Notes under the pieces: model-generated | What the model saw: the letters and a program-made list of their open reading frames with translations, nothing else | Databases searched by the model: none | Told to the model about the DNA's origin: nothing | Made by a program: the position numbers and the translations under genes | Assembly (NCBI GenBank): GCA_034687125.1 | Contig: JAQGBZ010000038.1 | Coordinates: forward strand, 1-64,000 | DNA length: 64,000 bases | Source: Neelides folsomi | Taxonomy: Eukaryota; Arthropoda; Collembola; Neelipleona; Neelidae | Reading direction: 5' to 3' | In this document: positions 1-64,000 of the stretch, piece after piece | Layout of the letters: each line of letters opens with the position of its first letter | Position numbering within the stretch: position 1 is the first letter of the stretch

Positions 1-264
1 TAGAAAAATTGGTTAAAGATTAAAAGAGATACGAGCCGATTAAAAAAAGAAAGATACTTATGGCCCTCCCTGTACATTGAGTGATTAAAATATGCAGTGA
101 GTCTTTCGAACCAATTCACAATTATTAAAGTATGACATTAGAATAATTAAAAGTGTTAAGCACAAAAGCTCTAAAAAAACTCACTCGGAGACATTCATCA
201 TAATTCATAATAAATTAATGGGAAAATACTGAATGGTTTTTTAATTAAACTTTTTGAACTATAG

Positions 265-3200
265 AATTCACTGGATGTTGGAAACAATTGCGCTGCTGCA
301 CAAAGCCCAGATTCAACAAGAACATTAAGCAGCATGGCTGGGTCTTACTTTGAGCAAAATCTTCTCACGCTGGAATCTCCATCAAATCGTTACCATTTGG
401 CCATTACTGGAAGCGCCTTCTCTGCTGTGAAGGATTATTACCCGGAGCTTCTCCCACGTCTCCTCGTTCGGGGAACTGTATTTGCTAGAATGAGCCCAGA
501 TCAAAAGCAACAACTGGTGGAATTGCTTCAAGCTATTGGCTACTTTGTTGGTGCGTGGGCGTTTGAAATCTTTTTTAAACAAATACTTTCAATATAAGTT
601 CAAATTCAATCCGTTATTTTCTAATTCAGTAATTGACTTTAGTTAGGAATTAATCGGAAGTTCCAGGAAAAACATTCACCCAATTGAGTTCAATGACCAA
701 AGAGAAATTGGATTAGTACGGAGAAAATGAAAATAAAAAGGCGACAATTCTCGTATTTTATTGTGAGAAAACATGCAATTTGAGGTCAATTAATCGTAAT
801 AAAAAGGGCGTCTGAATATCTCAAAAAAATACTTTGTTCCAATCAAATGTTTCTACTAGATTGATCTTTGATGTCGAAATTCCTTCTTTGGACTTAAAGT
901 GGAGTCAAAAGTTTATCGATCAGCAATAAATCGTTAAGAAATGATTTCGGACTAAAGTGAGGATTCCTGTGCTTTGAAATAGGAAAAAATATCCAATTTC
1001 ATTAAGGAACCTTTTATTAGGGAAGCTCTGGACGAATGAATAAATATCCTTTCAAGAATGTTTTCCTAAAGAAAGTGAAGGGAAAAGGAATGTTTTTTCT
1101 TTCGCACTCGGGCCGGTGAAAGACTTTGAAAGCACATGGGGGAATTGAATCAATCGTTTGATTTACAAGGGAATTGCAAAGCCGTATGTTCCAATCTGCC
1201 CTAAGAATAATGTAAAAACATGGGAAGGATAGGAAGTTTCTCACGAGAAGGGAATTTGCCCAGAATACTAGAAAGAATGTTAAATTGGGAAGAAATTGAT
1301 TTGCCTTTGGATGGTCAATGTACTTCCTTAGAATTTAATAAGAAATTGAGATTGGATGAAAACTTCTTTTGATTCAATTTGAGTCTTCGATACTAAATAA
1401 GTTTTCTCTGTTCCTTAAATTACAAGCCTACTCCCGAAACCAACCTAGCCGTGCACTTCGGGACTTTAGCGTCATATCAAGATTTGAATGTCTCGTATTA
1501 TATGTTATTTACATGACATAGAAATTATCTTTTACTCCTTTTAAAAAAAATTATAGAGAAAATGTTCAAAACGGTATAAAGGGCAATATGAGAAATTCAA
1601 ATATTGATATGACGCTAAAGTTCCGAAGTGCACGGCTAGGTAGGTTTTGGGAGTATAGACATTTATACATTATGATAAAGTTTAATTTATTATGTTTCTT
1701 GTGATAGAAATATGAATAGCGTAGATATCTTAATCGTTAGAAAACCACGTCCCAATTTAATGCATTTATTATTCTAAAATTTAAATTATTGGGTTAATCT
1801 TCATATTATTTAACGGGTTTGGGAATTTTACGAGAGCACATTGAACTCAGAATTCAATTATTTTCCAATAAATGTCCAAAATGTATTTTATGACGAGGGA
1901 AAGAGATAAAAATGGATTGAAAGATGACGCTCTATTTTTAAAGGAATGATGGATGATAATGTAAAATTAACCGAAGGAATTGATTATTTTAGGAATGTGC
2001 GGCGACGGAGCTAACGACTGTGGTGCTTTGAAGGCAGCTCATGCTGGCATTTCCCTTTCCGAAGCGGAATCTTCCGTCGCTTCTCCCTTCACGTCCAAAG
2101 AACCCAACATTACCTGTGTTCCGAATTTGATCCGAGAAGGCCGTGCAGCTCTTGTCACTTCCTTTGGGATCTTTAAGTATATGGCAGTCTATTCACTCAC
2201 TCAATTCGTCTCTGTCATCATTCTATACACCATCGATTCAAATTTGGCGGATAAACAGTTCCTATACATTGACTTGTTCCTCATCTCCATTTTCGCCGTT
2301 GCATTTGGGCGGACAGAGCCATTTCCTGGCCAACTTGTCAAGCAGTCGCCGTCAGCGAGTCTCGTTTCGGCATCTCCCATCGTATCAATTGTTTGTCATA
2401 TATTGTAAGTCTCAAATTCAAATATTCATATTATACCATAATATACCACAATATTTTTTATATAGAGCATACCTTTGAATTTGTATTTGTATAATTATTT
2501 CTTAATATTCTATCAGTATTTTAGTTAATACCTGTATTCTATTAATATTACTAATAATGATATTTTGTATCCATCCAATTAAGTGCACAAATAACTATAC
2601 TAATGATTTATGAGGTCAGAGGAGCCATTAATCAATAACAATACACTATAAGAATGTATTTATGTAGGTTGAGTGAGTCTAAACTAATACGTAGTTTCTT
2701 AAATTGCTTTTTGTTTCTTTCAGATCAATAATTGGAATCCAGGTTCTTGCATTTATCTACGTTCAGAAGCAATCGTGGTTTACACCGTACGTGAAGAAAG
2801 ATAACGATTTTGGGTGTTATGAAAACTACGCCGTGTTTGCGGTCTCCACCTTTCAGTATATTATCATGGCGATCGTATTTTCAAGAGGGAAACCCTATAG
2901 GAAGTCAATTGTGACCAATCCCGGGTTATTGGGCTCGCTCCTATTCATGACCTCTTTCACACTCTATTTGATTTTTTACCCATGCTCCTGGCTTGTGAGA
3001 ACTTTTGAACTTGTTCTCCCTCCCGACTTGACCTTCAGATGCTTCATTATCGGATTCGCCCTCGCTAATCTCGTCCTCGCCATTCTCATCGAATATGGCA
3101 TTGTCAACTTCATTGTGGGCCAATGGCTCAACGGGGTAATGGCGGCGAGAGGGAAGAAATCCAAAATTGAGTACCAACGGATTGAAGCGGAGTTGGCCCA

Positions 3201-3480
3201 AAGAACGGATTGGCCACCTCAGTTGGAACCTCCCACGCTCTCCTGCCAATGCGACAATATATCAGAGTGTGGGAAAGGACCTGGCAAAGGCCCTATTACT
3301 AATACTCAAAATCAGTCACAATCGAAAACGACCCTTTCTTGCCTACAGGAAACTCCAGAGAATAATAAGAACAACAATAGAAGCATTCCGAATTCAGAAG
3401 ATGATTTTCAAATGCAAATGCTGAGTCCAAACGTGGCTACAAATCCTCAGAGGCAGAATAGTCGAATCAATGAATCGTGA
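265..3480 (+). CDS. ATP13A: ATP13A-type P5B ATPase, C-terminal part (3 exons, 5' end outside window)
   Basis: P5B-type P-ATPases move polyamines or cations across lysosomal and endosomal membranes. Exons are 265-550, 1993-2404 and 2724-3480; all junctions are GT-AG and keep frame, giving the last 484 residues. Exon 1 holds the end of the P domain with the family string [13 protein letters not shown]. The hinge motif [16 protein letters not shown] follows directly at the start of exon 2, the intron splitting a Gly codon just before it. Exons 2 and 3 then give the hydrophobic segments of the C-terminal membrane domain, and the stretch WPPQLEPP resembles the end of the conserved family region. 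About 90 polar Asn/Gln/Ser-rich residues extend past that point. The phosphorylated DKTGT motif is not here, so most of the protein lies to the left. An AATAAA is at 3713-3718. The family is secure; the exact paralogue (ATP13A2/3/4) is not. Confidence 0.92.
1430..1654. repeat. Foldback element with 60-bp arms in ATP13A intron
   Basis: Positions 1430-1489 and 1595-1654 are near-perfect reverse complements (about 56 of 60 bases by eye) around a spacer of about 105 bp. There is no ORF inside. It looks like a small MITE or foldback repeat sitting within the intron 551-1992. No target-site duplication could be assigned. Confidence 0.7.
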
Positions 3481-4600
3481 CTATTGCTTTCTTCTTCCAT
3501 TTTCACTCGCTTATATATTATTTTATTTCTTACGGATTCTCAAATGTTTAAACAGGTTTTTAAATATGAAAATGAAACATTTTAAATTATTTTAATCGTT
3601 GGTACTAGTACTCACATAAATGTGGATATAAGTTTTAATTAAGAAACAAGAAAGCAAAACAATATATTATATTACATAAATATAGTTATAATTTATAATA
3701 TAAATAAATTAAAAATACCTAACATATACAGATACATTATTATATGAAAATACGATATTTAGTAATATGTAGATATGATGAAATATATGATGCAGAAATA
3801 CTATTTAAAAATTATATTATTATATAATACTTCCTGAATATGGTTAATAATAGAGAAATATAGATTATGTATTTCATTGTCACTATAATATTGTAAGAAT
3901 CAGTAAATATCTAGTAAAATTTTATGTGTATGTAAATCATTTTAAATATTTATATTACCTAAACTGATAAGTGCAAATATATTATATTTCTTTAAGAACT
4001 ATAACTTAAGGCTGAAGATAATATCTTAAACTTAAATATTATGTGAGTATGTCTAGATAATTTAATCCGTGCACTAATTAAGTTTATCATAACCTTACTT
4101 AATATTATATGCTTTTGCAGGTCAACTCCCAAGGGAATTAGACATGTCAACCCCCATAATTTTACCAGTTGTACTATTTTGTATACATAGTATGCATTTG
4201 CAACCTTATGTACTATACAAGTACTTTAATTCATGTCATTACTCTTTAAACATTATCAACCTTTTCCTATTTAAAGTTAGTGTTAGATAAAATTTGCTAA
4301 AATACCTTTTTTATAATTTCGATAATGCCTTTAACATCGAAATTTGAAATTCGTTACGTTTTACTTAAGCAAAATGTCGGTTAAAGTAAATTACATATAT
4401 AAAATGAACCATGTCGAAATATTTTAATTTGGAAGAATACACGCTTCAAATTCAAATAAAATACACATTAATTAAAAAATGATGATCTATGTATATATTT
4501 ATATAATTTAATTTTTGTGTAATACAGTGATATGAACCACTGGTTTCAAGGCGCAGACACAGGTTGTCTATTGCCCAACCCACGAAAACGATAAGCATAA
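3481..4600. other. AT-rich 3' flank, no gene seen
   Basis: This is the region after the ATP13A stop codon. It is extremely AT-rich, stops are dense in all frames, and neither cysteine-rich exons nor splice-bounded ORFs are visible on either strand. It presumably carries the ATP13A 3' UTR and then spacer DNA. Confidence 0.6.
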
Positions 4601-5151
4601 TAGACAGTTTGAAATCCTGACGTAGCGTAAACGTAGACGTAGCGTAAGAGAATTCTTAAGTTAGCTCCGCCCCTTTTGCCCCAAACCTTACGCTACGTCT
4701 GCCAAACTGGCGTAAGAAACCGATTCTTACGTCAATCCTTTACGTCGGACGTAGCGTGTAAAAACTGCGAGAATAAACGATAAATGAAGGGAAGATGTCT
4801 TCCCTTCCCATCTTCCCTTTATTCTAGAAAGTGCTTATTTTAATTAATTCGCAAAGCCGATTTGGATAGCAGAACCGTCTTAACAATATACACAGGCCTT
4901 CTATTACTAAAAATATATTTTATTTTTCATTATTATGTAAAGGAAAAAGATAACTTTTTTAGTTGACAAAAGTAAAAATGCTTCGATTTACAATGATTGA
5001 AACTTTGAAATGGTGTGGTTTAAATCATGCGAACTCGTAAATCACTACACTACGCTATGTCATTTTTTCAAACGATCAAACATAGACGTAGTGTTATGAT
5101 TTCCTTACACTACGCAGGCCGTTACGCTACGTCAGGATTTCAAACTGTCTA
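4601..5151. mobile_element. MITE with 30-bp terminal inverted repeats and repeated GACGTAGCGTAA motif
   Basis: The 30 bases at 4601-4630, starting TAGACAGTTTGAAATCC, are matched in reverse complement at 5122-5151. Inside are many copies of the motif GACGTAGCGTAA, or its complement TTACGCTACGTC, exact and degenerate. There is also an internal hairpin around 4786-4822. No transposase ORF is present, so it is non-autonomous. It is much richer in GC than the DNA on either side. No clean target-site duplication could be read. Confidence 0.8.
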
Positions 5152-5950
5152 ATACCTCTATGTATACATAATTAATTAATGAGCATTTACAAGCGTAACT
5201 ACTTGAATGTAAAAATTTTAATAAATGTATCAATTTTTATGAAAATTGTTCTAATTAACACAATAATCATTACCATTACATAAATGATATTTGAAACAAA
5301 GAGTGAACTTAAAGGTAAGAGAAATTAAACATTTTAACGCTGTTTTAATATGAATGAAATCTTAGAACTAAAACTCCAGCGAGAACTGCTGAAAATTCCA
5401 GTTACAGGACTTTCTATATGACTTGAAGAATCCATGATACATAACATAATAAATAGAATATGCACTGTCAAATCATAATTAATCAAATAATGAAAAGATT
5501 ATAAAATTTATTGTAAAATCCAATTATTTTTTTGATTTTATATTCTTTATGATATTGAAAGCATCTGTATTGGATAAATCATATTTCATATTTATATATG
5601 GTATATAAGAATTAGTATAACATAATAAATATTTAACATTACAATGTTTACAATATTTTATAGCCACAATATTTTTGTATTTATTATTGTTTTTTTATTA
5701 AAAATGACATTTTAATTTTTACTAACAAAATGCTTTTCGAATAATTTTTGATAAATGAAACAAATTATAACGTAAACAATTTTACTAATTCATACTTAAA
5801 TATTAATTATTTACTACACACTACAATATATACTATGTTTATGTATATAATGTCTTTGTTATTAAAAAAAAGTATTTACTCATACTGATATTGGTAATTT
5901 TATACATTAGAACAATACCTCCAGGAAATTGTTATAAATAAGAAGCAACA
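5152..5950. other. Spacer between convergent genes, no exon seen
   Basis: This AT-rich stretch lies between the MITE and the stop codon of the TGF-beta-like gene. It was examined on the minus strand for a cysteine-knot exon and none is visible. A minus-strand AATAAA (TTTATT on the plus strand) near 5683 could serve as a polyadenylation signal for the minus-strand gene. Confidence 0.5.
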
Positions 5951-8900
5951 CTATCTTTTCCGATCACTCGAAGGAGATCTCGAAGGAATAGGAGGAGTAA
6001 TGTAAATTTTTTGAATTATCGTGTCATGTTCTGACCCTTCTTCCGAAAACCCGTCATTCTCACTCGACTTTTGTTCCTCTCCAATTGTAAGCTCGGGATT
6101 TACCTTTTTACGTCTTTCCGGAGATCCTGCTAATAAAATCTGCCTAAGAGGATGGTTCTCGTCCAACACGTATTTCTTTTCTTCTTCTCTCTCCAATCTG
6201 GCTTCAAATCCAGAAAGTGCTTCCATGTTCCCACCATGTGAATTTCTCTTTCTGGTCTGCCTTTGGTTTTTCTTTTGTCCTTTGTTTGCTCCGTGATTGT
6301 GACGATGACGGTGATGGGACGATTGAGAATGAGTCAAAGGAGTTAAAATGATAGGACCAAAACCATCATTTTGCATTGATGATGATTCAGAGTTTGAGCT
6401 TGAGTTCGTCAGATCAGTTTCATTTTTCGAAATGTGATTTCTAGTTATGACAGATGTGGGAAGGGAAATTGGAAAAAATGGAGTTCCTTTTGGTTCTCTT
6501 GAAGGAATTGATAAAGTGCAGACGTCAAGAACCGGAAGAAGAAGATTGTTAGAAGGAATTGGAATTTTCTCTGGATCGGAAATTGTTGTTTCTGTAATAA
6601 AATGATTCATAGAATATTTTAATAACTTCATAATATATAATTGATGATAACAATTTTGATGAATTTTGATTATTTTACTTACTTTCCGAAGATGTACAAG
6701 GGTTGGCCAAATATTTGTTAGCATCAAGTAAATCATTATCTTCGTTGTCAACTTCAATGACAAGACCATAATTGATTCCCTTTTCGAGCCAGGCTTTTAA
6801 AGCTTTTTGAATGTCAAACTCAATCCATTTAGATTCTTTAACAGAAACCATTTTTGTATCCAATAATTTTCTTTTGACTGAAATTACATTTTTTTAAATG
6901 AGTAAGTGAAAGTGATTTATAACATTAAATTGTGGGGGAAAAGGTAAATTATCTTATGAACTCACTATGATGTTTGGCGAGAGGTTGAGTATACCAATAA
7001 AGGGAAATCCTTATATTTTCCTCTTGTTCAGTGAACATTTCTTCTAATGAAATTGTGGGTCGTGGTAAATTATCAATTGTCATTGAGTCATTGCAAGGTT
7101 CTGATGATTCGGGTCTTGGTGCTTTAATTAATTCTTTATCTCCCATTAAATCCTATGAAAAGTATCAAAATGGAATTTAATAATAATTGTATATAACAAG
7201 TTTACAAGTTTCATAATAGTACTACCATATAATGTATAGTACAATATGTATATTGATATTGGTAGTGAAAATAAACTAGTGATGAATTAATAATGTGTAC
7301 ATTATATTCTATTGTATATGATGCAAAAAATATTACCGAATTTTGGCCGAATTTAAAGATTTTAATTTTTGATGATAAAATGCTAAAGTTGAGTGATCTT
7401 TTTGCTTTCCTTGTTTGTCTTGGGCTGACAGTAGAAGAAGTATCAACACTTGGTTTCAAAGTCGTTTCATTTTGATTCGTCATGATTTTCTCACTATCCC
7501 CGATTGGATTTTGAGTCAAAGATTCCATAGCACTCACATTGAAATAGACATGAAAGTATTCGGATGAATTCCAAACTTCCTCATCAACGTTTTGTGGTGA
7601 TGTGCCTTTAATTATTCCAGTTTGAACATTTAATTTGGAATTTGATTAGTAAAATAATAATTATGGATTTTGTAGGCTTACAGGCTGCATTAAATGTTTG
7701 GATTTGTCCTGAAAATGGTCGTGGTTCTCTTCCATATTTTCCTAATCCATCAAGTAATTCTTTCTTTTTTCCTTGTTGAATCTGATAAAATTAACATAAT
7801 TGTACAATTTTGCAAACTAGGGAATTAAATTGGATGATTTTTATATTGAGAAAGTATTCATTTTTACTGGGGTAATTGACGGAGGACTTTGGTTGTGTCC
7901 GACAAAGTTAAGGATCCGATTTTTTATTTCCTCCAAACGCTGAGCTTTGATCCTGTGATAAAAACCAACTTTTATTAAACATTTCTAGTACGTAACTTTT
8001 AATTTCAATTTATGCTTCAAAGGTTATTACAAAAAGTTATAATTTGCAAAGTCATTCTCAGTGCATTAAACATTAAAACGTTTCAACTTTCAACTTTAAT
8101 GAAAGTATTAAACTGTTCAAGAGTGAAAGTGCCGTTAATTTCGCCCATCTGACTGAATAAAATACTACAAAGAGCTTTTATCATTTTAACAACCTTTATG
8201 TCAAATCCACGTTCATTGTGTATTGCATTTCATTTCAATATTAGTTTATTATTCATAAATTACTCAAATTAAGTATGTATTAATTTGAGATTAACAGCAT
8301 TACATTTTGTTATTGTTAAAAAATATTGCATATCAATATTAATTAAACTTCGAAGATATTTCAAAGTTATATGCAGTAGAGTCGTAGAGCACTTCAGAGT
8401 AGTGAAAGTATGTAGCTTCTTATATAAATAATATCGGCAGTTTATTAAAATGCAAGTTATGAATAATTAGTAATGTCATAAATGGACTTCATGCTTTATT
8501 TTAAGTTTTCAATGAATTGGTTTCGTCATTCGAAAAATTTTGTTTCGGTGTAATATTTATTAAAATAGCGTCACAATTGAATGAATATTAATACTAGTTA
8601 TCTATTTGGCCAAAAAACTTAACACTTATCTAATGATATTTCCCATTGCTCATTACATTATTCTTTATTGTTTTCACTTGTAAATAAAGTAACTTTATAT
8701 ACCAGAAAAACATACAAGGAATGTACAAGGAAACCTTCATGTAGAGTAAAGATTTGCATGCATAGATGCGATTTTCTATCTAATCTATCTAATCTACTGA
8801 AATGTATGTGAATACCTAGTATCTTATATCAAGTTATAGAGCATTAGAAACTAAATGCAAAAATCGAATAAAATTCCTTATAAAAACAATTATTCTCAAT

Positions 8901-11900
8901 GATTACATTGCAAACAATTAACATCATGCTTCAAATTCACGAAAGCTCCACGTTTTATTATAATGTATTAAATACCAAATGCACAAAAACTTATTTAATG
9001 TTACATAAATTGCATATTGGTAATTTAAAGCCTATAATTTGTATTTTTTCAAGTTATATTATTTTAAGAGTTGTTCAGATAGAGAACTTTGATTAGAATT
9101 AAAAAAACTATTCGACGCGGTGATTATTAATATGTCAATGAAATGAAAGCGATAATTATATATTTCTCGCTGGGCAATTAGATTAAAAAGAGAATCTCAA
9201 TGAGGAGGGTCTGGAATTATTAAGGGTCTTTCATAAAATGGAACATGGTCCACTTGGCATGTCTTGTAGACATTGGAACGTTTGTTCAAGAGCCAGACGA
9301 GAGGCGCACCCAATCCGCACCCTTTCTACGAGCAAGTTACAACTTCTTTTTTTGTTGTTCCTCTCGTTCTTTGACTGGGGTTCTTCAAGTCTCGCCAGTC
9401 AGAAAGAGTCATTTCTCCCTCCCAAGGCCCGAACTGTCAAACGGAACGTTTTATCTTTTATTTATATAGAGAGTATCCCCAATATTCCCTGAATGACTCA
9501 AGCTGAGAGAGAGAGGTAGAAAAAGGATCAACTAAATCCACCCCAAAACCTCAACTATTTATTCTTAGCACAATGAAGATAACTCTGGACAAATATTTAT
9601 TTGATTCCTCCTCCCAATTTCTCAACTGATTGGAAATAATCTAAAATATTTTATTTAATAATATAAAATGCTCCATTTAACAATATCTCTAATTGACTTT
9701 TAAATTACCTAATATTACATAAGCACTTTATAACTAAATTCATTCCATTTTCGTTTATTTAAATTCGATTATTTAAATCAAAATTAAACAAATGTAAGGA
9801 CTAATTAAAGATCTCTTTTATAAAAGAGCAATTAACCTTAGGGAGTTATACGGAGTTATACGGAGGTACACACCTTTCTGTTCCCCCATTATGATTGGTT
9901 TGTATGAAATTCCATGAACGTGGCATTCCCTGTGCACCCTTTACGCGGAAAGCTCATTGAGAATTCTGGTCGAAAGGTTTGAAGGAAGGTGGTCGGCTCA
10001 TTTCAAGGATCCAATTCCCTTTTGGAGAGCGGGAAATGTAGAGTGGTCACATTGTGTTGGCGATTGAGCGTTCCAGGCGGTCCATGTCCAGTCCAACAAC
10101 ATTTGTTCGTAGCCAATGGAAACTTTGTTTGCCCGTCTTCCGATGAGGGCAGGATCTCCATTAAAATACCTAGAAGGTTGAGATCTCTGTCTCCTCCTCC
10201 TTTGGGTCTCTCAATAAAGGGAAACTCCATGTTCTGGAATGCCATTCATTTTCTTTTTACTCATGTGAGCCAGACATAAATCGTAGGTTAAGAGCGTAGG
10301 GAGATCCAGGCCGTGGAAAGACATACCTTAAAATGTATTTGATATGTAATGTATTTACATAGGGTTGAAGAGGGCCTGAGAAACTTTGTTTGGGTCTCGC
10401 CGTCTACCAACTCATTCTTGATGAGTGAGTCAATCCCCTGCATGTATTAATGTGTTCTGGGAGAGTAAATTTGGATGAGTGCGTGTAATGTAATTGGGTA
10501 CTTCGCGTTTCGTATGAGGTGATAAAGCAGTTTTACCAGTTGCTACTACGCTCTTACGAGACGAATTCGTGTAAAGGAATTTGTCTTTATTTTCTGTAAG
10601 CGCCTCGAGATGATTCCACTCTCATTAAGGGAGTCACCATTGCCCCAACGAACTTTAATTTGCATACTCTTTTTACATAAATAAAATTACCTAAACAATG
10701 ACCGCTATCAAGGCCGAATCATTTGTGGAACAAATACTCATACTTGCATAATTCATTATTAAATTGGTGGGTATTATAATCCTCCTATTCTTACAGAATG
10801 AAAATTAAGTTTTAATCATCCCTTTTGATTGAATTGGAATAATCTTGCATGTCTAATAGTGAAATATAAAATTAAAAACATAAAATCCAGAATAAAAAAG
10901 ATGCTGACGGATGGTGAGTGAGGTGAGCGAGTCTGAGAATAAAACTTGTATGTAACGAGATCAAGAGTCACAAGGTATGAGTACACTTTTATTATAAATT
11001 GTACTGATATACTGACATTGAGTATAAATATTTAAGAATATTTTATATACTCAAACCCAACTAACTTCTCAAATTTTAGTATATTACGCATGTAAATATA
11101 TTAGGTACCTTAAGCATTTACCTAGTTGTATCGTATGATTTGTGTGATTTTAATTTCAATATATAGTATTAGAAGGAGCACTATTTTACCTAAATAGATA
11201 ATATTGTTTTCACCTATGAATTTACATATACAGATAGGTACATATTTTATATGGTTCATTCATAAGATTTAAATGGAATGAAATTAAATAACGATTCATT
11301 TTTTTACATAAATATAATAAATTATGCCCTGTTTAATGTGGTCCTAAAATAAATAAAATATAGAATTAGAAAACACAAATCTTAATTCATCGCAAATATG
11401 ACACTTAACATATGTAATATAAAGCATACAAGACATTTAAAGTTTAACATTTAAATTAAATACAACATGCTATGTATAAGATACTTTTTAAGAACACATG
11501 TTTCTCTATATCGCCATTTAATAAAAAGGTGACATCATTAAATGTTTGGGGTTATCAAAATATTCTGTATTTTGCCCGCGCTGAGTCTGCTAAGTGAAAT
11601 GTTCAAGAACTTCATTCATTTAAAACCTATCCTTTTAAGCAGGTTTAAATTCTTATTGAAAGTGTTATAAATGGGATAAGAAGTTATAAATTAAATATCA
11701 AATGAAATGAAACGAAGAGTGTATTATGTAGAGTATATTTCATACAAGTAGAGTAATATATGTAAACCGCGAAGGAACATTCATGTTTTCCGATAACTAA
11801 AAAGCTTCTTCTTTTTACGTAAGAGATACCATAATAAGTTAATTGACTTCTCATACTACACGAGGCAAAGACCTTAAATCACTTATGTTATCAAAAATAA

Positions 11901-14900
11901 AATATTGTATGTAAATATTTTTTAAATTGAACTTAGGTAAGCTATCTATTGATTTATTCGGATTATTCCTTGATATGATGCTTAACATTCCAAACTAAAG
12001 AGTCGAATCAAATTCATATTTTAAGTATCATGTGACCAACCCAATAAATAAATTATGAGTTTAATGTGTATTGAAAGCATCTAATCAAAATATTGGGCAA
12101 GATGAATTTAATTAAACTACCATATTTTAAGTGCTATTGCAATCAAAGAAAGACCAAGCCATATCTGATATAAGTCTCCTAATTTAAATCCCTTGTACGA
12201 TTTAAATACGTAAATACAATTACCTACAGGCTATATACTTTTAATTTAAATACACAGAACATGTTTATTTTAATACATCAATAGACTTCCACTTAATGCC
12301 ACACATTAGAAAATAGTGCATTAATGATGCAGAACGTAAAATAGAAAGGGAAAGAATACCATTGACTGACTTTAATGAATACACAGAGAATATTTAAATA
12401 TATATAAAATGTAATAAATACATATAAGTACCTATATGATATACTGAGGTCAACTTGTATGAACTTCCATAGTAGAATTGCGGGTCCAAGTGTAAACCAG
12501 ACAGTCAGACAAAGGAGTCAGACGAGACTCAAATGTCAGAACTCATTCAATTATCCACTTACATTCTAATTTGGTTCGTGGCGAAAGAGGAAATATTCAA
12601 GTGCCAAATCCCTCGTTGGTTTAACAAGAACAAATTCTTGTTTAAAATCTCATATTTACTATCTAAATGAAATTGAAAAGATTCATTAGTACAACAGGGA
12701 TTGATCAAAAAACTGGAACAGTTTTGGTCTAATGTTAAGGAATAATTTTACTATTGAAAGCTTGCTAAGTATCTTAAATATGACAATGTTAAATATTTAA
12801 ATGTCTGTCATAGCATGATAAGAATTCTATAGTCCTATAAGAATTCGGCTCAATAGTCAAAATCAGACATTATCGCCTCTATGATATATGATATAAACCT
12901 TAACGAATTTCAAATATGCCAAGAATATAAAAATAACATTGAATTAATTATCACTTTTATATTAGAGATATAAATATGTCAATTTCGGAATCTCCGTCTA
13001 AAAAGTCATGCAAGAAATATTCGAGTCAAGGTTTACCGGTCGACCTCAAATCATTTAATAATTTGCTCCAGTCACTACTTAAGCAAATCATTCGGAATTT
13101 CTCTTATAAACTTCCTCTATTTAAAAGCCCATAAAAACATTGGAGGCCTCAAAATGGCAAGTTCCACTTTCATTTCTCTCCTCATCAATAAAAATTGATC
13201 AAAATTCACATTAAACACACTTCCAAGCAATAAAGATAAAAAGAACACTCGATTTCTTCACTCTAACCTCCCAACAATAAAAATATGATTATTGAACACT
13301 TATCGTAAAGTATGTATTTATGCCCGGTGTTCGAAATATACCCGGGTTCGAAATATACCCGGGAGTAGAAGCTGAGACTTTAAAATATGCCCGGGGTCTA
13401 AACGAGAATCCTTAGTTTTCAAACCTTAGCATACTAAATACCTATTATTAATCGTTTGATGTCTTTAAAATAGTTAATTTATTGATAAAATAAAACCACG
13501 AAGACAATTTTCAATTGACTTCAAACTAAAAGTGTTAAATTATGCTGATAATATAAGATTTTCTTGCCTTTATTTAAACAACTTACTAAATATACCCGGT
13601 ATCGATTTATACCCGGGGGGTCAAGGGAGGGAAGTTAAAAGATGCCCCGGGGTATAAATACATACTTTACGGTATGTGTGATAACTATAATTCTAAACTC
13701 TCCCATCTGGCTATTAAAAAAGCTAGAAAAAATCGAGCTCAAAATAAATTAAACTCCACCAAGTTAAATCTTGTTAATTAAGAATTTGTTAAGTATGTTA
13801 AATAAAAGTCTAATAGTTAATTCCAATGCATGTTTCAATAAATAAAGCATATTGGTTTCAATTCTAATATTATGAAATGCCGATATACTTATTAATGTAC
13901 TATATGGTAGATATTTATAATGAACTATGTAATACATGCACATTTACAAATCATGTTAGCACATCGTTTTCATACAAAAAATAAATGTAAAAGTAAAGAA
14001 AAAGCCAAAAGGGAAAGTGATAAAGGTGAAAAATTGAAAGAGCAAAAGCCCAAAAGCACCCACCCTTACCTCTTATATTGCACCGGATCCATGAGGCATA
14101 AAAAGGGCGGCTGTAAGTTGCAACTCTCATTTTCTCCTTGAGTCTTGAGAGCTGAGCTGTTACCGAAACCGCTACTGTGTTTTGGATTACAACATCTTGT
14201 ATATTTACACATTTATTAATGCAGATTAAGTTTTACATTACGAAGCTCTGTCCAATATCTCCCCAGATTTGCATTATGACTCCCTACCAGAAGTATGTAA
14301 ACAAAAGAATCAAATCCAACAAGTAAATAAAAGAATTAAGAGGAAATCTTATGAGTTCTTTTATCTCTTTTGCTGTTTCACTCATCCTACCAGTAAAATC
14401 CATTAAAATATTTTGACCTTACAACTAATTTATTCTAATATCTTTTAAACGAAAATATTAAATTTTTATTTAAATTAAACAATGAACCTGCAGTAATATG
14501 AATCAATGGATTATTTTATATATACTTCAATGATTTAACAACAATGATTTTAAATATTTAACCAAAAAATGTTTATAAAATACCTCAAATTTCCTAATAT
14601 GCCAATATACAATGAAGTTAATCTAAACAAATCTAGATTATGAAAAATTGGAATTTAAGTTAAGGAACAAACCTGTTTCGAATTGCTATGTTTAACGCTT
14701 GCTCTTCTGAAGTTGAAGCTGAAGACCCGAGAAAGAGCTTCGTTGAACTTCCTATCAATCATGAAAAGACAAGATGAGAAATATTCCCAAGTTTTTCAAA
14801 AAATAAAAAAATCCAATTTTGAATCTTACCTTCAGTTGTGGTTTTTTCTTCAATGTCCGTTTCAAAAGTTGAGGATGGCTTGGAAGGATTGGCAATGGAT

Positions 14901-14977
14901 GGAATTGGAGAACCTTCAATCTCCTTATAAAATGTAACGAGTATTAAGGCAAATGTGAAAAATATTAATTTGCCCAT
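5951..14977 (-). CDS. Secreted TGF-beta-superfamily prodomain protein lacking a cystine-knot ligand domain
   Basis: Eight minus-strand exons: 14977-14830, 14751-14673, 7952-7868, 7781-7682, 7605-7337, 7152-6966, 6877-6683 and 6591-5951. Lengths sum to 568 codons and every phase is consistent. Residues 1-24 form a signal peptide (MGKLIFFTFALILVTF...). Features typical of the TGF-beta prodomain follow: an amphipathic start helix IKAQRLEEIKNRIL near residue 76, YFHVYFNVS near 154-162, the strand IRISLYWY, and WIEFDIQKALKAWL near 307-320, followed by YGLVIEVDNEDNDLLD. A furin-like QTRKR ends at residue 470. After it, where a ligand with about seven cysteines is expected, come 97 charged residues with no cysteine, ending in SSDRKR just before the stop. 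The start is the second candidate codon, the first true ATG, because it begins the signal peptide. Exon 5 could alternatively end at a GTGAGT (7537), but reading on keeps the family-like FNVS. The prodomain call is good; subfamily and function are unknown. Confidence 0.75.
7953..14672. other. 6.7-kb intron of the TGF-beta-like gene
   Basis: This is the interval between exons 2 and 3 of the minus-strand gene. It is mostly AT-rich with no supported exon. Two more GC-rich islands, about 9238-9490 and 9900-10620, hold ORFs of 74-96 codons on both strands, but none resembles a known protein or has convincing splice sites. They may be repeats or enhancers. A MITE lies at 13303-13672. Confidence 0.55.
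13303..13672. mobile_element. MITE with repeated ATACCCGG motif, flanked by TA
   Basis: The terminal inverted repeats are about 26 bp: TCGTAAAGTATGTATTTAT at 13303 and its complement ending at 13672, with one or two mismatches. Each end is bordered by TA, the usual target duplication of Tc1/mariner-like elements. Several copies of a motif close to ATACCCGGG lie near both ends; two of them form a direct tandem at about 13334-13363. There is no ORF. Confidence 0.8.
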
Positions 14978-15178
14978 TCTCAAGATATGAAAATGAAATT
15001 TTTAATTTCCTCAAACTATTCTTTAAATTTTTTTTAAAAGTTTCCAAAATATAAAATTCTCAAATACAAGATGGGTAAATTGAGGATAAATGCTTGGTCT
15101 GAGAAAGGAAGGGGAGATTTGGGCTGAGTTGATGAGGTCGTGTGAGTGAGAGAACTGTCGCAGAGAAGAAGATTTCAG

Positions 15179-15194
15179 TTCCCTATATAGGGAA
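15179..15194 (-). promoter_or_regulatory. Perfect palindrome containing a TATA-like / CArG-box sequence upstream of the TGF-beta-like gene
   Basis: TTCCCTATATAGGGAA is a perfect 16-bp palindrome. Its core at 15182-15191, CCTATATAGG, fits both a TATA box and the CC(A/T)6GG consensus bound by SRF/MADS proteins. It lies about 200 bp upstream of the start codon at 14977, so a start site about 30 bp downstream would give a leader of 150-180 nt. This is position and consensus only. Confidence 0.45.
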
Positions 15195-15319
15195 TGGGTA
15201 AAAGGCAAGCAAGCATCATAACATTCTAGTAGAGCCACAAGTTTGATCTGAACATCCATTCATTGGCCACTGTATTCACGAGGCCAAGTATCTTCTTCAC
15301 ATATTCTAACCTCACTATC

Positions 15320-15646
15320 GGGTCATTCTGTTATCTTTGTAAAATAAAAAAACTTCGACAATGTCGCATATTTCCCCAAAACTTAAAATCCGCGCACAGG
15401 GTTCCGTTAATATATTTCGCATCCCTATTCATTAATTTAAAAACAATTAGCTAGTTAAAAAACGGCACTAGGTAGGATCCAAAATCAAAGTTTTTTTGAA
15501 TTGTTTTTTGGATATCTTTCATATCACATTCACATTTGGACCCTACGGGCTACCGTTTTTGTGTTATAAGAAAATCCCATGCATTTTAGACGAGTACCAC
15601 GTGACCAATCCCAATGTCTCATTTCACAAAGATAACAGAATGACCC
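15320..15646. mobile_element. 327-bp MITE with 26-bp TIRs and TATC target-site duplication
   Basis: The left end 15320-15345 (GGGTCATTCTGTTATCTTTG...) matches the reverse complement of 15621-15646 at 25 of 26 positions. Both outer edges carry TATC, a 4-bp target-site duplication, so the boundaries are exact. There is no transposase ORF. The element sits roughly 130 bp upstream of the CArG/TATA palindrome of the TGF-beta-like gene. Confidence 0.88.
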
Positions 15647-15791
15647 TATCCACAATACTCCAAATATATTTATTTTCCTGTAAGGGATACTGACTGACGT
15701 GAGCTGAAGACAAGTAAACAAGGGATTTTTTCCTATATCAATATTCCTATAATCTTTGTATTACAAGTAGCATGTATCTTTGATACCATAG

Positions 15792-15817
15792 TTCGCCGAG
15801 TGCTCTTACTCGGCGAA
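15792..15817. repeat. Perfect 10-bp-arm hairpin
   Basis: TTCGCCGAGT and its exact complement ACTCGGCGAA are separated by six bases. The arms are GC-rich in AT-rich surroundings. It could be a short structured element or the remnant of a larger repeat. Confidence 0.5.
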
Positions 15818-18280
15818 TGATGTTCGATACCTTTTACAATGGTTTTCTTCCCAATAATATTGACTCTTACTAAAAGTAATGCGTAATTTAATTTACAAAG
15901 TGAGTAAACAAGAAAATGAAAAGGAATGGAAATTTTTTGGGATGCCCTGCCGGCAGGTCACACAGTGGGGGAAGAACGTCACAAAAAATACCTTTCTTTG
16001 ATATAAAAACTCCTCTTACAATTCGGTCTATCGGTCTGTACTTTGAAAATTAAGATAAACTGAAACATCAAAAGTCAAGCCATGAATAGTATTAATATTT
16101 ATTATATTTATACTTAGGTAATACAAATATGTCAGTGGTTATGAAGTAATTGATTATTGCTATGAATCACTGTGCTTTTAACTTTCAATTATTCACGTGG
16201 TCAGACAAACATTTCGGGAATTTCATATTTGGTAATATCAGTTAAATACCCTTATTTATTATTATTCAACAAAATTGGGTAGCAAGTTCCTGGCAAAAAC
16301 GTGATTGATAAGTGATTTCTGATTGTAAAAATCATGTGCTCGCTAAAGTACATAAATGAACCGAAGTAGTTGTATATCGGGTTACCCAGATAAATAATAT
16401 ATAAATGGTAAGTACATTGTATTGAATTTCACTGAATTGTATAATAATGAAATATTTAAATTGCTGATCCCGCATCCAAATTACCCATTAATAGATTAAC
16501 ATTTATTAATTAGTTGATAATATTGTTCTGATCTGAATAAAGAAAAATGTTATTCGAGTTATCGATGGCACAATGACAAAATGAATGAGGTTTATGTAGC
16601 ACGTGAAAATGAGTGTTCCTTAAGATCTTTTTATCTGTTGTTTACATAAAGAATCAATTGAGAATGATATTATAAGCAAATGACGAAATTTCTGTTGAAG
16701 ATCACCGTCATAATCTTTTTCATGATAAAGTGACATTCATTCATAACATGGATGTTTGTATTGTTAATAATCTTAATAGTATCTTTTAAACATGTACTAT
16801 TTAAAAGAGTGTTTATATTTACCTAAATACCTCTACTTAAGAGAATGATCTCAATGACCATTTATTTAATGAATGTAGATTGAGGAATGTACGTCGTTTC
16901 AACAGGTTCATTCATCCATATACTTCTAAGGCTTAAGGAATGTCGCACAAGAATTCGAATGGTCCAGACGCAATTTATCAGAAGATTGTTTGTTGTTTAT
17001 AACCAACGACCTACTATTTGCATTTTGTGAGAGTCGTGAGAATTCAATTGTATTTGATTTTGTTAATATTTTATTAACTTCATATTAGAGCCCAATGGCT
17101 ATTTTACAAATATTTTGATATAAAGTAACGTCGCTTTATAATAAGGAAATTAATTTTTAAAATTGATAAACACTTTTAAAATGTAATTTTTTAACAGTAA
17201 GTATCAGTGAGGAAAGTAAATTTTCGTATTAGAGTTATTAGAGCCATATTTTTTTTAAGATTTATTATTTAATTATGCATGCAGATGCAGATTGCAGTTG
17301 CAACTCATAAATCTCTTCATCATTAAATACTTAATAGTTGTAATTTGTTTGTAGTAATTGTGACCTGTATTGATATTTTTACATCCTTGTCCGCATATTA
17401 TGGCATGTGATATATTAAGGAAGGAGGAAACTTTTTAATCCTTTAAACACTTTAATACTTCAGCAATAATTTCTAAATACACCAATAAAATTCCTAAATA
17501 AAAATAAGCTGCCATCTAATTGACGCATTTCTCGTGTTCATTTGTCAGATTGTCTTAAAATTCGTATTGGTAGTGAGATTGGAATCCAAGTCTCAGCCTT
17601 CAGTTAATAGTATAAAATTATTAATATCCAATGAAAAGCATAGAAAATATAAAGATTTGCAATATTTCAATATAGTAAAAAGATATGTATTTGCGTTTAT
17701 TATACCTTACAGTACCAGTTGTACTAAAACTAGTATATAAATATTTTTATAAATATTAATACACAGGTATGTTAGTTAATGATTATTAACTTGGTTCTTG
17801 ATTTCTTACTCCATCACAAAAATTGCATTATACTCAAATACCATTATTCATAACTTTTTGATAGCAATGATCAATAATCTTTTATTATTCAAAATTTGTT
17901 TTTGAATTTATATTTCTAGACATACAGGGAGGGGACCCAAATTGAATACACAGATATTTTCATCTAGAATGTTGGTTATGCTCCAATAACTTAATCCAAT
18001 ATAGACGCCATTCCTTTGTTCCCATATTTATTCCTAATCCAAAGTTCCAGAATTGAAATCAGATTTGTCCGGTTTCTGGCCACCAAGGACTGAATAATAA
18101 AAAGTAATATTGCCATGATATATTATGTACCTGCATGCGAATTTCCTACACAGCACACAGGTAAGTTCATTGTGCTAACGAAGGTCTTACTATTACTAGA
18201 TAGACTAGATACATGCATATTACAGATTGTTCCTCTACAACATGATAACAAATAACTAACTAATATATGCGTCTTCTAAG
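15818..18280. other. AT-rich intergenic DNA, no gene seen
   Basis: No ORF with a recognisable product and no splice-bounded exon was found on either strand. Around 17934 the string TACAGGGAGGGG resembles the reverse complement of bases 70-82 at the left edge of the window. These may be ends of a dispersed repeat. Confidence 0.4.
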
Positions 18281-18331
18281 TAAGAAATCAGTATTTTTTA
18301 CATTAGGTATAAAAATTGACAAAAAATTTGT

Positions 18332-18642
18332 GAAAAGTGAGGTTCAAAAACTTTAAACCCAATTGCCAAGTCGAATATCAAACTTCTTACTACATGCCGT
18401 AAGTTTAAAATTTTTATTTGTGTGCTTAAAGTATTTTTAATACATAAAATGACAAATTATTTTTATTTCAGCTACAATTCTTAAGGCTAACAAAGCCCGA
18501 AAACGAGCCGAAGAAGGAAAAGGGCCGATCAACCGATTACGAAATTAAATCAAAAAGTTCCAAGAAAACAAAAAACTTTGAATTGAACCAGAAAAATTCA
18601 GATTCTTCAAGTGTCGAAGATTTCGAAAATAAGTTCCTTTAA
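18332..18642 (+). CDS. Possible last two exons of an unrecognised lysine-rich protein
   Basis: A Lys/Glu/Ser-rich open frame runs from about 18480 to a TAA at 18640-18642, reading ...TKPENEPKKEKGRST... and ending ...EDFENKFL. It follows a reasonable acceptor (TTTTTATTTCAG, ending near 18471; a second AG lies about 12 bp further on). A short upstream block ends at a strong donor GTAAGT near 18407. Two frames for that upstream block are possible, depending on which acceptor is used. No family is recognised and no further upstream exons were found, so it may be a small lineage-specific gene, part of a larger one, or chance. Confidence 0.3.
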
Positions 18643-20218
18643 CCATTTTAAAAATAAAATTATTAGAAAATGTATTTCATTACACAATGATAATTCTGTA
18701 AATACTTTTATAGCGATTTCTTATGTAAATATGAATTCACATTATTAAATTAATAATTCATTTAATTTAATTTGTGCATTTATTTACTATTTACATTTAA
18801 TATACCGATTATTTACGTATAATATACGTAAAATCGAATTCATTACTGAATTATTACGTAAATTCAACGTATCATACTACCTTTTTTATATTTTATACCT
18901 GCTAATAAATTACTAATTTTTAGATGTAATATGTGAGTTATATATTTGTTATTTTAATTAAGATTTTAGTATAATCTCATACGTAATATATACTGAATTT
19001 TCCTTGTCAAAAGTAACATATTTTATACGTATGTGATATACTGATTTAATACGTAATAATTACGTACCAACGCTACAGGGGTTTATTCATTGGTCTTTTC
19101 CACAATTTTAATAACATTTAATTTCTTTTCGATAGCCATAAACCGCCCTGAAAAGGGAGTCTGAACTATTCCTATAGTTTATCCTCTACCATTTATTTGC
19201 CTAAAAATCAATTCTTTTTACAAAATACTCCGATTTTATCTCATAAAAGTCTCGACGAATAATTTTTAAAAAGTCTGGAAGATGAGATTAGTCTAGACGT
19301 CTTCACTTTCTTTTGGGGACACTTCTACGCACTTCATCGTTCTTATCGATCTTCGTATCGCATAATTGACTTATTGACATCATGCCCAATCACTTTTTGA
19401 TAATTTTTCAACAACATAATTCTATTTCAAAATTTTCCTTCGAAATTTCATTTGTGCTTTTATTTGATTTACTGTTTTAAGTTTGATGTTTACTTTTACT
19501 ATTTAAATATATATAATAAATATATTTACTATGATAAAATAAAATAATAAATAAACTTTATATTTACATACTCTTTGTATACCTTTACTCAACGTATTAC
19601 GTATACGTACCTGCATATTTGATTTTTTGATTATACTTTTTACATAAATACATATAAAAATGTGAGTTAGATCTCATGATCTTCTCAGATTCTTGTTTGT
19701 GATATTCAACAAAGAATTAGCCCAGTCAGACTAGTTAATGTATTTTATTGAAATTTCAAAAATAAGGAATTTTATAATTTCAAGAATTCATAATACGAAA
19801 AATTGAGCAATTCAATGATAAAATCCAGAATATTACGCCGTTATTTCAAAATACGAGTTATTATAAGATACAACAGTCGTGCATTTCATTGTCACTCACT
19901 CACATCAGTTGTTTCAATTTCTTTTAAATATTTACCTAAATTCAAGTGACGCGTTTGAATCTATTTTGTATTGTATGTGTATCATGTCGCTATTTACAAT
20001 TTACAACTATGTACAAGTGTGTATGATAATGAAATGTTAAAATTTATCTCTGTATTTTTCCGCTGAAGATCAACACTGTCACATTTTGACAAAGTGATCG
20101 ACTTGAACAATTTTGCCATGTCAAAAGGTCTTCTATGTAATTTTCAAACAAACATGTTGAATTCAATTGTTTAGTTTTTACTTACCCAGCGTATCAAGTA
20201 GCATTGAACCGTTGAAAG
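18643..20218. other. AT-rich intergenic DNA, no gene seen
   Basis: This stretch is AT-rich, has many near-palindromic TACGTA words around 18780-19080, and carries no ORF worth calling. Confidence 0.4.
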
Positions 20219-20718
20219 GGATTAAAGATAAATTTTATTCATTAAATAGAACGAGCCCCATATGTAATATGATACATATATAGTACGTGTATGTAAATAG
20301 TTTATGTATAGCACGTTCTCAAGACAGATTAAACGATTACGCAAACGGTGTTGCTTTTGATCGTCGATAAATGAAACAATGAAACAACCATGTAAAAAGG
20401 AACAGACAAGAAAAAAATATGGAGCGGATAAAAAATAAAATCCAATTAATCCATTGAAAATAATTCCTAAAAAATATAATGTTAATGAGTCTGAAATGGC
20501 AGACTGGCGCCGGTTATTAACAAGGAGGATGGAAGATCCCAATCAATAGGCAGATATTCGTACATTAAGCATATCCTCACTATATTAGGAGTAAAGACAG
20601 GAAGAAGTTTCGGCATGCTCTCAATTCCACCTTAATTCCTCTTTGATTCTTTCTTTCTTTAAATGTCAAACTAGTTGAAAATCTGCTTTAATATTCATTT
20701 GCTCCTATGATCAATTTT

Positions 20719-20967
20719 TCACTTAAACTTATTGCGTATCTTTGCCAGACGATCTCTGCTATCATTTTGAATTTTTTTGTTGATTGAATCTCTCCCTTGG
20801 TCTCTTAATCGGCATAGGAGAAGAGAGGTCATGAATAGTTCCGTGGCGTCAGTCCGGCGCCCGCCTAATATTTGCAATTCTAACGGCAACCGGCTTATTT
20901 TACAATCGATGAGTCTTCGCCGCCTTCTGGCATATAAGTCATCAATTAAGTCATCACCGTGCATCAT
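20719..20967 (-). CDS. Uncertain 82-codon ORF in a GC-richer island
   Basis: The minus-strand frame from an ATG at 20967 to a TGA at 20719 encodes an Arg/Leu-rich, mostly hydrophilic protein beginning MMHGDDLIDDLYARRRRRL. The island at about 20740-21060 is clearly less AT-rich than its surroundings, as exons here usually are. The plus strand is also open over much of it, so the coding strand is not decided. I recognise no domain. A second minus-strand frame at 20222-20542 looks hydrophobic, but its base composition is that of the background. Treat this as a candidate only. Confidence 0.25.
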   Translation of the reverse strand: MMHGDDLIDDLYARRRRRLIDCKISRLPLELQILGGRRTDATELFMTSLLLCRLRDQGRDSINKKIQNDSRDRLAKIRNKFK

Positions 20968-22030
20968 TCTCCTTAAAGGTATTTGCTTGGATGGTCGAGT
21001 AATAGAGAATCTGCAATTACGGCCCTCATCCTACCGGTCGTGGTCTTGTGAATTCCCTTTATTAATTTCAATTATTTTGATCTGGATTGATCCTGAATTG
21101 GTGTAGATACAACTCCTGTTTAATTAAATACAAGTTCAGCTATACAGTTCAATTATTCTTTAAAGTTACATAGCTTATTTAAACTATTTTTTGTCTTCTA
21201 CTATATTAATTTATTTATAAAGTATTGACCTATAAAATTTTATGAAAATGATATATAACTTTTAATTAAATTCATATTGGTTAATATTCTAATAAGTACA
21301 TATAAGGATAGCTGATAAAATTTGAATTTTAAATATTCAATTGATTTTTTATTATTGAATGAACTTATATCGAACCAAAAAGTAATGAAATTGAATTCAT
21401 AGCCTGTATATTACTATTATAAATGCACATAATAAAGATAGATTGCGATTAAATGAAAAGTGAAATGGTTTACTTACTGGGGAGTTTGAAGAGAAGGGAT
21501 CGGGGATTGTAATGTAAAGGTGTATTCATGTTTAACTTAATTAAGTTAATGTTGATTTAGTGCTAAAGTACGAGAGTACAAGGACAATATTTACACCACG
21601 AATTAACGTTTATACCAAATAGGTAATACATACAAGGAATTTAAAAAATTTGAGGTCAGCTTTACTTCATTATTGTCTCATAAATGTGAATAATTGTGAT
21701 TAAACATGAAAAATTCATGTATTCAATACTTACCTGTATAAATTATAATGCTATAAAATACCAATTGGTATATGGTACTCACAAATAATTAGGTAGAGCA
21801 GGTAGACAGTTAACTCAAAATAATACCTTGTCCAAAACAATGTACATGATTAATTACTATGATATATATGTAATATTCTATACAAAATAATGAAGGAGTA
21901 TGAGGGATGTCAACCTATTGTTAATTGTTATGTAAAATTTTATAACATATTTATAGAATACATTCAAAGTTGATAATAAATAAAATATACATTTTTACAT
22001 TCTCTCATAATTAATTTAATATGGACTTGT

Positions 22031-22950
22031 TTATTTTTTATGATTTCCAAATTCCGAGAAGTTCATGTCACCTTCCTTCTTTTCCACTGGTTCTCTGAGT
22101 GTAACTGCATGCGATCGGATTCTGTAGCATTTGTTATCTTCTTTAACCACAATAGCCCTAAAGTTAAATAGAGTTAATCAGTATTTAGCATAAATATGTA
22201 TAATAAATTCATCAAATTGATTAAATTATGGATAAATGAATATTAATTTTTTCATCAATTTAAAATTAGTAAAACAAGTTATTTTACCAAAAGACAACTT
22301 TTCCATAATCTTTTCCTCTCTGCCAGTGAATGTTCAACCTTTGTCTAGAGAAGTTCTTCTTTTCCCATGTCACAATATTCTAAAAGCATCATTATTTAAC
22401 ATTAAATCCAAAAAAAATTAGGATGAATTGAATATACCCTTGTCGCATTCGCATTCTTGTTACAACAATAAGCTTTCAAATAATGAGGTTTGTTTAAGTG
22501 TCCAGTGGATGCGATTTCTTTTCCAGCTCCGTCCATAAGTTTAGAAGCGAGGTAAAGCCCAACAAACGAATCCTCATGATTGAAAGAATCGACCAAAACT
22601 GTAAATGAAATGATGACTTGTAATAATTTTATAGTTATTTGATAATATTCGTATTAAAGATAAATTGTTAGAATGAATTAATATTTAAATATCCAAACTT
22701 TGAATGAATTAATATTTAAATATCCAAACTTTAAATCTACTCATACTTTGGACCCAGGCCTGCTTGTTGGTCGCAACAACGTGGAATGGAGCTCTTGTTG
22801 TATTCGCTACTTTCTGAACTTCACATTTGGTCAGTGCTTTTAAATCTCTACAAATTGGGGAATCAACAGCCCCACACACACCATGATCGGCTTCGGCTTC
22901 AACATGGAAAACACAGATCGAAGCGAACAAAAATACTAAAAATCTCTCAT
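22031..22950 (-). pseudogene. Reeler-like secreted protein, copy B, apparently frameshifted after the start codon
   Basis: The four exons match copy A (23921-24836): 22950-22747, 22598-22438, 22379-22288 and 22157-22031. Exons 2 and 3 have exactly the same lengths as in copy A (161 and 92). The protein keeps the same core: APFHVVATNKQ, YCCNKNAN, FSRQRLNIHW and a C-terminal FSEFGN. The ATG aligning with copy A (22950-22948) runs into TAG after four codons. Shifting by one base opens a signal-peptide-like RFLVFLFASICVFHVEA followed by the full protein, but that frame has no ATG. The exon sum from the ATG is 584, one short of a multiple of three, so a single base seems lost near the start. It could be a young pseudogene, a sequencing error in a T/A run, or a gene using an unseen upstream first exon. 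Everything downstream is intact, so decay must be recent if real. Confidence 0.6.
22671..22732. repeat. Perfect tandem duplication of a 31-bp unit
   Basis: Two identical 31-bp copies, 22671-22701 and 22702-22732, start GAATGAATTAATATTTAAAT. They lie in intron 1 of Reeler-like copy B, ending 13 bp from the splice donor at 22746-22745. The lack of divergence between units points to a recent duplication. Confidence 0.85.
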
Positions 22951-23920
22951 CTCGCTTTTTTTAATTTTAATGTACTAATGAGCCCCTAAAATGGACTATG
23001 TTCATATTAAATTTCGGTTCAATGTCCTTTTCCTCGAAAATATTTGTTCCACATCCTCATGTTTTAGACGGGAATTGCAATTACTCAATTCCAAGAATCA
23101 ATAACGGAACGAATATTATCTATTATTATTGTACACGTACGTGGACGTGGCATTTCATGTAGTGCCTGTGTATAAAACTTCCATTTTGCAATATGGGGAA
23201 ATAATAATATTTAAATTGAATATGCTATACATTTTTAAGTATGTTTCACTTTGCATTTCGTTTGATGTTTATTTGATTGATTCTTTTAAAATTATCGCAT
23301 AGAAAATAATTAAATAGAATGCATGCAAGTATTTTACGATTAATGTTTGTGTACACGTATTTTTTGTGTACCATATACCAGTATATCGTAGGTTTAATAT
23401 ATTATCTAAAATAGTATTTAATTTAAATTTCAACTTATGCATGTGCTGTCTAGCACTATTACAATAATCTGATTGTTTTGATATTTTTATTAATAAAATA
23501 ATAAATACCGAATTATAAAGCTAAAAATTAAAGCAAAAGTGTTTAAATACAAACTTTTCACTAATATAGAATAATCTATTATATGTATAGGTAATATCTA
23601 TTATACTAATAGTTCGTCACGATATGGGGAACATAGCACATCTACATTGTAGACAAAAAGCTTTAAAACCCATTGTGAGAAGTAATTTATAATGTAAATT
23701 ATCATACATTAAAATCAGTGTAAAATAAATAAAATGACAAATTGGCCCGAGACTGATAGCAAAAGGGTAATGGGAGTTTGGGAATAGGAAAAAAGGAAAG
23801 TAAAGAAGAATGAATCCATAAATTCAACTTGTGAAAAATTTGATTAATAATGTAAAACGCAATTCATAATCATTAGTATCAATTTATATCATTTTCTCTC
23901 ATAATTCATTTGATAAAGAT
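22951..23920. other. Spacer between the two Reeler-like copies
   Basis: The interval is AT-rich with no gene. It must hold the promoter of copy B at its left end and the 3' end of copy A at its right end. No clear TATA box or other motif was identified. Confidence 0.4.
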
Positions 23921-24836
23921 CTATTTTTTATTTCCAAATTCAGAAAAGTTCTGCTCCCCCTTTCTCTTTTTGGGTTCTTTGATGAGAACATCACTTGACC
24001 GGATTTTCCAGCATTTGTTGTCTTCCCTTACCACAAAAGCCCTGAAAATTACAATTTCTTAAAATATTATAAATGTACTTAAAAGTAAGGAGTTACTAAA
24101 TTAAAGGATTTGGTAGATTATTTATTTAATTCAAGTTTAAGAATTTAATAAATACAAATAAATTTTAAATTAATTAAGTTTAATTATTTACCAAAATGCA
24201 ACTTTTCCCAAATCCTTTCCTCTTTTCCAGCGAATGTTCAATCTCTGTCTTGAGAAATTCTTCTTTTTCCAAGTCACGATGCTCTGATAACATTAATTAT
24301 TAAACTTTGAATTTTAACATTAAAAACGTTTGTTAAATGCGCATCATACCCGATCGTTTTTGGAATCCTTGTTACAACAATAGGCAGTTAAGAAATGAGG
24401 CTTGTTGTAGTTTCCAGTCGACTTGATCTCCTTTCCAGCTGAGTCTTTGAGTTTGCCAGAAAGGTGAAGTTGAATAAAAGAATCATTGTGATTGTAGGAA
24501 TCGATCAATACTGAAAAATAGGAAAATTGACATCCCCTTTCTCAATATTTTTTAATTAAAAAATATAATAAATGAATGGTTAACAATGAGAATTAATTTG
24601 AATTTTAGTGTAGAAAATTTACTTTGGACGTGAGTCTGCTTGTTTGTTGCAACAAGGTGGAAAGGAGCTTTTTTGCCTTTCTTCACAATTTGCAAATCAC
24701 ATTTGGTTCCTACTAATAAATCGTTACAAATTGGCGGAACATGGCTAGTTCCACAGCCATCTTTCACCTCCGGAGGGGCTGCCCCAGCGTGAAAAACGCC
24801 AAGGGAAGCGACAAAAAAGATCAGAAATCTTTTCAT
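23921..24836 (-). CDS. Secreted Reeler-like (Noduler/defence-protein-like) protein, copy A
   Basis: Exons 24836-24623, 24510-24350, 24283-24192 and 24041-23921 join to 196 codons including the stop. A signal peptide MKRFLIFFVASLGVFHAGA opens the protein. It has Cys residues in GCGTS, PPICND and TKCDLQ, then APFHLVATNKQ, TAYCCNKD, SIVTWKKKNF, KVAFWAFVV and KCWKIRSSD. The order (a cysteine near the middle, a Trp-containing strand, then a V-x-F-x-A-x-V-V-like strand before a final Trp) resembles the Reeler domain of Reelin, ferric-chelate reductases and insect Noduler/defence proteins, which act in haemolymph. That assignment is from pattern memory and moderate at best. The tail is Lys-rich (KEPKKRKGEQ). 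Its tandem partner B lies 1 kb downstream in the same orientation, so the pair arose by local duplication. Confidence 0.75.
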
Positions 24837-25212
24837 ATCGCTCTTTCTTTTGCTCCTGTTTTAATATAGTGAATTCCTTCTATGAAAAAACTTCTAATTA
24901 AATTGGGTTCAATGCCCTTTTATTTCAAAATATTTGTGCCACGTCTTTATCTTTAATATATTGTATAAAAATCATTTATACATTCAATTTTTTTTACTGT
25001 ACTCTATATTACATATGGATATGGTATATAATACATCACATCACATGGTATTTAGGTAATTAATACATAAAATTGTATCAAAATTGCTGTTGTTTTGATA
25101 ATACTACTAGGTATTTAAGTTTATACTACAGATAATTAAAAACTTGAATAATTGTTAACTATATAATAATTAATCTAATGTGTATGTAACTATTCTACTA
25201 ATATTAATAATT

Positions 25213-28200
25213 CTACTTTGATTTTTTAATATTGTCTTTTAATAAGGAAAATACAAGAAAAGACTTATTAGAAAATACTTTAACAAAGGGCTTAATATTA
25301 ATTCCATCTATGAGCTTATCACAAATAGTTCTCAAATCACCATTTTGCAACTCGACTTTTTTTCCGACTCCTTTCTTTCCATCCATAACGTCGTCATTGA
25401 ATTGAGTAGCTTCAGAACCATTGTTCTTTAACTTATTTTCAAGAGAATCCCAAAACTCAGTAAAGTCGCAAGTTCTGCAAATAAGTACAGATTAAAACAG
25501 ATGTAATTAAAATTCAGCAAAATCCTTATAATGATGTTTACATTGTCAATATACAAATACATACCTAAAGTATTATTACTTTCTAAAAATCATTAATGAA
25601 ATAGTTTATAGATTAAAGCTTTTGTTAAAACTTGTAAGAATACACTTTCCTGCTTATTTTTTAAATAAATATTTACTTTTTATGTCTTCTTATAGTTTCG
25701 TCCTCGTTTCTTAACGCATCATCGATTCTTTTCCATTCAAACTTGTTAGAATCTTTAGTCATCCGATTAGCCTTGGAGTTGAGCGACAAATTCTCAGAGC
25801 AGATTTGATTACTCACAAACAAATGAGTGACATTTAACGAAATGAGGGCCTTGTAGAAATTCATTAAAGATTTCCGTCTGAAAATGTATTGAACCTTTTC
25901 CATTCTCCTAATTGGATCTAGTGGTGAGTTTAAAGGAATGATTTTGTCTCCAGCTGCATCCAAATGTATTGATTAGTCTTTGGACCACAAACGTGTGAGT
26001 CTCCAGAGAACCCTTCTTTACCTCTAATGAAGGAAGTCCATAGAAAAGCCCGAGTGAGTCGATGATTGATAGAAGACCGGGTGGTGGAAGAGTAAATGGA
26101 GACTCCAAGGGAGTTTTGCGGAGCCACGAAGCAACTCCCGTCCTCGACATTCATTTCTATCCAGCTCAAAGCATTGCCCAAATCTTTGACTCTTTGGCTC
26201 CCAATCTCAAAGTGCCCTTAATAAACCAGATGTTATTTGTTAAATGCGCAGGAAATATAAGTAATTGACTCAAAAACATTATGGAGGAAATGATGAAGAG
26301 GAAGTTAAGGAGCTTATACCACGAGATTTCTCATACGCTTCGCCTCCTCGGATCCTCATTAGTAAGAGAAATGTGGAGATTAAGGTGAAGACCAGAAACC
26401 AGTTCAGGACGCACCATTTCAATCCATTCCGTGCTCGAGATAAGAGAGGAGAAACCTACGCATGGAGAGATAAAGAAAGCAATATTTTATTACTCAACTC
26501 CTAAAAATGCCTTCTCGTGTAAGACACAGTAAATTGATGAGAAAAATTATTGGTCAGTGAGGATAAAATAAATATAATATTTGCTACATGGTCGAATATT
26601 TCCCTTACTTTCTCATCCGCTATTAAGGAGAAGATGAGGGAAAATTGGGCAATAAAAAGAATGTCCCACTGTTTTCCAAGAAATAATGAAAACAATAGAA
26701 AGAATACAAATTGTCCATATGAGTATAAAGCCACTTGATCAAAAACTCGATCTTCATAATTGTCCAAATTTATTGCTTCAAAATCCTCATCGGCGTTGTA
26801 ATTAAGCATAAATTTTTTCAATTTTTGATTTTTTAATTTCCTATTAAAACAACAATTAAATACATTTTATTAAATCGCTAAATATTCTACTAATATCAAA
26901 TTATGTATATAAGGGTTAACAATTGTATTTATAATTTTGATACGTAGTGTACAACATTGAACTATTCTCATTAAATTGATTAATATAAAATTTTAATGTT
27001 TTAAAAAATATTTGAGCGGAACCTGAAAATGGCCGGTAAAATGAGTAACGTTATTAGAATATAAATTGCTCCGAGGATAATAAAGGAATTCTTGTATAAA
27101 AATGCATGGGCTGATAGCATGACTTGGGATTGATGGCAGGAAATGAGAAAGGAATGGAATAGGAAGTGAAAGGAGAATTCTTTCCTCTCTACCTCAACCA
27201 TTTCCTCCATCATTTTCTCATTCCCTTTCCTTCCTCCGAGCAACAATTCATTCTCAGTTTTTTCAATCAAGAATGAAATATTCGCTGCGCCAATTTTGAG
27301 ATCATTCAAGTCATTCTCAACATGATGGGTTTGAAGGTTGCGAAAAAGTCGATTCTGTTTGAAAAACATGAAGAAAGCCATAAAATAAAAGTAAGAGAAT
27401 GAAAAGCCTCGTGATGAAGGTATACAGAAGATGAAGTGATTGAATTGCCAATTGACTTATTTCTTACGTCTTCTTCCAAATGGAAAATGTCAAGCAGATC
27501 AAGTCGAATAGTAAAAATTAGAATTTGAAAAGAGATGAAAAGAATGGAGGTTCTTAAGATTTTCCATTGTGCGCCTTCTTGTCCAAGGATCCAATGATCC
27601 AACACGGGCTCCATGATAAATATTGTAATCATTGCGGACAATGAGATGTAAAAGAAGATTGAAAAATGAGGGACGGAATTTCTCGCTTCTGAAAAAATCA
27701 GACTCGCATATTGCCATCCAATCTGTTGATTTTCAAAATGATCTATGTTAGAATTACCATTAGTATTTGCTCGAATTACTTTCAACTGAAAAATAAATAC
27801 CAATATGTTATAGTAAATACGAATACTTGTAATATTTTATATAACTATCATATGTAGCATTCTTATATTGTGGGTTTGGAGGGTATAATAAATACAATAG
27901 AATATTAAAATATGAATAATATATATATTATTCATTGTGATAATAATATAACATACAGGTATTAGCTAAGCCAAAGAAGGAATCTCAAAATTAATTAAAT
28001 TAAACGTGAAATTACAATTTGGCCAAAAATGACGATGGAAGCAGAATGTCGGCTTATTAGATTCCCGACCCTTAGACCCGTAACCAATAAGATTTGGGAG
28101 GCCAAAACCCATTGAGCTTCGCTTTTCCATCCCAAGATCAAAAGTCCTGTTGTAATTCCAATCTTGGCTACCTATAAAAGAAATCAGGAACTCTTAGTGT

Positions 28201-31200
28201 CCTTTATCATAGAAATTTACTATTATATGAGTATTATTTGCATATATATCATTATATCACAGCACACACCAGCCCATATTATGTGGAATGAGCTTGTAAA
28301 AGTATGTGAGGAATTAGGAATGGTGTGTATGGATGTCTTATAAATATAATGTTAGCCGGATTCACAGAATCTGAATCCTTTAATTAAATTCTAGACTTTC
28401 TCCTCAAGAAGCTCAATAAATGACGAAGTTCTTATTCTTTGAAAGAGATACGCAGATACTCGATAGCCTTTTGCAGAAGAAATGATCAAAGAATAATTTC
28501 CTCTCAATTTTCCGTCCTCTTTTGATATCTTTTTTATCATTAAGAAAAGCATCTGAATTCACCATTTCATCTTCTCTTATAAAAATAGAAAGTATTATGT
28601 ATAATTTGAATACCCTTAGAATTCATTCGATTCACCTAAATGTAATAGATTATGATTTCTCTCATTTTCCTTTATTGAAATCCGATGAATCCGAAAGAAA
28701 AAATACTTATGCAAATGCTATGTATTAGTCTAAGTAAGTCTAAATTTTCTAAAAAAAATAATCCTTTAGAATCCGATCAAATGACTCACAGAATTCCAAG
28801 AAGGATGAGAATTTCTGAGAGCATTTGAGACGAAGAACAACTGAAGCAATGTTAACAGACACCCAATTTTCTCTTCACGTGGAAAAAGTAACTCGACAGC
28901 CAAACGCTGAAATTTTTTTTCATATTTAATCTTAATATTTTTTAGCTAAAGGCTAATATACTATAGAGTACTATATGAAATAATAAAATATTGTATTATT
29001 ATCTACTAGTATATAATTATTAATGGTTTGTATAAAGATTCTATTTTAGATAAAGATAAAAATGTTATTACTCTAAAATCTTCATTAAAACACGGGGTAT
29101 CCATTAGAACGCGAGTCTCTATTAGAACGCGGGGGTTGATTTAAAAATTTCAAATAGAACGCGGGCCTTTATTAGAACGCGAATAAGAAAACTCTAATCT
29201 TTTTGAGGTATGAGGATTGATAAATAAAATGAAATAGACTCTATATTAATATTTTAATGAAAATCCTTCATATTTTGCAAAATTTAAACATTAATTGTAG
29301 AATTTTAGATTTGCGAATAGAGCGCGAGTCTCTAATAGAACGCGGGTCTCTATTAGAACGCGGGGTATTTTTTCAATTCTGCGAATAGAACGCGGGGCGT
29401 TCTAATGGAGATTTTAGAGTATTTAACATTAACCTGTGGATGTAACAAAATAAAAAGCAACGCTGTTGAAATTCCTCCAAATATTGATGTGCTGAAACAA
29501 TAAGAAGATTTTGGAAAAGTTTGCCAATGTTTATTAAAATATGTAAATTAAAGCTCTTATTACCTAAGTTTGTATCCTGAATAAAATAGCAAGAGAATTG
29601 TGAATGAATCACAGAACCAAGAAGCCAAAAAATAAAAACAGAAGATCTCTTCATTTGAATCCAAATTTTCATCAGAAGGAAATTTATTTTCCCAGCATTT
29701 GCAAACTTTTTCATTAACAAAACTTCGTAACCATTTAAATAAATGGAATGTTATTCCAAGGAACGCCTGAAAATTAAGTTTTCCAATGATGTAAGAAAAT
29801 TCAAGATGTGGACATGGACAATAATTGATTCAAACAAGTTTTTAATGAGCAAGTCCTGCTGAATAGTTGTTTAATTTAAAGTATTAGATTTAACTAAATT
29901 TATAACAAGTATTTTAATTGCACAAAACTATTAATTATTAAAATATTTTTGTTTTAATGAGAAAATACCCTTTAAAAACCTATACAAATTTCAAACAAAC
30001 GACATACAATAATTAATAAAGTTTAAAACATCATTTTAAGATTATGCCAGTAGATAAAAATGTAAAATATGTGTCAAACTCTATATTTAACGTACGCATA
30101 TTGAGTATTTCTCCATTTCAAGTTGATAATTAAATTCGTGTTTATAAACGTAAATGATTAATGGTTAAATTTTCTTGGAATTTAATACAGTAAGAATGAA
30201 TCGACTTGACATTTAAAATATAACCGTCTCGTATGACTTGTTAGTACATATGATGATTCGTGCAAAAACGTGTTGAGTTTAATTTAAGAAGTTGACTTCA
30301 TGCCTGACGTGCATCACGCATTCTCGGAATATTTAATATATTAGTGGGATGGAGAGTTATCTGAGATCAGCCCATTTGTCAAGCATAAGGTTACATACCA
30401 ATTTAATTAAAATTAAGTATAGTAAGGTTATGATGGAACTCCTGTGAACTCCATCATAAACTGTGTTAGATCCAGATTGTGGTTAATGCTCCCGCTCCCG
30501 TATGACCCATAATGTGCTCATAGAGCCTTGGTCGGTGAGTTACACAGCAAGGTGATGCCAATAAGGGTCCGTGCTAGTCTTAACTCTCATGTTTATTCAT
30601 GGACCTAGTCAATCCTATCGACTTGGCTACTACTCTAAGATTGAGTCCGAGTGAATCCTAATTTAGTCCAAGTGAGTGACTCTACAAGAGTCCCTCACCT
30701 TATATACTAAGTACCACCTCACCACCCCACAATACATATAGGATCCTACTGTATGCATGCCAAGTGTTTAATTACCTCAGTGGTTAAGGAATACTCTTGA
30801 AAACTATTCTTTACTTCCGAGCATCCAATTTTGTTATCGTAGATAATCCTCTTAAGACCCTCGACACATGTATTTGAGGAAGCAATTCTCTTGTAAAATG
30901 AGTAAAGAAAGGCCTAAATAAACACAAAAGGTTTTTTGCACAACTTTCCCTTTAAAAATATTTTTCTAGTAAATGTATATAAAAAGCATAATTAATATTT
31001 TCGTATTCATTACCTAATATGTACATAATATGTAAAACATTAATTATAGTTTCTTCATGAACATTCTTTATAAATATAATAGTGACAGGATTGTTAATTA
31101 AAACAATTAATCTTCCTTACTGTGTCGTCTGGAAGGAGAATTTCTTGCTCTTTAAAAGAAAGATGCGGATAGTGGGTTTGAGCATCAAAAGATCTCTTTG

Positions 31201-31505
31201 TGTTGAAAAAGAATAAAGCAGCAAGTGTGAAACCTGTAAAATGAACATCAGTGCATCCAGAATTTCCCAAAGATTTCATCGATCATTAATTTGGAAGTGA
31301 ATTAAAAAAACATCAAACCAATGACTGTGGCAAATGGATGAAATTTCATTTGCTCCGAAGAATCGGAATTGAAAGGAAATTTGAGCTCATCATTCCTCGC
31401 TTTCGAATCTTTGTTTTTGAAGAGGACATCAAATGCAGATTCGGAGTACGAGACGGCTCCAAATTCCTTTCTTCTTCGTATTTTTCTTTCTGTCAGGTTC
31501 TTCAT
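25213..31505 (-). CDS. DPY19L: DPY19-family protein C-mannosyltransferase (14 exons, complete)
   Basis: DPY19 enzymes sit in the ER membrane and attach mannose through a C-C bond to tryptophans of thrombospondin repeats, using dolichol-phosphate-mannose. Minus-strand exons: 31505-31319, 31233-31121, 30913-30776, 29766-29564, 29491-29434, 28906-28790, 28171-28016, 27785-27468, 27354-27023, 26840-26609, 26455-26320, 26216-26022, 25917-25677, 25474-25213. They join in phase to 896 codons including the stop. Family signatures include HYPHLSFKEQE then LYSFYKRI in the first luminal loop (residues about 83-110), CFYFLASWFCDSF, GGISTALLFILLHPQ, LLTLLQLFFVSNAL, and the C-terminal luminal part with NALSWIEMNVEDGS, INH, LISLNVTHLFVSNQIC, TCDFTEFW and VKVFSNKSFLVF. 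Many hydrophobic helices lie between. It is longer than the roughly 650-750 residues I recall for animal members; the excess lies around exons 8-9, which are the least certain. The acceptors of exons 12 and 13 were chosen to keep phase. Divergence from vertebrate members is high. Confidence 0.85.
29071..29419. mobile_element. MITE with repeated ATTAGAACGCGG motif in DPY19 intron 5
   Basis: The inverted ends read CTCTAAAATCT(T/C)CATTA, bordered on both sides by TA (29069-29070 and 29420-29421). Between them are about ten copies of a motif near ATTAGAACGCGG, in both orientations or as variants such as ATAGAGCGCGAG. There is no ORF. The element fills most of the 526-bp intron and ends about 12 bp from the splice donor at 29433-29432, yet the donor and both flanking exons are intact. 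Confidence 0.82.
30420..30730. other. GC-richer island in DPY19 intron 3
   Basis: A stretch of roughly 300 bp with more balanced base composition lies in the intron 29767-30775. No frame stays open across it and it matches none of the DPY19 exon signatures. It may be a fragment of a dispersed repeat. Confidence 0.35.
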
Positions 31506-34500
31506 TTCCTCTCTAGTGGATCGATGAGAGACACTTTAACCTATAGATGTATTTGAATTCATAAGATCGATCCACCATTAACAATAATACTCCTTTTACC
31601 CGCGGAATCAGCCTTTTATGCCCCATTGAAAAGAGGTTAATAAAATTAAAGTAGATTCATTTGCTAAGTGAGTCAAGCAACCGGCTGGGGCCGAAATACG
31701 CAACTTCCCAGGAAAATAGTTCGTTTTATGCAAATTGAGCGAACAAAGGTGTATTTATGTACATAAGTAATTTTATGCGAAAAGATCTTTACAAGCATTC
31801 TTGAGTTTTCTTTCATGTCGATTTCCTCATTCATTAATAACATTATTAATGATGGAGTTTCATAAATACCTAATGGTACATTGTAACTTAATCGCATTAA
31901 AAAATAATATACAAATGGTTGAGAAAAGTTCAAAGGCAAATGCTTTGCAAATAAAACTTTTTTAAAATTCTTCGTAAATGAAAATAACATATAAAGTGCA
32001 AGTATGAATGTATAATATATTTATAATACATATTATACATAGTTCTAAATATGTATATTACAAATATAGTACCTATTTAATATTATTAAATATTTATTAT
32101 CTGTATTAGGTATTTTATGTATGTATGATAAGATCGAGAAAAGATAATAAACTGAAAAGAAATTCTTACAAGGGTTTGCAGATAATTTAAGAAAACATCA
32201 AGTCTTTTGGTATTCTAAACACTCCATTAAAGGCCATTTTCCGCATAACTCAACCTTCTTATTAGAAGGGAAAGAAAGAAGGAGTTATGGAACAATTTAC
32301 ATTTAATTCACATTTAACACTCCGAATTCTTGGCAGGGAAGTCAAAATGGAATAGGAACCCCCGTCTTAATACATACATAAATATTTATTCAAATTTTCT
32401 CCTGCGATAGTAAAAATATCAAAAATATTGGAATATTGGAATCTCAATTTTAAAATTCATGCATACATTGATTACATGTACATGACATTTGCCAACTCAA
32501 ATCGTAAAAACTATCTATTTAAACAATTTAAAAATTATAAAATAAAATGAACAAATTTTGAGCGAGGATTTGTATTTGTAATGTTGTATTCATAAATGCA
32601 TACTCTTACAGTACGAGCAGGTAACCAACTCTGCTGTATGTATGTAAGTTTAGATTAGTGTTTTATGATCTACTCAAAGTTAACATTAAGAAAAAGTTCA
32701 ATTAGTGAGGAAGGAACTATAAAATAAAACTATAAAATGATAAAGGTGTTCTACTTGAACACTTACCTTCAAGACCTTTTATCTGTAGTTAGGTAATGTT
32801 GGGAGATTGGTCGCGCCAGGCACAATTGGGAGACAACGCAAAATAATTTCCCACTTCAATCTTGTTAACCTTTCCTTCTCAATTTCTTCTGACGGCGGTG
32901 AGAAAGAGCGAATTTGGGAATCGTGTCGGAGAGTCTGGGATTAAATAAGAAATGCATTAGGAGTCAGAGCGCTCATTCTAATTCTAAATATATAAGAACT
33001 GCCAACATAGTTGTACATACGACCAACATCTCTGCGTCCTCTCAAAATATTCTTATATGATATGTATAATATATGAGGATATATCGCCCTTTAAATTGTA
33101 ATAAGCCTCTCAATCTTTCTACAAGGAACTGTGAGGATTTGCCGAAAAGAAAAACTCTCCACTCATACAACTCTTTTACACACAATACGTATGCTCCCCA
33201 CCAAATCTTGGCCACTTTCCAACATGATCCGTTTGAACCTTGACTCTAAATTCATGCCCACATTTCCTCCCATGATACAAATTCAATTTCTATCAATTTC
33301 TGTTATTGCTTTTCAAATAATTCTCATAATTAAATATTATTATTTAGATACGTTCTTATAATCCATAATTGCATTTACCTATATTATTCTTCTTAAAAAT
33401 TGAACTGGTTTTAAGCATGTTTTATAAGACTAAAATGAACACATGTAGCTCATTGTATAAAAATGAAACTTTTTAACTACAGTAAAGTCATATACATTAT
33501 ACATTATAGTCAGGTACATTATATAATGATTTTCCCATTTATTACATATATTATATATCAGTTTATCAGTATTTGTTGTATTTGTAGTTGTGCATTTTAT
33601 AGTTTTATTTATTACTTAATTAATTATGAAAACCGTCATCATAGTCATTTGCATCTAAACATAGTTTTAAGGATAATTATAATTTATCGCTTTTAAATAT
33701 TTATTAAGCATAAATAAACTTGTGTTCATGCACCGCATAACACAATGAAAGTATGATCCATAGTGCATTTACATGAATCTGCAAAAATAAATTTTACAAT
33801 ATTTCTTAAGATCTTATTCAGTGGTGCTCATATAATATAAAATATAACATACGTCTGTACAAGACGGGATTAATTACAGGACGATCACTACACATGAAAT
33901 AAATCCCCGAGGGAGTTTCTCCTTCTTCCATAGAGTGAGTTATAACTAGTTATAAATAGTAATCGCCCTATGTATTTCTTTCAAATTCTTCAGCATATTT
34001 CATGTAGAGCAAGACGAGGGAGTTAAACCTTCCATGGGCTTTTCCAAGATTAAAGAATATCATTGTCTTGAGCTGATTTCATTCCATCCTCTTATCTTCT
34101 CCCTCCGGCCCAAAACTATACTAGTAATTCTGATTGAAAAACTTTTCTCTTCCCAAGAAAGCAAAAAAAAGTTGGAGGTGCAACTCAACCTTCAATTTTT
34201 CTGCGACTCAACTCATACAAAAAATAAAAGGTGACATAAAAGACATTTCCAGGCGTCTCAAACGGCCCAAGTCACTCGTGTCATAAAAAGTAATCGAGTA
34301 TTTTCCATGTCTCATAAGCTTTAATTGGAAAACAATTTTATCCCCTTAAAATGGCTTATTATTTATAAACTGCCCTAACCATTTTTTCCTATATTCAAAA
34401 TTTCCTTTCAACTAACTAAATACTTTCAACATCCTAAATACATTATATTCTCCTTCTTATGTAACACACTCAACTAATAATAAGAGCCACGATTGGTCGC

Positions 34501-35530
34501 CATTAAGGCCCAACCTATAAATACAACTTGTACCAAGTTGATAATAAATAATGTCCCTAGGCGGATCAGCAATGTTGGATATTTTATTTCAAAGGATTCC
34601 AAAGTATAGCTTTGAAAACAAATAAACTTTGAAAGTGAAACTAGTAGGTCGTTAATGTGAGTCGAAAGGCATAAAGACCCTCCCAACTCCGTCTGTATAT
34701 TTAGTGATAGCGGATATGGAGAAAGTTGGCGAAAGTCTGGGAGAGATTCAGGACGTGCGAAATGAGCTGGGTTTTCCTCAAAAGTCTCCTTGATCCTTCC
34801 TTATATGTACTTGGTATGTAAGAGCATTATCCTCTGCTCAGCGGATCGCTGAATACTCTCAACATCATTATCCAGATTTTTCATATAAGGAGTTCCTTTC
34901 ATTATATAAGTAATTTCGGAATGAAGATTCCTTTGCTTTCCTCGCTTTAAAAATTTTCCACTAGGAGGATGGGTTTAATTTACGAGGATAATAACGATCT
35001 TAATGATTACAACATATTCACAAATGACGTCTTATATTACTTGTAATGCATGCAATACATATGTATGCATTCTATTTAGTATAGATAACATATAAGAGAC
35101 TCATAAGACTCATCTTATAACATTCCTATGATTGCAATTCTTATGATTATTTTCCAAAACAAATAACATCGTCAAAATGAAAATTTCCACATATGAATCT
35201 TACATGCCTCGGCCTTATAATCTTGTCTACAAGTTGAATAGCAAAAAGCTGATAAGTTTTACAATATTGTATTAATTTATGCTCAGAGATGCAAAGTTGC
35301 AAACTCAATTTTAATTGCACAAATACTAATTTTCATTAAGTTTCTGAAAGTTTTGGTTTCTAATTTTTGGTGAAATAATACTGCAATTTTCGAGACGGAA
35401 AAATGAAACTGATGATAAGGTAAAGTGAGACGCAGTGGAGGAAAGCGAATATCAAATTCATTCGACAGGGAATTGGAGACGTTAAGTAAGGTATACCTGA
35501 TTAGAGAGTTATCTGTGCAAAGTGTCGTGG
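31506..35530. other. Intergenic DNA upstream of DPY19, no gene seen
   Basis: It presumably contains the DPY19 promoter next to 31505. Frames up to about 105 codons exist (for example minus 31673-31990), but they have background composition and no recognisable domain. A GC-richer patch at 32810-32950 has no long frame. Confidence 0.4.
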
Positions 35531-35535
35531 GGCAG

Positions 35536-35680
35536 TATAAAGTACCGTCTATGTATGTATGTAATGGGACTTCGGCGCAAACGCCCTTTCCCTAGCTCAT
35601 TTTTCTCCGTGGAAAATTTCAACAGCCCGAAAGCTGCTTTCCTTTTGGAAATCGGGAGGGTTGGCCATCAGAGAGAATAG
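35536..35680 (+). CDS. Possible TATA promoter followed by a 38-codon ORF
   Basis: TATAAA at 35536-35541 is followed 22 bp later by an ATG at 35564, opening a 38-residue basic frame (MGLRRKRPFPSSFFSVENF...) that ends in TAG at 35678-35680. It sits at the left side of a GC-richer island (about 35560-35860) that is also open on the minus strand over 81 codons. No family is recognised. It could be the first exon of a gene with distant exons, such as the PRRT-like gene 10.6 kb downstream, but no donor site supports that. Confidence 0.22.
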
Positions 35681-37413
35681 GAGCGGTTGGAGGATCCGTC
35701 GACTCTTCGTTCCACCAACACTCCACGCATTCACCTCGGAACGACACTGGAGAACTCGCTGTTGCTCCTCGTTAGCCTGCCTCTCATTTCCCCGGCTGAG
35801 CTCTCTCCGTTCAAGGCGGCAGGATGAAGATTTGGTCAACAAACCTGGAAATTGAATCTCTAGCCCGGAAACACCATCAGGAATCTCGACAAGAGATAAA
35901 TATTTTATAGAAGTAGGAATCGGGAAAGTGATCTTGAATTAAATCCAGTTTGCTATTCCTATCCCCAAAATAACTAATTCTCAAAGGATTTTCCAAGGAC
36001 TGTCGCGTGATCCATAACAATTTTTCCCTTTTCTCCACAACAATTTCCTACAGACGGCATCAAGACTTGTCCCTACTTATAAATTCTACTAACAGAAGAA
36101 ACTTTCCCTCACTTGGATAATATCCAGGTATGGAATACCTTCCATAGCGGTAAATACATATTTAGGAAACAAAAGTCTTGGAGGATTCCTCTGGCATTGG
36201 TGGAACTGTGGAACCTGACTTTATCATTCCCCTCCATTTGTCTTCGTGGCGAGAGAAAACGTGAGTAAAATTTTGCTTTGTTCTTGTCAAGTTTCTTTAT
36301 GGCACTTTCCATTACTTTCCAAACATGAGGGTTGATAAAATATGAGTAGACCACACATGCACATGATAGCACAATTTTATTGCGGTTATGATATTCGTGA
36401 GATGGTGGGAGAGAAATACCCGGTTCCTTATAAACTCCCTGCGAGGATAATGTTCCTACACCCTTGAAAGTTTAAGAGAAAGTTTATGTCTGGAAAGTCG
36501 GGTTTTACTTTATATTATGAAGAATGCCATTCAAATTGGCGAGGAATTGAGATTCAGTGATACATACATGAATGAATAGGAAAAACCTACGGTTGGTTCC
36601 GACTAGGCGCTTTCATTATTTAACAGACGTGAATCGTGTCTGATTAATAAAACATGCATGGCTTTGAGTATTTCTAGGAACTAATAATTAGTATATATAA
36701 AATATATATCCATAAGTTGTGTGTTGTGTATAGAGAAATCAAATTCGTTCATTCTTCATATTAATAATTCCATTCAATTTAACTTTTAAAAGCCTCGTTT
36801 ATTCAAATAACTCAAAAACTTAATAAAAATTAATTGATACGATTGTTAATGCATATGCTGTTTAATGCAAATTATACGCTGTTAAGTTGATGCATACTCA
36901 ATTTTATTCGTTTGAAATTATAAAAACATGAGATTTTTTATTACCGACCATAAAAATACTTCCCTGGTTTATGACTTTTGACTTTACATTAAAGTTTAGA
37001 ATTTTGACATATTTGGTATGTGGACCAAAACGAAGCCTTTATGTAGCAAATTAACTTCATATTGGATAATAAAGTTGACAATTAAGCCAAATGGGTTTTA
37101 AAAGCTTGGTAAAGTGATGACGTGGTGAGTAATTTGAGAAGAGGACAATGGAAATCCCTCGAGCTTTCATTGAAAGGGTCAAATTAAAGGAGTCTCTGTG
37201 GGAGATGGATGTACAACGATTGAACCTTATTTACTCTTTACAAACAAAATAAATGTAACTAAAATCATTTCTGCTTGTTTATTCACTAATAATCGGACAA
37301 AAGATTCAATAAAACTATTGTTTTATAAACTTATTAACAAGGCTTGAGTTAATGCACAATACATTAAAAGATGGTAGAATGGGTCAAATATTCCATTAAA
37401 GTAACACATTAGT

Positions 37414-37982
37414 TGAGTTTTACTTATCCCTCCGGGAATTCCGGCAAATTCCGGCAACTGCCGTAACAGCAGCCGGCAGTTGCCTACCAATGTAAAAGAT
37501 AGAAATTACGGCAACTGCATAAAGTTTAGGCAAATGCCATCACGGCAGTTGCCGCAACGGCAACTGCTTACAAATCCTACAAAATTTTTAGGCAACTGCC
37601 GCTGTTCAAATTCCGACGGCAACTGCCTAATTACGGCAATTGCCTTCGAATTTTCTCAAAATGAGCGCTAATTGTAAACTAGAGATTAGAAATTTATAAA
37701 AAAATAATAATTTAACCATAAATATTAATTTAAAATAAATATAAATTCGAAGGCAATTGCCGTAATTAAGCAGTTGCCGTCGGAATTTGACCAACGGCAG
37801 TTGCCTAAACATTTTGTAGGATTTGTAGGCAGTTGCCGTTGCGGCAACTGATGGCAATTGCCTAAGCTTTAGGCAGTTGCCGTAATTTCTATTTTTTACA
37901 TTGGTAGGAAATTGCCGTAACGGCACCCGGCAGTTTCCGTGACGGCAGCTGCCGGAATTCCTGGAGAGATAAGTAAAACTCA
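37414..37982. mobile_element. Long foldback element with GGCAACTGCC motif array
   Basis: The two halves (about 37414-37640 and 37745-37982) are reverse complements along most of their length, starting TGAGTTTTACTTATC(C/T)CTCC and separated by about 90-100 AT-rich bases. Each arm carries many copies of GGCAACTGCCG or GGCAATTGCC, itself a near palindrome. No transposase is encoded; the 63- and 99-codon frames found here are by-products of the repeat. No target-site duplication was identified. Confidence 0.85.
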
Positions 37983-40900
37983 GCCCACAACATTGTTTTG
38001 AAAGTTTGTAATCATAATTTCGTAATGGACTTGCTATAATAATTACAAAATTAATCAGGATAAGCTAGATATTCACCAATATCGGTATTATATGAGTATT
38101 AGGGTAAAGTTCAATCTACGCATTTACAAATGATAAATATTTAACATAACGATCCTCCCCCATACGCGTAAATACACGGAAAATTCTATCCAACAAATGT
38201 TCGTGAAAAAAATCAATTTGACTTTTTAGCTATCATGGAATGAAAATTGACTTTGTATCCTTTCATAATAAATAATACAGTTACATACCATACTACCTAC
38301 CTACTAATTGTAGTATACTGTTGTAGTATTATTGTAATATACTAATTGTATGTAAACCTAATCATGTGGATTCATTCAGTAAAAGATACTTTTTACGTGT
38401 TATGCTCCTGTAAAATTTTGTACTTGACCCAGAATATCGAAAAATTCGTTTCAATCAAAAAGGAAAATTTTTATTAGAAATTACAAAGATTGTTATCTGA
38501 ATATTGTAATAATGTTTAATGTCAGATATACCATATAACAATTACATTTTTAAAATATGGCATTAGTTCTTTGGTTTAGTAATTATAAATATTACTAATT
38601 ACAATACTTAAATATAAAGGTAAATATAAGTATAACACATATCTGTATTTATGTATTTAATATATAGGTAAATTAAAATATAATATGCATGCTACACTTT
38701 GGTATACATACATACGTAATATGAAAAGTGCATTGTGCATACAAGTTCGTCGCATTTACTGTTAAAGGCATATTACGAGATTAAAGTAAGGACATTGAAG
38801 AATAGCTTTGACCTCAAAACCGATCAACGGACAAGGAGTAAAATATTCGAGATCCTTGCCCTTAAAGCCAATCTTTTACTTTCTCTAGACATGAGAGCGG
38901 AGCTAAAACTGAGGAAAGAAAAAGGAAAGTGGAATTGGAGCCTATCAAGTTTCTTCTTTTGAATCAAAAAACACTCCGACCTCGACCTGTCCTATCTTCT
39001 TTATTCAACTTTTTATTCCTAGTGCAATTTACACGTCGAGGGAAATTGATCGAATGAGTTTGAATCTTAAACAAAAAGTTTTTTGACTGCTTTTTAAATT
39101 AAAAAAACTTACAAAAGAATAATATACAAAAAATAGTGTTAAAGTACTATAAATAAGCACCGGAAAAGTTTGTGAACTTTTTAGTTTCAATGTACCTTTT
39201 AACAAAGTGAAAAAACGTTCCACTCAGCAGATGTGTCAAAAATTATGAAGTGTTTATAAACCTTGTATGAAGCAAACAAAGAAGGTTTTTGACACTTAAT
39301 GCCGATTTCCCACCTTTACATTCAACGTTACCTTCAACTGAAGCTGCCAAGACTTTCCCTGTTTTCTTTGCAACAGGTGTTGCATTGAAATGTGCCAATT
39401 TCCAGGTAAATAATTTCTTCCAGTCTCATTAATATATTACCATGAAATAACTTTATTTTGAAAGTAATGAATGTTTATAATCTTTTAGTATAGCCTTTAT
39501 CTATAATATTTTACTAATAATTATTTAATGTAAAAAATGTGACAGAATATGCAGAAGGCATTAAATTATATTCAAGCCAATTCATCACAATGAACGTCTG
39601 TTTTTGTTATTTATATGTGGTACGTAACTAACTACATACGCTAGTATCATATATGATTACGTAAATACTGCACAAAACCTGCAGTATTCGTAGATTGTAG
39701 AAGGCGAATTTAAAACAAATTTTCAGGCATGAAAAACCTTAAAAAGAAAATGATAATTTTCCAATTTCATTCTTCACGTGATATAAATCAAGTGGGCAAT
39801 TAATGTCCACCGTGAAGAGAATATATTTATTCAAATATAGTGATGTTCTCCTTGAATTGTCATTTAACTAATTTGTATGCAAGTAACCCAAAGTCCTCGG
39901 CTTTTCATTGAAAATGTGGCGAAATGAAAAGTTGTCATTAATTATGTGTCAGGAGTTAAAGATTCATATGACAAGGAAATGTGCTGAATTCAAACTAATT
40001 AAAGGAACTTATTACATTTTATGTTAAACACGAAAAAGAAGAGTAATATGGAAGAATATTCATAGAAAGATTAATAATAAAAATTTCTAGTTTTAAACCC
40101 CATTTTCAGATTTCTGCTTTTGACTCTCATGGGTATTATGTATTCCTATAAAAGGTATGCCTTACTAATGATAATGCTATCTTTTTTAAAATATGTATTT
40201 CGTATTCTCATATAAATTAATGGAGAAATAAAGAAGTGGGGACAATTTGTTGAATTGTTGGATATCGATCTACAAGTACAGACAGAATATTCAAAATGCA
40301 AATAATACAGTTAATTATTATGGTGAAGTGCATATAGGAATATCATCATACCAAGTATAGAAATAGAGATTATTACTTTAAGGAACAATTTAGATTTTAG
40401 AGATGGAATAGAAAATTTTATAACTCTTCCTTCCTAACTTGAATTCTCTAAGGCATTTCGCGTTGGCATCCGCTTAATTCAATTTCTTTCTTCCTTCACA
40501 TTTTAAAAGCCAATTTTTTTAATGGAAAAATCCTTCCTTTATTAAACTCAAAGATTAATGTTGACTTTATATTTTTTATAACATTATATGACTATTATAG
40601 AGTAATTTGTCATTTGCTAAATAAACCATGTCATTTCCCCACGCATCATTATCTATCTTAATTCAACATCGTAAATTCATAAATGGCTTTTCATTTTCGC
40701 CAAAACAAATATTTTCGAAATGTTGAAACAGCCAAATTGCTAATTTATATACATTAGGACTTGGATTTCGCAAGAGTGTTTGGACTGATGAGGAAGTTCC
40801 TGTGTAGCACTTCATGAAAGTCGGTTCGATCACATCACTCAACCCCAATTTGATAAATGAGGACTTCCCCTTCTCACCAACAACTCCCGAGAAGGTTGAA

Positions 40901-43900
40901 GGAGACAAATTGGAAATCAATGTCAATTCTCATTCTCCATTGGCCCAGAACCTTCATAAAAACTCCCTGCATTAGTTGGGAAGAGATGAAGCCATGTCAA
41001 AATAAACCACTTGATTCCTATTTAATGGAATAAGATACCCTTTTTAGATCCCCTCGCCCAGATATTCCCTGATTGATGGACATGAATGAACAAGTCTTCA
41101 AAATCCGCAAGTGTTGACAGGCAATTGGAGAAGCAACTCAACTTGCTATAAATCCCCTTTGAAAAATATTGCTGAACTTTGATGGTTTCATCAATTAAAT
41201 TATCAAAGGGTTTCCTCTCTTGTCAAATATTGTAATGTTGGCTTTCATATCAGGTGCCATACTTCCGGTCACTTTGAACTTTGAGCCAAAGAGCCAATAA
41301 AGGAAATTGGCTCACAAATTTTCACCATTTCCTCATATTTGGTCTGTCAGGTCTTTGCATAAAATTCGCGAATCTATTCTATACATGCATAAATAGTATC
41401 AGTGGGAGTAGCAAAGTTTTCCTAATAAAGCACCAAGAGTTAATTGGTCGTATAATTTAATATCGAAATTCTAAGCATCAAAAGTTCACTTCAAAATTAA
41501 TGCTATTAGATTAGATTACTTTCAGACTCCATAATTTAAAATAAAAGATTTTTGCATAAAAGGTCAGGGAATTTCTTTCATAATTTATCCATTTAAGTTT
41601 TTATGACCTTTAAAAAGCAAATGTTTATACAAAGCATTTGATTAATAACGAAAACCCATAAAAAGAAATAGTTCAAAGTCTGATCTTTTAATATTTAAAT
41701 GAACTCTTTATGATCTTTATTTACATGAGACTAATTGGCAAATTGGGTCACTTAATTTGACATCTACAATAAATAGACAACTGTATCTTCCAGACTTCAT
41801 AAATTATGTAAATATTTGAGTTTTTGTGTCAAAGGCCAGAATCCTTTGAGACTGATTTAGACTATTAAAAGTTTTACCCAAAGTCAATATTGAGAATCCA
41901 AAGTAAGCGTCCGTGAGGTTCCAGCATTTAAGTGTATAAGAATATGTCATGAAGGTTCAGGGAAGTGAAGCAGTGATATCCATTTTCTCTTCCTGTGTTA
42001 TTCCAGCTGGTAAATGGGAGTTTACATCTTTCTCTAATCTTGACAAGTTGCTTTGTAGTGAAGGGAGTTGGTTCCAAAAATTGTTGGATTCTAAAAACAA
42101 GGATCGAAGACATCTTCCCCTCACTCCTCTTTTATCTCTTGTTTGAGTAGAGAAAGTGAGCAGAGAAACTTATTTTCTTTCTTTTCATTCCCAACTCAAT
42201 TGAATTAGGTGGATACGGGTAGTGGGCGGATGGTGAAGGTGCTTCCCACACATGTCGACAGACCCTCAAAGGCAAATGTTATTCCCATATATATTCTTTA
42301 GTAAATATATTCTGAGCATCTGGGAACGAAATGGCTCCCGGGGTTCTAAATATTCTGAGAGGTAGTTGAAGGAAAGACTTGTAGTTGAAGACTTGATAGT
42401 AGTCCCAGGTCAAAATAGTCATTCTCTTTCTTCATTCACCTTACTGCGGGCGGAATGAGGGAGTAGTCGACAGAACGTAGGAAATGGTTCGAAACGCCAC
42501 GTTTCCTGTCGTATATTCTCCTCTCTTGAACTCGCTTTCCCGGCTGGTCCCTTGGTTCACTTTACCAGTGGGAAAAAATCGATTCGTTCAACTTGGGGTT
42601 GGAGGAGATGAGAGCTGAAGGATGTGAGAGGCTCACGATTTCTCCTTTTACCTCTCCTTTCATTTAAATTAAGCTTCTTAAGATTCCATTCAAAGAAGAC
42701 GGTTGGGAAAAACAAGTTCAATTCTAAAGTTTATTCTTTAATTACTATATTATTTCCGACAAAGGCTTTCGCTAACTTTTTTTTTACTTTCTCTCAATGC
42801 TGAGCCTCAAATTCCACAAGGCAATTAATTGACTTTGATGACTTTTATCATCTCATTTAATTTCCAAAACTTGGAAGGAATTTTTGCATAATTTACTCAA
42901 ATTTTAAACCTCTGTGAAATAAATTCTAACCTACGATAATATTATTTTAGTACAACTTCCCGCATTCACATTAAGTGGGGACTGTATGTAATAGCTAATG
43001 AGATTACTAACCTCGATTCATTTCATCAAATATTATGTAACAAGGAAGTATGAATTTGCAAAATAATAAAATTAATGTAACAATGTGGGGACCTATTTGG
43101 GAAATTCCTTAGCCTATTTTACAAAGTTGAAATTCAAATTTTAAAATTTTAATTTAATTTTGATAGTCCCAAAGCAAATTCTAAGTACGCACTTATGTTA
43201 CATCTATATAAGTATCTGTATTTAAGTAGTAACATCAATGCAGATACAGGCACATGGTATGAGCCGACTTTTTCTTGAATATCTGAAATATTATAAAGTA
43301 TAACTACCAATATACAATTTTTAAAATATTTATCTTTTCTATACAAAACTCATATAACTTATATACATTAGTTATAAGATGTTTATAAATAAAGTATGTT
43401 ATATTGTAGGTATATACAGAGAGATTTAAAATTGGCAATTATTATAGATATACATAAAACTTATAAAAGTGTGTACAGAGTGGTTCCATACAAGTTTAAG
43501 TTTGTGTAATGAATCTTGAACTTCCTTTCAATTTCCCAACCTTTCTAAAGAATTCTATGTTCAGAATTCTGTCTAGTGCTGGAAGGAGCAAAATGTATTT
43601 ACAAAGCAACGATGTTTTCACCGAGAGACCTCCTTGAAAGAAATGAAAAGAGAACGAATCCTGAAAAAACCTCGCCTTGATAAATCTGATACTGTCGCTT
43701 GCTATCTCTTAAACATCTTTATAGACGACTGCTCCTCAACGATGTCATTTATTCTCCTTACTTCGGTCCAGGATTTTTAGTCTTTTCATTGTCAGGAAGC
43801 CCCGTGACTTTCCCTACTTAACTCTTCCTCTCGCTTCTCCTCCAGATTGAACATTTTAACTCTTGTCAAATTGCATACTTTTACTTTATAATCTCCATCT

Positions 43901-46298
43901 TCCCAAAGTTTCCTTATAAAGCATGCGTAAAATTACCATCTATAAATTTTACTTATGTTTTAATATAAATACATTCTCTGGTTCAACACGTTATACCTTC
44001 GTATTAACATAATTGAGTTCGATATATCTTCCTTACACATAAATACTTCAAATAGTGTAGTATAGTATGAGAATACAGTAGTCACATAAGGTGTACTTTA
44101 GACCTGGAGTTGTTGGTTCCCAGGTTCACGAGTTTCACGGCGACCGATCTCAACGCTAAAAGGAAATTAGATTTAAGTCGAAAGAGACTAAGCATGAAAG
44201 ATTCATTGAGAAACACTTCATTCTTCATTTTCCCCTTTAATTCAATCGATCGAATATTAAATAGTTTCGTTACTGACGTGGATCTTTCGATCAATATTAA
44301 ACTTTGTTTCAAATAGCTTCGTACATAACATAAGTACCTGTATATATTGATTTAATAATATATTTTGAAATAAAATGGAAAGATTGATGTCCAAACTAAA
44401 TATTGGTAGTTTTCTATATTAATGATGATAATGTACTCTACCTATAATAAATAAGTACAATATACAATAAATATTTATTCATTTTTAGACGACTTTCAAT
44501 TTCAACCCTCCCCTTTTTCCTTGGCTTATGTGGATAAATAAGATTATCCTCAATGTTTAACAAACACTTTCACCACTTCAATGTTGGGAAGAATGTGTAA
44601 AAAAGTTAAGCCCAAATTGTATTCGGGCTCTAAATTCTTGAAATTTCTGATCAATCAAAGAGGATAAGAAGTTTATAGGTTTAAGATATACTGATACCTA
44701 TACAGCACTCTTCATAAAATATTAATTATCTACCTATACAAGAATTAACTACATAGGTAGTTGGGTTAGAGTTAGGTTGCTACTACTTCTACTCAAACTT
44801 ATTCATTGCTGAAATTGTATCATCAAACTTTTAAAACTTTCAACATTTTCACTCTGAATGGTTTTCACCAAATATGCACTTAAATAGGTATCAATATTGC
44901 ATTATACATAGTAGTATACAAATATACTCTCGAGTATATAGGATAGTAAAGCTTTATTACTACTTACCTACTTTACATTTAGCTTTTGCATATTTGCATA
45001 TAAAATATCTGTATAAGAATATAAGATTGATAAAATAAAATCATTTTTTATATACTCACTACGAACATAAAGAAATATTTATAGAGATCTTTGTAGAGCC
45101 ATGGACCATTTATTTTATATTTATCCCTAATAATTTCATATAACAGTTTCACAATTTATGTTTTATAAATGAATATACTTTTATTGTATGCTTCTTTACA
45201 TTAAAATATAAATATATCTGTAGTATTACTTATTCTGATACATGCACTTGTATTTCTAAAATAAATACTTTAGCTTATGTAGCTTATAAACTTGTAGAAA
45301 TATGTATTTATGACAGGAGACTCAGGAGAGCATTTCCAAATTCTATTCATATTCCAAAACTCGGAGAGGAATTAATATGTGAATGCCATCATTCAAAATA
45401 AGAGATTAAATTAGAACTCTTGAAGAGAAAGCAATTTTGAAGCCAAAATCGATTAACCTCTTTCTTTAATCGGTGAACTTTAAATTGAACCCTATGTTAA
45501 ATTCTAAGCTTTACGTTTAAATCATAATTTAAATAGTACAATCAAACATTCTTCACTATCTAATTAAAAATTAACATTGGATGTTCCCATATTCTAAATA
45601 CTAAACAAAATGAATTTATTGTCGCACATCACAAACTACAACTGATGTTCCACTAATATAAACTAACTTTTTTGAATTCAATAAAATTAACTATCAGAAA
45701 TTATCTTAATTAAAGTTAAACAACTAAATGGACAATTTTATTTCATTACCTTCACACACGATTTACAAAAAGTTGTTCATGTCAATAATAAGATAACTAA
45801 ATTACATGTACTTTAGGTATGTGTAAACATTTACTTAAGGTTTATAAGTAAGCTATCATGAAATTTATTCGACATTACAAATGAAATTATACATGAATAA
45901 TATATTGTTTCATGGCATTATTCAGTCTATTGCTGTAAAGATAGCAAATAGTCATAAAAGTTAAACGTCTTTTATATAAAATTTCACACAATGATATAAT
46001 ATCTAAAACTATTCTTTAATGCAATGGCATATATTTATTATTTATCTAAATGTAGTATTTATACATTTATTCTGAGTGAGTATAAAGGACTTTTAAACAT
46101 AAAATGCAATAATAGCTTGAGCAATAAGACGAAGAAAGGAGGAAGCATTTAAAGAGATGCAATAAATAGCACTGATGGTTCCTATGAAATTCCAAGGTTC
46201 TATGAAATTCTCCCAAATGAGCCCATTGGGAAGTTAATCCGAATGTAGAGAGAGGAAAGCGACGTCAGAGAAAAACCCTTTGTATATTTGTTTTGTAG
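37983..46298. other. Gene-poor stretch between the foldback element and the PRRT-like gene
   Basis: Mostly AT-rich. GC-richer patches occur at about 40660-41350, 41900-42700, 43540-43880 and 44100-44320, with frames of up to 87 codons on one or both strands but no recognised domain and no convincing splice pairs. One or more of these could be upstream exons or UTR of the PRRT-like gene, which must begin somewhere to the left of 46299. At about 43474, TACAGAGTGGTTCCAT resembles the end of the element at 53085. Confidence 0.35.
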
Positions 46299-49200
46299 GG
46301 AACGAAAGCTCGGAAGAGCGGCTTGGATCATCCGAAGATCACCTGGCGAGCAATTGCACAGAGGAGGTTGACCTCGACAATCGGCTGAACCACCATGTTT
46401 CCTACTCGCCCAATCTCACCTCGATTGAGTCGACCCTCCGTTGGGGTTTCCATCTTCATGCTTATGGCTTCGGCTGCCTCTTCTTCTTCCTCGCCTTCTA
46501 CGCCTTCTTCTCCATCCTGAACCTTCGGTGAGGCCATTAGGAGAAAAAAGGATCCGAATCTGAAATCAAAATCTTATTTCCGCTTTATTAACTTGTCAGC
46601 CCGGGTTTTCCCCTTGGCATCACTCCAGGCCGTTGAAAACAAATTTTGAGCCCTCATTTCATTCGAGCCATAACCCATCACTTTGACTCCCCTCACCGTC
46701 ACACGTTTATTGGTGTGAGAAAAGGCTCCCTGTTTATTGCAAATGGTTAACATAAAGACCCACGGCAGAAGTTTATCGACTATAAAGGAGTATTAAACCC
46801 CATTGCTTCTATGAGAAAAACCACAAGCCCAAGTCCCATATTCAACAACAACGGCTGGAATAAAGATTTCAAAGATCTTCTTTTCCCTCCGATAAACTCT
46901 TCTATATGTATCAATTGATTTTTCCTTTTATGCTCTCAATTTATAATTTCCCTTTCTATATTCTTTCAACAACTTTTGATTCAAAAAATGAATTCTCATC
47001 CAAAAATGAAAAAAATTATTTAAACAAAAAGTTATCGATAAAAAATAAGAAAAAGCGGGTGTTTTATGTTGCTTTCCTGTTAAGTACGATGTACGATATG
47101 AGTCAGATATCTCCAATATTTGTACTTGCATAAATAAACGGATATTGAATGGATATGAAAATTAGTATAATAAATATATTATTAATTAACTATTTAACGA
47201 GTAAAACGTTTTTTATATTTAAAGGTCACAATTGTCGTCTCGCCCATACATGTCGACAATTAATAGTTTTCTGTGTCTGTTGGGTGTTTCGAGAGCAGCT
47301 GGGCTTTTCATTGACCCATACAACCTTAGAAAGGTAAATGTTCCTAACTTTATTATTGAGTTGTTTGATAGAGATAGAATATACTAACAATGTTATATGT
47401 GCATAAAATGCTATAATAAAGGGTATATATTTTTTAACCACCTGAGAAAAATGTTTTTGTCCACCAAATGGATATGCCACCTGATAAATTAGAATTGGCC
47501 ACCTCATAAATTTCCGTATTATATGCCACCTGAACATTTACACCCAAAATAAAAAACTATATTATACAACAATTGTTTTACAACATTTGTAATATTTAAT
47601 TAAAGTAAGTAATGTAATATATTTTAATATTTGTTACAAATAAAACTAAAAAACATGAACATGAACATTTAGAATTTTCCCATGATCCTCTGATGTTTAC
47701 TTCCCAAATTTGACTATGAGATTTTTTAAAGGTATCAAACGATCTCCAATTCAATGTTTCGTGCTTGGATAAATATTTGTCAATGTCAGAATCTTTAACT
47801 TTTTTACCATTTGAAGGTGTTATAAAAATATGTTTTTATCTCTCATCAACACATCATCTTTACTTCGAACCCAATTGTAAGATTTTGTTAAAAGTGACAT
47901 TTGCAGTGTAGGCGAAACACCTGTTTATGAACAACCTTTTACAAGACCATTCTTTGGCAATGCTCTTAAAATATAGTTTCGAGAATAGCTCTTTAAGAAT
48001 AAGTCTCAGGTGGCTTATTCACTTAAATTTATAATTTTTATGGTGGCAAATAATAATTTTTAAGGTGCCTAATTGTATGGTGGCTGCTTTTAATTTTTTT
48101 GAGATACGGTGGCTTTCTTAATTGTTCAGGTGGCTAGTTAAATGGTATCCTATGATAAATAGGCAATATAATTGGATAGAGCGAAACTTTATTTGGTTCT
48201 ACTATTTTGTTTAAGGCGTTACCAACTTTGATGGGGACGCTTCTCTGGGATTTGGGATTCCCATGTCTCATTTCGTCGTTCAGTCTCATCCAAATAGCAT
48301 TCCTTCAATTGACACAGGTAACTTCGCTTTTACGCTCCCTTTACGATCTTTCCATCTTCAAATGATGAATTACACCAGCACACAACAACTTTAGTGCAAG
48401 TCAAGTGCAAGTTTATTTAGACAATAAAAGAATTCAAAGTTAAATCACATTATTTATAATAAATCACAAATATGATAAATGTTCCAAAATACGGACTTTT
48501 AGTTTTTATAATAAAATCAATATTTCACTATTAAAGTTTTTTATTAATTTTGCAAAAACTGAAATATAGAATTTTAATTTTATAAAATTCTTATTCAGAT
48601 TTGGTAAATATATAAATACGACATCATATATTTGATTTTAATAATAAAAATATCAAATATCTCAATGTGCGAAAAGGACAAAACTTTTTGGTGTTTAGGC
48701 AATTGCTTAAAAGCTTCAAGCTTCAAAAATCAATAAATAGGTATCATATGTAATATTAGCCTTAAATTAAATATGTATGTAGAAATATATAATAAATATT
48801 TTCATCTATCAAATATTTATGTGTATTCTTCCATTTTTCTATTCTCTTATCTGTCTATCAAATGCCAAAACAAATGGTGTAAATGTTAAATGGATCCTGA
48901 GAACAAACAAGAAGCGAAAACTTTCCTCTTCAATTTCAATGTGCAGAATGAGTCTTATTTTTGTAAAAGCGTGTCATTATGTGTGTTTTATTATTTGTGT
49001 TCGTCATAGTCCGTTCCACAGCACAAGCTATGCCAATTGTCACCTGACTCAACATCCATCTTCGTTGTTTCTCAATGGAACGATGCGAAAACTTACTCGG
49101 TATTTTCATTTAAATTTTCTGTCATTTAGAAATTTTCTGTCTCTGCTTTTACTCTTACTTTCATAATACCTCCATAAGTACTTGTAAAAATGCATGAAAG

Positions 49201-52200
49201 CAAATGTAATGCCTTGCCTTGCAAAATTGTATGTACTATAATAAATACCATTTGTGCTTTATTCTCTTTAATTGCATTCATGAACATTCTATTCAAAATA
49301 TTGTTGGTTTGACTTTTGCTCTTTTGTTGATCTTCGTTTCATCTCAACCAGCATTCATCTCCAATTAGTTCATAGTTTGCATAACCCGCATCAATTGCTC
49401 TTTTATAAAAGTTTTGAATTAAAATGTTTTACTAAGTTTTCTCCTTACACATGTTAGGTGGAAGTATAGTGTCATTAAGTAGTTTTAGACTTTTAGTACA
49501 ATAGTTAATGCAAATAATGAGTATCAACTTCTCACTAATTTCTCCTTTGTTACAAATAAAACATAACTACTACCTAGAATTAATGTTTCCGACTTATAAA
49601 TTACTACTCATTCTTACATTTTAGTATGAATAGTTTGCGTCTTGAATTAGTCATCTTTAGTACTTTCTTTATTTGCAAATTGTATAGTAATAAATATTTG
49701 AATAGGAATGATAAATAGAAATAAACATGTATTTAACTCATTCACATTCGTTAGTTATTTAGTAATTGTAGATACATAGTTGACTAAAATCCCAAATGTG
49801 ATAAACATTCTATAGTAGATATTCCAACATAATTTAATGATAATCGAGAATGAGAAATGAACAAAAAATAATTCAATTAACTTTCTTCCCATACTTCCTA
49901 GTATTTAATGATTTAATGAATAATAGAAAGTGTGATGTTTTATTTTTTGAAGCAGCAATTGGATTTAGGACCTGAAAAATTCCGCAAGAAGACTTGTTTG
50001 TCAGTCATCATCACAATACATTTTGTGGCTGTCATTGCATCGGCCTTTTATTCCAGTTTCAATTCCGATCTCGTGGTGAGCGTCGATATCAGTAGTCGAA
50101 TAGTTAATAATATATGGAATGATTCTGAGATGAGTCCTGGATATTTTCCTTCTGTAGCTTGTGAAGTTGGTGACTCAACTGGCATTTGCTCTGTGGGGAT
50201 TCCTCCTCTGTGCGACTTTCCTCTATGCCGGGAAACGAGTTTTGGGGATTCTCGGGCAAAGCGGAGGGCCGTCATCTAAAGAAGCTTCCTCGCTGACTAG
50301 CATGAACACAGAAAAAGGTTTAGTGATTTCCAATTCCGTTATAATCTCATTCTCTTTCTTGGTCCTTGAGGGAGGTAATAGGAAATCTTGTGAAGTATTG
50401 AACACAATTCCGTTCCTCTCTTTGAGCACAGGACTCGTTGGGTTGGGGCTGTTGGCTCCAGGACAAAATTTGGCTTCGTCTCTCACTGCTGCTTTGGCTC
50501 CAACGCTCCTCCAGGCCTCCACGCCCAAAATCAAAATCACAGATGAGAATGATCGAACAATTTCCGTCGCTTCTGACTCAAGCCGTCTGAATGACAATTG
50601 TGAGGCACAAAGGATCTTTTTCAAATTCTGAGCTTTCTCTAAACTTTCCTAATATCATTTGACCTCAAAAGCAAATCCATTGCATTAAACCATCGCTTGG
50701 CTCATATTTTCATAAGAGCTAATACATTTGTGATATTCCTTACATGTTCATCCCAAACGACTCTCGGCCAGACATGCTGGAATATCAATTTTCGATTATA
50801 CTACGTACAACCTACACTTTAGTTGAATAAGATTTGGGGCTTTATATTCCATATTTGAAAGTTCGGCTAGACATTTGTGCATTTTGTCAAAGTAAAATTC
50901 AATTTTGATTTTTTTGAGGACTCAATGTAAATGCCAAATTCTATCGTCTCAAACTCTCAAAGAAGCGATGTCATTCAATGGAATTGAATATTCATTGAAT
51001 ATTTCCACTTTTAATATTAAAAGTTCACTCCAAATAAATTATTTTTTAAAATGGACATTAACATAAAAAATTTATCCAAAATCTAAGAGTTTACATTTTA
51101 TTCATATTCATATACTTCATATATATTATATAATATTTAGTATTCACATTCAGTTAAATAAAATCTTTAACAAAATCTTTAACTACAAATATAACCACAT
51201 GATTAAATAAGGAATTTAAATACAATAATTATTCCATTCAAGTATTAATTGATTTGATTTGGTTTTGATTTGAAATTGAAAAAACTTTTCATTTCCTCAG
51301 GCAGGTTCATTTTCATTACTTTCTTAACTGAATGTATCCGAATGTAATTTAGGTGAGCCAACAAATGGAGGCGGAGGCAGCGGTCGCCCTTGCACTCCAA
51401 CCCCTGGGCCATCAAGTTGTAAATCTAGCAGTGCGGGAGGAGAAGGGCATCGTCCCCCGAGCCCCGTTCTTCCCAGGAGGAAAAGCACCGGAACTGCTCT
51501 CCGTCTCAACTCCCGCTCTTCAAGGAGATTGAGTCTGAACAAACAGGAAGGAGCCGTGATCGGCTCAGAGGAAACCACAAGGAAGAAGAGCTTGACATGG
51601 ACGGAGAAGGAAGGTCAAAACAAAGGAGAGAAAGGAGGAAAGTCGGAGAAAGAACCCAAGGGCTCGGAAATTACCCAAGGAATTGAAAATAATGGAAAGC
51701 GTCGTTCTTCTTCGCGAAAATCCTCTGAAACCACAGTGGCTCAACAGAGCGAATCTAATAATATTGATAGGTATACATATAACTATTTCATATCCCTATT
51801 ATTCAGAATCATCTTTAAATAATGAATTTAACACAAGTACATTAGATCTTTAACAGTGTTTCGTTCATAAGCAATTATTCCTGCAGCATGGTCATGAATA
51901 ATCAAATACAATTCAATCTAAAACTTATAAATTGAATCATGAAATGAATAAAAAATAAACATTTTTCAATTTATACAGAGCGATGGGAATTGGAAATGAA
52001 AGTTTGCTCAGCACGGGAGGACCTGATTTTACACTTCAATCAATTTTATCACATATTGCATATGTCAATCAAACTGCGCTCGACTATAGGCTTAGCAGAA
52101 AAATGTCAAGAAAGAATCAGGTATACTGTTTAACTGAACCGTTATACCTAGTTATCTAACTAGGTATAACGTTGTTACCTATATAAAATGAACACCTTTA

Positions 52201-52504
52201 ATATACCATTTTAATTAACCAATTACAGGTGCACAAGGTAATCAAATACACTTCAGTGACGGCAATTCTTGGAGTACTTTTATGTATTGGAGAATTGATC
52301 CGAATTATCGGTCCATTCGGGATTTTTGCTGCACGAGAGCCGCCAACACCTTGGCATTGGTTTGCTCTCCAAACCATTTGCAGACTCATTGAGTTTGCAA
52401 TGGGAGCAGTAATTGCCAACATTACGAAGCAGCCCGTGAATAGGCCCCACCATTACGCCTATTCCATTCGCCACAAACACCAACGTGAGTCGCTCTACCT
52501 CTAA
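46299..52504 (+). CDS. PRRT3/PRRT4-like seven-helix membrane protein (9 exons, 5' exons not found)
   Basis: Exons 46299-46527, 47225-47333, 48216-48317, 49956-50075, 50158-50317, 50432-50599, 51353-51770, 51979-52120 and 52229-52504 join in phase. Seven hydrophobic segments are visible: WGFHLHAYGFGCLFFFLAF, INSFLCLLGVSRAAGLFI, GFPCLISSFSLIQIAFLQL, a fourth after KKTC, QLAFALWGFLLCATFLYAG, one before GELIRIIGPFGIF, and ALQTICRLIEFAMGAVI. A Ser/Lys-rich loop of about 240 residues separates the fifth and sixth. Short patterns such as the W-G-x-H-x-Y start, S-R-A before a D-P-Y, and PCL-x-S-x-F-x-L-I-Q match what I recall of vertebrate proline-rich transmembrane proteins 3 and 4, whose function is poorly known. 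The first exon begins mid-codon, so an N-terminal ectodomain lies upstream. Near the 3' end a strong donor-like GTGAGT (52483) precedes the stop, so a longer isoform is possible. Confidence 0.65.
47421..48150. mobile_element. Inverted-repeat element with repeated CCACCTGA motif in PRRT-like intron
   Basis: The left part (about 47421-47540) has five copies of CCACCTGA or close variants. The right part (about 48000-48150) has six copies of the complement TCAGGTGG or variants such as ATGGTGGC. The outer ends are roughly complementary but degenerate, so the boundaries are approximate. The element lies between exons 2 and 3 of the gene model. No transposase frame was found. Confidence 0.7.
52140..52171. 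repeat. Perfect 15-bp-arm hairpin in PRRT-like last intron
   Basis: CGTTATACCTAGTTA is followed after two bases by its exact complement TAACTAGGTATAACG. It occupies about a third of the 108-bp intron 52121-52228. Confidence 0.8.
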
Positions 52505-52977
52505 TCAAAACAATTAATGATCATATATGAAATAAGTGTTTGGAGCTCCTTGAGCCTCTAGTTACTCACTAGGCCATGTCTTAAAGTTCAAAATAACGAT
52601 GCCAATGAAAAGTTAATTAAAGAACATAAATTAACAAATGAGTACCTTTTAATATTTAAATTATGTAGATCATCTGTGGGTATACTAGGTATATTATCTT
52701 CTGTGTATATAAATATTTTAGTTAATTAGAATGGCAACTTTATAGTTTATATCTACCAGACAGATATGTATGTTACGTAAATATATCTCCTGACTTTTTA
52801 CACGTAACTAGAGATTGTTAATACGTGTTATATCAATTTTCAATATTTGATGCTTTAATCTCATTTAAAAACCTCGATGAAAAACTGATAAACTACAAAA
52901 TGTTGTACTATACCATAAAAAAGTTGTAATTAATCATTAACATACATAAAGTTTGTTTTTCAAAATATAAAGTAAAA

Positions 52978-53023
52978 TGTGGTTAAATATTAGGTATAAA
53001 TATTTACCTAATATTTAACCACA
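52978..53023. repeat. Perfect 19-bp-arm hairpin
   Basis: TGTGGTTAAATATTAGGTA and its exact reverse complement are separated by eight bases. It lies about 470 bp after the PRRT-like stop codon and 60 bp before the next inverted-repeat element. Confidence 0.8.
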
Positions 53024-53084
53024 ATATAGGTATAATACCTAATCTCAATAAAAATGTACTGATGGTAAATTATTAGAATACATA

Positions 53085-53317
53085 CAGAGTGGCTCATTAA
53101 TTGATTGTTTTCTTTTAAATCTGTAATATCTTTTTTTATTCAATAACCGAATTTCATTTAATTTAGCAGGTATGTAGTAAATATATCAATTAATATGAAT
53201 ATAAAATTTAATTCGTCAATTGAGCACCATCAACTTCAATACACCTAACAATCATTAACTATCTCAGATTTATAATTGATTTTTTTAAAAAAAACAATCA
53301 ATTAATGGGCCACTCTG
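53085..53317. mobile_element. 233-bp mariner-like MITE flanked by TA
   Basis: The ends CAGAGTGGC(T/C)CATTAATTGA continue as inverted repeats for about 28 bp with one mismatch, and both are bordered by TA (53083-53084 and 53318-53319). The start CAGAGTGGCCCATTA is of the kind seen at Tc1/mariner-type termini. No transposase frame exists. Confidence 0.83.
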
Positions 53318-54151
53318 TATTACAAAATACTTATTTAAAATTTGAAATGATGATAAAATGATGGCATTAGCATCTCATTTCCCTAATTTATTTATAGGTT
53401 TAATATTTTTGACAATCCTTTGACTCACTCAATGTCAGGATAGTTATATTGACGATGAAATGTTATTACCTATCTACATAGTCTACATTACATATTGAAA
53501 ATTTATAGAGTATAATAAAAAGACCTGAATAATATAATTTTATCAATTACACTAGCTTATAAAAATTACCTAGATAGATATTAATGAAATAAGAAAATTA
53601 ATGAAAAGTGGAGGTGATTCCAATTGTTATGAAGTAAATTTTCATTGAATGTTCAATTATGTTTTTATTTGGTCGGAAGTTAAATAAACTGAAAAGCTAA
53701 ATTGAGTATTCGACCGCGATGAAAAAATAAATTGTAGAGAAATAAATATATAAGTAAGGTACAGTATGAATATTATTTCCATAAATCATCCTTCATAATT
53801 TCATTGAATTTCAAGCATTCAAACCAAATATTTAAATCAAATATAAAAAACATTATAAAGTAGCTCGAATTTTATACTATCGTATTTATTTATAAAAGTA
53901 TATTTAACAATATTCTCAGACAGTTTTCATTTTTCATATAAAAACAATAGTTAGACGATAGGAAAGTTTCAGGCTTCGATTTCAAAAAATGTTTTACAAA
54001 GTTTAAAAACAACTGATAATGATATCTTTATCGAGACTTTATATTATACATAATATAAACTAATATCTTCTATTCGATTAATTTAAAGAGAAAAAAACAA
54101 AAACATTTTACAAGAGAATAACATTGAAACGGATGAAGGAAATGACACGAA
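53318..54151. other. AT-rich spacer, 3' flank of DDX19
   Basis: No gene is seen. It should hold the 3' UTR of the minus-strand helicase gene. A minus-strand AATAAA (plus-strand TTTATT) lies near 53885, about 265 bp past the stop. Confidence 0.4.
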
Positions 54152-56382
54152 TTAATTTTCAATTTGTTCAAGTTCAGCGACGTTTTCGGCATCAAGCTTT
54201 CTAATAGGCTTTCCAAAATGCATTCTGATTTCTTCCAAAATTTCATAACTCTTATGACCATCAATGAGATTAATGGCAATTCCAGATTTACCGAATCTTC
54301 CAGTTCTTCCAATTCGATGCAAATAAGTTTCACAATCTGGTTTATGATTCAAATCCAATGGAAGATCAAAGTTAATGACAAGGGTAACTTGCTCAACATC
54401 AATTCCTAAAATAAAATTATCATGATGATAAGTTATGCATATACAGACTTAATTTTATGATCTTTATATTCATGAATTACACTAGTCCAGAAGTCATCAT
54501 ATCTTAAATATTTATTTGTTTTTCATATTATAAATACGTATTATAATTTAAAATGCTCACCACGAGCCATAACATTCGTCGTAATGAGAACTTTCTCAAA
54601 CCCTTCACGAAAGCGGTTTAAAACTGCAATCCTCTGCTCAACATTCAATTCACCCGAGAGAAGTGCCACGGCATGTCCATCTTGGCTCAATCTTCCTGCC
54701 AACCATCCTGCTGTTTTTCTCGTCTGTTGAATAATAAAGATCATTAAATGACTTAAATAATTCTTATTTAACAGCTCCAATTAACAAAAACAATTAACTT
54801 TCTAATTAGATTGAATGAAAAATTGTTTAAATAAGCCAACCTGACAAAATATCATGGCTTGTCCAATTGTAATGACCCCGTAGATGTTAGCAATTGCACG
54901 ATACTTTTCATCTTTGTCCCTACATTCAATATAGAATTGCTTGATGTTGTCTAAGCTTTCTTCTTCTCTTTTCAACTTCATAACTGTAGCGTCAGTGACA
55001 ATTCGCTCGGCGAATTTCATAACTTCGGCTTCATAAGTTGCTGAGAAAAGCATCAATTGACAGCCTGATGGAAGTTTCCTGCATTGAGTAAAATAACCAA
55101 TTGGATTTTATAAAGTTAATAATTCTTATCATTCAGAATTAATTGGTCAATATTTACTTGTGGATTCGAAGACTGGCATCTTGATATCCTTGAGTGGCGA
55201 TCATAATATCGGCTTCATCCAAGACGAAAGCTTTGAGTTTAGATAAGTCAAAGAACTTATGACGGAATGCCCAATCCATTACTTTTCCAGGAGTTCCAAT
55301 TACAATGTGTTCCTTAATTTTGGTTCCAACTTCAATATCTATAAAATAAAAATTATTTATTTAAAAAACAAAATTCATCTATTATTTAATCATCGACTTT
55401 TTGAAGATGCAAGTGGTTTTAATGAAATGTTATACAAAAATAAAGTTTTGAAATTAAATTTAAATTACGTTCGGTTCCTCGAACAGCAAATATGACAGTG
55501 ATTTCAGGACAGTACTTTCCCATTTGCTTTATAACTTCACCGGTTTGTAAAGCGAGTTCATAAGTTGGAGAGAGACACAAAATTTGCGGATAACTGAGAT
55601 TTGGATCAACTCGACTTAACATAGCCAAAACAAAGGCGGCTGTTTTACCCGTTCCTGATTGAGATTGTGCAATCAAATTTTGAGGCCTGAAAGTAAACGA
55701 GAATAAATAATAAACACAATCCATATCCGGACCAATTTCAATTTATTCCATTTTAGAAAACTTACGGATTGCTTAATAATATTGGAAGTGCTGATTCTTG
55801 AATTTTAGAAGGAGTATTGAATCCCATTGAATAAATTCCTTTGAGTAACTCAGGTCGCCTGCGAAGGAGAATAAATCATGAATTGCATATTTACATAATA
55901 ATTAATAATGATAATTAATATATTTTACAGATTAAGTTCTTCAAAGGAAGAAGCTGAATAAAGAGGTGACAGCGGATCCTTTTGCTTAATGTCTAAATGT
56001 GCATTTGAATCGAGTAATCCTTTTCGGATGATTTTTTGAAGAAGAGATTTTTCTGCAAGTGAAATTTCGTCGACTGGTTCATTTGATTCTGTCGTTCCAT
56101 CTGAGCCAGATGACAAGGCTGGTGCAGCAGGAGGAGCCGGACGTTGAAAATCACCCTGTCCCATTTCGGTGGCATTCTTTTGAATCGTCATTGATCCAAC
56201 CTAGAATTGCCAAAACATAGTTATATTAATTTAAAAGTAAAATATAATTATAAGTTATATAATTATTAGACAATACTTATATAATTTAAGTTTGTAATAA
56301 TTTGATAATTTCTGACCTTAGCTGTTATCGAATTCTCTTCTTCGTTCGCTGCATCAAGCCAATTTGTAACAGCGCTCGCCAT
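54152..56382 (-). CDS. DDX19: DDX19/Dbp5 DEAD-box RNA helicase, complete
   Basis: DDX19/Dbp5 strips export factors from mRNA at the cytoplasmic face of the nuclear pore, activated by Gle1 and Nup214; it also acts in translation termination. Exons 56382-56317, 56200-55929, 55858-55766, 55686-55469, 55338-55158, 55078-54841, 54723-54561 and 54405-54152 join in phase to 495 codons, giving 494 residues against about 480 in vertebrates. Motifs in order: Q motif [12 protein letters not shown], Walker [11 protein letters not shown] (150-159), Ia as PTYELALQ, Ib TPGK (232-235), DEAD (257-260), SAT (289-291), [16 protein letters not shown] (about 403-413) and HRIGRTGR (440-447). The PTYELALQ variant and [16 protein letters not shown] are characteristic of this subfamily. 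The N-terminal 110 residues are polar and Pro/Ala-rich, as in DDX19. The start ATG gives [10 protein letters not shown]. The gene is divergent from spermidine synthase, 1.45 kb away. Confidence 0.96.
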
Positions 56383-57835
56383 TTCAAAGTCTTATTGCAC
56401 AATCAAAAGTTTAATTATTATCCTCTTAATAAAAATTATAAATGATTGATATAAATGCTCGATTCATGAATAATCACATCTTTTGTCGTAAAGAACAATC
56501 ACACCAAAGGCACCATGCTACGCCAATTGCGCTGATAATTTCAAAAAAATTAAGGCATTTGGAAAATTTACCTTTTAAGCTTTTGACAATGCTCGAATAG
56601 TATCAAAATTTCACTTTAGATCAATATTTGTATAATTAAAGGATTTTTACAATCAAATGATTAATTAAATAAGAGAAATGGATAATTTGAGGATCCACGA
56701 GATGAAATTATGAAAATGAAATCACGAATTCATGAAATCGTCAACTAGGTCCAAGAAGAAGCCGAAAAGGCCGGTAAAGACTAATGCGAAATTATTATAT
56801 AGGGTATAGATGGCACTCGAACACTTGTATTTATATGACAATTTCTCTTTATTCCCCGATCCGAGCCAGAGCCCTACCGACAGAGACAGCCGTTCTTTTA
56901 TATGAAAAGCTTTGCATATCTCTTATATTTAAGTATTATTTCCTCATATATTTATCATATCTATGAAATATTTAAATATCCAAAATGTATACATTTAAGT
57001 AGGGAATATGAAAATGATAAGATTGTCCAGCCACAGTAAATGTTTTCAGAAAAGAAAAACTTGTTATAGTAGTTTAGTGAGTCTGTAAAAGTGAGAATAC
57101 CTAAATGTATTTCTAATAAATATAAAGCATGATTGTACGATGATCGCAATTGGATGCAATATACAATAGAGAAAAAGAACGAGATATTTATAATGGATTT
57201 GTTTGCGACGAAAAATTAAATTTATTTAGATGATGATAAGCCATCTCAAATGAACATGTGGTGGATTAGTTTTTAGTAACTGGCTCCCGAAGTCTCCTCA
57301 CGACGCCGATTAAATGATTAAATGATAATCATATGTGTATTGGACCCTTGTGCGCCGACACGAGACATTGACGTTCACGATCAAATTGGACTCTGTCTTG
57401 TCTTGTTGCCATTTCTGCTCAAGAGGGATTACTCGAAGGTTCGTAGTCAACGGGTTATCAAATGTCAAACCCATGTTTCTCATTTACACGTGGCAAACGG
57501 AGTAAACCTAGGCCTTTTTGGTTTCCCAACTCCTTGAACTCTCCCACTTTCTTTCAACCCGACCATAAATATAGTTTGAACACGGCAGTAGGGTTGGTAG
57601 GCTCATGTAGCGAGCTTACTCGACCCTCCTTAAATAGTCTTTAGTGAGGAAGAGTTTATTTTTGATAAAATCTAATCAATCATATATTTCATATCTCTCA
57701 CTGCTCAATTTATGCTCCTTCCATTTTTCTATTAAATATTCTCATCTAAATCGCCCTCCTCGTATTGGTGCTACTGGAGGAAATAAGTTAGTTTTCATTT
57801 TTGAAAGAGGAGTCATTTTTATAGAGGAAGGAAAG
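56383..57835. promoter_or_regulatory. Divergent intergenic region between DDX19 and spermidine synthase
   Basis: The start codons of the two genes face away from each other across 1.45 kb, so both promoters should be here. The part at 57280-57640 is GC-richer, with frames of 60-71 codons that look like chance or 5' UTR. No canonical TATA box was assigned. A shared promoter is possible, but the distance makes separate ones more likely. Confidence 0.4.
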
Positions 57836-59022
<1,187 letters not shown>

Positions 59023-59142
59023 TTTAAACTCACATTTTAACGTCAAATTATCATTGAAATTTTAATATTTTATTAAACATTAAATATAATAGACAAGTCA
59101 AGAAACCCTATTCAAATTCAAGTTCAAATGAATACGGAAACA

Positions 59143-59148
59143 AATAAA
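59143..59148 (+). terminator. Candidate polyadenylation signal of spermidine synthase
   Basis: A canonical AATAAA lies about 120 bp after the stop codon. The assignment is by position and consensus only; ATTAAA also occurs nearer the stop. Confidence 0.45.
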
Positions 59149-59210
59149 TTGATAATATACCTTTGTAATGCAATATCATGGACAAATGTACAAAATGATG
59201 TATCAAAATA

Positions 59211-59416
59211 CCTCAGACCTCGGCAGGGCTCACGGAAAGGCTCATGAGCTTCTTGGTGAGCCCACCTTTACGGCTCATCTCCCGCTCATCTCATGAGCCG
59301 GAGAGGAGCCCTTGATCGGCTCTCGATGGGCTCATGAGCCGGAGAGGAGCCCTCGATGGGCTCTTTTGAAAGAGATGAGTCGTGGCAAAGGCTCATGAGT
59401 CCGCCTAGGTCTGAAA
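59211..59416. mobile_element. Small palindromic element with GGCTCATGAGCC repeats
   Basis: The end (C/T)(C/T)TCAGACCT(C/A)GGC at 59211 is matched by its complement ending at 59416, with TA on both outer edges. Inside, GGCTCATGAGC and relatives such as CTCATGAGCCGGAGAGGAGCC recur several times; the core is itself a palindrome. The element is strongly GC-rich compared with its surroundings. No ORF is present. Confidence 0.75.
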
Positions 59417-62400
59417 TACCTAAATACAATATGTGTAAAAGATACACAATAAATTAAATGCCTATATTGTTAATTGTTAAATACTTTTATAGCTCTCTAA
59501 TTAGCTAAATAGGTATATTATTTATTAAGATTATCTTCGTTATACACTTTACTTAAAATTATAAAATTGTATGTAACCTATTACATACATATTTTATTAC
59601 AAGATGCCTTATTCTGTTAAAATACGTGCTATTTACATTGTAAATTATTTGTATATTTCATAATAACTTCCTGGATGGAGTTCCGCTACTTATTCCTAAT
59701 TAATATTTAGCAGGAACTTTAATGCATCGATATTAAACTTTAATGACAATAAAAAATGAACATGATGACGGTTTTCAATTTCAATTTTATTTACGCATTC
59801 TCTTTGTTTCAGTTTCATCGTACATATAAACTGCTCTCTGATGTTCGTCTCATTCTATTTAAATGTATATATTGTAAATATTCTAATATTTAAATAACAT
59901 GTGTAAGGTAATGTATTTAGTAGTATCTTTTCGGTTAAATTTTAGGATGAACATGTTTTAAAATGGTATTATAAGGTAAATATTTTTATATATAATTGCA
60001 TTTATAACCTATAATGCTATTATATAAAGTAATAATAATTACAAAGTCTTGAATTTAAATAGGCTAGCTCTCTTTTATACTTTTTCTCTCTCTCTTCAAA
60101 AGCTAATTCCTCCGATGTTTACATACATTTTATATTTCGGCAATTTGTAATAAGGTAGATATTGGACTTGGTTGATTAGCGTGAACTTGTTGTAATTTGC
60201 TTGTAGTAATTATCATCCTCCTATTCGCAATTTTTCTCATTCAAAATAAATCAACTTTTTCATCACACTACCAATCATAAATTTCATTCAGACTTCGTCG
60301 TCTACTTTTTTATATGAAAAAAATACATTTTGAACAATTAAAAAAACACAATTCGACCAATACAAAGTTCTCACGATATGAGAAAGAAGGCATTTACTTT
60401 TTCTTAAACTTTATCGGATTCGAGTAAGTACATCAGGCGCCCGCCATTTAAATAAAATTGCGAACGAGTTCAAATTAATTCCTTACCCTTACAATCAAAC
60501 GAGCTTGGAACTTCTTGTCAATAATTAATTCATTACAATTAAATTCAGACCAATTTTCACATTCTTTCTCATACCAGTTTGTACCATATGAAGAAAAGTT
60601 GAAAAAGCTGATTCCCGTCAGGTGTAACGAGAACGCCTCTGAATTCTCCTTCCTTTACAGTCATATCCAAGTTTTTTTTAGCTAATTACTCATTTAGATA
60701 ACATTAGTTCATTGTGAAGTTTTTCTTTAATTGTAGTTATCATATTTAATGAATTAATTATATAATGTCATCAATAGACTCCTCTTTTAATTTTCCCCCT
60801 ATATTATCAATTAATTATTTATATGTAAATTTTCATATCGAGATGTAAATTTTCTTACACTCGTCAGGATTCAGATACTTTCATTTACTTACTTTACTAG
60901 TTAAATATCTCTGTTATATTTAATATTTACTTTTTGTTGCATATTTTTATAATTAACGATTCATGTTTTTATATCATGGTATATATCTTAAGAATAAAAA
61001 TTATTAAATTAAAACAAAAGAACAACACGTTTACGCATACGATGAACAACAATCACATTAGATTTAACTTTTTATTTAAACATAATGTACTACATTTAAC
61101 GATTTCATTACACTATACCCTAGCCTAGCCTCATTATGTAATATACGTCCCTCTGAGTCCTCAGCCAGATTTAGGAATTAGGATACATCAGGAGTACAAA
61201 CAACAATGAAGTACCTCTAAAAATTCTTATGTATTTCATAAATCTTTATTACTCTACTAACTAACTATATAACAATTCACCGTTTAAACGTCGATGACTT
61301 AAAGTCAACGTTGTAATTAATCAATTTTTAAAGTTTATATTAATATAGATAGAATGTGTAAAGCACAAACTCCACAAACACAAATGATTGCTCAAATGTT
61401 TATGCTCAAATTGAGCAAAAAGGTGTTAAATAAAGTTAATCTTAATTATTTAAATGCTTTAGAACGTGATTTCAAATGAAACTATTAATTATGATTTAAG
61501 CAACTCGACTGTGCATATATTAACAACAAAGTTTCCTATCAATTAATTTAAGTAGACTATTTTAAAAAGTTCAATTGACTTGCTCATCTTTGGATCCACA
61601 ATCAATTCCCACATTTTAAACCAACTAATTAAATAGTTATATTACATACACAAAATTACCTAACTTTCTTAGCCCATTTTAACCTCTTACCATATAATCT
61701 TAACGAAATCCTTAAAAATATAAATTGTACAATGTTAAAGTAAGTGATGCCTATAAATATATGTAAATGCCTATTATGAAAACGTTATATTTATAATCAA
61801 TATAATAATGCATCGAAATCTCGTGAATAAATTAAAACAAATCTTAACTGATGTGAACCGGATTTGGTTTGTGAGTGGGGCTGTGAGGCAGATGAGTAAA
61901 AAATTAAATTATGGAGATTGATTAATAATTGATGTTCATTTAAAATCCCCATTCAAATGGGTGAGTACACAAACAAGGCAGCATCGTTTATTTTTAGGTA
62001 TTTTTATCCCTTCTTTAATTCAAACTTGATAAAATTATAAACATAAAGTAATGATTAAAGCAAAATATAAAACATCATCTTCATATTCATTATCAGTCGA
62101 GTCAATTTATACGAAATTATATCGATCTTGATAAAAATCCGAGTCAAATTAAAAACTAATTTAATGGAAGCAGTTATTTAAAATTTGATCTTAAGACAGT
62201 GACGGGAATGAGAAACTTTAATAATTAGTCTGCTTACGTAACATATACTATATATTATATGGGCTCTCTTAAAATTTTTTAATATTATAGAATACTTTTT
62301 TTTATATAATAACAATAACATCAAATTCTATCACATATGTAGTATCGTTAAAATTGGTTCAAGAGAACCACTGTTTGAAATTTTGAAGAGATATTGCTAA

Positions 62401-64000
62401 ATATTTACTGTCAGTTATTTGTAAACATTTTCAATTTAATATATACTATAATATTTATCTATTACACACTTTCATATTGTGAAGTAATATTAAGAATATC
62501 ACGATTTTAGATTTTTGCCTTATTGTTACTCGAATTTTTATGCTTTACATAATACCTATTTTGTTTCCTTTTAAGATATTTAATGAATGATAAGTATTAG
62601 GTATCAATTTATATAAAGATCAAAATTTAGTTTAATCGCTGTCAATATGTAACTATTGCGTAATAATAGTTAAGGTGAGTAAATGTAATCTGTGTATTTA
62701 ATATTCCATAGTTCACCTTAAACTAAAGTGAAAATGTACTCAGTATATGTAAATGAATGTTATTTAATGGTCTATATCAGTTTTCTATTATTTAATTATT
62801 TTTAATCACTCACATACCGTCGTGCTTTAATTAACGTCAAGTCAAATACTCATAGTCAATCAATCTTGCTCAATAATATTTACTTAAAGAGAACCCTTAT
62901 ATAAAATAAAGGGATGATGAATATTAGAATCTTCGTATGCCGTATGATCTTTTAAATTTAGAAATGTCAAAAGAAATTATTGTAAATGATTTAAATAAAT
63001 GAAAAAGCCCTCAATATGGGATGAATAGTTAATTAGTTAATACCTTATTAATATATTATTGATGCTGAAAGTCAAAATGTCACAAGAAAAAAAACTTTGA
63101 ATGTTAGGTTGACAAATTTTATATTTTTTGTATTTACAACAAGACTGAAATGAATCATTTCAATTGTCCATATAATATAATAATAGGTATAGATCTTTGA
63201 TCATAAATGAATTATATAAAACCAACACAAAATAATAACGAATTATAATAACCAAAATTTCATGATAGCGTTAAATCCTTCCTTACAAGTAAATCCTTTT
63301 GTGCTTTAACCTTTGAATCGCTCACTCTCCCACCAAATTAAACAGGTAAAATAATTACAACGAAACAACATAATTAGATATAAATTGTGAATAAATTGAT
63401 TAATTAATACAATTTGAAACGGGTTGAACTGTACGAAGATCGCTAAGGTGGATATCTCCTCAAATAGCAATTTTTTAATTATTTTTAATTTACTGAAATT
63501 GAAATATTCTTAAACAACTCTGGCTTTCTCATGCATCCTTTTAAAGAATTGACAAAAAGCATAAAATACACATCATTTAACAGTGTACGAGTGTGTTATG
63601 ATTAGGTAAATATATTATATTTATAAGTAAATGTGTAGTTAATTAATAACACTTAAATTATGTATTTATTTTTGACTGATTGACTCGTCAGGCCGAGTCC
63701 CTGCTGTTCACAGCAGGTCCACGTGAATTAATTATTATAGTGAATAAATAAAATTGCACAAAACGAGAATCAATTTTGTAAAGACTAAAATTAAAACCGT
63801 TCTCCGTTGAACCTTCCTCCTCCTCATCATATCCTGTTATTTTCAGAGTCACACGTTCTCAACATTCTTTCCCTGAGATCAGCGACTATTTCCCAACTCT
63901 CAGAGTCGGAAAATAAGAATTATAATCTTTTATGTCGTTCCAATCAATCGAATCAGTCAGTCAGTCACTCATTTTTCGTTCCATCAAATATAATATATAC
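59417..64000. other. AT-rich right end, no gene seen
   Basis: No frame above about 64 codons and no splice-bounded exon was recognised. A short hairpin, CCTGCTGTTCACAGCAGG, occurs around 63700, and the last 250 bases are somewhat richer in GC and pyrimidine runs. These could mark the approach to a gene beyond the right edge. Confidence 0.4.

Follow-up and report, generated by a model that had tools for sequence, protein, structure and literature searches.

The window analysed here comprises bases 1-64000 of contig C38 (309,770 bp) in an assembly of Neelides folsomi that totals 75.1 Mb in 840 contigs, and it is free of any N. On the mitochondrial contig, ND2, COX1, COX2 and ATP6 follow one another in this order by eye, COX1 also being called by a family match; such an order fits an arthropod or close relative. 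The minus strand between 14977 and 5951 carries a gene whose protein product has the architecture of a TGF-beta-family prodomain. Eight exons join in phase to encode 567 residues, and the only stop codon of the joined coding sequence (1704 nt) is the one at its end. All seven introns have GT...AG borders; exon 3 ends at 7868, by way of a GTAAAA donor. Base composition separates the two classes of sequence: the G+C fraction ranges from 0.323 to 0.435 in exons versus 0.165 to 0.306 in introns. The spliced protein contains cysteines only at residues 138, 247, 350 and 379, and no CxxC motif. The exon structure read from the DNA favours a genuine gene, and the eight-exon, in-phase model of the initial annotation holds, coordinates included. 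The second intron (6.7 kb) also contains an open stretch at 13951-14232 on the minus strand, with splice-like borders by eye, and this may represent an additional or alternative exon.

Table 1. Positions of the exons and associated features of the prodomain gene in the window.
Feature	Position	Strand	Description
Exon 1	14977-14830	-	ATG at 14977; MGKLIFFTFALILVTFY...; donor GTAAGATT; hydrophobic, signal-peptide-like N-terminus, by eye
Exon 2	14751-14673	-	alpha1 region begins; in phase; acceptor ...GATAG, donor GTTTGTTC
Exon 3	7952-7868	-	alpha1 helix (straitjacket), RLEEIKNRILNFVG; latency lasso begins; in phase
Exon 4	7781-7682	-	lasso region
Exon 5	7605-7337	-	arm strands and internal basic site RQTRKAKR, residues 200-207
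Exon 6	7152-6966	-	arm domain; best PF00688 stretch (protein 269-337) begins here
Exon 7	6877-6683	-	arm core KWIEFDIQKALKAWLEKG..GLVIEV; PF00688 match at C38:6732-6872
Exon 8	6591-5951	-	LPVLDV as last arm strand; linker; cleavage-like RQTRKR just above 6244; tail without cysteine; stop
Cysteine-free tail, 97 residues	6244-5954	-	occupies the expected knot position; no Cys
Donor-like GTAAAT, in frame within exon 8	6103-6098	-	alternative splice candidate; exon end would be 6104
Poly(A)-signal-like AATAAA/ATTAAA cluster	5716-5680	-	motifs at 5716, 5699 (AATAAA) and 5685 (AATAAA); about 235-270 nt past the stop; DNA signal only

The gene downstream is convergent, as had been claimed, and encodes an ATP13A. 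An exon ORF of 145 aa on the plus strand (1971-2408) matches polyamine-transporting ATPase 13A2 with an E-value of 5.3e-44. By eye, the ORFs at 265-597 and 2695-3480 are further ATP13A exons, and the start of the contig falls inside this gene, about 6 kb downstream of the prodomain gene. Between the two genes, at 4598-5154, lies a mobile-element-like inverted-repeat element of 557 bp, with 56-nt inverted terminal arms that are 82% complementary. Partial relatives of the element occur on contigs C187, C47, C395, C37 and C1. Farther along the window are a Helicase C-terminal domain exon (54152-54448, minus strand) and a spermine/spermidine synthase exon (58072-58500, plus strand).

Prodomain homology

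Prodomains are known chiefly from ligand precursors, in which they fold the ligand, maintain its latency and place it in the matrix. The spliced protein matches the TGF-beta propeptide family (PF00688, TGFb_propeptide) in a Pfam profile search with 40.8 bits (cut-off 25.8 bits) and an E-value of 2.6e-10. This result bears out the prodomain that had been recognized from the letters of the DNA. One further family was listed, at chance level (E 0.91), and the search returned no ligand domain. Exon 7 alone is matched by the same propeptide family at the genomic level, with 25.9 bits against the cut-off of 25.8.

Six other genes of the assembly encode complete ligands. We take these paralogues to be Dawdle-, Myoglianin-, Dpp-, Gbb-, ADMP- and Activin-like, names that go by likeness to family sequences and are not database assignments. 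In an alignment with all six, whose segments were joined by eye, the Trp pair of the arm is invariant. Shuffle tests (twelve comparisons in all, with paralogue segments joined by eye) gave different best matches for two segments of the prodomain. For the alpha1-lasso segment (exons 2-5), the score against the Dawdle-like paralogue on contig C36 was reached by none of 400 shuffles, versus 54 to 341 of 400 for the other five paralogues. For the arm segment, no shuffle in 400 reached the score against the Myoglianin-, Dpp- or Gbb-like paralogue, of which the Myoglianin-like one scored best; the scores against the ADMP-like, Dawdle-like and Activin-like paralogues were reached by 2, 2 and 12 of 400 shuffles, respectively. 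To go by sequence likeness, the alpha1 helix and lasso are present together with an arm that has both the Trp pair and the last strand, the alpha1 likeness being drawn from one of the six paralogues.

Solved structures were reached with a profile of seven arms, which includes the protein of the prodomain gene itself as one row. This profile matches the proproteins of TGF-beta2 (E 1.4e-7), BMP10 (4.9e-6), TGF-beta3 (5.9e-5) and GDF8 (2.5e-4). Sequence searches of the PDB returned no solved prodomain among the four matches to the single protein or among the two matches to the alpha1 piece. A recent duplication of one of the six ligand genes is not supported: among the best candidates scored genome-wide, at E up to 10, the protein retrieves only its own eight exons.

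The tail and the search for a cystine knot

A furin-like site, RQTRKR, occupies residues 465-470 between the prodomain and the C-terminal part, and as a sequence it is where the initial annotation had placed it. The 97 residues that follow had been described as charged and without cysteine. Their number and the complete lack of cysteine stand, but the charge was overstated: 34 of the 97 are D, E, K or R. Residues counted as disorder-promoting make up 63% of the tail. The protein as a whole has two RQTR sites, one RRKK and an RKR at its C-terminus. Each of the six paralogues has the first cysteine of its knot region 3-36 residues after an RxxR site, versus none in 97 residues here. Pfam searches of the whole protein and of exon 8 gave no match for the tail.

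As far as its stop, the last exon stays open and has an exon-like composition. Its frame is open for 212 codons, which none of 20000 composition shuffles equalled. The 97 codons of the tail stayed open in 17 of 20000 such shuffles, and none of 20000 windows taken from presumed noncoding DNA nearby is open over 97 codons. At the stop the G+C fraction drops from 0.398 in exon 8 to 0.187 in the next 300 nt. Codon scores of exon 8 are no higher in the reading frame than in other frames and neither help nor hurt, so that the coding case for this exon rests on openness and composition. Within the tail, after RRKK, a donor-like AAAAG/GTAAAT lies in frame. The 153 nt past GTAAAT are open to the stop with a G+C fraction of 0.412, a richness equalled by 7.9% of noncoding 153-nt windows, and the searches revealed no knot exon farther downstream.

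The initial annotation stated that no knot exon lies before the convergent ATP13A gene, and neither motifs nor profiles revealed one. In all six frames of the first 16 kb, a search for motifs yielded a single CxGxC (plus strand, 10570) and a single CCxP (minus strand, 14194), both outside any knot-like context; WxxWI did not occur. Full-sensitivity knot profiles were run against 6691 open stretches of at least 12 residues from the window and the six ligand loci, shorter stretches being dropped. The best E-values in the window were 4 for the whole knot, 0.79 for its N-terminal half and 0.49 for its C-terminal half. The profiles were built from the genome's own six knots, so they recover those knots (best E 2.8e-46) by construction, which is no independent control, and a strongly diverged knot could escape them. 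Neither the motif scan of the first 16 kb nor the whole and half-knot profiles over the window thus found a knot concealed in a different frame or divided among small exons.

The C-terminal cystine-knot domain (PF00019) is absent from the spliced protein in the Pfam search. Across the whole assembly this family gives eight matches in six genes; with E-values up to 10 admitted there are nine, all within those genes. A protein search with a consensus knot returns these six genes again. Such genome-wide searches score just the top candidates from an initial pass; they are not exhaustive, so that a strongly diverged knot could escape them. No match to the family or the consensus protein falls on contig C38; the ligand-domain search of locus and assembly agrees with the absence first noted. 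Prodomain-type exons adjoin all six knot genes on the same strand (by eye, among ORFs of at least 55 aa), and the propeptide family itself also matches three of the six. Since each of the six knots has prodomain-type exons of its own, no spare knot among those found remains for the prodomain gene. On the same grounds, no knot was found orphaned on another contig. As to splicing into a knot elsewhere, which had been named as the finding that would overturn the annotation, the assembly searches, at the DNA level, turned up no knot without a gene of its own.

Readings of the locus

The reading preferred here is that the gene specifies a secreted TGF-beta-family prodomain without a knot, derived from a lost seventh ligand, which acts on other ligands as a decoy, latency factor or chaperone. 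Its probability is put somewhat below one half. A fuller version, held more tentatively, is that this stand-alone gene controls other ligands in trans through a diffusible latency or decoy factor and has a newly evolved tail that is released by furin. The mechanism we infer would run as follows. (i) A seventh ligand gene would have lost its cystine-knot exon, and would have gained or exposed the charged tail that lacks cysteine. (ii) The protein, if expressed, would be secreted and then cut at RQTRKR by a furin-like protease. (iii) The retained alpha1 helix, lasso and arm would bind a related growth factor, most likely one of the Activin/Myoglianin class. (iv) Binding would lead to antagonism, storage or chaperoning of the bound ligand. 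A regulatory function is proposed because there is a precedent: the myostatin splice variant (MSV) of sheep and cattle is reported to lack the ligand region and to bind and antagonize myostatin (PMC3846833). The putative role of the knotless prodomain as antagonist, latency factor or chaperone is drawn by analogy with MSV.

A candidate ancestor can be named by elimination. Eight ligands are reported for Nasonia: Dpp, Gbb1, Gbb2, ADMP, Maverick, Activin, Dawdle and Myoglianin (PMC4218986). By the names adopted above, all of these types seem to be present here except Maverick, with only one Gbb-like gene. Maverick may be the ancestor because it is the only type on the Nasonia list without a recognized knot in this genome. 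The label is weak on two counts, since the protein differs from Drosophila Maverick both in the CxxC of beta8, which it does not have, and in its full RQTRKR.

The main alternative is that a knot exon exists and is either unassembled or too diverged to be recognized. The locus would then be a normal ligand gene, the seventh of this animal and perhaps Maverick, with its knot exon absent from the assembly, located past the end of the contig or diverged beyond detection; splicing would proceed from GTAAAT, and the stop at 5951 would belong to an alternative isoform. We regard this as unlikely. The in-frame donor after RRKK is what such a gene would need, Maverick is the one type on the Nasonia list whose knot was not recognized under the names adopted here and is called highly diverged in the same source (PMC4218986), and the contig begins, by eye, within ATP13A some 6 kb downstream, with a terminal-inverted-repeat element in between. 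Yet the window contains no N, the other six knots are all assembled, and a knot beyond the contig end could be reached only by skipping the convergent ATP13A gene; moreover, the 153 nt past the donor remain open and exon-like in composition to the stop. Less probable again is a gene turned into the precursor of a novel secreted peptide, for which the prodomain would serve solely as a chaperone in folding and targeting, and the signal would be the 97-residue tail or a piece of it released by cutting at RQTRKR, at RRKK or at the terminal RKR. The several basic sites suit such processing, as does a tail that is open and exon-like in composition, and the new C-terminus of sheep MSV is reported to be active in itself (PMC3846833). 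Against it, the tail is rich in disorder-promoting residues and has no cysteine, neither the protein nor exon 8 gave it a Pfam match, and no second genomic copy was found among the best candidates.

Least probable of the readings considered is a relic, in which a ligand gene lost its knot through deletion or the insertion of an element and is now decaying without function. A diverged prodomain for which a whole-protein search finds no paralogue (among best candidates) would fit such a relic, and so would the mobile-element-like inverted repeat just downstream; loss of family members has a parallel in the pea aphid, which is reported to have lost BMP10, Maverick and Alp23 (PMC2826372). However, the eight exons, the seven introns and the open frame of 567 codons have all survived, where a long decay should have broken them, and the alpha1 and arm motifs persist. 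The intact gene argues against long decay; it does not argue against recent loss.

Comparison with known systems

MSV is the closest parallel found to a knotless prodomain. Like MSV, the gene described here specifies a TGF-beta-family propeptide that lacks the receptor-binding ligand part and ends in a unique C-terminus, which in MSV is 65 aa long (PMC3846833); here these features are read from the DNA. MSV is reported to be one of the isoforms of a gene that also encodes the whole ligand, and to arise through a cryptic intron that takes away the RSRR site as well (PMC3846833). The prodomain gene, by contrast, is a separate gene that keeps its furin-like site and in which no ligand-coding sequence was found. 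If the preferred reading is true, a prodomain-only gene would be a natural trans-acting regulator, the separate-gene version of the propeptide antagonism known from MSV. It would also show a route from a ligand gene to a regulator of its relatives, and it would directly raise the question of which of the six remaining ligands is bound. Among the literature matches listed, none describes a separate prodomain-only TGF-beta gene in its title or the start of its abstract; this is weak evidence, most subscription literature being outside the scope.

Resemblances to complete ligands are divided among several of them. Maverick of Drosophila, an insect ligand that is GDF15-like and has a knot, is reported to have a beta8 with a CxxC pair and, at the place of cleavage, just one R (PMC7017013). 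The prodomain gene differs in having no CxxC and a full RQTRKR. Its alpha1-lasso region resembles prodomains of the Dawdle/Activin type, with the best score against the Dawdle-like paralogue on C36, but that paralogue has both CxxC and knot. The arm resembles the prodomains of Myoglianin and GDF8-GDF11 and scores best against the Myoglianin-like paralogue (C319:62 kb), from which the beta8 CxxC is likewise absent; unlike the prodomain gene, this paralogue carries on past its RxxR and within a few residues enters a cystine knot. On contig C319 the Myoglianin-like (62.8-63.1 kb, plus strand) and ADMP-like (66.9-68.4 kb, minus strand) ligand genes are convergent and about 4 kb apart. Near the ADMP-like gene, at about 70.2-70.8 kb on the minus strand, lies a cysteine-rich ORF that by eye has the look of a CTCK-like cystine knot.
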